Source: a virus. From it: DNA of 32,439 nt. Made by a program: the position numbers and the translations under genes. Positions 1-32,439 of this stretch are shown piece by piece. The DNA lies in IMG/VR virus record IMGVR_UViG_3300037337_000046, positions 1 to 32,439 of that record; one strand, 5' to 3'. The first letter of the stretch is position 1. Every line of letters starts with the position of its first letter. Under the pieces are notes generated by a model. That model did not search any database. It was given only the letters and a program-made list of their open reading frames with translations, and was not told where the DNA came from.

Positions 1-76
1 TCAAAAAGGTAAAGTAATCGTATTGCTGAATCGGAGCAGGTTCTAATTCTTTCTTTGCAGCTGGGGTTTTATTCAT
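1..76 (-). CDS. Partial leftward gene, N-terminus only
   Basis: Reading leftward from an ATG at 76, the frame stays open to the window edge and gives about 25 residues beginning MNKTPAAKKE and ending in YDYFTF. The composition (Lys/Ala/Pro-rich start, then aromatic residues) is compatible with protein but too short to assign. It is transcribed away from the rightward early genes. If the window were a circular genome closed exactly at its ends, the frame would stop after about 28 residues, so it could be a very small gene. No function is proposed. Confidence 0.35.
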   Translation of the reverse strand, partial: MNKTPAAKKELEPAPIQQYDYFTFL

Positions 77-147
77 TGCTCTAATTTAGCGAATATTTTA
101 ATTAAAAATAGCTATCTTTATATCGCTTTTTGTTTAGTTGTGTGATT

Positions 148-179
148 ATCCCGGTTGTGAAAATAATCGGGATTTTTTT
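148..179 (+). terminator. Intrinsic terminator, rightward
   Basis: A stem of ATCCCG (148-153) with CGGGAT (168-173) is followed directly by a run of seven T. No rightward gene is visible upstream inside the window, so it would stop read-through from beyond the left edge, or end a short transcript in 77-147. It insulates the promoter at 189. Confidence 0.6.
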
Positions 180-188
180 ATGTCAAGT

Positions 189-220
189 TTGCAATTATTA
201 AATAAATTGTTTAATATTAC
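189..220 (+). promoter_or_regulatory. Promoter/operator repeat, copy 1
   Basis: A TTG box at 189-191 lies 20 bases before TAATATTA (212-219), fitting the Bacteroidota -33/-7 spacing. The spacer carries ATTAAATAAATTGTTTAAT, an imperfect palindrome. Nearly the same element recurs at 1101, 8429 and 31992, each just before a small gene. Predicted transcription starts near 225, upstream of the gene at 264. Because the spacer is conserved, not only the boxes, it probably also binds a regulator. Confidence 0.6.
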
Positions 221-263
221 ATAAGCAAATGAGGAACGGTCTTCAACTGCAAACATAGCGATC

Positions 264-530
264 ATGACAACCTACACTGTAAGAGAAATCCTAGAAATGG
301 AAACACTATCAGCAACTAGATTAGAATCTGTATCAGTTAAATTTTCAGGAAATGTGAAAAATTGGATTAAAGAAAACAGGTACTTAAATAGACATGAGGT
401 TTTAGCTAACCCTATAGCGGTATCAGATAGTCTATTAACATGGACTGGATTAGATAAAAATCTGTTTTATTATGCAGAATCAGAAAACGAAAGTTTATTA
501 GAGGTAATTCAAAGATTACTAACTAAATAA
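264..530 (+). CDS. Hypothetical early protein, 88 aa
   Basis: First rightward gene after promoter copy 1. The ATG at 264 is preceded by AGCGA (257-261), a leader motif also found before several other genes here. The product is a soluble, mixed-charge protein beginning MTTYTVREIL, with no signal peptide, membrane segment or recognised motif. The stretch around residues 55-75 (LLTWTGLDKNLFYYAE) is hydrophobic and aromatic, suggesting a folded core. I do not recognise the family. Its position at the head of the early region suggests a small host-takeover or regulatory protein, which is inference only. Confidence 0.7.
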   Translation: MTTYTVREILEMETLSATRLESVSVKFSGNVKNWIKENRYLNRHEVLANPIAVSDSLLTWTGLDKNLFYYAESENESLLEVIQRLLTK

Positions 531-546
531 CAAAAACTTAATCAAA

Positions 547-560
547 AGCCCTTCGGGGCT
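547..560 (+). promoter_or_regulatory. UUCG-tetraloop hairpin in intergenic RNA, copy 1
   Basis: AGCCC-TTCG-GGGCT forms a perfect 5-bp stem with a C(UUCG)G tetraloop, one of the most stable RNA hairpins known. It lies between the stop at 530 and the start at 577. No T-run follows, so it is unlikely to be a terminator; RNA stabilisation, processing or translational tuning is more likely. Near-identical hairpins occur at 1322 and 32315. Confidence 0.6.
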
Positions 561-576
561 ACTAAACAAATCAAAA

Positions 577-855
577 ATGCAAACACAACAAACAAAGCAG
601 ATTACAGTGACTCACACAGTCGGAAACACTGAGTATTCTTTTGACGCTCAGATCACTTATACGGTTGACATAGAAGAAGGTGACTATCTTCACCCTACCT
701 TTTCCGATACTATTATTGATCGGATTGAGTATGGCGGTGAGACGCTTGCTTATAACTATATGTCGAATAAAACAGTCGTAGTCACCAACACAGTATTACT
801 AGCGGAAATAAGAAAGTCAATAGATTGGGAATTTGAACTAGATAAAAACCTATGA
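577..855 (+). CDS. Hypothetical protein, 92 aa
   Basis: A small beta-rich protein beginning MQTQQTKQIT with alternating Thr/Val/Tyr residues (for example ITVTHTVGNTEYSF) and an acidic, tryptophan-containing C-terminus. No signal peptide or membrane segment is seen. It follows the UUCG hairpin at 547 and its stop overlaps the start of the XRE-type gene at 852 by 4 bases, so the two are probably translated together. I do not recognise the family. The coupling might mean it partners with or modulates the regulator, but that is speculation. Confidence 0.7.
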   Translation: MQTQQTKQITVTHTVGNTEYSFDAQITYTVDIEEGDYLHPTFSDTIIDRIEYGGETLAYNYMSNKTVVVTNTVLLAEIRKSIDWEFELDKNL

Positions 856-1100
856 TACTAAGAATCGAAGAGGCGTTGATTCGCTTCAATTCCACAGCGG
901 AAAAAACAATTACAATAACGGAACTTGGCGCGGCACTTTGGCCATATAGCAAGAAATCTACTCAGATGGTTTCAGCTTACAAGTTAGTTCGAGGCGAAAC
1001 TACCAGAATACCGCTTAGCGCGATTCGCATTATTTGCGATAGATTAGAATGCAGTCCTAACTTTCTCGCAGGATTTAATGAAAATAAATTCGATTGGTAG
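852..1100 (+). CDS. Small XRE/Cro-CI-like DNA-binding regulator, 82 aa
   Basis: The C-terminal half reads like the recognition part of a Cro/CI-type helix-turn-helix: a helix ending in VSAYKLVRGE, then IPLSAIRIICDRLECSPNFL, the usual 'ICxxLxCSPxxL' pattern of phage repressors and XRE regulators. The protein is about the length of one HTH domain plus a short extension, with no second domain visible. It overlaps the preceding gene by 4 bases (ATGA). Promoter/operator copy 2 begins at the base after its stop, so autoregulation or control of the next unit is plausible. It could act as a Cro- or CI-like switch, though no divergent partner is visible. Confidence 0.65.
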   Translation: MILRIEEALIRFNSTAEKTITITELGAALWPYSKKSTQMVSAYKLVRGETTRIPLSAIRIICDRLECSPNFLAGFNENKFDW

Positions 1101-1132
1101 TTGTAAATATTAAATAAAATAGTTAATATTAC
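1101..1132 (+). promoter_or_regulatory. Promoter/operator repeat, copy 2
   Basis: TTG at 1101-1103 is followed 20 bases later by TAATATTAC (1124-1132). The spacer ATTAAATAAAATAGTT matches copy 3 at 8429 almost exactly and copies 1 and 4 closely. It begins immediately after the stop of the XRE-type gene and should drive the small gene at 1157. Confidence 0.6.
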
Positions 1133-1156
1133 ATCACATAAATAAACAAAAAACAG

Positions 1157-1312
1157 ATGTCTAAGAACAAAAAAACAGCACGAACAGAAAACGGTAACAT
1201 TGTAGATGTAAATCGTGATTACGGTAATATATCTTACAGTCATAAAGATTTGCCCGGCAGGTCTTATGATTCGATCTATAGTATTGATCGGGATATGAAA
1301 GAAAATAAATAA
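1157..1312 (+). CDS. Hypothetical protein, 51 aa
   Basis: An open frame from the ATG at 1157 to a TAA at 1310-1312, placed just downstream of promoter copy 2. The product starts MSKNKKTART, is very hydrophilic, and is rich in Asn, Asp, Tyr and Lys (for example DVNRDYGNISYSHKDL). No domain, signal or membrane segment is seen, and it may be largely disordered. It is supported by its position after a promoter and by the next UUCG hairpin following it at the usual distance. Function unknown. Confidence 0.55.
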   Translation: MSKNKKTARTENGNIVDVNRDYGNISYSHKDLPGRSYDSIYSIDRDMKENK

Positions 1313-1321
1313 AACAATAAT

Positions 1322-1333
1322 GCCCTTCGGGGC
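1322..1333 (+). promoter_or_regulatory. UUCG-tetraloop hairpin, copy 2
   Basis: GCCC-TTCG-GGGC forms the same tetraloop hairpin as at 547, again between two genes (stop at 1312, start at 1359) and without a T-run. An ATG at 1320 opens into the hairpin, but a start inside the stem is unlikely. Confidence 0.55.
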
Positions 1334-1358
1334 TAAACACTTAACAAAAAGCGACAAC

Positions 1359-1553
1359 ATGAAAACTCAAAAATTAAACATCAGAGGCACAGAAGTAAAC
1401 AAGATTCAGTTTTCCGATATTGAATTTTCCTTAGAAGAAAAAGGTCTTAATGTAAATTTTATATTTTCTCTTATTGCGGATGAAAACGAATTTGTTTATG
1501 TCAGCAACGGATTTTTAAGAGCTATAAATTCAACTGAAAACGAAATTGGATAA
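1359..1553 (+). CDS. Hypothetical protein, 64 aa, possibly cut by an in-frame stop
   Basis: I chose the ATG at 1359 because AGCGA lies at 1350-1354, a spacing seen before other genes here; an upstream in-frame ATG at 1320 falls in the UUCG hairpin. The product (MKTQKLNIRG...) is unrecognised and ends at a TAA at 1551-1553. The same frame continues after that stop for 21 further codons, WHHYFTKDTDGHFIAGKLNF plus Asn, to a TAA at 1617-1619. That continuation looks protein-like, so the original gene may have been about 86 codons, and the TAA may be a mutation, a sequencing error or a readthrough site. Confidence 0.55.
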   Translation: MKTQKLNIRGTEVNKIQFSDIEFSLEEKGLNVNFIFSLIADENEFVYVSNGFLRAINSTENEIG

Positions 1554-1631
1554 TGGCATCATTATTTTACAAAAGATACTGACGGTCATTTTATTGCAGG
1601 AAAATTAAATTTTAACTAAACGAAAAGCGAA

Positions 1632-1925
1632 ATGAAAATCACAGTAAACACAACACAGGAAAGGGAAATAGAAATCCCTAAGTTTTTCAGGATAGGGCGA
1701 TATTCTTACAAGCTAAGTAGCAATGAGAAGTATGTAACCGAGGTTACACCTTGGAAAGTCAGTGATGAATCGCTTGATTTGGGACTATTTCCTAGAATAC
1801 GAATTGATCTAATAAGATACGTATCGGGTATTGCATCACGCGAAATTATCCCTATTACAGAAAGAGAGTTTAATCAGGATCTTATGGATGTTCTTGTTGA
1901 GATGGAAAAATTGACTGAGCTATGA
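1632..1925 (+). CDS. Hypothetical protein, 97 aa
   Basis: Begins MKITVNTTQE; AGCGA sits one base before the ATG. The middle (FFRIGRYSYKLSSNEKYVTE) suggests a beta-rich fold, and the C-terminus is helical and acidic (DLMDVLVEMEKLTEL). No signal or membrane segment. Its stop overlaps the start of the ERF recombinase gene by 4 bases, so it probably belongs to the same recombination operon. Function unknown; an accessory role to recombination is inference from position only. Confidence 0.65.
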   Translation: MKITVNTTQEREIEIPKFFRIGRYSYKLSSNEKYVTEVTPWKVSDESLDLGLFPRIRIDLIRYVSGIASREIIPITEREFNQDLMDVLVEMEKLTEL

Positions 1926-2539
1926 AACTACTTGCAAAAGCAATAATAGAAGTAATGAAAACTGTTAAGTCTATCGACAAGGGAACGACTATAGGTAAGG
2001 GAGATTATGCGTATAAAGGAGTTGCCGACAAAGATGTTAAGCACGCCATAGGGCAAGCGATGCAGGATAACGGACTTTGCTTAATACCTACTTCGGTAGA
2101 TCAAACCGTGCAGGTGGATAGATGGCAGGAAGAGGAATACGGAAAACTAAAGAAAAAGCAATCGGTATTTACCGAGGTTAAAACTAAGTACTTGCTACTT
2201 CATGAGTCAGGAGAATCTATTGAGGTTGCCGGTTATGGTCAAGGTGTAGATTCTCAGGACAAGTCAGCTGGTAAGGCTACCACCTACGCCCTCAAATATG
2301 CGCTACTATACTTATTTATGGTTCCAACTGGCAACATTGATGACGCAGACAAGAGTCATTCTAATGATACCGCAGCACCCCCAAAAAAAGTAGCGGTGAA
2401 ACCTACACCGACTAAAGATCAGTTCAATGGGATTGTTGCATACCTTAAAGGTACAAGCGAGCAGAAAGAACAGGCTACTTCAGCATTAAATAAATACGCG
2501 CTAACAAAAGAACAAACCGAACAAATCAACAAACTATGA
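1922..2539 (+). CDS. erf: ERF-family single-strand DNA annealing protein
   Basis: This phage recombinase anneals complementary single strands, supporting recombination-dependent replication and genome circularisation. The ERF signature is clear: an N-terminal DYAYKGVADKDVKHAIGQAM (29-48) and the diagnostic GYGQGVDSQDKSAGKA (104-119), followed by TTYALKYALLYLF and a VPTG-x-IDDAD ending (135-143). After residue 145 comes a Pro/Lys linker and a helical tail that may bind SSB or DNA. The 205-residue length is normal for the family. It is coupled by 4-base overlaps to the gene before it and to the Gp157-like gene after it, a common pairing in phages. Confidence 0.9.
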   Translation: MKLLAKAIIEVMKTVKSIDKGTTIGKGDYAYKGVADKDVKHAIGQAMQDNGLCLIPTSVDQTVQVDRWQEEEYGKLKKKQSVFTEVKTKYLLLHESGESIEVAGYGQGVDSQDKSAGKATTYALKYALLYLFMVPTGNIDDADKSHSNDTAAPPKKVAVKPTPTKDQFNGIVAYLKGTSEQKEQATSALNKYALTKEQTEQINKL

Positions 2540-3021
2540 AATCATTATATATGATATCACAGGAGGCTAGAGATCTAGCTTCCTTCCTGGAAGATGGAGA
2601 ACTGTCTAAAGAAATGGAAACCGCTATGGTTATCAATCAAAGCGAGCTACAGGAAAAGGCTATTAATTACGGCTACGTAGTCAAGAGTTTTGAAGGCGAT
2701 CTTTCACTTATCAGCGAAGAAATAAAGCGATTGACAGCGATCAAGAAAGCAAAAGAAAGTGCAATTGATCGTATGAAAGACGCTGTTTTGTTAGCTATGA
2801 AAATTTATTCGATTGAAAAGGTCTCTTCTCCTACGCTGAATATAAGTGTTAGAAGAACTGAATCTATTGAAGTGCCTCTGGTTGAGCTGCTAGACGCTAG
2901 GTTTGTGAATGAAAAAATAGTAAAGTCAGCGGACAAGATCGCGATTAAAAAAGCGATCAAAGATGGTGAAATAATCGAAGGGGCTTTTATTCAGGCAAAC
3001 TATAATTTGCAAATTAAATGA
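2536..3021 (+). CDS. Siphovirus Gp157-like protein
   Basis: 161 residues matching the Gp157 layout: an N-terminal helix (MISQEARDLASFLEDGELSK), a central long coiled-coil (SEEIKRLTAIKKAKESAIDR, about 78-97) and a C-terminal beta-rich part containing VSSPTLNISVRRTESIEV and a conserved KKAIKDGEIIEGAFI. The family is common beside phage recombinases and was first linked to resistance in a Streptococcus phage; its biochemical role is uncertain. It overlaps the ERF gene by 4 bases. A cytoplasmic partner of the annealing protein is the simplest reading, which is inference from context. Confidence 0.8.
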   Translation: MKSLYMISQEARDLASFLEDGELSKEMETAMVINQSELQEKAINYGYVVKSFEGDLSLISEEIKRLTAIKKAKESAIDRMKDAVLLAMKIYSIEKVSSPTLNISVRRTESIEVPLVELLDARFVNEKIVKSADKIAIKKAIKDGEIIEGAFIQANYNLQIK

Positions 3022-3075
3022 TTAGATCCGAGGTATTTAATCGGGATTTTAAATCACAACAAACATTATTCTAAA

Positions 3076-3357
3076 ATGATTACAAAAACACAACTAAAAG
3101 AGGTAAAGCGGCTATTTGATCAAGATATTAGCTACAATGAAATAAGCAATATTACAGGGCTTACACTAGCTCAGATTTGGCATCTAGTCAAGAAGCGGCT
3201 AAGAACTGGAAGATACGATTGCAGTAAGTTCACGGCGGCTGAATTGGCTACTATTAAGGATCTAAGCGCGGAGGGTAAGAACTCTGCGGAGATCGGAATC
3301 AAGATGGGCTATAGCTCTAGCAAGGTTAAGTATCAGTTGCTTAAAAATGCTAATTAA
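3076..3357 (+). CDS. Small DNA-binding protein with two helix-turn-helix motifs
   Basis: 93 residues that divide into two similar halves. Residues 6-40 (LKEVKRLFDQDISYNEISNI then TGLTLAQIWHLV) form one sigma-region-4/homeodomain-like HTH. Residues 52-88 (FTAAELATIKDLSAEGKNSA then EIGIKMGYSSSKVKYQLL) form a second. Both follow the pattern 'x-LY/S-x-x-EIxxxxGxSxxxVxxxL'. No other domain is present. It could be a phage transcription factor or a replication accessory protein. It is the last gene before a gene-poor stretch, and sits in a cluster of small HTH genes upstream of the primase. Confidence 0.7.
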   Translation: MITKTQLKEVKRLFDQDISYNEISNITGLTLAQIWHLVKKRLRTGRYDCSKFTAAELATIKDLSAEGKNSAEIGIKMGYSSSKVKYQLLKNAN

Positions 3358-3370
3358 TTAATTGGAAAGT

Positions 3371-3409
3371 AACGGTTAGTATATCGGGTTTTGTAAGCCA
3401 TAGCAGAAA
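3371..3409 (+). repeat. Imperfect direct repeat, left copy
   Basis: AACGGTTAGTATA, then after a short gap AAGCC-x-TAG, starting 11 bases after the stop at 3357. A similar arrangement occurs at 3708-3741. In both places GCTAAT lies a short distance upstream, at the end of a reading frame. The two copies bracket a doubtful open frame, as in a gene cassette or an old insertion. Confidence 0.45.
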
Positions 3410-3447
3410 ATTACAAATTAAAAAGAATATTAATTGGCTTATAAACT

Positions 3448-3699
3448 ATGTATATTGTTTTATGCCGTTATTTTAAAGATATGAAAATACATTGGATAGA
3501 AAGAAAGCTGATAATAACCACAGCAAAAATAATAAGAGAAAATGATATGTACTTAGATAGTTTAGTTAACCCTAATTTTATAACATACCCATTGGTTATG
3601 CAAGGTTTTTGCGATGCTGATAAAAAGATTATACAAAGTAACAGCGGAACTACAAGCCCTGTCGCTACAAGTAGAAAAATAATATTAGTGATTAGCTAA
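3448..3699 (+). CDS. Doubtful open frame, 83 aa (72 aa from the ATG at 3481)
   Basis: The longest open frame in the gene-poor stretch 3358-3852. The product reads MYIVLCRYFK from the first ATG; an in-frame ATG at 3481 gives MKIHWIERKL. It is rich in Ile and Asn, with no recognised motif, and its final third (SGTTSPVATSRKI) is not convincing protein. A shorter frame in another register ends near 3683 with a protein-like LYKVTAELQALSLQVEK, so the stretch might be a frameshifted remnant. It is flanked by imperfect direct repeats. I keep it at low confidence and assign no function. Confidence 0.3.
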   Translation: MYIVLCRYFKDMKIHWIERKLIITTAKIIRENDMYLDSLVNPNFITYPLVMQGFCDADKKIIQSNSGTTSPVATSRKIILVIS

Positions 3700-3707
3700 T
3701 GGCATAC

Positions 3708-3741
3708 AACGTTTAGTATAAAAATTGAAGCCGTAGAAAGG
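3708..3741 (+). repeat. Imperfect direct repeat, right copy
   Basis: AACGTTTAGTATA followed by AAGCC-x-TAG, aligning with 3371-3409 over about 25 matching positions with a few gaps. From here to the next gene at 3853 I see only A+T-rich sequence, including AACGG-ATTG near 3803 that weakly resembles the repeat start. Confidence 0.45.
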
Positions 3742-3852
3742 TAATAAGATTTAGTTAAAAAATAAATTAATAAACAGACAAAGGCTTTTAAATCAAGCAC
3801 CCTAACGGATTGCAGCTACTAGAATGTAAGGAATTTAAACACAAAAATTAAT

Positions 3853-4038
3853 ATGAAAAACAAAACTTGGAAAGGACCAGACATCCAGATCGTAAGAGAT
3901 AACTTTCTTATGTCGCTTGAAGAGCTATCGGAGCTGGTAGGAAGGAGTAAGACTTCGGTTTTGAATATGAAATATAAGCTCAAGAACCAAGGATTTAAAG
4001 ATGATAAGAATTATATTTGGGATTTTAAAAGGGTTTAA
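3853..4038 (+). CDS. Small helix-turn-helix (Myb-like) protein, 61 aa
   Basis: The product starts MKNKTWKGPDIQIVRDNF and continues through SLEELSELVGRSKTSVLNMK, a compact HTH pattern in which a helix (LEELSELV) is followed by a turn (GRS) and a recognition helix (KTSVLNMKYKL), as in Myb-like or tri-helical regulators. A conserved Trp at position 6 fits a small three-helix core. A terminator overlaps its stop codon and a promoter follows. It probably binds DNA near the primase unit; the target is unknown. Confidence 0.6.
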   Translation: MKNKTWKGPDIQIVRDNFLMSLEELSELVGRSKTSVLNMKYKLKNQGFKDDKNYIWDFKRV

Positions 4039-4053
4039 AACGCCCTTTTTTTT
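4027..4053 (+). terminator. Intrinsic terminator overlapping the stop codon of the 3853 gene
   Basis: AAAAGGG and CCCTTTT form a stem around a 9-base loop, with the T-run continuing to 4053. The stop codon at 4036-4038 lies in the loop. It separates the early unit from the primase unit. Confidence 0.7.
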
Positions 4054-4081
4054 GATTATCTAGTTTAAAATATTAAATTGC
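4051..4081 (+). promoter_or_regulatory. Promoter for the HTH-primase unit
   Basis: TTTG at 4051-4054 and TAAATTGC at 4074-4081 are separated by 19 bases, which fits the Bacteroidota -33/-7 arrangement. The -33 box is the end of the preceding terminator T-run. Transcription should begin around 4085, so the mRNA for the gene at 4085 would be leaderless or nearly so. The same TAnATTGC box is seen at 10007 and 12787. Confidence 0.6.
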
Positions 4082-4084
4082 ATC

Positions 4085-4222
4085 ATGGAATATATACCCG
4101 TAAAAGAATATGCGGAACTGGCTAACATTACAGTTCAAGCGGTCTACCAACAAATTAAAAAAAAGCGATTGGATTATAAGAAGATCGGATCTTTTCACCT
4201 AGTAAAAAATAACAATGTCTAA
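4085..4222 (+). CDS. Excisionase-like helix-turn-helix protein, 45 aa
   Basis: A small open frame from the ATG at 4085 to TAA at 4220-4222, overlapping the primase start by 8 bases. The product, YIPVKEYAELANITVQAVYQ followed by a Lys-rich helix and KIGSFHLV, matches the MerR/excisionase-type winged HTH: 'IxVxExAxxxxITxQAVYxxI...Kx...GxxxLV'. Proteins of this size and type often sit beside primases in Bacteroidetes mobile elements. It could help load or regulate replication. Its predicted transcript is essentially leaderless. The overlap with the primase suggests coupled translation. Confidence 0.65.
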   Translation: MEYIPVKEYAELANITVQAVYQQIKKKRLDYKKIGSFHLVKNNNV

Positions 4223-6440
4223 AATATCAGTTTTTCCAGAAGGGTATTTCTCAGCAAAGTTGGGTAAATATGTACCTTCAAGCAAGCCTAATGAGTCAAT
4301 GGACTTTGAGGATTACATCTACAATATCAAGAATGGAAAGTGGGAGGATTCTGTTATAAATGTGCGTGCTGGCCGTTGGGAAAAGGTACAAGCTCAGGGA
4401 ATAACAGCTTCGGGAACGTTTGAATATCGAAACGTAAAAGGATTGATTCAACATTCAAGTATTATAGCTATTGATATTGACGCAAAAGATAATCCTAATT
4501 GGTCTATTGATAACGTGGCAGCGGACCCCTATATTATGGCTTTTCACGAGTCCATATCGGGCAATGGTGGATATGTTGGTTTTGTTAAGATTGACCCGTC
4601 ACGGCACTTGGACTCATTCATAGGGCTAGAGAAATACTTTGCAAATGAGTATAAGGTAATACTAGATGAATCCTGCAAAGATGTTTCTCGTTTTCGATTT
4701 GTTTCTATGGATGCAAATGTTTTTTACAATCCAAACAGCAAGGTTTTTAAAAAGTACGTTCCTAAAAAGAAGGTAGAGCCGCAAAAGACCTACGTTCACA
4801 CAGGGGAAGATATGGATTTTATCTTGCAGCAAATTAAGGATCGGGGCCTAAATATTTGCGAAGATTATTCCGATTGGGTAAAAGTCGGGATGGGTTTCGC
4901 TAATTCGTTGGGCGAGCATGGTCGTGACAAGTTTAATTTTGTATCTTCTTTTTCGATAAAGTACGATCAAAACGAATGTGATAAAAGTTATGATGGGTTC
5001 TTAAAAAGAAAACGAAGCGACAATTCAATCGCTACATTTTTCTACTTATGCCAGAACCAGGGGATCAAAATTAAGACCCCAAAAACTGAGCAGATCGAGC
5101 GTATTGCAAAGCTGAGACGGAAGAGCGCGGTTAAGAACGGGGGCATAAAAGATCCAAAGGAGGGCGCAATTAAGACCTTAGAACTATCTGGAATCAAGCG
5201 CGAGGAAAGCGAAAAAATCATAGATCAGGTTATGAATATGCCTAACCATGAGATCGAAAACGAGCGAACGGATGACTTGATTTCTGATCTAAAAGCATTC
5301 CTTTCTGAGTACAATATCCTGTTTAATACTATAACTAGACACATAGAAATAAACGGTCAAATTATTGATGACAGGATGTATAATTCGTTGTATATCAGAT
5401 CTAAGGAAGTTGTTTCTGACAAGACTACTAAGGACTTATTATTCTCTATTATTGAATCAGATTTTACTAAAGAATACAATCCGTTTCTAAAGTTTTTTGA
5501 TAAAAATAAGCACTTAAAACCTGTAGGATTAGTAGATGAATTGCTATCGTGTATCAAATATAAGGCTGATTTGGATGGTATGCACGTAACAAATTACTTA
5601 GATGTTTTTGGTCACAAATGGTTACTTTCTGTAGTCGCGTCGATGCTCGGGACACACTCAGTAATGATCTTAGTGCTAACCGGTGGTCAGTACGAAGGGA
5701 AAACTAACTTCTTTCGGAATCTTTTTCCTGAAGAACTTCAAGCGTATTATGCAGAAAGTAAGCTAGACGGAAAGCCTGAAGATGACGCGGCTTTGATGTG
5801 CAAAAAGGCAATCATAATGGACGATGAGTTTGGAGGCAAAAGCAAGCAGGAAGCCAAAAAACTAAAGGATTTGTCATCGAAAGACAAGTTCTCAATTCGC
5901 AAGCCTTACGGAAAATTTCACGAGGATCTAAAGCGTATCGCAGTGCTTTGCGGGACCTCAAACGAGGATGAGATTATCAATGATCCTACAGGAAACAGGA
6001 GAGTAATTCCCGTTAATGTCCTATCAATAGACCACGAAAAATACAGTTTGATTGACAAAACAGCACTTTGGATGGAGCTATATTGGGAACTTAAGGAGGT
6101 CGGCGGGTCCTGGATGTTGAGTAGACAGGAAATTTCTTACCTAAACCAGATCACACGTGTAAATGAGCAGGCCAGTCTAGAGTTTGAGGCTATACAGATG
6201 TTTTTTGACAGGCCTGACCAGGCTGGTTTTTGCGAATGGATGAGCAACACTGAAATAGTCAATTTCATTGAAACGCATACAAGACTAAAAATTTCTCCTT
6301 TCAAATTAGGCATGAACCTGAAAAAACTGGGATTTGATAAAATCAGCAAACGAATTGATGGAGTGCCAAGAAACGTCTACCAGGTAATCAAAAAAGGTAA
6401 CTACAATCAAAAAGCAAATGATTCACAATCAGCGTTTTAG
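4215..6440 (+). CDS. Bifunctional primase-helicase, BT4734 N-domain plus VirE helicase domain
   Basis: This 741-residue protein primes and unwinds DNA for phage replication. The N-terminal BT4734/VirE_N primase-like domain has the acidic pair IDID (86-89), the SISGNGGY motif (113-120) and CKDVSRFRFVSMD (154-166). A PriCT-like linker follows (about 200-285, including DWVKVGMGFA). The C-terminal VirE P-loop ATPase has Walker A GGQYEGKT (490-497), Walker B AIIMDDEF (532-539) and a sensor region TSNEDEIINDPTGNRRVIPV. The arrangement is typical of Bacteroidetes phages and integrated elements. A candidate origin with inverted and tandem repeats lies immediately downstream, which fits this being the replication initiator. 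Confidence 0.9.
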   Translation: MSKISVFPEGYFSAKLGKYVPSSKPNESMDFEDYIYNIKNGKWEDSVINVRAGRWEKVQAQGITASGTFEYRNVKGLIQHSSIIAIDIDAKDNPNWSIDNVAADPYIMAFHESISGNGGYVGFVKIDPSRHLDSFIGLEKYFANEYKVILDESCKDVSRFRFVSMDANVFYNPNSKVFKKYVPKKKVEPQKTYVHTGEDMDFILQQIKDRGLNICEDYSDWVKVGMGFANSLGEHGRDKFNFVSSFSIKYDQNECDKSYDGFLKRKRSDNSIATFFYLCQNQGIKIKTPKTEQIERIAKLRRKSAVKNGGIKDPKEGAIKTLELSGIKREESEKIIDQVMNMPNHEIENERTDDLISDLKAFLSEYNILFNTITRHIEINGQIIDDRMYNSLYIRSKEVVSDKTTKDLLFSIIESDFTKEYNPFLKFFDKNKHLKPVGLVDELLSCIKYKADLDGMHVTNYLDVFGHKWLLSVVASMLGTHSVMILVLTGGQYEGKTNFFRNLFPEELQAYYAESKLDGKPEDDAALMCKKAIIMDDEFGGKSKQEAKKLKDLSSKDKFSIRKPYGKFHEDLKRIAVLCGTSNEDEIINDPTGNRRVIPVNVLSIDHEKYSLIDKTALWMELYWELKEVGGSWMLSRQEISYLNQITRVNEQASLEFEAIQMFFDRPDQAGFCEWMSNTEIVNFIETHTRLKISPFKLGMNLKKLGFDKISKRIDGVPRNVYQVIKKGNYNQKANDSQSAF

Positions 6441-6444
6441 AAAA

Positions 6445-6579
6445 TAGTGTAGTCATGTAGTCAGTGTAGTAACCAACTTGCATAAACTTATAGAGAATTT
6501 TTCTTACGCGAAAATTATTTTTATAATTGCATTTACTATCTACATACTTTATACTATATATTAGTAACTACACTGACTA
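6445..6579. other. Candidate replication origin with repeats
   Basis: Directly after the primase, tandem TGTAGTC/GTGTAGT units (6448-6472) lead into an A+T-rich stretch. TAGTCAGTGTAGT at 6458-6470 is matched by its exact inverse ACTACACTGACTA at 6567-6579, 96 bases downstream. Repeats flanking a melting-prone A+T-rich segment next to the replicase are the usual form of a phage origin. The long inverted repeat could alternatively be a regulatory RNA or a protein-binding pair. The gap to the next gene (6441-6593) holds nothing else except a possible promoter. Confidence 0.5.
6522..6530 (+). promoter_or_regulatory. Possible -7 box for the helicase unit
   Basis: TATAATTGC resembles the TAnATTGC boxes at 4074, 10007 and 12787 with one position different. 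It lies inside the A+T-rich centre of the candidate origin and would give a transcript starting near 6536. No clear TTG box is seen at the right distance upstream. Confidence 0.3.
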
Positions 6580-6593
6580 CAAAGGGTTAAAAG

Positions 6594-6689
6594 ATGGGTT
6601 TAGGATTAATGCAGGCTGTTTTTTTGTATTCAGCTTGCAGAATAAAAGGTGAATACAAGGTGCATACAACTAACTACAAAAAAAAATGA
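6594..6689 (+). CDS. Possible small leader protein, 31 aa
   Basis: An open frame from ATG 6594 (in-frame ATG also at 6609) ending in TGA at 6687-6689, overlapping the helicase start by 4 bases in the ATGA form common in this genome. The product begins MGLGLMQAVF and ends basic (TTNYKKK). It is too short for domain assignment. Its best support is the ATGA junction; it could be a leader peptide coupling translation to the helicase, or chance. Confidence 0.3.
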   Translation: MGLGLMQAVFLYSACRIKGEYKVHTTNYKKK

Positions 6690-8119
6690 TCGAGCTAAGA
6701 CCGTACCAGCTAGAGGCAGTACAAAAAACTAGGGAAATGATCCTAGCAGGGAAGAAAAAGTTTGTGTTTTGCAGCCCCACGGGAAGCGGAAAAACTTTTA
6801 CCTTCTCCTTCATCGTCAAGAGCGCAATAGCGAAGGCTAAACGGGTTCTGATACTTACACACAGAACGGAGCTGTTAACACAGGCAGGGGGCGCGCTTGA
6901 GTCAATCGGGCTGCGTCCTACCAAGATTGAAGCAGGCAAAAGTATAGCCTATTTTTCGGGCCAACTTTACACAGCTATGATTGAGACAATTTCTCGAAGA
7001 ATGCAAAAGCTTGAGTACATTAATTTTGTTCAGTCCCTTGACTTGATAATTATAGATGAATGCCACTTCGGGAACTTCGACAAGTTCTTTTCTCAGATTT
7101 CAAAGAAAAGTGTAGTTATTGGTTTTACCGCAACGCCACACCGGGAAAAAAATCAGATTGCTTTGGATGAATTTTATGAGGGCATTATAGAGGTCGTATC
7201 TATTCCCGAATTAATTGAACAAGGTTACCTATCAAAGCCGCTCAGTTATGGCGTTAAATTAGACCTCAGTAGCGTTAAGATTAAGGGCAATGATTACGAC
7301 AATGATTCTTTAGGTTCGTTTATGACTGAGACAAAAGTTTACGAGGGCGTAATTGAGAATTACAAGAAGATCTGCGATAAAACCAAAGCGATTGCTTTTT
7401 GCGCAAATATCAAAAGCTCAATTAAATTGCGAGATGAAATGATTGAGTCGGGGCTGAATGCAAAACACCTAGACGCAGGATCTAACAAGAAAGAGCGCGC
7501 GGACTGTTTAGCATGGTTCAAAAATACACCGGACGCAATACTTTGCAATGTCGGGATATTGACAACTGGATTTAATGAACCTACAATTCAGACAATTATT
7601 CTATATCGGGCTACCAAGTCACTTCCTTTATTTCTTCAAATGGTCGGTAGAGGCAGCCGAATTATTAAGGGTATAAAAGAAACTTTCAATCTTTTGGATT
7701 TTGGTAATAATGTGAACGAGCATGGGTTTTGGGAAGACGAGCGCGCATGGAGCCTGAAAAAAAAGAAGAAAAAAGAAGGGGCTCCACCAATTAGGGATTG
7801 CAAAGAATGCGGTGCTCAATCCTATGCTAGTCTAAAGGTTTGCCCGATTTGCGGTTATGTTTTCCCTGTCTCAAATAAGCAAAAAGAGGAAGCGGAAATA
7901 GCATTTTTGCAATTATTAACTAAGCAGGAGCGCATGAGAAAAGCGAATAACGCTGGACTAGAGGAAAAATCCAGGATGGCAAAGGCTGGGTTAATTAGCC
8001 CGTATTGGGTGCTTCATAAATTGACAGACCGAAATGAAGCGTTGCAGTTCATTAATCTGATGGGATATAAAAAAGGATGGTTACACATAAATAAAGATAG
8101 ATTCGAATGTTTGAAATAA
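6686..8119 (+). CDS. Superfamily 2 DEAD-like helicase with C-terminal zinc ribbon
   Basis: 477 residues with all SF2 landmarks: a Q-like start ELRPYQLEAV (3-12), Walker A SPTGSGKT (30-37), motif Ia LTHRTELL (57-64), DECH (124-127), TATP (148-151), and motif VI QMVGRGSR (318-325) with a preceding TGFNEPTIQTIILYRAT. Residues 372-389 hold CKEC and CPIC pairs 11 residues apart, a zinc ribbon that probably binds DNA. The type is close to the ResIII/SSL2-like helicases phages use in replication or recombination. It follows the candidate origin and overlaps the VRR-NUC nuclease start by 13 bases, so helicase and nuclease probably work together. Confidence 0.88.
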   Translation: MIELRPYQLEAVQKTREMILAGKKKFVFCSPTGSGKTFTFSFIVKSAIAKAKRVLILTHRTELLTQAGGALESIGLRPTKIEAGKSIAYFSGQLYTAMIETISRRMQKLEYINFVQSLDLIIIDECHFGNFDKFFSQISKKSVVIGFTATPHREKNQIALDEFYEGIIEVVSIPELIEQGYLSKPLSYGVKLDLSSVKIKGNDYDNDSLGSFMTETKVYEGVIENYKKICDKTKAIAFCANIKSSIKLRDEMIESGLNAKHLDAGSNKKERADCLAWFKNTPDAILCNVGILTTGFNEPTIQTIILYRATKSLPLFLQMVGRGSRIIKGIKETFNLLDFGNNVNEHGFWEDERAWSLKKKKKKEGAPPIRDCKECGAQSYASLKVCPICGYVFPVSNKQKEEAEIAFLQLLTKQERMRKANNAGLEEKSRMAKAGLISPYWVLHKLTDRNEALQFINLMGYKKGWLHINKDRFECLK

Positions 8120-8445
8120 GCGAGGATAAACTGCAAAGCGATTGTTACCAATGGTTTCACGCTACCTATCCAGATCTGAGAGGTTTGCTATGCTACAATC
8201 TCAACAACTCAAAAAATAAGATTAGGGGAATGATGGACAAAGGTATGGGATTGCAACCGGGAAGATCCGATCTAGTTTTCTATTACAAGGGCGTTGCGTA
8301 TATGCTAGAAGTTAAGACCGAGAAAGGGACACAGCAGCCAAATCAAAAATTATGGGAGGCAAAAATAACTCAGGCAGGATTTAGTTATAAAATATTTCGA
8401 TCCAAAGAAGAATTTATTTCTATAATACTTGCAATTATTAAATAA
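8107..8445 (+). CDS. VRR-NUC domain nuclease
   Basis: A 112-residue single-domain nuclease of the PD-(D/E)XK superfamily. Catalytic features are visible in order: GMGLQPGRSDLVFYY (46-60) with Asp55, MLEVKTEKGTQQPNQ (66-80) with the Glu68-x-Lys70 pair, then AGFSYKIFRSKEEF. Stand-alone phage VRR-NUC proteins are thought to act as structure-specific or junction-resolving nucleases. It overlaps the helicase gene by 13 bases. Its last codons (LAIIK then stop) lie inside promoter repeat copy 3, so coding and promoter sequence are shared. Confidence 0.85.
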   Translation: MFEISEDKLQSDCYQWFHATYPDLRGLLCYNLNNSKNKIRGMMDKGMGLQPGRSDLVFYYKGVAYMLEVKTEKGTQQPNQKLWEAKITQAGFSYKIFRSKEEFISIILAIIK

Positions 8446-8460
8446 AATAGTTAATATTAC
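8429..8460 (+). promoter_or_regulatory. Promoter/operator repeat, copy 3
   Basis: TTG at 8429-8431 and TAATATTAC at 8452-8460 are 20 bases apart. The spacer CAATTATTAAATAAAATAGT is nearly that of copy 2. The left half encodes the last residues of the nuclease. It should drive the SSB-like gene at 8481. Confidence 0.6.
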
Positions 8461-8480
8461 AAACCAAACAATAAATAAAA

Positions 8481-8753
8481 ATGGCAGATTACGACAACAA
8501 ACTAAGTGGAGCATTATTTAAGAACGACAAAGGTGACAACTCAAAACGGCCCGATTACCGTGGAAGCTATACAGATCAGAATGGTGTAGAGTTCAACGTT
8601 TCGGCATGGATTAAGACCTCATCCAAGGGGGTTACATTTATGAGCTTTACGATGCAGCTAAAGGAGGCTAAGCTTCCATCCGCTATGCAAAGCCAGCCAG
8701 CGGCTCAGATGGCTAATTTTCAGGATGACGATGGTGATAAACTTCCGTTCTGA
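8481..8753 (+). CDS. SSB-like (DUF736-like) protein with acidic tip
   Basis: 90 residues. The N-terminal 60 (LSGALFKNDKGDNSKRPDYR, then GVEFNVSAWIKTSSKG and FMSFTMQ) follow the small OB-like DUF736 pattern. The C-terminus ends DDDGDKLPF, resembling the acidic tip by which single-strand binding proteins recruit partners (typically DDDIPF). It probably coats or handles single-stranded DNA and recruits replication or recombination proteins such as the helicase or the ERF protein. Promoter copy 3 lies just upstream, suggesting strong or separate expression. The stop overlaps the next start by one base. Confidence 0.7.
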   Translation: MADYDNKLSGALFKNDKGDNSKRPDYRGSYTDQNGVEFNVSAWIKTSSKGVTFMSFTMQLKEAKLPSAMQSQPAAQMANFQDDDGDKLPF

Positions 8754-9001
8754 TGAAAAGCCTAAAACTAAAGTTTGGAGCGTACAAAGGAGTGGAGTTC
8801 TCAAAAGTTCCGATTGACTATAAAGTATCATTTTGGAAGATATTTAAAACCAGGTACGAAAAGAATCAGTTGGTTAAGCAAAAAAGAGTTCAGGAATTTA
8901 TGGACTACCTTAGCAAAGATGAAAAGATCAATTCTCATAACAAACTATCAGATAATCATAGTCAAAGTACATACAGTAGATCAGGCAAAAGGCTTTGTTA
9001 A
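8753..9001 (+). CDS. Hypothetical protein, up to 82 aa, with doubtful C-terminus
   Basis: Starts in the TGATG overlap with the SSB-like gene. The first 60 residues look genuine: KLKFGAYKGVEFSKVPIDYK has a 'FGxYKGxxFxxVPxxY' core resembling DUF3820-type small proteins, and a basic helix follows. From about residue 56 the frame overlaps another open frame (from 8919) for 83 bases, and here its sequence (SDNHSQSTYSRSG) looks like a wrong-frame translation. Either two genes overlap unusually far, or an indel separates parts of one gene. Function unknown; the position suggests a replication accessory protein. Confidence 0.5.
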   Translation: MKSLKLKFGAYKGVEFSKVPIDYKVSFWKIFKTRYEKNQLVKQKRVQEFMDYLSKDEKINSHNKLSDNHSQSTYSRSGKRLC

Positions 9002-9116
9002 CACAGAAGATGAAGCTAGAAAGATGTTTGATAAGATTATGAGTCAGGTTAAATATTTTAAGAGTGCTAAATTATTATTCAACAATCAATTAATCGAGGA
9101 GCGAAATGGAAACTAA
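8919..9116 (+). CDS. Hypothetical protein, 65 aa
   Basis: I start this gene at ATG 8919, giving MKRSILITNYQIIIVKVHTV, and a helical middle with TVDQAKGFVNTEDEARKMFD; the same frame extends up to 8775, but that part is the shadow of the preceding gene. The product looks like a compact alpha/beta protein: a beta strand, an 'AxxF...DEARxMF' helix, then a basic tail. The stop overlaps the next start (9106) by 11 bases. Together with the preceding gene it may represent one frameshifted gene. Function unknown. Confidence 0.55.
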   Translation: MKRSILITNYQIIIVKVHTVDQAKGFVNTEDEARKMFDKIMSQVKYFKSAKLLFNNQLIEERNGN

Positions 9117-9519
9117 ATATTATGAGTATATCGGCACACAAGAGCAGGCAGATGGGTACGCAAATCCCATTCCTATTTTAGGAAATATATATCCTAGTAA
9201 TGCAAAAATAGGAGGAGAGAAAGTATCTTTTTGGCTTATTTCAACATCATTAGCTAAGGAATGGAAGCGAGTAGAAAAAGAACTATCGACTCAAGACCTG
9301 ATCGAGCTACTAAAAAAGCAAGCGGGAAAAAACGGAATGACTTGTTCGGTAACTTTTTACAAGAAGCCTGGGATTGAGATTACAGATTTTTCTTTAGATT
9401 TTGCAGATAAAGATGCTCTTGCAAGCGTATGTTTTTGTGTTAACTTGGATATCTTACAGATTGCAGCAAAAAAACCGCAACTAATTGAAGCAATCAAAAC
9501 CGTACTAGAAAATGACTAA
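9106..9519 (+). CDS. Hypothetical protein, 137 aa
   Basis: Begins METKYYEYIG, with AGCGA one base before the ATG. Aromatic and beta-rich at the start (NIYPSNAKIGGEKVSFWLIS, about 28-47), then a helical stretch with LSTQDLIELLKKQAG and a hydrophobic end (CFCVNLDILQIAAKKPQLIE). Three cysteines are present but do not make a zinc motif. No signal or membrane segment. It overlaps the lipoprotein gene at 9512 by 8 bases. Family not recognised. Confidence 0.65.
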   Translation: METKYYEYIGTQEQADGYANPIPILGNIYPSNAKIGGEKVSFWLISTSLAKEWKRVEKELSTQDLIELLKKQAGKNGMTCSVTFYKKPGIEITDFSLDFADKDALASVCFCVNLDILQIAAKKPQLIEAIKTVLEND

Positions 9520-9709
9520 CTCAAACAAATTTCAACTTGCGATCATGGGTTTGATTACCCTAGCTCTGATAGTTATATTTTCCAGTTGCTCAAGCCAAAA
9601 GCATCCAGAATTCAGTTCATACAAGGATCTTAACAGGAAGATGGATCGAGAACTTAGCAGGAATATTAAGGACTCAGACAAGGCAAGGCATGACTACAGA
9701 AGGAAATGA
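9512..9709 (+). CDS. Small phage lipoprotein, 65 aa
   Basis: A signal-peptidase-II type start: a short polar N-terminus, a hydrophobic core (AIMGLITLALIVIF), and a lipobox FSSC with Cys26 as the acylation site. The mature part is about 40 residues, very charged (RKMDRELSRNIKDSDKARHD) and probably helical. Bacteroidota lipoproteins of this size sit on the inner or outer membrane. Phage lipoproteins expressed outside the lysis operon are often superinfection-exclusion factors; that is a family-level analogy. It overlaps the next lipoprotein gene by 4 bases. Confidence 0.7.
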   Translation: MTNSNKFQLAIMGLITLALIVIFSSCSSQKHPEFSSYKDLNRKMDRELSRNIKDSDKARHDYRRK

Positions 9710-9963
9710 GAGCGTTTGTAATTGCCATTTTTCTGTTCTTGTCAGGGTGTGAATCTGCAAAGGTAAACAGACTTAGGCAGCGCATCATGAGCGAACAAGG
9801 TACTGTTATAGCGATTAACAGGGAGTACGGGTTCTATACTGTATTTTGGGAGTGCGAGAATCCAAGGTACAAGAATCAGCCTTGTTTTGGTATTAGCGAT
9901 CATCCGATGAGGCCAGGGATAAATTTAGGGGACACAGTAAGAATTAGCAGTAAAGTTGATTAA
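9706..9963 (+). CDS. Small phage lipoprotein, 85 aa
   Basis: Starts MRAFVIAIFLFLSGCESAK; the lipobox LSGC puts the acylated residue at Cys15. The mature domain of about 70 residues has a helical start (VNRLRQRIMSEQ), then a beta-rich core with GTVIAINREYGFYTVFWE and a Cys pair (CENPRYKNQPC), ending GDTVRISSKVD, which looks like a small beta-barrel. It is coupled to the lipoprotein before it (ATGA overlap) and is followed by a terminator, so the pair ends the early/middle unit. Candidates are superinfection exclusion or envelope modification. Family not recognised. Confidence 0.7.
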   Translation: MRAFVIAIFLFLSGCESAKVNRLRQRIMSEQGTVIAINREYGFYTVFWECENPRYKNQPCFGISDHPMRPGINLGDTVRISSKVD

Positions 9964-9972
9964 CACCTAATT

Positions 9973-10003
9973 AGCCCGGGATTAACTTTTCGGGCTTTTT
10001 TTT
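9973..10003 (+). terminator. Intrinsic terminator ending the early/middle unit
   Basis: AGCCCG (9973-9978) pairs with CGGGCT (9991-9996) and is followed by a run of T. It stands ten bases after the second lipoprotein gene. A promoter box follows within a few bases, so this is a clear boundary between early and late units. Confidence 0.85.
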
Positions 10004-10006
10004 CGT

Positions 10007-10014
10007 TAAATTGC
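10007..10014 (+). promoter_or_regulatory. Promoter -7 box for the packaging unit
   Basis: TAAATTGC directly follows the terminator, as at 4074 and 12787. Transcription would begin near 10020, 13 bases before the small open frame at 10033. No TTG is found at the -33 position, where the terminator loop lies, so a phage-encoded activator may be needed. Confidence 0.5.
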
Positions 10015-10032
10015 AGTGTAAACGAAAGCAGC

Positions 10033-10110
10033 ATGAACTTAAAAATTGTAAACAGAATGAAAAAGCTAGACCCATCATTGGTAATTAAAAGAAATGGCAT
10101 ACAAATATAG
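10033..10110 (+). CDS. Possible leader peptide, 25 aa
   Basis: ATG at 10033 to TAG at 10108-10110; product MNLKIVNRMKKLDPSLVIKR and five more residues. It overlaps the start of the small terminase gene by 17 bases in another frame. It is short and basic, and may be a leader peptide that helps ribosomes reach the terminase start, or simply chance. Kept only because it is the first ATG after the promoter. Confidence 0.3.
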   Translation: MNLKIVNRMKKLDPSLVIKRNGIQI

Positions 10111-10453
10111 CGAATTAGAAAAGCAAGCCTTGGAAGCGATTGAGAAACATAAACTGTTTTTTATTGCTGATGTGGTTTGTTATTTGCCTTGCTCGTACGT
10201 TACCTTTTACGATTTCAAACTGAACGAATCGAACGCCATAAAAGATGCGCTATCGAAGGTAAAAATAGACATTAAAGTATCAATGCGTTCAAAGTGGTAT
10301 AAATCAACAGCCCCCGCTTTGCAGCTAGCTCTTTACAAGTTGATCGCTATGCCTGAAGAAATCAAGGCTTTGCAGATGAATTATACAGACCACACAACGA
10401 ACGGCAAAGATATTTCTTCACCTATCAAATGGGTAGATGGAACTGCTGAATAA
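10094..10453 (+). CDS. terS: Terminase small subunit
   Basis: 119 residues starting MAYKYSELEKQALEAIEKHK and continuing LFFIADVVCYLPCSYVTFYD, then a helix-rich middle and KVSMRSKWYKSTAPALQLAL with YKLIAMPEE. The LPCSYVTFYDFKL stretch reads as an HTH-like DNA-recognition segment, and the SKWYKS-x-x-PALQLALYKLI helix is the oligomerisation-type region seen in small terminases of Bacteroidetes phages. It would recognise the packaging site and regulate the large subunit, whose start overlaps this gene by 17 bases. Confidence 0.75.
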   Translation: MAYKYSELEKQALEAIEKHKLFFIADVVCYLPCSYVTFYDFKLNESNAIKDALSKVKIDIKVSMRSKWYKSTAPALQLALYKLIAMPEEIKALQMNYTDHTTNGKDISSPIKWVDGTAE

Positions 10454-11705
10454 CTACAAGCCTATATTTAATCAATTTCCATTAACCAGGTACTTTCTTT
10501 TGACCGGATCTAGAGGTTCGGCAAAGTCCTTTCACGTATCAACAGCACTTCTTCACCTGACTTACGAGAAAGGGCATATTATTCTATTTACAAGATGGAC
10601 TTTAGTTTCTGCTTATATTTCAATCATTCCAGAGTTTATCCAAAAGATTGAAGAACTTAATAGGTTTGAAGATTTTGAGATAACGCAAACCGAGATTACA
10701 AACAGGGTAACAGGATCTAAGATTCTATTCAAGGGAATAAAAACTAGCCAAGGGACTGCAACCGCAAACCTTAAATCTATTGCAGGCGTGACTACCTTTG
10801 TTTTGGATGAAGCTGAAGAGCTAGTCGATGAGGATATATTTGATCGGATAGATTTGTCAATAAGAACTAAGGGAATGACTAACCGGGTGGTTATAGTTAT
10901 GAATCCCAGCTATAAAAGTCACTGGATTTATAAGCGGTTTCTAGCAAAAGGAAAACAGCACAATACTTGCTATATTCATACTACCTATTTAGACAATGCT
11001 ATTAATTTGTCAGCGTCTTTTTTAGAGCAAGCGAACCGAGTTAAGCAAGAAAACCAGCTAAGGTATGAACATTTATTTTTAGGAAAATGGCTGGAAGATG
11101 CTGAGGGTCTGCTTTGGAATCGTGCTATGATTGCAAGGGCTTTTATTGATGTGGCTCCAAAGCTAAAAAGAATAGTAGTTTCAATAGATCCTGCCGTTAC
11201 GGCTACTTCAGAAAGCGATGAGACAGGGATTATAGTTTGCGGAAGGGATCAAAATGATAACGGCTATATTTTAGAAGATTTAAGCGGAAAATATTCCCCT
11301 AATGAATGGGCTATTATTGCAGTCAAGTCGGTTGAAAGGTGGTCCGCTGATTGCATAGTCGCTGAGAAAAACCAAGGCGGTGACATGGTGGAAAGCGTTT
11401 TGAGATCGCAGGGTGCAAAACATAGGGTTAAGCTAGTCACAGCAACCAAAGGAAAATTTGTAAGGGCCGAGCCTGTTTACTCACTGTACGAGCAGAATAG
11501 AATTTTTCACGTTGGAAATCTATCTATATTAGAATCTCAAATGGTTACTTTTAATCCGGACAAAGGCAAATCTCCTGACCGAGTTGATGCGCTTGTTTGG
11601 GGATTGACTGAATTAATGATAAAAATTGAAATAGACTACAAAGGCAAAGGACATGGGCGAATCAAATCTCCTTCAAAGAAAGAATTTTATAAGGACTTCA
11701 TTTAG
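10437..11705 (+). CDS. terL: Terminase large subunit, PBSX/Terminase_3 type
   Basis: 422 residues, the packaging motor and nuclease. The ATPase part has Walker A GSRGSAKS (24-31), Walker B FVLDEAEE (121-128) and a coupling motif VIVMNPSYKSHWIYKRF (152-168). The RNase H-like nuclease follows with Asp251 in VVSIDPAVT, Glu310 in IVAEKNQGGD and Asp384 in SPDRVDALVWGL. Length and motif order are normal for the PBSX group (Terminase_3 plus 3C). It threads DNA into the prohead and makes the packaging cuts. It overlaps the next gene by 53 bases, which is unusually long. The portal it must dock with lies 12 kb downstream, not adjacent as in most phages. Confidence 0.93.
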   Translation: MELLNNYKPIFNQFPLTRYFLLTGSRGSAKSFHVSTALLHLTYEKGHIILFTRWTLVSAYISIIPEFIQKIEELNRFEDFEITQTEITNRVTGSKILFKGIKTSQGTATANLKSIAGVTTFVLDEAEELVDEDIFDRIDLSIRTKGMTNRVVIVMNPSYKSHWIYKRFLAKGKQHNTCYIHTTYLDNAINLSASFLEQANRVKQENQLRYEHLFLGKWLEDAEGLLWNRAMIARAFIDVAPKLKRIVVSIDPAVTATSESDETGIIVCGRDQNDNGYILEDLSGKYSPNEWAIIAVKSVERWSADCIVAEKNQGGDMVESVLRSQGAKHRVKLVTATKGKFVRAEPVYSLYEQNRIFHVGNLSILESQMVTFNPDKGKSPDRVDALVWGLTELMIKIEIDYKGKGHGRIKSPSKKEFYKDFI

Positions 11706-12348
11706 AGACGTCACAGTATCCGAATTACTATCTATAGAGCAGCACACACCTCGACAAGTCATCACGGCACTAAGCAGCCTAACGGCTAGGCAGGTAAATA
11801 TATTAACGAGCGATGAGGTATTGATTCTTTACGAGGTGGTTAGCTTTATAGACGACTTGAATGAGGTAGGTGCAGTTTTGCCGCTTGATTTTACAGCTCC
11901 TAAAATAGACGTTGCTGGATCAACTTTTGAGAAGTGCGAACGGGCTAAGATTAAGGCATCCGAAAACAAAGCTCCTTACAGATTATTTTTAGACTTGGTT
12001 GAAATCTACTTTCCAGATCAATATTTGACAGGCTTAGCGGCTCCAGCACTTGCGATTGGTGCGCTGATTTATGAGGATCTTTGTATTTTGCTAGACAGAT
12101 TCAAAGACCTTGCAAGCGAAAAACCTACTGAAGAAGAAGAAGAAGCGGGGGTCAGTGCCTTACATACTTTTGGGTCTTACGGGATTTGCGAGTCAATAGC
12201 AAGCAGATATAGCGTTAGACCTTACGAAGTATTTTCTTGGACTGCTGAAGAGGTGTATTTAGAACTAACTTATCAAATGGCAAAGAGCAGGTATCAGGAT
12301 AATCTCCGGGCGATTGAGAAAAGAAAAACTTTAGGGTCTAATCGGTAA
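11653..12348 (+). CDS. Unknown protein, 231 aa, with chaperone-like C-terminus
   Basis: Starts inside the terminase gene; no better start is seen downstream. Three parts are visible: a helical N-domain (VTVSELLSIEQHTPRQVITA), a middle with an Ala-rich helix (PALAIGALIYEDLCILLDRF), a Glu-only run near residue 157-161, then GICESIASRYSVRPYEVFSW and EEVYLELTYQMAKSRYQDNL. That ending has the form 'IAxxYxxxPxEVxxWxxxEVxxxLxYxxAKxxY', which resembles tail assembly chaperones or head-tail proteins that track the tape measure. The alternative is an unknown packaging accessory factor. No frameshift product is evident. Confidence 0.65.
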   Translation: MGESNLLQRKNFIRTSFRDVTVSELLSIEQHTPRQVITALSSLTARQVNILTSDEVLILYEVVSFIDDLNEVGAVLPLDFTAPKIDVAGSTFEKCERAKIKASENKAPYRLFLDLVEIYFPDQYLTGLAAPALAIGALIYEDLCILLDRFKDLASEKPTEEEEEAGVSALHTFGSYGICESIASRYSVRPYEVFSWTAEEVYLELTYQMAKSRYQDNLRAIEKRKTLGSNR

Positions 12349-12350
12349 TA

Positions 12351-12378
12351 TTAACTTTTTTGTTTATATTTGAGTTAA
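12351..12378 (+). promoter_or_regulatory. Promoter of the 12397 moron gene, with inverted repeat
   Basis: A perfect TATATTTG -7 box lies at 12365-12372, flanked by TTAACT (12351-12356) and its inverse AGTTAA (12373-12378), which could be an operator. Downstream, ACTAAAATAAAGAGCGATT leads to the ATG. The same leader, with an identical TATATTTG, precedes the leftward gene at 20047. No TTG box is seen at -33. Confidence 0.65.
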
Positions 12379-12396
12379 CTAAAATAAAGAGCGATT

Positions 12397-12714
12397 ATGA
12401 AAACATACGCAGAAACACAGGGACAAGAATCATTTGACTGGAATAAGTTTTTAGAAAATCCGCCTAAAAAAGGATCGCCAGAACATCTTGACGCTTGTGA
12501 CTTAGCTGAAGCATGGATAACTTGCGCGTGCGGCAACCTTTGCGATATTATACCTAGGTGTCCACTGAGGGGGCGTCCAATTGACGATTATTTAGAACGT
12601 CTAGGTATATCTTTTAATAATAACATACAAGACGCTAGATATGATTGTGCTAAAGAAATACTAGCCGGAATAGAAAATCGATCAGCAGAGATAATATTTG
12701 AACTAACAAAATGA
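12397..12714 (+). CDS. Cysteine-motif moron protein, 105 aa
   Basis: Begins MKTYAETQGQESFDWNKFLE. A central Cys-rich motif, DLAEAWITCACGNLCDIIPR, contains Cys43, Cys45, Cys49 and then Cys55, enough for a metal site. The C-terminal half is helical (DYLERLGISFNNNIQDARYD, and KEILAGIENRSAEIIFEL). The CACGNxC core resembles a widespread family of uncharacterised bacterial and phage proteins. It has its own promoter and its own terminator, sits between packaging and tail genes on the same strand, and so is a self-contained moron that could be expressed in a lysogen. Function unknown. Confidence 0.75.
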   Translation: MKTYAETQGQESFDWNKFLENPPKKGSPEHLDACDLAEAWITCACGNLCDIIPRCPLRGRPIDDYLERLGISFNNNIQDARYDCAKEILAGIENRSAEIIFELTK

Positions 12715-12718
12715 ACCA

Positions 12719-12751
12719 AATCCCTCCGAGAAATTAGAGGGATTTTTTTTT
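12719..12751 (+). terminator. Intrinsic terminator after the 12397 gene
   Basis: AATCCCTC (12719-12726) and GAGGGATT (12737-12744) form an 8-bp stem with a 10-base loop, followed by a T-run. It starts a few bases after the TGA stop and ends the moron transcript. Confidence 0.85.
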
Positions 12752-12786
12752 AGTCCTATCGGTAACAAAATTATCTGTAAAACATC

Positions 12787-12794
12787 TATATTGC
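12787..12794 (+). promoter_or_regulatory. Promoter -7 box for the tail unit
   Basis: TATATTGC lies 36 bases after the terminator and 7 bases before the ATG at 12802. If transcription starts about 5 to 7 bases downstream of the box, the first tail gene is translated from an almost leaderless mRNA. No TTG -33 box is seen. Confidence 0.5.
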
Positions 12795-12801
12795 CGATGA
12801 T

Positions 12802-13215
12802 ATGGCAAACTATCAGAACATTGTAGACGTGTGCAGAGAATCAATACCTGAATATATTAGGTTTATTCACGGGCGTTTGATTGACTTTACTCAAGGCTAT
12901 ACAGGTATTTACCCCTTAGTTACGCTTTTGCCTTTTACAATTAACGACGCAAGAAGTACACCGGATGGAGTTTTTGACAATGCAAATCTAGTCGTTGGGT
13001 TCTGGAAAGAAGATAGACCGGACACCACAGCTGAAGAACGCGAGGCTTTGATTGCAGAAATGGACATTCTCAGCGATCTATTCATATCCAACATCCTAGA
13101 ATCAAACAGCACCAAACTAACCAATATACAGAAGGAACCGCAATATCAAATGTTTCAGGCAACCCTAAGCGGCTACGCTATTGCATTCAATATTAGCTTA
13201 GTTTCACCATGTTGA
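12802..13215 (+). CDS. Hypothetical structural protein, 137 aa (tail completion-like)
   Basis: Starts MANYQNIVDVCRESIPEYIR. It has an alpha/beta appearance: an N-terminal helix, an aromatic beta part (FTQGYTGIYPLVTLLPFTIN, about 29-48), an acidic helix (TAEEREALIAEMDILSDLFI) and a beta-rich end (YQMFQATLSGYAIAFNISLV). The size and position immediately before the HK97 gp10-like gene fit a tail terminator or neck protein. That assignment is inferred from gene order. It overlaps the next gene by 7 bases. Confidence 0.6.
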   Translation: MANYQNIVDVCRESIPEYIRFIHGRLIDFTQGYTGIYPLVTLLPFTINDARSTPDGVFDNANLVVGFWKEDRPDTTAEEREALIAEMDILSDLFISNILESNSTKLTNIQKEPQYQMFQATLSGYAIAFNISLVSPC

Positions 13216-13664
13216 GCGGTCTAGTTGAAGCAGTTCTCAAGAACTTTGCAGAAGAAACTATCGCAGGTATAAAAAGCAGGATTCCAAACGTGACGGGGCA
13301 AAGTGCTGATAGTTTAGGTTATCGAATAGTCGGCACTGAATTGACTATTTTTAGCAGCTTAAAATTTTTCACTGTATTAGAGACGGGAAGGAAACCCGGA
13401 AAGCGTCCACCCATTAGCGTAATTGAGCAGTGGATTAAAGACAAACCAATAATCCCGGATGGAATTTCTACAAGAAGCTTAGCCTTTCTAATTGCTAGAA
13501 AGATAGGTGAAGAAGGCAGCCTACTTTACCGTAACGGCGGCAAATCTGGCGTTATATCAAAGTCAATTAACGATCAAGTTATTAAAGAAAAACTAACAGA
13601 TGTGCTAACGGATAAGTTTAGGGACTATGTTATCAATGAGTTTGTACGTAAATCACTAGATTAA
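13209..13664 (+). CDS. HK97 gp10-like head-tail joining / tail completion protein
   Basis: 151 residues with the characteristic middle FFTVLETGRKPGKRPPISVI and EQWIKDKP, then SLAFLIARKIGEEGSLLYRN with GGKSGVISKSIND. The pattern 'VLETGRxPGKxPP...IxxWIxxKP...AFxIARKIxxxGxxLYR..GxxG' is typical of HK97-gp10-like neck proteins in Bacteroidetes phages. Its role is to complete or attach the tail at the portal-connector ring. It is coupled on both sides (7-base and 1-base overlaps). Confidence 0.7.
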   Translation: MLSGLVEAVLKNFAEETIAGIKSRIPNVTGQSADSLGYRIVGTELTIFSSLKFFTVLETGRKPGKRPPISVIEQWIKDKPIIPDGISTRSLAFLIARKIGEEGSLLYRNGGKSGVISKSINDQVIKEKLTDVLTDKFRDYVINEFVRKSLD

Positions 13665-15124
13665 TGTCAGTAATAAATCAGACCTTGGCGCCCTTGAACG
13701 GTGCAGACGTATTTAGCCCAATGATTTTTGAGTTCGGTTTTCAGTCTGCATCCTGTAATTTTGTTGACTTGGAAGGGATCGCAGCCATTGACATACCACT
13801 AAACTATTCGGAACTAATAGAAGTAGGTGACAGCATAAGAATACGAAATGGGGCCTATTTAGGAGTTTATCGGGTTATTGAAATAACTCAAGATACGCTG
13901 CTAAGATTAACACTCAATACGCCATTTATCGGGTCTTCTTCGTCGACGGGATCAACTCAGTTCACGCCTGAAGGGTCTCAGGAATTTCAACTGATTGCAG
14001 GATATTTAACAGGATCCGAAGCAAGTATTAAGCCATGGCAGGTAGTCGATGAGCTAATAGTAAGCCCTAACCTTGCAGGCGTTTACCGATTTGATATATC
14101 GGGCTATCTGAGAAGTAGATTCAAAATTACAGCACCTTTAGCGGGTCCGAATGTACCGATTTCAATCCGCTACAATGTCAGGCTAAAAAGTGCTACAGCG
14201 ATTCCAAACGATTCAAACGCAGTCACGGCTTACTACGGCTTGGCAGACCTGACAGCAGCGCAACAGGCAGGCGAAGAAGCAGTAGGGGAACGCCCTATTC
14301 TATTCTTTGGAGATGAGCCGACACTTTACAGTTTAGCTTTAGAAAAAGGAATAATCAATAATTTCATTTCAAATGCTTCAGATTCATCTAGCACGGTTGC
14401 AGGCTCAGTAGTAAATATAAACTTGCTTAGTTGTCAGCCTAAAGTAATCACTTATTTAGTCGGTTCAGCTGCAAGTGGCTTTACAGTTTCGCCAGCCTTA
14501 CCGAGTTGGATCAGTGCAACAGCTAGTGGTAATAATATAATTTTAGTTATTAATCCTTGCACGGGTGGATCAGGTGACTACCTGGCAGAAGATTATAGCC
14601 CTATTGATTATAATACAGGGGGTCAAATTAACAGTATAATAGGAGCTTTTAGTTTTGTTTTCTCAAAAAACGGAACGTTGTTCACGCTAAACATAAATGT
14701 GACAGCTATAAGCGAAATAGTAAATGTTTGCAAATCAGACGTTCTAAACTTCGCTTGGCTTAACCAGCGTGGAGGATTTTCATCTTTTGCGCTAGAAAGT
14801 AAATTCATTGAGGGCAGGGATTTTGGAAGCGATAACACGGTTGTTGATGCGTTAGGAAAACTAAAACGTGTAGAGTTTCGGGACGTATATGATACGGTAG
14901 AGCTTCGGGGCGGAGTTTTGTCTAAAAATCAGCTGAATCTATTAGCTAGTTTGCGTACTGCTATTCAGGTGTATCTATACAATACGGCTACAGAAGCTTT
15001 TGATATTGCTATCGTAATTGATCGGGTTAGCTTTACAACTTACGGAAACCGTTTTAATCAGTCTGAAACCAGGTTCGCTTTTAAATTTAGGAGGTCACAG
15101 CAGGTAACAGTTCAAACGCAATAA
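13664..15124 (+). CDS. Large tail protein with Ig-like insert, 486 aa
   Basis: A beta-rich virion-type protein. The N-terminal part (FSPMIFEFGFQSASCNFVDL, and VGDSIRIRNGAYLGVYRVIE) looks like a tail assembly domain. Residues about 245-300 hold SGFTVSPALPSWISATASGN followed by strand-like residues, reading as an Ig-like adhesive domain. The C-terminal 130 residues (LNQRGGFSSFALESKFIEGR and onward, with RDVYDTVELRGGVLSKNQLN) form a further conserved block. Similar large proteins lie upstream of tape measures in Bacteroidetes phages; a distal-tail or baseplate role is likely but the precise job is not known. Confidence 0.65.
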   Translation: MSVINQTLAPLNGADVFSPMIFEFGFQSASCNFVDLEGIAAIDIPLNYSELIEVGDSIRIRNGAYLGVYRVIEITQDTLLRLTLNTPFIGSSSSTGSTQFTPEGSQEFQLIAGYLTGSEASIKPWQVVDELIVSPNLAGVYRFDISGYLRSRFKITAPLAGPNVPISIRYNVRLKSATAIPNDSNAVTAYYGLADLTAAQQAGEEAVGERPILFFGDEPTLYSLALEKGIINNFISNASDSSSTVAGSVVNINLLSCQPKVITYLVGSAASGFTVSPALPSWISATASGNNIILVINPCTGGSGDYLAEDYSPIDYNTGGQINSIIGAFSFVFSKNGTLFTLNINVTAISEIVNVCKSDVLNFAWLNQRGGFSSFALESKFIEGRDFGSDNTVVDALGKLKRVEFRDVYDTVELRGGVLSKNQLNLLASLRTAIQVYLYNTATEAFDIAIVIDRVSFTTYGNRFNQSETRFAFKFRRSQQVTVQTQ

Positions 15125-15129
15125 GCAGC

Positions 15130-17172
15130 ATGACTGAGATATTTATAAATGGTCAGTTAGTTGACACACAGGATGCGGACATAGTTATCACAGCTCAGGC
15201 CTTGACCTTCGATCAACTAGGAATCAGACGCGGTAGTTATTCAAACGTCTTTGATTTGGCGCGGACAAACGAGAACAAAGCCCTGTTTGATAATTGCGAT
15301 ATCGTTACAAGTTTGACCGCCATTCCTTACCAAAAAAATTCATGTCGGATATTTATAGATGGTCAGCTTATTGTAGATGGCAGCGCAATAATTCTGGCAA
15401 GCAAGACTACCTATAGACTATACATAACAGCAGGTAACACGGACTTTTTTAAATCAGTCGGGTCTTTAAAACTAATAGATGTAGATTTAGCGGAGTACGA
15501 TCATCTCTATAATGGGCCTAACGTAACAGCACGACGCGAAACGGTAGAAGGATTTGTATATCCTAATATTGATTACGGTTTTTTTGAGTTTGCCGAACCC
15601 GATCAGACTAATTATAGCTTCCGTTTTTTCCAGCCTAGTTTTTGGGCAAAGACTATTTTAGAGAAAGCTATATTTGATTTGGGTTACACGTTGCAAGGTG
15701 CTATACTGGATAGTTTGAGCTTTAGAAGTTTAGTTGTTCTTTGTCGTGGGGCGGTCTCTGACTTGCTAGATAGTTTAGCTCAGTACACATTTACCATTGA
15801 TTTCAATCAACTGACAGGGGCAACAACCGAAAAGATAAGTTTTCCTAACAAAGTAAGTGATACAACTGGAAGATACGGACCCAATTCAGATGCAGGTCAT
15901 TTTACCTATACTCCTAATATTGCAAATGCTGAAGATGTACGTTTTGAAATAAACTTTACTGGGAAAGTAATAACTAATTTACCTAGAGACTACACAAACG
16001 CAAAGGTATTTATAGACTTTTTAGTTTACAATGAAGTAGGAACTTTGCTTTTAACCATAACCACTTCGGTTACCTTTGAAGATCGCTTTTTTGGACCTTT
16101 TAATATTTATCGTGCGCCAAGTTCAGGAACCTTAGAAAGAGATTTGAACTTTACTTATCCTCAAAGTCGTAACGATGTAACTGCTTTTAGTACATTAATT
16201 AACAGCACATCAGACTTAACCACTTTGCGTTTTGGTTGGCAGGTAAGAAGCAATCGAGCAGGAGCAGGACTGAAAAGACTACGTTTTGAGAACTTAGAAT
16301 TTACTATTAATCAGCTACCTCAAGGGGGTACAAGAGTAAACGGTCCTAACATTCCGATAAATGTTAGAGCTTCAAACGTTCTTCCATCTTCGCCAACGGT
16401 GGGAGATTTACTTTTGACTATTGCCAACTTGGAAGGAATTATAATACAGGTTGATGAAACAACTAAGAAGATACACACTGCCAAAATTGACAATCTTAGA
16501 ACCAATAAAGCAAAGGCTTTAGATTGGTCGGATAAAATAGACTTGACAGAAGATCCTGAAATAGGCTATCAGCTTGAAGGCTTTGCACAGCGCAATTTCT
16601 ACGAATTTAACGGGGATGAGAAAGACCAACTATTGCAGCCAAACGCGGGCCGAGGGTCTTTCTTGGTTGATAATGTAAATTTAGAACCTGAAAAATCAGT
16701 TTTTAAAAGTAAGTTTAGCCCGGTTCCTTCGCTTCCAACCTTTCAAGGTTCGCGCGTTATGGGTAGAGTGTTCACAGGTGATAAATACACCTTTGACGGG
16801 TTTAATTATAATCTTAATGCTGAGATAAAAATAGAGGACTTTGCGCCACGCTTGGCAATTCTAGCAGCCGCTGAATCGTCTTTGGATATCATCATAGGAG
16901 AAAATGAAATAAACTATGAAGTCAATGCAGGGGCTTTGAGCTTTGAGCGAGCTTTGCGAGACAACTACCAGCTACTTGATACGATCTTTGTAAACACCAA
17001 AGTAGTAGAAGCCTTGTTTCTTTTGAACTTGTCAGACGTTCGGAACGTGGATTTTACCGTTCCTGTTTATATCGATTATTTCGGAGACTTTTTCTACATT
17101 GAGCAAATCAAACAATTCAAAGTTAACAGACGTGAGAGCTGTTTTGTAAGACTTATAAAACTAGGGATATAA
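15130..17172 (+). CDS. Large tail/baseplate protein, 680 aa
   Basis: Starts MTEIFINGQLVDTQDADIVI, followed by GIRRGSYSNVFDLARTNENK (about 31-50), a motif typical of Bacteroidetes phage tail proteins in which strands and aromatic residues alternate. Much of the rest is beta-sandwich-like (TNYSFRFFQPSFWAKTILEK, LTEDPEIGYQLEGFAQRNFY, GSRVMGRVFTGDKYTFDGFN). No enzymatic motif is visible. It is probably a baseplate hub or distal tail subunit. The leader AGCAGC before the ATG repeats that before the 10033 frame. Its stop overlaps the next start by one base (TAATG). Confidence 0.65.
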   Translation: MTEIFINGQLVDTQDADIVITAQALTFDQLGIRRGSYSNVFDLARTNENKALFDNCDIVTSLTAIPYQKNSCRIFIDGQLIVDGSAIILASKTTYRLYITAGNTDFFKSVGSLKLIDVDLAEYDHLYNGPNVTARRETVEGFVYPNIDYGFFEFAEPDQTNYSFRFFQPSFWAKTILEKAIFDLGYTLQGAILDSLSFRSLVVLCRGAVSDLLDSLAQYTFTIDFNQLTGATTEKISFPNKVSDTTGRYGPNSDAGHFTYTPNIANAEDVRFEINFTGKVITNLPRDYTNAKVFIDFLVYNEVGTLLLTITTSVTFEDRFFGPFNIYRAPSSGTLERDLNFTYPQSRNDVTAFSTLINSTSDLTTLRFGWQVRSNRAGAGLKRLRFENLEFTINQLPQGGTRVNGPNIPINVRASNVLPSSPTVGDLLLTIANLEGIIIQVDETTKKIHTAKIDNLRTNKAKALDWSDKIDLTEDPEIGYQLEGFAQRNFYEFNGDEKDQLLQPNAGRGSFLVDNVNLEPEKSVFKSKFSPVPSLPTFQGSRVMGRVFTGDKYTFDGFNYNLNAEIKIEDFAPRLAILAAAESSLDIIIGENEINYEVNAGALSFERALRDNYQLLDTIFVNTKVVEALFLLNLSDVRNVDFTVPVYIDYFGDFFYIEQIKQFKVNRRESCFVRLIKLGI

Positions 17173-17312
17173 TGGGAACTATGATCAGTAATTTGCGAGA
17201 AAAATTAATGATCGCAAACCAGAAATATAAGAATTGCGGCTGCAAAATATACAGAAAGGAAGCGGAAGGGCTGAAAAAATTAATCTTGGAACTAGAAGCT
17301 AAATCCAAATAA
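17172..17312 (+). CDS. Small cysteine-containing coiled-coil protein, 46 aa
   Basis: Open frame from ATG 17172 (overlapping the preceding TAA by one base) to TAA at 17310-17312, three bases before the tape measure start. The product starts MGTMISNLREKLMIANQKYK, then a CGC pair (NCGCKIY), and ends in an amphipathic helix (KEAEGLKKLILELEAK). The tight spacing on both sides supports a real gene. It may be a tape-measure accessory or chaperone. It is far too short to be a canonical tail assembly chaperone. Confidence 0.6.
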   Translation: MGTMISNLREKLMIANQKYKNCGCKIYRKEAEGLKKLILELEAKSK

Positions 17313-17315
17313 CAA

Positions 17316-19733
17316 ATGGCTGAAGAAAGCATATTATTACGAGTCGGTATTGACGAGAACCAGATCAAGAAAAGTCAGGATGCAATCATAGCAGCTAGGA
17401 CTGAGCTTCAACGGTTAAAGGAAGAACAGAAATTAGTCGAAGCGCAAACAGGCAGGAACTCACGGGAATTTATCGCAAACGAAACCGCGATTGCTGGACT
17501 AAATACAACGGTTCGGGAAAATCAGCGCGTCTTAACGGCTAACAATCGAATCAATGAAGTCAGCACCGGATCTATTATAGAGCTACGTGCTGACATATTA
17601 AGACTAAGAAATGAGTATGTAAATCTAAGCGCGGCTGAACGAGAAAACGCGCAAGTTGGCGGGGTATTGCAAGCCGAGCTTTTAGCACAAACCGAAGCGG
17701 CACGGGCTTTAGATTTGGGAATTGGCGTTACTAGCTCAAGCGTTGGTAATTACACGCAGTCAATTATTTCAGCAGTTGACGGTTCAGGACTATTCGCAAA
17801 GGCTCAGGCAGCACTTGCAACAATTCAAACAGTAGCTACAGCAGCAACTGGAGCAGGAACAATAGCCACTAAGTCTTTTGGAAATGCCTTGATTGCAACA
17901 GGTATCGGAGCTATAATAATATTATTCGGTTCGCTTATCTCATTCCTTACGAGGACACAACAAGGGATGGATCTAGTCGCAAAAGCAACTTCCGGACTCA
18001 GTACATTTGTAGCAGTCATATTTGACGCGTTCAGTGATTTAGGTAAGCAGTTAGTTGGAACTATTGTACCTACTTTTGAGGGGTTAAGTGACATAATAGG
18101 TGGGCTTATAGATCGAGACTTTGATCGCGTAAAAAAAGGCGTAAACGGAATAGCTGAGGCAGTCAGCAAGGTTGAACCTATTAATATAGTAGCCGTCGCA
18201 GGAGCAGCAGGTAAAGCGTCAGCCGAAGCATTCAAACTTACTAGACAACTACAAAACGTAGCTAGAGCCGAAAAGGCCTTGTCGCTTGAAACAGCAAATA
18301 GTAGGGCGGAAATTGAAACACTCAAGAAGGCAGGTGACGATATAACGAAAAGCACTGAGGAAAGAATAGCATCTACTCAGAAAGCGAATAGCATTGAACT
18401 AGCACTAGAAGCGAAAAGAATAACGCTACAAGAAGACAGGGTTAGGATATTGAAGGAGCAAAACGAACTGAGCAGCTCAACCGACGAAGATATTAACAAA
18501 GTCATAGAAGCAGAAATAGCACTGGCAGACATACGACAAGGCAGTGCGACAATACAAAACGAACTGCAAAACAAACTAAATTCACTAAACAAAGAAGCTG
18601 AGGATAAAAAAACAGCCGCAAACGCAACGGCACTTGCGGAAAGAACTAAGGCAAGCGATGCAGCTACAGCAGCGCAAACTAAAGCAGACGCAGAAGCATT
18701 AAAAGCATCTATTGAGTTACAAAAGCAAGTTAATGAAAACTATCAACAGGCACTTGAGCAAAGACAAATTGAAACGGATCTAGCTGTTAGGGATTCGATT
18801 AACCAGGTAAGGCAGCAGTTTGCAGATGGCTTGATAGATTTGGATGCTTATCAAACAGCACTTGACCAAGTTGAAGCGTTGGCTATTGAAACAAGGCAGG
18901 CAGCGTTAATAGGTCAATTAGAAGCCAACAGGGCAAATGCGGTAATTGACGCGGAAACCAGACTGGCGATAGAAACAGAATTTCAGTCAGAACTAAGGGC
19001 TTTGCAGGATGATAGTATCAGCGCGGGAGTCGAGAGTCAAAAAGCTGCATTGATTGCAGAAACTAAACTAGCAAAGGATAAGACAGACCTAGCAAAACTA
19101 ACATCAGATTCACAGATTGCAGCAACCGACGCGGTACTTAATGCGGCACTTAGTGTATTTGGAGCGCAAAGCGTAGCGGGAAAAATAGCAGCTACATTTC
19201 AAGCCGGCATTGATACTTTTAGGGCTGCAAACTTAGCACTTGCGACTATACCTCCTCCATTCGGTCAAATTGTGGCAGCAGCTACAGTAGTACAAGGGCT
19301 TGCAAATGTTAAGAAGATAAACGCTAAATCACCTCCAAAATTTGCAGAGGGTGGAGCAATGGAAGTTTCTGGACCTTCGCACGCTGGGGGCGGGGTAGAT
19401 GTTGCTTTGGGAGGTCAGACCGTTGCAAACGTAGAAGGTGGCGAGGGTTTATTCGTTATGAAGCGATCAGCATTTGGAGCATTAAAAGCACTATCTAGTT
19501 TCAATCAGAGACACGGAGGCAGATCTTGGATGACAGGGAGTCAACGACACTTGGCAGATGGTGGAGCTATTGCAAGGGGTGGAATACCAGCACTTGACAG
19601 CACGGCACTAACTGATACAAGACAAAGTTTTGAAAACGCAATTAGCAGCCTGACAATAGTGACAAAGGTAAGTGACCTGAATCGGGTACAGGGGGAAATT
19701 AAGCTAGTCGAATTGCAGGGGGATTTGAGGTAA
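17316..19733 (+). CDS. Tail tape measure protein, 805 aa
   Basis: Sets tail length and is ejected with the DNA. Features in order: N-terminal helical coiled-coil (about 10-130), a hydrophobic segment about 190-215 (NALIATGIGAIIILFGSLIS), a second long coiled-coil rich in Ala, Glu and Lys (about 300-620), a shorter hydrophobic region (about 625-670, with ANLALATIPPPFGQIVAAAT), and a Gly-rich end with GGAMEVSGPSHAGGGVDVAL. By the usual rule of about 0.15 nm per residue the tail would be near 120 nm. It is followed by convergent leftward genes instead of further tail genes, which is odd. Confidence 0.85.
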   Translation: MAEESILLRVGIDENQIKKSQDAIIAARTELQRLKEEQKLVEAQTGRNSREFIANETAIAGLNTTVRENQRVLTANNRINEVSTGSIIELRADILRLRNEYVNLSAAERENAQVGGVLQAELLAQTEAARALDLGIGVTSSSVGNYTQSIISAVDGSGLFAKAQAALATIQTVATAATGAGTIATKSFGNALIATGIGAIIILFGSLISFLTRTQQGMDLVAKATSGLSTFVAVIFDAFSDLGKQLVGTIVPTFEGLSDIIGGLIDRDFDRVKKGVNGIAEAVSKVEPINIVAVAGAAGKASAEAFKLTRQLQNVARAEKALSLETANSRAEIETLKKAGDDITKSTEERIASTQKANSIELALEAKRITLQEDRVRILKEQNELSSSTDEDINKVIEAEIALADIRQGSATIQNELQNKLNSLNKEAEDKKTAANATALAERTKASDAATAAQTKADAEALKASIELQKQVNENYQQALEQRQIETDLAVRDSINQVRQQFADGLIDLDAYQTALDQVEALAIETRQAALIGQLEANRANAVIDAETRLAIETEFQSELRALQDDSISAGVESQKAALIAETKLAKDKTDLAKLTSDSQIAATDAVLNAALSVFGAQSVAGKIAATFQAGIDTFRAANLALATIPPPFGQIVAAATVVQGLANVKKINAKSPPKFAEGGAMEVSGPSHAGGGVDVALGGQTVANVEGGEGLFVMKRSAFGALKALSSFNQRHGGRSWMTGSQRHLADGGAIARGGIPALDSTALTDTRQSFENAISSLTIVTKVSDLNRVQGEIKLVELQGDLR

Positions 19734-19739
19734 AAAAAT

Positions 19740-19822
19740 AGGGGGTGGAGGAGTCGAATCTGATTGTCTCATTTCTAAATTACCACAGGCGAGACGTCTA
19801 TTACGTACCTTTTTTAGCCCCT
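19740..19822 (-). other. Structured convergent spacer, tRNA-like but not a valid tRNA
   Basis: Between the ends of two convergent genes. AGGGGGT (19740-19746) and AGCCCCT (19816-19822) can pair with one mismatch, and an inner stem GTCTC (19766-19770) with GAGAC (19791-19795) is perfect. Read on the - strand, TTCGACT sits where a T-loop would be, and the total length (83) suits a tRNA. However, T-stem pairing is poor and no anticodon arm can be drawn, so this is at best a decayed tRNA or a bidirectional terminator structure. A six-T run at 19810-19815 would serve the rightward transcript. Confidence 0.35.
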
Positions 19823-19834
19823 AAATTTTATTGT

Positions 19835-20047
19835 TTACTTCCTATTTTTTATTATTTCCTCTAAATCTTCAATGCTCAATGATTCATAATCAAGGTATTT
19901 TTCTATTGTATTTGCATCCATTTTTAGCGTAACTGTAATTGAAGCTTTAAAATCAACATTAGGAAGGTGTGATGTTCCGCTAAGACCTTCTACTCCGGTA
20001 ATTTGTATTTTATATGATTCCGTATTATTTAATTGTATGCATTTCAT
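19835..20047 (-). CDS. Leftward moron protein, 70 aa
   Basis: Reads leftward from ATG 20047, beginning MKCIQLNNTESYKIQITGVE and ending IEDLEEIIKNRK. Beta-rich middle (FKASITVTLKMDANTIEKYL), then an acidic helix. No signal or membrane segment. What makes it convincing is its control region: a perfect TATATTTG box at 20073-20080 on the same strand and a leader ACTAAAATAAAGAGCGATT identical to that of the rightward gene at 12397. It is the third gene of a leftward cassette inside late rightward genes, typical of morons. Family unknown. Confidence 0.7.
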   Translation of the reverse strand: MKCIQLNNTESYKIQITGVEGLSGTSHLPNVDFKASITVTLKMDANTIEKYLDYESLSIEDLEEIIKNRK

Positions 20048-20072
20048 AATCGCTCTTTATTTTAGTGAATCC

Positions 20073-20080
20073 AAATATAA
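20073..20080 (-). promoter_or_regulatory. Leftward promoter, twin of the 12365 promoter
   Basis: On the - strand the sequence reads TATATTTG, exactly the Bacteroidota -7 consensus, seven bases downstream of the stop of the small membrane protein gene. From about 7 bases after the box, the leader to the ATG is identical to that at 12378-12396. No -33 TTG is seen, as at the twin. Confidence 0.65.
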
Positions 20081-20086
20081 CCTTTT

Positions 20087-20239
20087 TATTTATTTCTCTG
20101 GCATCCAGCTTAGAACCTTATCAGAATAATCTTTTCCAGTTACTAAAAAAACAGTGATAAAGAAGGGCAAACAGATAATGAAAACGATTAAGGAGAAAAG
20201 CACCGCGATAACTGCTAAAAGTCTTTGTAGGTATATCAT
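20087..20239 (-). CDS. Small membrane protein, 50 aa
   Basis: Reads leftward from ATG 20239; its start overlaps the stop of the RHH gene by 4 bases (ATGA). The product begins MIYLQRLLAVIAVLFSLIVF and continues IICLPFFITVFLVTG, one long hydrophobic stretch of nearly 30 residues that could be one tilted helix or a hairpin, followed by a short polar tail KDYSDKVLSW. A tiny membrane protein coupled to a DNA-binding protein, on the opposite strand to the virion genes, could be a superinfection-exclusion factor or a toxin; neither is shown. Confidence 0.6.
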
Positions 20240-20376
20240 GAGTTTAGGTATTTATGTATCAATGTTTTTAAAATATTAGTTTGCGTCTTATTCTCTTGCT
20301 TGACCTTAGCCAAAAAGTTAGCCTTGAGTTCTTTTGAGATATGTACTTTGATTTGATCGAGATCACCTTTTGGCAT
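20236..20376 (-). CDS. Ribbon-helix-helix DNA-binding protein, 46 aa
   Basis: Leftward from ATG 20376 to TGA at 20238-20236. The product MPKGDLDQIKVHISKELKAN then a helix with KQENKTQTNILKTLIHKYL fits the Arc/CopG fold: a beta ribbon (QIKVHIS), helix A (KELKANFLAKVKQEN) and helix B (TQTNILKTLIHKYL). It probably dimerises and represses its own operon, as RHH antitoxins or phage Arc-like proteins do. It is coupled to the small membrane protein gene. Its 5' end lies opposite the region just upstream of the protease gene, so it may also affect that promoter. Confidence 0.65.
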   Translation of the reverse strand: MPKGDLDQIKVHISKELKANFLAKVKQENKTQTNILKTLIHKYLNS

Positions 20377-20444
20377 ATCACTTTAATTATTTTGGGGAAT
20401 TTACAAAGATTTATTTGGATAGTGTAATTAAATTAGTAGCGAAA

Positions 20445-21623
20445 ATGAAGACACTTAACATTGAGGGTATAATTAGCAGCAAAGCCGACGCGGAATATTT
20501 TGCTGAAGGTGAAAAATACTTCAGCTATGATGATTTAGAGGACTTCATTTCTAATAATTACGGTGAACCTTTTGAAGCAGTAATCAAAAGTCCAGGTGGT
20601 TCGGTTGAGGAAGGATTCAGGATCTACGATAAGCTCAAATCTTTGCAGGTTACAACCGTTGCAATCGTGGCCAACAGCATAGCTTCAGTGATTTTCTTAG
20701 CCGGTAAGGTTCGTAAGGTTACAGAAAACACAGAAATGATTATTCATAACGCGTGGGTTGCCGCTGAATCACTTTCAGGCGAAAAGCTAAATGTTCACAG
20801 CTTAGCCGCCTTGACAGAGCTTTTTGCCGCTACTGATATGCAAATCTTGAATGTATATACCCAGATCGCAGGAGATGCAAAGGCTACTAAGCTATTAGCA
20901 CTAATGGGCAAAGAATCACGGCTAGACTCAAAAATGGCTTTAGACTTTGGTTTTGCTACTGAGCTAGTCGATAACACTTATTCTGCTATTAGCTTCAAAA
21001 ACAAGGTATTGACTTTTAGCAGGAATCAAATTGAAATTTTAACCGATGAAAATATGAAAACAGAAGAGAAAATCACAGCCTTTGAAAAGGCGATGAACGC
21101 TATGAAGAACATCTTTAAAGTGCAGATGCGGAACATGGTGATGACAACCGACGCAGGCGTTTCCATTTTTATCGAGGGCGAAGGCGATATGTTTGGCAAA
21201 ACGGTCTACATCGCAGAAGACGGACTTCCAACTGAAACACTAGCACCGGCAGGCCCGCACTCATTTGCAGATGGATCTAGTGTGGTACTTGACGAGTCAG
21301 GCGTAGTAATCGAAGTATTACCAGCCTCAGCACCAGCCGCAAAAACGGAAGAACTAGAAGCTACTATCGCAGCAATGGAAGATGACAAGATGAAAGATCA
21401 GGCGAGCATAGTCGCTTTGAATGCAAAAGTGGCAGCTCAGGCGAAAGTAATCGCAGACGGCAATACAAAGCTAACAAAGTTGGCAGTTGATTTTAAGGAC
21501 TTGAAAAACATGGTGAACGGTGATCCTGACACTAAGAAGAAAAATGCAGTTATTCCAGCAGCGGACTTCGCGAAATTATCGTTTTCTGAGCAGATCAGAC
21601 AGCGAGCAATGAATAAAGTTTAA
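20445..21623 (+). CDS. ClpP-like head maturation protease fused to scaffold, about 392 aa
   Basis: I choose ATG 20445; a TTG at 20370 in frame would overlap the leftward RHH gene. With this start, the ClpP-type protease fold covers about 1-180: SPGGSV (49-54), catalytic Ser81 in NSIASVIFLAG, His101 in MIIHNAWV, and a likely Asp161 in SRLDSKMALDFG. The middle (about 220-300) is a beta-rich insert (DMFGKTVYIAEDGLPTETLA). The C-terminal 90 residues are coiled-coil scaffold-like (ALNAKVAAQAKVIADGNTKL). Such fusions build the prohead and then digest the scaffold. The major capsid gene follows 21 bases later, as usual. Confidence 0.85.
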   Translation: MKTLNIEGIISSKADAEYFAEGEKYFSYDDLEDFISNNYGEPFEAVIKSPGGSVEEGFRIYDKLKSLQVTTVAIVANSIASVIFLAGKVRKVTENTEMIIHNAWVAAESLSGEKLNVHSLAALTELFAATDMQILNVYTQIAGDAKATKLLALMGKESRLDSKMALDFGFATELVDNTYSAISFKNKVLTFSRNQIEILTDENMKTEEKITAFEKAMNAMKNIFKVQMRNMVMTTDAGVSIFIEGEGDMFGKTVYIAEDGLPTETLAPAGPHSFADGSSVVLDESGVVIEVLPASAPAAKTEELEATIAAMEDDKMKDQASIVALNAKVAAQAKVIADGNTKLTKLAVDFKDLKNMVNGDPDTKKKNAVIPAADFAKLSFSEQIRQRAMNKV

Positions 21624-21644
21624 TCCATAAAACTAAAAAATACA

Positions 21645-22880
21645 ATGGCAGATATTAATTTTCCAAATGGCAATACTTACGCGGGTAAGCTCTATGCCGA
21701 ATTTCTTACACCCGCAATTCTAGCCCCAACGGGAATCGTAAACAGGGGTTTAGTAACGCCTGTAGAGTCAGTTAAAAACGTGGAGACGCTACGAGGCGTA
21801 AACCGTGTGATTGAATTGCAGACACCTAGCGCAAAGTTTGTCCCTCAAGGCGGTGACATTGAACTAAGCGAAAAGCAGTTGACCATGAAGGCTTATGAGG
21901 TCATGGATGAAATTGACGCGATCCAGTTGAGCAAAACTTGGGAGTCCGAACAGCAATTACCTGGTTCTTTCGAGGATTACAAATTGACTCCTCAGCTATA
22001 TAATTTCTTGCTGGATAGAATCTACGTTCCGCGTATGGCTATTGCTAACGAAGCTCTGTATATTCTAGGTAAGGCAGGCGTAAACAATACCCAAGTAGCT
22101 ACAGCTACTTTCTCAGGTGCTTACGTAGGTCTTTTAGGTGAGGCTAAAGCAGACGCAGGCGTCGCTAAAAAGTCTTTGCCAGCTAATTCAAAGTCCGCAA
22201 TTTCAGCTATTGCATCAGGTACAGCAGGTAATGCAACGGTAACGGTGGCAAGTGCTGCAAACATTATAGTAGGAGATCGTGTAACCTTAATTGGAACTAA
22301 CGGAAACCAGACAATCGGTGGCGCCACAATTTCAGGACAAGTAGTTACGGTAATCGAGATTACAGGTAATGTATTGACTATCGACGAGGTAGTAGTAGGA
22401 TCTACAGCGGCTAGTGCTGGAAATGCTTTTTTCATTAATCAGAACAATGTGCTAAGCGTTTTGACTTCTGTATACATGAGTATTCCGCAAAAGGTAAAGA
22501 AGCAGATTTCAAACACGGGTAACGGAAGAACAAAGATTCACGTTTCGGACAGAATTGCGGACGCTTACCGAGTTGCAAATGGTTTAATTGCGGGTGGAGC
22601 AGGAGCATTTACAAGAGACGTTTATTTCGATCAGACCGCTTTGATTGCTTATTTGGATATTGATTTGGCGGCTATGCCATACTGGGAAGACAACCTTTTG
22701 GCGGTGTTTAACCCCGGTAACGTATTCTTAGGTTTTGACTTATTGTCTGATGAGGTTTTCGCTCAGGTATTGTATTTGGGAGATGTCACAGGAGATCAGG
22801 TTTACAGAATCAAGAACCGAATGAAATCTGACATCACTTACAAGTACGCAGCGGAATTTTCTTTGTACCTACCAAAATAA
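21645..22880 (+). CDS. Major capsid protein, HK97-like fold, with inserted domain
   Basis: 411 residues following the protease/scaffold. The N-arm and E-loop region (FLTPAILAPTGIVNRGLVTP, about 26-45) and VPQGGDIELSEKQLTMKAYE fit an HK97-type capsid, and the C-terminus (DVTGDQVYRIKNRMKSDITY) is a typical end. Residues about 183-264 look like an inserted beta-rich domain (SGTAGNATVTVASAANIIVG, IGGATISGQVVTVIEITGNV), probably a surface decoration domain. It assembles the shell; its gene is followed by a strong hairpin and then the probable tail tube gene. Confidence 0.75.
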   Translation: MADINFPNGNTYAGKLYAEFLTPAILAPTGIVNRGLVTPVESVKNVETLRGVNRVIELQTPSAKFVPQGGDIELSEKQLTMKAYEVMDEIDAIQLSKTWESEQQLPGSFEDYKLTPQLYNFLLDRIYVPRMAIANEALYILGKAGVNNTQVATATFSGAYVGLLGEAKADAGVAKKSLPANSKSAISAIASGTAGNATVTVASAANIIVGDRVTLIGTNGNQTIGGATISGQVVTVIEITGNVLTIDEVVVGSTAASAGNAFFINQNNVLSVLTSVYMSIPQKVKKQISNTGNGRTKIHVSDRIADAYRVANGLIAGGAGAFTRDVYFDQTALIAYLDIDLAAMPYWEDNLLAVFNPGNVFLGFDLLSDEVFAQVLYLGDVTGDQVYRIKNRMKSDITYKYAAEFSLYLPK

Positions 22881-22883
22881 TTT

Positions 22884-22913
22884 AATTGGGCGACTGTAAA
22901 AGGTCGCCTAATT
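22884..22913 (+). terminator. Hairpin after the capsid gene (weak terminator or processing site)
   Basis: AATTGGGCGAC (22884-22894) pairs with GTCGCCTAATT (22903-22913) across an 8-base loop with one G-U pair. The following sequence is not a T-run (TCACAA), so termination may be partial. A hairpin here is a usual way to keep capsid mRNA stable and reduce downstream expression. Confidence 0.5.
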
Positions 22914-22936
22914 TCACAATTTAAAGAAATACAAAT

Positions 22937-23521
22937 ATGCCAGAAGTACAATGCAGCGTATTAACACGGTCAATAAATCCAGATTGTGCCGCAACCCGAA
23001 AGCCGGGCGGGCTTAACAAACGAATGTATATCGGTCTACTTTCGGACCTTACTGCGGTAACTTTTGGAACTGGAAATTTAGCATCAGCTTTTACCTTTGC
23101 GGCAGAAAAAGGATTTATTAAGGTCGTAGGTAAGAGAGAAAAGCATAATTCAGTTATGGCTCTGGAGGTTGGCGATAACTTTTCTTTGAGAAATCACGGA
23201 ATCAATTTGGTCATCTATTACAATGGTCCGCTTGAGCTAGAAGCTCTTGAGTCATTGATTGACGTAGAAGGAGCTTTTATCGTTGTAGAAACAAACAGCG
23301 GGGAGCTAGAATGTTGGGGTGTAAACAAAGGAGCTAACTTTGCAAATTTTGGCCTGAAAGCAAGTGCTATTGACGGAGGTTCCGGTACTGCGATTATAGA
23401 TAGTAATATCTATACGCTTGCAATGAATGGAAACCACGAAAATCTACAGCTTTATTTTAGGTCGACCGAAAGCTCTACGCTTGCGGAAGATATTGCAATC
23501 ATAGAAGCATTAGTAGTTTAA
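22937..23521 (+). CDS. Probable major tail tube (or head decoration) protein, 194 aa
   Basis: A compact beta-rich virion protein. Key parts: CAATRKPGGLNKRMYIGLLS (18-37), KHNSVMALEVGDNFSLRNHG (about 73-92), and FIVVETNSGELECWGVNKGA (about 114-133) followed by SAIDGGSGTA. The pattern 'GLNKRxYIG...FxVVETNSGExEcWG' is seen in proteins of Bacteroidetes phages annotated as tail tube or virion proteins. It lies between capsid and portal, where connector or decoration genes usually are, so the exact role is unsure. A terminator follows. Confidence 0.6.
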   Translation: MPEVQCSVLTRSINPDCAATRKPGGLNKRMYIGLLSDLTAVTFGTGNLASAFTFAAEKGFIKVVGKREKHNSVMALEVGDNFSLRNHGINLVIYYNGPLELEALESLIDVEGAFIVVETNSGELECWGVNKGANFANFGLKASAIDGGSGTAIIDSNIYTLAMNGNHENLQLYFRSTESSTLAEDIAIIEALVV

Positions 23522-23540
23522 TCAAAAATTAAAATTAAAG

Positions 23541-23573
23541 AGCCCTACTCGTTTTTCGGGCAGGGCTTTTTTC
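23541..23573 (+). terminator. Intrinsic terminator before the portal unit
   Basis: AGCCCT (23541-23546) and AGGGCT (23562-23567) pair around a 15-base loop, with six T following. It divides the capsid/tail-tube unit from the portal unit. A weak TATCTTAC at 23575-23582 might be the next -7 box. Confidence 0.75.
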
Positions 23574-23597
23574 ATATCTTACTTAAAATTAAAGGTT

Positions 23598-23792
23598 ATG
23601 CTGAAATTCAAACCAGAATACCAAAATAAAACTTTAGTCCTGTCAGATGGCACGCTAGTTAATTCAGATAATATCCAAGGTGAACACGTACAAAAGCGAT
23701 TGAAAGAAACTCCATTGGTCAGTGAATTTTTTGAATCTGTAAAATCAGAAGCCAAAGAACCTTTAAAAGTTGCAAGAAAAAAAACTAAATGA
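23598..23792 (+). CDS. Small hypothetical protein, 64 aa
   Basis: Begins MLKFKPEYQNKTLVLSDGTL and ends with a basic Lys-rich tail (VARKKTK). It has a beta hairpin (KTLVLSDGTLVNSD) and an amphipathic helix (VSEFFESVKSEA). It overlaps the portal gene by 4 bases. Its position directly before the portal suggests a portal assembly or head-joining protein, which is inference from order. No known motif. Confidence 0.65.
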   Translation: MLKFKPEYQNKTLVLSDGTLVNSDNIQGEHVQKRLKETPLVSEFFESVKSEAKEPLKVARKKTK

Positions 23793-25336
23793 GCAAGTCT
23801 AGGAATGTAAGGCAGGCACAACGGATTATAAATATGCAGGCTCCTTCAGCTAGTGCCAAGGGCGAAACCATATTCAAAACCCTGTCCGATCTAAAAACAA
23901 AGGTAGCTAGATCAATTAAAAATGCCGTTGCTGTTATTGTAAAGAATCAAGCAAATGATTACTATTTTTTTGGTGAACTTGATAATTTGCCAAATGCGAT
24001 AATTGCAACGGTAGACAATTCAGGAACCGCAACCGCTTGCGTAAATAGGTTGCAGCAATTCATAAAGGCAGACGGTTTTATCCTAGAAGGTATGGATGAA
24101 ATTAAAGCTAACAAGTACCAAAGTTTAGCCGGGTTAGTAGACGACTTGAGTACAAATGTGTCCTATTTTCAGGGCTTGGCACTTAGATTGGTTTTTAACA
24201 ATCTTGGTCAGGTTGCAAAAGTTTACTGTATTCCTATTTCTACTTTGCGACGAAAAAACAACGGCTTTGAATATAATCCGCTTATGGGAGAGCTGGGGAA
24301 GTTTGAAAAAGATACTAGATTTTACCCCGAATACGATCCTGAAAGAACACCTATAGAACGCGCTCAAATTATAGCTGAACAAATCGATTTGTATAAAGAG
24401 CAGTTGGGCGAGATCCTATACGTATTCAAGAAAGGTTTAGGCAGGTATTACGACAAATATCCAATACCTCCATTTTACGCATCTATTGAGGATGTGGTTT
24501 CTGATGGTAAGATCAGCCGCTTAGACCTTAGAAATATTGCGCAAGGATTTAGAACCCCGGTTGTGATTTCCACAGGTCCGATTGACGATCAAAACAAAGA
24601 TGAGGACGACAAGACCGCGCAGGATTATTTTGATGAGGCACTAGAAAGTTTCACGGGCGAAGACGCAAGCCCGATTTTGCACCTAAAGGGCAGCACCGAG
24701 GAATTTAAACCTACGGTTACTACAATTAACGTAGCTGAAATACTAGACCAGACAGACCGCGCAAGCGATCGGATAGCCAAACGGGTAGCTAGAATAATGA
24801 GCGTACCAGCCATTTTAGTCGGTCTTGGCGAAGGTGCAAAACTGGGAGATACCAACGAAATAAAAAATCAAATGGCACTCTTTTCACTTTCGGTATTTGG
24901 TCTTCAGGATATGATTAAGCAGGCATTTGATATGCTCAAACCGATATTGGCTTTGGAAGGCATGCCAGCCAATCCAGACTTTACACTAAGCACGCTCAAG
25001 CCTTTTGACTTCATACCTGACGCAGTAATTGCAGGACTGACAATAGACGAGCAGAAAGAACTGTTTGAGATTGACTTAAAAAGTAGTCTTCCGGTAACTT
25101 TTCCTTTGCCAGGTGCAGCACCTGAATTGGCAGCACAAGAACAGAATAACGCCTTTGCAAACTTGACAGGTCGTCAACTGCAAAATATACAGCGCATAGT
25201 TCGCAAGTTTAACAAGGACGAATTAACCTACGATCAAGCCGCACTTATGTTAATGCAGGGGTTCAACATGAAGGATATTGACGCGGCGATTTGGCTAATA
25301 ACTAAAGACGAAGAGGAGGAGAACTATGGCGGATAG
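23789..25336 (+). CDS. Portal protein, PBSX type
   Basis: 515 residues, starting MSKSRNVRQAQRIINMQAPS. The portal core motif is around residues 105-140 (ANKYQSLAGLVDDLSTNVSY), with VYCIPISTLRRKNNGFEYNP a little later and YDKYPIPPFYASIEDV (about 228-243). The C-terminal half has the helices NVAEILDQTDRASDRIAKRV and VPAILVGLGEGAKLGDTNEI, then a flexible tail. It forms the ring through which DNA enters and leaves. In most phages it lies next to TerL; here it is after the capsid and tail genes. It overlaps the next gene by 11 bases. Confidence 0.85.
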   Translation: MSKSRNVRQAQRIINMQAPSASAKGETIFKTLSDLKTKVARSIKNAVAVIVKNQANDYYFFGELDNLPNAIIATVDNSGTATACVNRLQQFIKADGFILEGMDEIKANKYQSLAGLVDDLSTNVSYFQGLALRLVFNNLGQVAKVYCIPISTLRRKNNGFEYNPLMGELGKFEKDTRFYPEYDPERTPIERAQIIAEQIDLYKEQLGEILYVFKKGLGRYYDKYPIPPFYASIEDVVSDGKISRLDLRNIAQGFRTPVVISTGPIDDQNKDEDDKTAQDYFDEALESFTGEDASPILHLKGSTEEFKPTVTTINVAEILDQTDRASDRIAKRVARIMSVPAILVGLGEGAKLGDTNEIKNQMALFSLSVFGLQDMIKQAFDMLKPILALEGMPANPDFTLSTLKPFDFIPDAVIAGLTIDEQKELFEIDLKSSLPVTFPLPGAAPELAAQEQNNAFANLTGRQLQNIQRIVRKFNKDELTYDQAALMLMQGFNMKDIDAAIWLITKDEEEENYGG

Positions 25337-25877
25337 ACTATTAATATGCAAAGAAGATTTTACGGGGGCGAACCTTGTCAAGTTTTCGCAGAACATAGCT
25401 GAAGATCAGCTAAAACTATACATACAGGCAGCTCAGGAATACGACTTAGAACCGAGATTGGGCGAAGATCTTTACAACGATATTTTACGAGCTGATTTGG
25501 CATTTCCTTTGCGTTCTGAGCTTCTTACTTTTATTGAAAAGAAAGTTAAGCGGTATTTAGTTTTGATTTCTTATCGTAGGTTTATAAGTGCGCACGGACT
25601 TAACATTACGCAGTTTGGGTTGACAAAAACAGCGGACCCACAGGGAACATTTAATCAAGCCGAGTCACAGGAACGGGCAATAATTACGCGCCAAATTGAC
25701 GCAGACGCAAATGTAGCACTTTTAAAAATGACCTCCACAGCGTTTATTTTTGATGGGATCAGCTATGTAAAAGAATTAAAAGCTGGTCACGTAAGCACGG
25801 CAATACGCGCACCAAAGCGAAGAAATAAAGACTTTGGTTTTCCTAGTAGTATTTACGAAAACATAATCGACAAATAA
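25326..25877 (+). CDS. Head-tail connector (gp6-like / DUF6712-like), 183 aa
   Basis: Starts MADRLLICKEDFTGANLVKF, inside the end of the portal gene. A helix-rich N-terminal half follows with PRLGEDLYNDILRADLAFPL (about 42-61) and KKVKRYLVLISYRRFISAHG (about 74-93), then a long helix and a basic C-terminus (APKRRNKDFGFPSSIYENII). The layout matches connector proteins placed after the portal in Bacteroidetes phages. It would seal the portal and make the docking surface for the tail. Confidence 0.6.
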   Translation: MADRLLICKEDFTGANLVKFSQNIAEDQLKLYIQAAQEYDLEPRLGEDLYNDILRADLAFPLRSELLTFIEKKVKRYLVLISYRRFISAHGLNITQFGLTKTADPQGTFNQAESQERAIITRQIDADANVALLKMTSTAFIFDGISYVKELKAGHVSTAIRAPKRRNKDFGFPSSIYENIIDK

Positions 25878-25879
25878 TA

Positions 25880-27610
25880 ATGGCACTAACTAAAGCACAA
25901 CTCGAAGCCCTAAAAAATTCACTCCTAGCGAGTCAGCAGCCTATTATTGCATCTAAACATCGAGAATTAATTCAGAACGTTATTAATGAAATGTATGACG
26001 CCCAAAGTAGGGGCAATCTACTTGCAGGTGTACAGCAAAATGGAACAACTACAACGGGCGACACGCTTCTATTAATTCGTTCGGGTCAAATTTTCTTAGT
26101 TCCCACTTCGCTATTTGGCGGTGTCGGAACGCTTACGGGGCTTAGCGATGTAGTTATAATTGACGAGGAAGGAGATGAGGTTCTAATGTATAAGGCGGTT
26201 GATGGGGTTTGGAAAAATGTTTCGTTAGATGATATTTTAGGAAGGCAAAATTTTCAAGCGGTTACAGAAAGAGGATTTACTACTACAGTTCCATCACTTA
26301 ACATTGGGCAAAGTGCTGGTGCTTCAGATGTTAATTTAAATTTGGGTCAAGCGCGTACTGCAGATGGAAATTCATTTATTGATTTCCATTCAGCCTCTGG
26401 TGGTGCTGATTTCGATTTTAGAATAATTAAATTTAGTGGTGCTGGAGCACTGGCAGAAATTAGAAATGTTGCAGGTCCAATTCAAATTATAACGCAGACA
26501 GAAAGTAATATTAATTTTGCTACATCTGGTGTATCAAGATTAATAATTCACGCTGGAACTGGAAATGTTTCGATTGGAAGTCCTACTGATGTAGGAGCAA
26601 AATTATTTGTAAATGGTAACATACGGATGGATGGAACAGACTTTTTATCCTCAGCTATACATATAAGATTTCTTACTCCTGCTGGATCTGCTTTACCTAT
26701 ATCCACTAATAATTTACTGGTAAGTAATAATTATGCTCACAGAAGCAGGGTTCCTACAAATGGAATGTACGTACTAGGAGATATTCTTACTGATGGCAGA
26801 ATTGGAGTCGGAACTTTAACGCCAGTTTCATTTTTGCATGTCAAAACTCCTGCTCCTTATGGGTATATAAACTCAGATAACAATTCAAATACAGGGGGCG
26901 GAATATTTGTCTCCAGTCAAAATGGGGCGCAAAAAGCGTCTTTTGGAGTAAGTGGGTATATAGCAGAAGACACCTCAAGTGATGCATTTATTGGGGCTGG
27001 TAATGAAAACGGCATAAGATTTTATAGAGGAACAGTTGAAACCGCTAGAATAAATTCCGCTGGGCGTTTAGGGATTAATTCCGTAAATCCTCTAGCGTTA
27101 ATACACGTAATTAGCCCTCAAACTGATTTTACATCTAGATTTGAAAACTTATCTTCTAATCCGTTTGGCATTTCTGTAACCTATAATTCTTCTCCAAACA
27201 GCCAATTCAACCAGCCTTTTTGGTTTCGGGATAGTGGGCTTGTTCGTTTTGAGGTAAGGTCTAACGGAGGTATTGCTAACTTCTCTGCAAACAACGTAAA
27301 TCTATCAGATAAAAGAGTCAAAAAAGAAATCAAAAAGGCATCCTCAGTTTGGCGCCAAATAAAAGAAATCGAAGTAGTAGACTTCAAATACAAAGATCAA
27401 ACTCATGATGACTTTAATTTAGGTGTAATTGCTCAACAAGTCTTGTCCGTAGCCCCGAGGTTTGTTGATGTTGATGGATTCGGCAAAACCCCTAAAAACA
27501 GCATTCCACTGATGTCTGTGTATGATACGGATCTGCAATATGCGGCCTTGAAAGCATTACAGGAAGCAATGAATAGAATAGAGAGATTAGAAAACCAAAC
27601 AAAAGAATGA
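25880..27610 (+). CDS. Tail fibre or tailspike with S74 intramolecular chaperone, 576 aa
   Basis: N-terminal helical attachment part (1-75), then a beta-helical body carrying repeated 'GxIGIG-x-P...LHV' units (SAGRLGINSVNPLALIHV; DGRIGVGTLTPVSFLHV). The C-terminal 100 residues form a Peptidase_S74 chaperone: Ser476 and Lys481 in LSDKRVKKEI (the self-cleavage dyad), GVIAQQVLSVAP, and a final helix (ALKALQEAMNRIERLENQ) for trimerisation. Such fibres trimerise with the chaperone, which then cuts itself off. It would recognise the host surface. It is the first gene of the host-adhesion group. Confidence 0.85.
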   Translation: MALTKAQLEALKNSLLASQQPIIASKHRELIQNVINEMYDAQSRGNLLAGVQQNGTTTTGDTLLLIRSGQIFLVPTSLFGGVGTLTGLSDVVIIDEEGDEVLMYKAVDGVWKNVSLDDILGRQNFQAVTERGFTTTVPSLNIGQSAGASDVNLNLGQARTADGNSFIDFHSASGGADFDFRIIKFSGAGALAEIRNVAGPIQIITQTESNINFATSGVSRLIIHAGTGNVSIGSPTDVGAKLFVNGNIRMDGTDFLSSAIHIRFLTPAGSALPISTNNLLVSNNYAHRSRVPTNGMYVLGDILTDGRIGVGTLTPVSFLHVKTPAPYGYINSDNNSNTGGGIFVSSQNGAQKASFGVSGYIAEDTSSDAFIGAGNENGIRFYRGTVETARINSAGRLGINSVNPLALIHVISPQTDFTSRFENLSSNPFGISVTYNSSPNSQFNQPFWFRDSGLVRFEVRSNGGIANFSANNVNLSDKRVKKEIKKASSVWRQIKEIEVVDFKYKDQTHDDFNLGVIAQQVLSVAPRFVDVDGFGKTPKNSIPLMSVYDTDLQYAALKALQEAMNRIERLENQTKE

Positions 27611-27978
27611 AAACAAACGACATAGGAATAGTAAATATTCAGCTCAGGCGAGGAAACAATAAGGCTATAACCCTTACGTTTTTTGATGTGGCAGCGGACA
27701 ACAGCCAAACGCCAAAGGACTTACGGCTATACAATGCGATCAGAATGGACATAAAAAAGACGACTGACATTAATAGTCCTGTTATCGAATCTTTTGCAAT
27801 CGGTACTGGGTTAGCAATTATAGGAGAAGATTTTAATATTCTCGAAATTACGTTTGCCCGTGAATTTATTGAGGTCAACGATATTCAGTACGTGTATGAC
27901 ATTCTTTTTAGGAAAGATCAGGACTTTGCCAATTTGATAGGTGGACTCATAAATATTAATAATACCGTTACGATATGA
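27607..27978 (+). CDS. Baseplate-upper-like small protein, 123 aa
   Basis: Begins MKTNDIGIVNIQLRRGNNKA and includes ITLTFFDVAADNSQTPKDLR, a pattern of the BppU-type N-terminal domain (a 'LRRGDxxxLTFxxxD...DLxxYxxIRMxIRK' beta-sandwich; here AIRMDIKK). The rest is beta-rich (FNILEITFAREFIEVNDIQY and YVYDILFRKDQDF). It probably attaches fibres to the baseplate. It is coupled by 4-base overlaps to the fibre genes on both sides. Confidence 0.65.
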   Translation: MKTNDIGIVNIQLRRGNNKAITLTFFDVAADNSQTPKDLRLYNAIRMDIKKTTDINSPVIESFAIGTGLAIIGEDFNILEITFAREFIEVNDIQYVYDILFRKDQDFANLIGGLININNTVTI

Positions 27979-29060
27979 GCGTAAAAGTAATTAAGTCAGA
28001 AACTACAGAATATAGAATACTTGTCAAAGCAGGCGACGAAGAACTAGCAAGGCAAGCAGCTGTAAAAGCTGCAATCAGTGCCGAGGCGGCTAGGCTTTTG
28101 GCTATTGCAGCTGAAGACTCTGAGCAGGTGGCTACTGAAAAAGCAGATCAAACTGTGGAGGATGCAGCGTCGGCGCTTGCATCAAAACAGGATGCTGAAA
28201 GTGCAGCTACGGCTTCGGAGGGCTTTGCTACAGCTTCTGGAGAATTTGCTACCGATTCCAACGCAGCTAGACTATTAAGCGAGGCAGCGAAAGTAATCGC
28301 TACTCAACAAGCTACTATATCGACTGACAAAGCGGGTCAATCGGCTGCGAGTGCTGCTGCTGCGGAGGCTGCAAAGAATCTCTCAGTATCGGCAAAAGAT
28401 ACAGCTATCTCAAAAGCCTCTGAGGCTAATTCTTCATCCATAACCGCAACAAATCAAGCGGGAACATCAACGGCCAAAGCGGTTGAATCGGCTCAATCGG
28501 CGGCTCAATCACTTTTGTCTAGAAATGAAGCAGCTGCAATATTGGCTAACACGCTTACAGGGGGGGCGGTTGCGGGTCAGGTTCCTTTTTGGAACGGCCC
28601 TAAAAATCTGATTGGTGATGCCGGTTTTGTTTGGGATAATGTTAATAAGAGGTTGGGTATTGGGGCTACTCCTACGCAAAAACTACACGTTAATGGAAAT
28701 ATTATTTGTTCCGTTTTATCTTTAGATGACAATATTAATGTAGGACTTTACACCCCATTGAATAACATTTCTCTTGGCATATTTACAAATGCCGTTGAAA
28801 GAGCTAGATTTACGGATGTGGGATTAATGATAGGTTCGCCTAGTTTACCAACTCAACGACTTGATGTGAATGGTAGAATCAGAGTAAGATTAATTGACAA
28901 CGCAATAGGTCCCTTCGCCACATATTCAGCTACAGGCGTACTTCAACAAAGAACACGACTTGAAGCGGCAAGAGATATATTAACATCCTTACCAACATAC
29001 AACGCAGCAATATTTCAAACACTAACCCATAATGCAAGTGGTGAAATTGCATGGACTTAA
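27975..29060 (+). CDS. Second tail fibre with Ala-rich coiled coil, 361 aa
   Basis: Residues about 25-195 are an extreme Ala/Ser/Thr-rich heptad array (KAAISAEAARLLAIAAEDSE; KAGQSAASAAAAEAAKNLSV), a trimeric coiled-coil stalk. A beta-helical C-terminus follows with two 'GIG/IGSP...LxVNGxI' units (LGIGATPTQKLHVNGNI; GSPSLPTQRLDVNGRI) like those in the 25880 fibre. It lacks the S74 chaperone. It is probably a side fibre or a partner of the first fibre, sharing modular repeats with it. It overlaps the preceding gene by 4 bases. Confidence 0.75.
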   Translation: MSVKVIKSETTEYRILVKAGDEELARQAAVKAAISAEAARLLAIAAEDSEQVATEKADQTVEDAASALASKQDAESAATASEGFATASGEFATDSNAARLLSEAAKVIATQQATISTDKAGQSAASAAAAEAAKNLSVSAKDTAISKASEANSSSITATNQAGTSTAKAVESAQSAAQSLLSRNEAAAILANTLTGGAVAGQVPFWNGPKNLIGDAGFVWDNVNKRLGIGATPTQKLHVNGNIICSVLSLDDNINVGLYTPLNNISLGIFTNAVERARFTDVGLMIGSPSLPTQRLDVNGRIRVRLIDNAIGPFATYSATGVLQQRTRLEAARDILTSLPTYNAAIFQTLTHNASGEIAWT

Positions 29061-29064
29061 AAAT

Positions 29065-29505
29065 ATGGAAAAGATAAAAATAGTAATCAAAGACCACCCA
29101 ACACTTGGATTGAATCGGGCAGTACAATTTGAAGGCATTGAGTACCTTTCATACACACTATCAGAAGCAAAATTAATATGGCATGAGCGATTCTTGGATG
29201 AATCAGGTGAGATCATGCAAGATGACACGATTCCAATCAGACGGATAGTTAGCTACATCAGCAACGAGAACAAGGTAACTGCTAAAGGAATAATGATTAT
29301 TCCCGAAAATGTGATGGCCATGAATCCTATTGGTGTAGACGAATCACAAGAAGATTATAAACTAAGAATCGAGCAGGTAACAGCACTTCTTCTTGAAAAT
29401 GCCATACCTGAATTTGACTTTTGGATGGGTGTAGTTAACTGGAACGATATAGTAACTCAAGCAGCCACCTTATTAGAATCATTTAACAGATTTGACAGAC
29501 CATGA
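29065..29505 (+). CDS. Hypothetical protein, 146 aa
   Basis: I start at ATG 29065, just after the fibre stop; an earlier in-frame ATG at 29032 would lie within the fibre gene. The product begins MEKIKIVIKDHPTLGLNRAV and has a beta-rich first half (IEYLSYTLSEAKLIWHERFL), then a helix-rich end (VTALLLENAIPEFDFWMGVV). No signal or membrane segment. It may be a fibre assembly factor, given the position between fibres and lysis genes. It overlaps the next small gene by 4 bases. Confidence 0.65.
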   Translation: MEKIKIVIKDHPTLGLNRAVQFEGIEYLSYTLSEAKLIWHERFLDESGEIMQDDTIPIRRIVSYISNENKVTAKGIMIIPENVMAMNPIGVDESQEDYKLRIEQVTALLLENAIPEFDFWMGVVNWNDIVTQAATLLESFNRFDRP

Positions 29506-29645
29506 CAGATAGAAAAATAGTTTTAAACGAATTGCAAATACAAAAACTAGAAACATTTTTGTATGAACTGCCTATGAAGTACGCTCAACCAATTATTAAT
29601 ATGCTAGTTGAGGGCATTCAATCCGACTCCGTAAAAGTTGAATAG
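29502..29645 (+). CDS. Small hypothetical protein, 47 aa
   Basis: Open frame from ATG 29502, overlapping the preceding stop by 4 bases (ATGA), to TAG at 29643-29645. The product MTDRKIVLNELQIQKLETFL then YELPMKYAQPIINMLVEGIQ looks helical, with two amphipathic helices. The coupling and sensible composition support a real gene. It sits between a fibre-associated gene and the holin; its role is unknown. Confidence 0.6.
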   Translation: MTDRKIVLNELQIQKLETFLYELPMKYAQPIINMLVEGIQSDSVKVE

Positions 29646-29699
29646 CAAATGACCGAGTAACAAAAAGATCAATTTTTCATTGAGGTAAAAAAGATATAA

Positions 29700-30185
29700 A
29701 TGCAATTTGATAAACTAACAGATCCAATTGACTACACGGAAGAAAACTTCATAGGTACAAAAGTATTGCTCATAACTAGTATGTCTTTTTTAGGGATAAG
29801 TTACGGGTTAATTTTGCTACTATGGTTTTTCATGGTATTTGATACGTTGCTGGGACTAATCGCTTCAGTCGTAATAAATGGATGGCAGTCACTGACTAAA
29901 ACCCGATTTTGGGCGGGCATACTTACGAAAATTTCAATCCTTTTCATTCCTCTGAGCTTGGCAATTACAGGAGCCTTGGCAGGGTTTAATCTCAACATTT
30001 TTGTTTTTAGTTCGATTTATGTTCTAATTGCAAATGATGCAATTAGCTGTTTCACAAACTTGCTTTCAATAAAAACCAAGAAACGCTACATTAACAGGGA
30101 TCTAGTCGAGATCCTAATCAATGCCCTACGAAGCAGCATCTACAAATTTGCTGAAGGGATCATTACAAAAATAAAAAAAGATTAA
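29700..30185 (+). CDS. Phage holin, toxin-secretion/phage-lysis type
   Basis: 161 residues with three hydrophobic segments: VLLITSMSFLGISYGLILLL (about 22-41), running on into WFFMVFDTLLGLIASVVING (42-61), and SILFIPLSLAITGALAGFNL (about 80-99), with NIFVFSSIYVLIANDAISCF (100-119). The WFFMVFDTLLG motif is the usual mark of the phage_holin_4 family. The C-terminal 40 residues are basic and cytoplasmic. It would open the inner membrane to release the endolysin. It is followed with one base of overlap by the phosphoesterase gene, then the endolysin. Confidence 0.8.
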   Translation: MQFDKLTDPIDYTEENFIGTKVLLITSMSFLGISYGLILLLWFFMVFDTLLGLIASVVINGWQSLTKTRFWAGILTKISILFIPLSLAITGALAGFNLNIFVFSSIYVLIANDAISCFTNLLSIKTKKRYINRDLVEILINALRSSIYKFAEGIITKIKKD

Positions 30186-31054
30186 TGGTTACAAAGATAA
30201 CTAATAATATTCACAGAATTGATTTAGGAGTTTCGGGCAGGCTTGCGGTAATCTCAGACCTCCACTGGGATAATCCAAAATGCGATCAAGTCAAACTTAA
30301 AACTCATCTGGATTATTGCCTGAAAAATAAGATACCCATTTTTGTGAACGGTGACTTCTTTTGCCTGATGCAGGGAAAGGGAGATCGAAGAGGTAATAAA
30401 TCAGACATTCGATCCGAACACAACAATGCGAAGTATCTTGACTCTGTAGTCGAAACCGCTGTTGAATGGTTTGCGCCCTATGCTTCAATCTTGACTGTAA
30501 TCGGTTACGGTAATCACGAGACTGCAATTATCAAACATCAGGAAACCGACCTATTGCAGCGATTTGTTGACTTGCTTAATTACAAGTGTAAAAGCAATGT
30601 TTTTGCGGGTGGTTACGGGGGTTGGCTGATTCTGGATAAGAAGCACAAGGAAAGTAGTGATAAGGTGTTAACTAGAACACTTAAGTATTTTCACGGTTCG
30701 GGTGGTGGAGGTGTGGTGACTAGAGGAGAAATAAACCTTACTAGGGCTTTGGAAATACACGAGGGATTCGACATCTATTGCCTTGCGCACATTCACGAGA
30801 ATAAAGCTACCGACGTAGTTCGTGAAGCGGTTCGATTCAATAACGGAAGCCATAATTTTGAACAGATACACAGAAATGTTCACCTAATGATTACAGGCAC
30901 GTACAAAGAGGAATTTGCTGATGGTTCGAGTGGTTGGCACGTAGAAAGAAATGCACCTATAAAGTATATTGGAGGCAGGATATTGACGCTTACAAGCCAC
31001 CTAAAAAATAATGAGTATGAAGTTTTAGTTGACTCAATAAAATTTCCGTTATGA
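30185..31054 (+). CDS. Calcineurin-like metallophosphoesterase, 289 aa
   Basis: The metal-binding set is complete: Asp25 and His27 in VISDLHWD, Asp57 in VNGDFF, Asn110-His111 in YGNHE, His170 in YFHGSGGGG, and His202/His204 in LAHIHE. Length and spacing fit a stand-alone phosphoesterase, with a basic insert (QGKGDRRGNKSDIR) at 63-76. It could hydrolyse nucleic acid, a nucleotide or a lipid-linked substrate. It lies within the lysis operon, overlapping holin and endolysin genes by 1 and 4 bases, so a role timed with lysis (host DNA or envelope) is suggested but not shown. Confidence 0.82.
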   Translation: MVTKITNNIHRIDLGVSGRLAVISDLHWDNPKCDQVKLKTHLDYCLKNKIPIFVNGDFFCLMQGKGDRRGNKSDIRSEHNNAKYLDSVVETAVEWFAPYASILTVIGYGNHETAIIKHQETDLLQRFVDLLNYKCKSNVFAGGYGGWLILDKKHKESSDKVLTRTLKYFHGSGGGGVVTRGEINLTRALEIHEGFDIYCLAHIHENKATDVVREAVRFNNGSHNFEQIHRNVHLMITGTYKEEFADGSSGWHVERNAPIKYIGGRILTLTSHLKNNEYEVLVDSIKFPL

Positions 31055-31497
31055 AACTAAATGAAAAAGGAACTGTATTATTGCACCACTTTGAGGGGCT
31101 AAAATTAAAGGCTTATAAGTGTCCTGCTGATGTTTGGACTATTGGTTTCGGTAACACCTTTTACGAAGATGGAAGCAAGGTTAAGCAAGGTGACGCGGTG
31201 ACTAAAGAAAGGGCTAGTGAGCTTTTTAATTCTGTAGCTGCATCTTTTGCAAATCAGATTACAGGCAGCATAAAAGCAAAATTAAACGAGAATCAATTTA
31301 GTTCTTTGGTTTCTTTCGCTTATAATGTGGGGGTTGCTAATTTCAAAAAATCAACGCTGCTAAAAAAGATCAACATAGACAAAAATGATCCCACAATATT
31401 TACAGAGTTTCTAAGGTGGGACAAGGCAGCGGGCAAAGTATTGGCAGGCTTAAAAATAAGACGCGAGGCAGAGGCTAAATTGTACTTTGAAAAATGA
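31051..31497 (+). CDS. GH24 endolysin (T4-type lysozyme fold) with Cys in the catalytic triad
   Basis: 148 residues, a muramidase that cuts peptidoglycan. The GH24 motif is HFEGLKLKAYKCPADVWTIG: Glu15 is the catalytic acid, Cys24 occupies the position usually held by Asp, and Thr30 completes an E-8x-C-5x-T triad, a variant known among phage lysozymes. GFGNT follows. The C-terminal lobe has LNENQFSSLVSFAYNVGVAN and FLRWDKAAGKVLAGLKIRR, both usual. No signal sequence is present, so it needs the holin. It overlaps the spanin gene by 4 bases. Confidence 0.85.
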   Translation: MKLNEKGTVLLHHFEGLKLKAYKCPADVWTIGFGNTFYEDGSKVKQGDAVTKERASELFNSVAASFANQITGSIKAKLNENQFSSLVSFAYNVGVANFKKSTLLKKINIDKNDPTIFTEFLRWDKAAGKVLAGLKIRREAEAKLYFEK

Positions 31498-31982
31498 AAT
31501 ACCTCTTACTATTCCTAATCCTTTGCAGCTCTTGTAGGAGCGTAAAAAAGGACCTAAGCAAGTCAAGCGAAAACGTAACTGAAAAAAATACTGAGCAAAT
31601 CACAGAAACCGTAAAAGAAAAGACTGCTGTAAAATCTGTGTCTGAGCTAAAAAAAGCATCTGAGTCACTGGAGATTTCAGGAATGAAAATTTACCCTAAA
31701 GGCGTTTTCGTTATTGATTTGTCCGGTACTTTTACGGGGGAAGCTGATTCGGTTGTGCAGGTCAAAAATAAGGCTGTTATAGATGTTTACAACGAAAGTA
31801 ATGTAATTACACAGCTTAAGGAGTTGGAGGCTAAGAAGCACACTAAAAATGATTCTGAAAGGATTACAAGTAAAGAAGTCTTTGAGAAAAAAGTAGAGCG
31901 AAAGCCTAATACCGTATTGGGTATTTTTTTAGTTGTGATCGCTTTGGGGGTTGGCTGGTTTTTTTATTGGAAAAATAAATGA
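31494..31982 (+). CDS. Unimolecular spanin (u-spanin), 162 aa
   Basis: An N-terminal lipoprotein signal (MKYLLLFLILCSSC, acylation at Cys14) and a C-terminal membrane segment (TVLGIFLVVIALGVGWFFYW, about 140-159) bracket a charged, helical and beta-rich periplasmic part. This is the layout of the T1 gp11-type u-spanin: outer-membrane lipid anchor and inner-membrane helix in one protein, joining the two membranes for fusion. The last residues KNK are cytoplasmic. It follows the endolysin with ATGA overlap, exactly where a spanin is expected. It is also direct evidence for a Gram-negative host. Confidence 0.8.
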   Translation: MKYLLLFLILCSSCRSVKKDLSKSSENVTEKNTEQITETVKEKTAVKSVSELKKASESLEISGMKIYPKGVFVIDLSGTFTGEADSVVQVKNKAVIDVYNESNVITQLKELEAKKHTKNDSERITSKEVFEKKVERKPNTVLGIFLVVIALGVGWFFYWKNK

Positions 31983-31991
31983 TCTTATGTT

Positions 31992-32021
31992 TTGCATTAT
32001 TAAATAAATTGTTTAATTTTA
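31992..32021 (+). promoter_or_regulatory. Promoter/operator repeat, copy 4
   Basis: TTG at 31992-31994 and TAATTTTA at 32014-32021 are 19 bases apart; the -7 box is the closest of the four copies to TAnnTTTG. The spacer ATTAAATAAATTGTTTAAT is the same as in copy 1. It begins ten bases after the spanin stop and drives the gene at 32059. Confidence 0.65.
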
Positions 32022-32058
32022 TGGTATAGCAATTCAGCTATCCAAAACCAAAAGCGAT

Positions 32059-32310
32059 ATGGCAACTATCAAAAACACAATTAAGAAAGTAGAGAAAGTA
32101 ACAGGTTTAAAAATTCAAACAAATAGCAACAATCAACACTGGGTAGAATTTAAGGGATATACCTTATCATTTTTTCCAAATGGGATTATGAGCGAAGAAG
32201 CTCAAGCCATTAGTTTTTATACTAAAAAAATAGGATCAGAAGATAATTACCACAATGGAATATTTCACGACAACGCAATGCAAGCGCTAGGATTCATATC
32301 AAGAAATTAA
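32059..32310 (+). CDS. Hypothetical protein, 83 aa
   Basis: Preceded by AGCGA and promoter copy 4, so it is an independent unit. The product starts MATIKNTIKKVEKVTGLKIQ, a basic helix, then a beta part (NQHWVEFKGYTLSFFPNGIM) and a helix with HNGIFHDNAMQALGFIS. The 'VEFKGYTLSFFPNG' core looks like a small DNA- or RNA-associated phage domain but is not named. Its own promoter of the early type suggests expression with the 264 and 1157 genes, not with the lysis genes. Confidence 0.65.
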   Translation: MATIKNTIKKVEKVTGLKIQTNSNNQHWVEFKGYTLSFFPNGIMSEEAQAISFYTKKIGSEDNYHNGIFHDNAMQALGFISRN

Positions 32311-32314
32311 CCAA

Positions 32315-32334
32315 AGCCCTTCGGGGCTATTTTT
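32315..32334 (+). terminator. UUCG-tetraloop terminator, hairpin copy 3
   Basis: AGCCC-TTCG-GGGCT (32315-32328) is the same hairpin as at 547 and 1322, but here it is followed by ATTTTT, so it probably terminates the transcript of the 32059 gene. Confidence 0.65.
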
Positions 32335-32339
32335 ATGCC

Positions 32340-32368
32340 AAAAAAAAGGAGCAGTCATAAACCGCCCC
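32340..32368 (-). terminator. Intrinsic terminator, leftward
   Basis: On the - strand, GGGGCGGT (32368-32361) pairs with ACTGCTCC (32355-32348) with two G-U pairs, followed by eight T. It ends the leftward gene at 32400 and faces the rightward terminator at 32315. Confidence 0.65.
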
Positions 32369-32399
32369 TTTATCGCACTACTAAAACATAACCTAACAT

Positions 32400-32439
32400 C
32401 TATTTTTTCAAATCGCTTATATCAATTATTACAACTGCT
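32400..32439 (-). CDS. Partial leftward gene, C-terminus only
   Basis: Reading leftward from the window edge, one frame gives AVVIIDISDLKK and then TAG (32402-32400). Only 12 residues are visible, but a proper leftward terminator lies downstream at 32340-32368, which supports a gene ending here. If the window closed as a circle at its exact ends, this frame would not join that of the leftward gene at 1-76. No function can be given. Confidence 0.35.
   Translation of the reverse strand, partial: AVVIIDISDLKK

Follow-up and report, generated by a model that had tools for sequence, protein, structure and literature searches.

How two unrelated genes on opposite strands of a phage genome come to be preceded by the same leader is the question raised by the DNA analysed here (the window), an IMG/VR virus record of 32,439 bases that encodes a terminase, a portal, a capsid protease, a VapE-type primase, a lysozyme and an Erf-like annealing protein. 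The window contains two exact copies of the 25-mer ACTAAAATAAAGAGCGATTATGAAA, at 12378-12402 (+) and 20042-20066 (-), which run into the starts of gene A (105 aa; 12397..12714, +) and gene B (70 aa; 19835..20047, -). No further match is found in the window at up to 3 mismatches, and there are no matches in 100 shuffles. An earlier note on this DNA had reported 25 identical bases at genes starting at 12397 (+) and 20047 (-), with unrelated coding sequences; the starts and the identity are right, and comparison of the proteins agrees that they are unrelated. The distance between the two copies, put there at about 8 kb, is 7.6 kb.

The alignment around the 25-mer extends to 39 nt at 92% identity (12364-12402 / 20042-20080), and this longer match takes in a box, TATATTTG, that precedes both copies (12365..12372, +; 20072..20079, -) at a distance of exactly 24 nt from the ATG. 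The 5 nt that separate box and 25-mer are unlike (AGTTA versus GATTC), and upstream of the box the two copies are again not alike, falling into two types: type 1 (TAATATTAACTTTTTTGTT) at gene A, 12346..12364 (+), and type 2 (AAATAAATAAAAAGGT) at gene B, 20080..20098 (-). Downstream of the box, comparison of leader copies delimits a conserved block, ACTAAAATAAAGAGCGATT, at 12378..12396 (+) and 20048..20066 (-).

The nature of the box is suggested by work on Flavobacterium. In the primary promoter of Flavobacterium johnsoniae, a -7 element, TAHHTTTG, stands 4-5 nt ahead of the transcription start, and there is little -33 signal (PMC6847099); the same box is found in F. psychrophilum (PMC9723704). 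At both sites TATATTTG fits TAHHTTTG, a consensus that comes from Flavobacterium. Of the window starts, 46 were tested (43 +, 3 -), and a box of this kind within 60 nt upstream is confined to those of genes A and B. No clear -33 element accompanies the leaders, although this signal is weak in the F. johnsoniae promoters too. From this resemblance we infer promoter activity for the leader boxes. With the 4-5 nt spacing of the Flavobacterium promoters, transcription is predicted to start at about the first base of the conserved block, so that the block would constitute the whole 5'UTR, 19-20 nt long. It has an A at -3, in the commonest spacing, and an A-rich stretch at about -11 to -16, both of which are typical of Shine-Dalgarno-free initiation in Bacteroidota (PMC9723704, PMC6847099). 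However, the Flavobacterium regions favour A at -6, whereas the phage leader has G, and no description of a sequence-specific AGCGA core was found in either of these papers.

With an A-rich leader and a TAHHTTTG box both common throughout the phylum, the shared sequence might be thought a generic host consensus or a product of chance. This reading is extremely improbable, because a search of 395 sampled Bacteroidia genomes for the full leader, with up to 3 mismatches allowed, gave nothing, and because the leader does not arise in the shuffles and is restricted to one phage clade. A generic host leader, which the earlier note had itself named as the outcome that would undo its proposal, was thus looked for and rejected. 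An exact 18-mer does have 16 matches in genome contigs, but these lie in unrelated phyla or lack any leader-like context at a gene start, and look like chance. The 18-mer matches L004-L007, L009, L010, L012 and L015-L031 were likewise discarded as leaders, having no box and mostly tiny reading frames or none.

The leader is instead found among related phages. Scans of IMG/VR with the leader, the slot neighbours and genes A, B and C yielded about 15 related contigs. Five gene families with no relation to one another stand behind the leader in these uncultured phages, which carry it in about 20 distinct copies: family A (105 aa, as at window 12397), family B (70 aa, as at window 20047), family C (76-80 aa, MKTFRLEF), family D (56 aa, membrane-like) and family E (106-115 aa, DUF551). 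The AGCGA that ends the 5'UTR is invariant across all of these copies. In one contig, L055, three leader copies are accompanied by the promoter region, as such or in a variant form, and one further copy is internal; internal copies, which also occur in L008, L034, L036 and L048, are without a -7 box. The leader of gene B in L034 differs from that in the window by several bases and one indel, indicating that a strict leader sequence is not required. A family C gene in L034 lies between direct repeats of AGAGCGATTATGAAAACAT, and the repeats around the C genes of L034 and L036 contain the 3' end of the leader.

Type 1 upstream halves accompany families A, C and D, and type 2 halves accompany A and B, which argues that promoter half and gene have been reassorted around the leader. 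One reading of the earlier note, which had the control region either moved as a unit or duplicated and both genes expressed together, is that a single promoter-leader unit was duplicated inside this phage and drives the two genes as one regulon. The identical 25-mer and the identical spacing from box to ATG are what such a duplication would leave, but the upstream halves differ, the half at gene B is resident in relatives that have no gene B, and the B leader of the window (GATTCACT...) resembles the A leaders of other phages (L033) no less than it resembles the window's own A leader (AGTTAACT...). Duplication within the phage is therefore rather improbable.

How the genes arrive and depart can be seen at the two sites themselves. 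The window from 12346 to 12754 matches L011 over 409 nt at 99.5% identity, from the upstream promoter half to the T-run of a terminator, and the flanks are unrelated; in L011 the same cassette sits between a 253-aa gene and the capsid protease of another head module. The left boundary of this match is the left end of the type 1 half, which is conserved in slot-A copies, and its right end falls just past a predicted intrinsic terminator (hairpin plus T-run, 12718..12752, +; fold -12.2 kcal/mol, z -3.5). In L037 and L038 nothing occupies the orthologous slot A, which in other relatives holds A, A-A, C-A, or C-A plus a 141-aa gene. At slot B, leader and gene B are present in the window and in L034, the only two phages in which gene B was found (the L034/L042/L050 matches being one contig), and both are missing from L039, L040 and L041. 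These three phages have the type 2 half and the box, and there TATATTTG runs directly into TAACATTAAATTTAGGGGC. Since the box is present in relatives without the gene, the simplest reading is that leader and gene B were joined behind a resident box; loss of leader and gene from the three relatives is a possible alternative. The nearest T-run to gene B is part of an adjacent RNA element.

The claim that the control region moved as a unit thus holds for cassette A, with its 409-nt match between unrelated flanks, and both loci do carry accessory genes that relatives can lack. It does not hold for an identical promoter, since what the two sites have in common is limited to the -7 box and the 5'UTR, nor for slot B, where relatives without gene B have the box as well. 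The matching copies are part of a swappable gene-cassette system, and not an isolated coincidence.

Taken together, five gene families behind one leader, their presence or absence in orthologous slots, and a whole cassette common to phages with different head modules argue that genes A and B belong to mobile moron cassettes of one Bacteroidota-type phage clade. On the explanation that we consider likely, these cassettes are transcribed by the host and share a clade-specific, start-associated 5'UTR with an AGCGA core, which doubles as a recombination seam. Each cassette would consist of a sigma-A type -7 box (TATATTTG/A), the conserved 19-20 nt 5'UTR ending in AGCGA and 1-4 nt before the ATG, and one to three small genes, with the slot-A cassette closed by its intrinsic terminator. 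Transcription of each cassette, by the host's RNA polymerase, would not depend on the phage operons, and in place of a Shine-Dalgarno sequence the conserved 5'UTR would determine where translation begins. With one box and 5'UTR in front of unrelated genes, the two could also serve as a seam of 25-50 bp at which one gene replaces another, further genes join in tandem, or a gene comes to lie behind a promoter already in place. The exchange would plausibly be carried out by the phage's own Erf-like single-strand annealing protein (1922..2539, +; PHROG 155, E 5e-25). Promoter activity, timing, translational role and recombination mechanism are the parts of this scheme that we infer. Co-expression of genes A and B at a time outside the late programme, as the earlier note had it, is plausible only, given that each has its own sigma-A type box, that B lies on the opposite strand and that A has its own terminator.

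Whether the leader does anything beyond providing a seam depends on why it is conserved. Across 11 copies of gene A with the full leader, identity is 92% in a 17-nt core of the 5'UTR and 94% in the box, and falls to 61% in the 5 nt between them and to 46% in the 40 nt further upstream. At four-fold sites of gene A, identity is 57%, and 49% for pairs below 70% protein identity. Conservation of the leader is well above that of neutral sites, and the leader has thus been kept by selection or by repeated homogenisation. The second of these forms a rival explanation, in which the cassettes are young and frequent recombination (gene conversion) homogenises a leader with no job in translation. The cassette junctions do fall at the leader, on either side of which two promoter types and five gene families occur in changing combinations, and tandem gene A copies together with direct repeats indicate that recombination is frequent. 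Yet the conserved block spans precisely the interval from predicted transcript start to ATG while the 5 nt just before it vary, and AGCGA is found before phage genes outside the cassettes as well. A purely passive seam is therefore possible, and less probable than one that also takes part in initiation.

The occurrence of AGCGA elsewhere bears on that part. It stands before 5 of 47 other window starts versus 0.47 expected (p about 1e-4, for starts from a simple ORF picker and a motif noticed by eye beforehand). In these non-cassette genes it lies 1-5 nt upstream of the ATG (starts at 264, 1632, 9106, 20445 and 32059, with 1359 added by eye). It is not enriched at starts in 20 sampled Bacteroidia stretches (1/242), in distant relatives (0/74) or in phages with far homologues of gene A (2/433). 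Its presence before non-cassette starts would be in favour of a role of the leader in initiation. The stronger proposal, that AGCGA next to the ATG is a sequence-specific start signal read by the host ribosome or by a phage factor, is a speculative one that we hold to be improbable. If it were true, the cassettes would carry a portable initiation module by which a captured gene is expressed at once in the phage's own translational mode, and the signal would operate in hosts of a phylum in which ribosomes disregard Shine-Dalgarno sequences.

The invariance of AGCGA could also mean that the leader binds a regulator of the phage, be it a protein or a small RNA, by which the accessory genes are turned on or off together, and the type 1 upstream half does resemble, in reverse, an early-region repeat at 1104-1131 (28 nt, 93%). 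This is an unlikely reading: no regulator has been identified, A-rich content is typical of Bacteroidota initiation regions, and a test for inverted-repeat half-sites gave 3 sites among the window's early repeats and none in the type 1 promoter. An inverted-repeat operator common to the type 1 promoter and the early repeats was set aside, there being no half-site pair in the promoter, and is kept only as a lead.

The early-region element, TTGCAATTATTAAATAAANTNGTTTAATATTACA, precedes phage genes at 172-221, 1084-1133, 8412-8461 and 31974-32023 (all +) and is partly an inverted repeat (3 sites versus 0.2 in shuffles), making it a candidate phage promoter or operator. A gene for a Cro/C1-like HTH protein (852-1100, weak Pfam match) lies beside its second copy.

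Among known systems, the proposed cassettes are closest to phage morons and to the start-associated sequences (SAS/ESAS) of cluster K mycobacteriophages. Like morons, they are additional genes at places where relatives have the two neighbouring genes side by side (slot A of L037 and L038, slot B of L039-L041), have promoter-like sequences of their own (the -7 boxes of A and B) and a terminator (A), and can pass between phages as a unit (cassette A). They differ from morons in the single 5'UTR common to five families of unrelated genes and, for cassette B, in a -7 box that is found even where relatives have no gene B. The SAS is a 13-bp sequence, GGGATAGGAGCCC (PMC3203893), and like the present leader it is a short asymmetric repeat, conserved among related phages, that lies just upstream of start codons in different gene families. 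The leader differs from it in being A-rich with AGCGA, in having no Shine-Dalgarno sequence, in its tie to a -7 box and in the gain and loss of genes seen at the same sites (PMC3203893 for the SAS), and none of the leader copies contains the SAS consensus. By its sequence the leader is not a member of the SAS, although it appears to work like both morons and SAS. In T4-type phages, PeSL regulatory cassettes pair an early phage promoter with a hairpin and may help to shuffle small genes. They are alike in linking a repeated regulatory sequence to such shuffling; in PeSL the hairpin lies by the promoter, whereas here the conserved part is downstream of the box, and inspection by eye noted no stem-loop upstream of either box. 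In the literature searched, which was covered in part and so gives weak evidence of novelty, no case was found in which Bacteroidota phages place one complete conserved 5'UTR before accessory genes of unrelated kinds and use it as the seam of their cassettes.

It is of practical interest how phages can acquire and shed small accessory genes and yet have them expressed. In the present phages the junctions can be read base by base, with one cassette that has identical ends in two phages of different head modules, with empty and filled sites, and with a leader reused by five families. The leader can serve as a marker for accessory genes in uncultured Bacteroidota phages and allows a direct test of whether a non-Shine-Dalgarno 5'UTR motif guides initiation in this phylum.

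Of the cargo genes, gene A belongs to a widespread accessory phage family (WVTCACGN..CxxIPR) with no Pfam or PHROG family, and its model, confident and helical (pLDDT 84.5), has no structural match in PDB or BFVD; the model of gene B is poor (pLDDT 47.9). Neither gene has a relative among named phages, and gene A has a single borderline match, with stops, in the 395 Bacteroidia genomes. Homologues of gene A (29-47% identity) occur without the leader in many other phages (L063-L089), some larger than 150 kb. A single slot or genome can also contain several paralogues of gene A, adjacent or repeated (L033:3353-3978, L048, L059), pointing to tandem duplication or repeated capture. Relatives of the capsid protein (35-36%) are found in 5 of the 395 Bacteroidia genomes, which would fit a Bacteroidota host. 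The window has no tRNA or Rfam family, and no integrase was seen among the part of its proteins that was searched.

The structured-RNA-like element that adjoins gene B (19738-19826, -) reads ATTTAGGGGCTAAAAAAGG...GATTCGACTCCTCCACCCCCTAT and then a T-run. Over four distinct, close sequences, three of its pairs change on both sides and none is broken, and one covarying pair lies in a helix that would form a pseudoknot; it has no Rfam or tRNA match. Relatives without gene B have it immediately after the -7 box, so that it may be the gene of a small RNA, a reading kept tentative by the few and close sequences. In L039, at about 6965-7110 (-), a second type 2 upstream half with TATATATTTG and then a short hairpin element are found behind the RNA element. 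Upstream of gene B lie two minus-strand genes that are conserved in relatives with or without it, one for a 49-aa membrane-like protein (20090-20239) and the other for a 46-aa possible ribbon-helix-helix protein (20236-20376; Pfam match below cut-off). The homologue of the window's protease gene (20370-21623) is matched in two pieces, 340-400 nt apart, in L034 (12236-13888), L045 and L046, indicating an insertion relative to the window.
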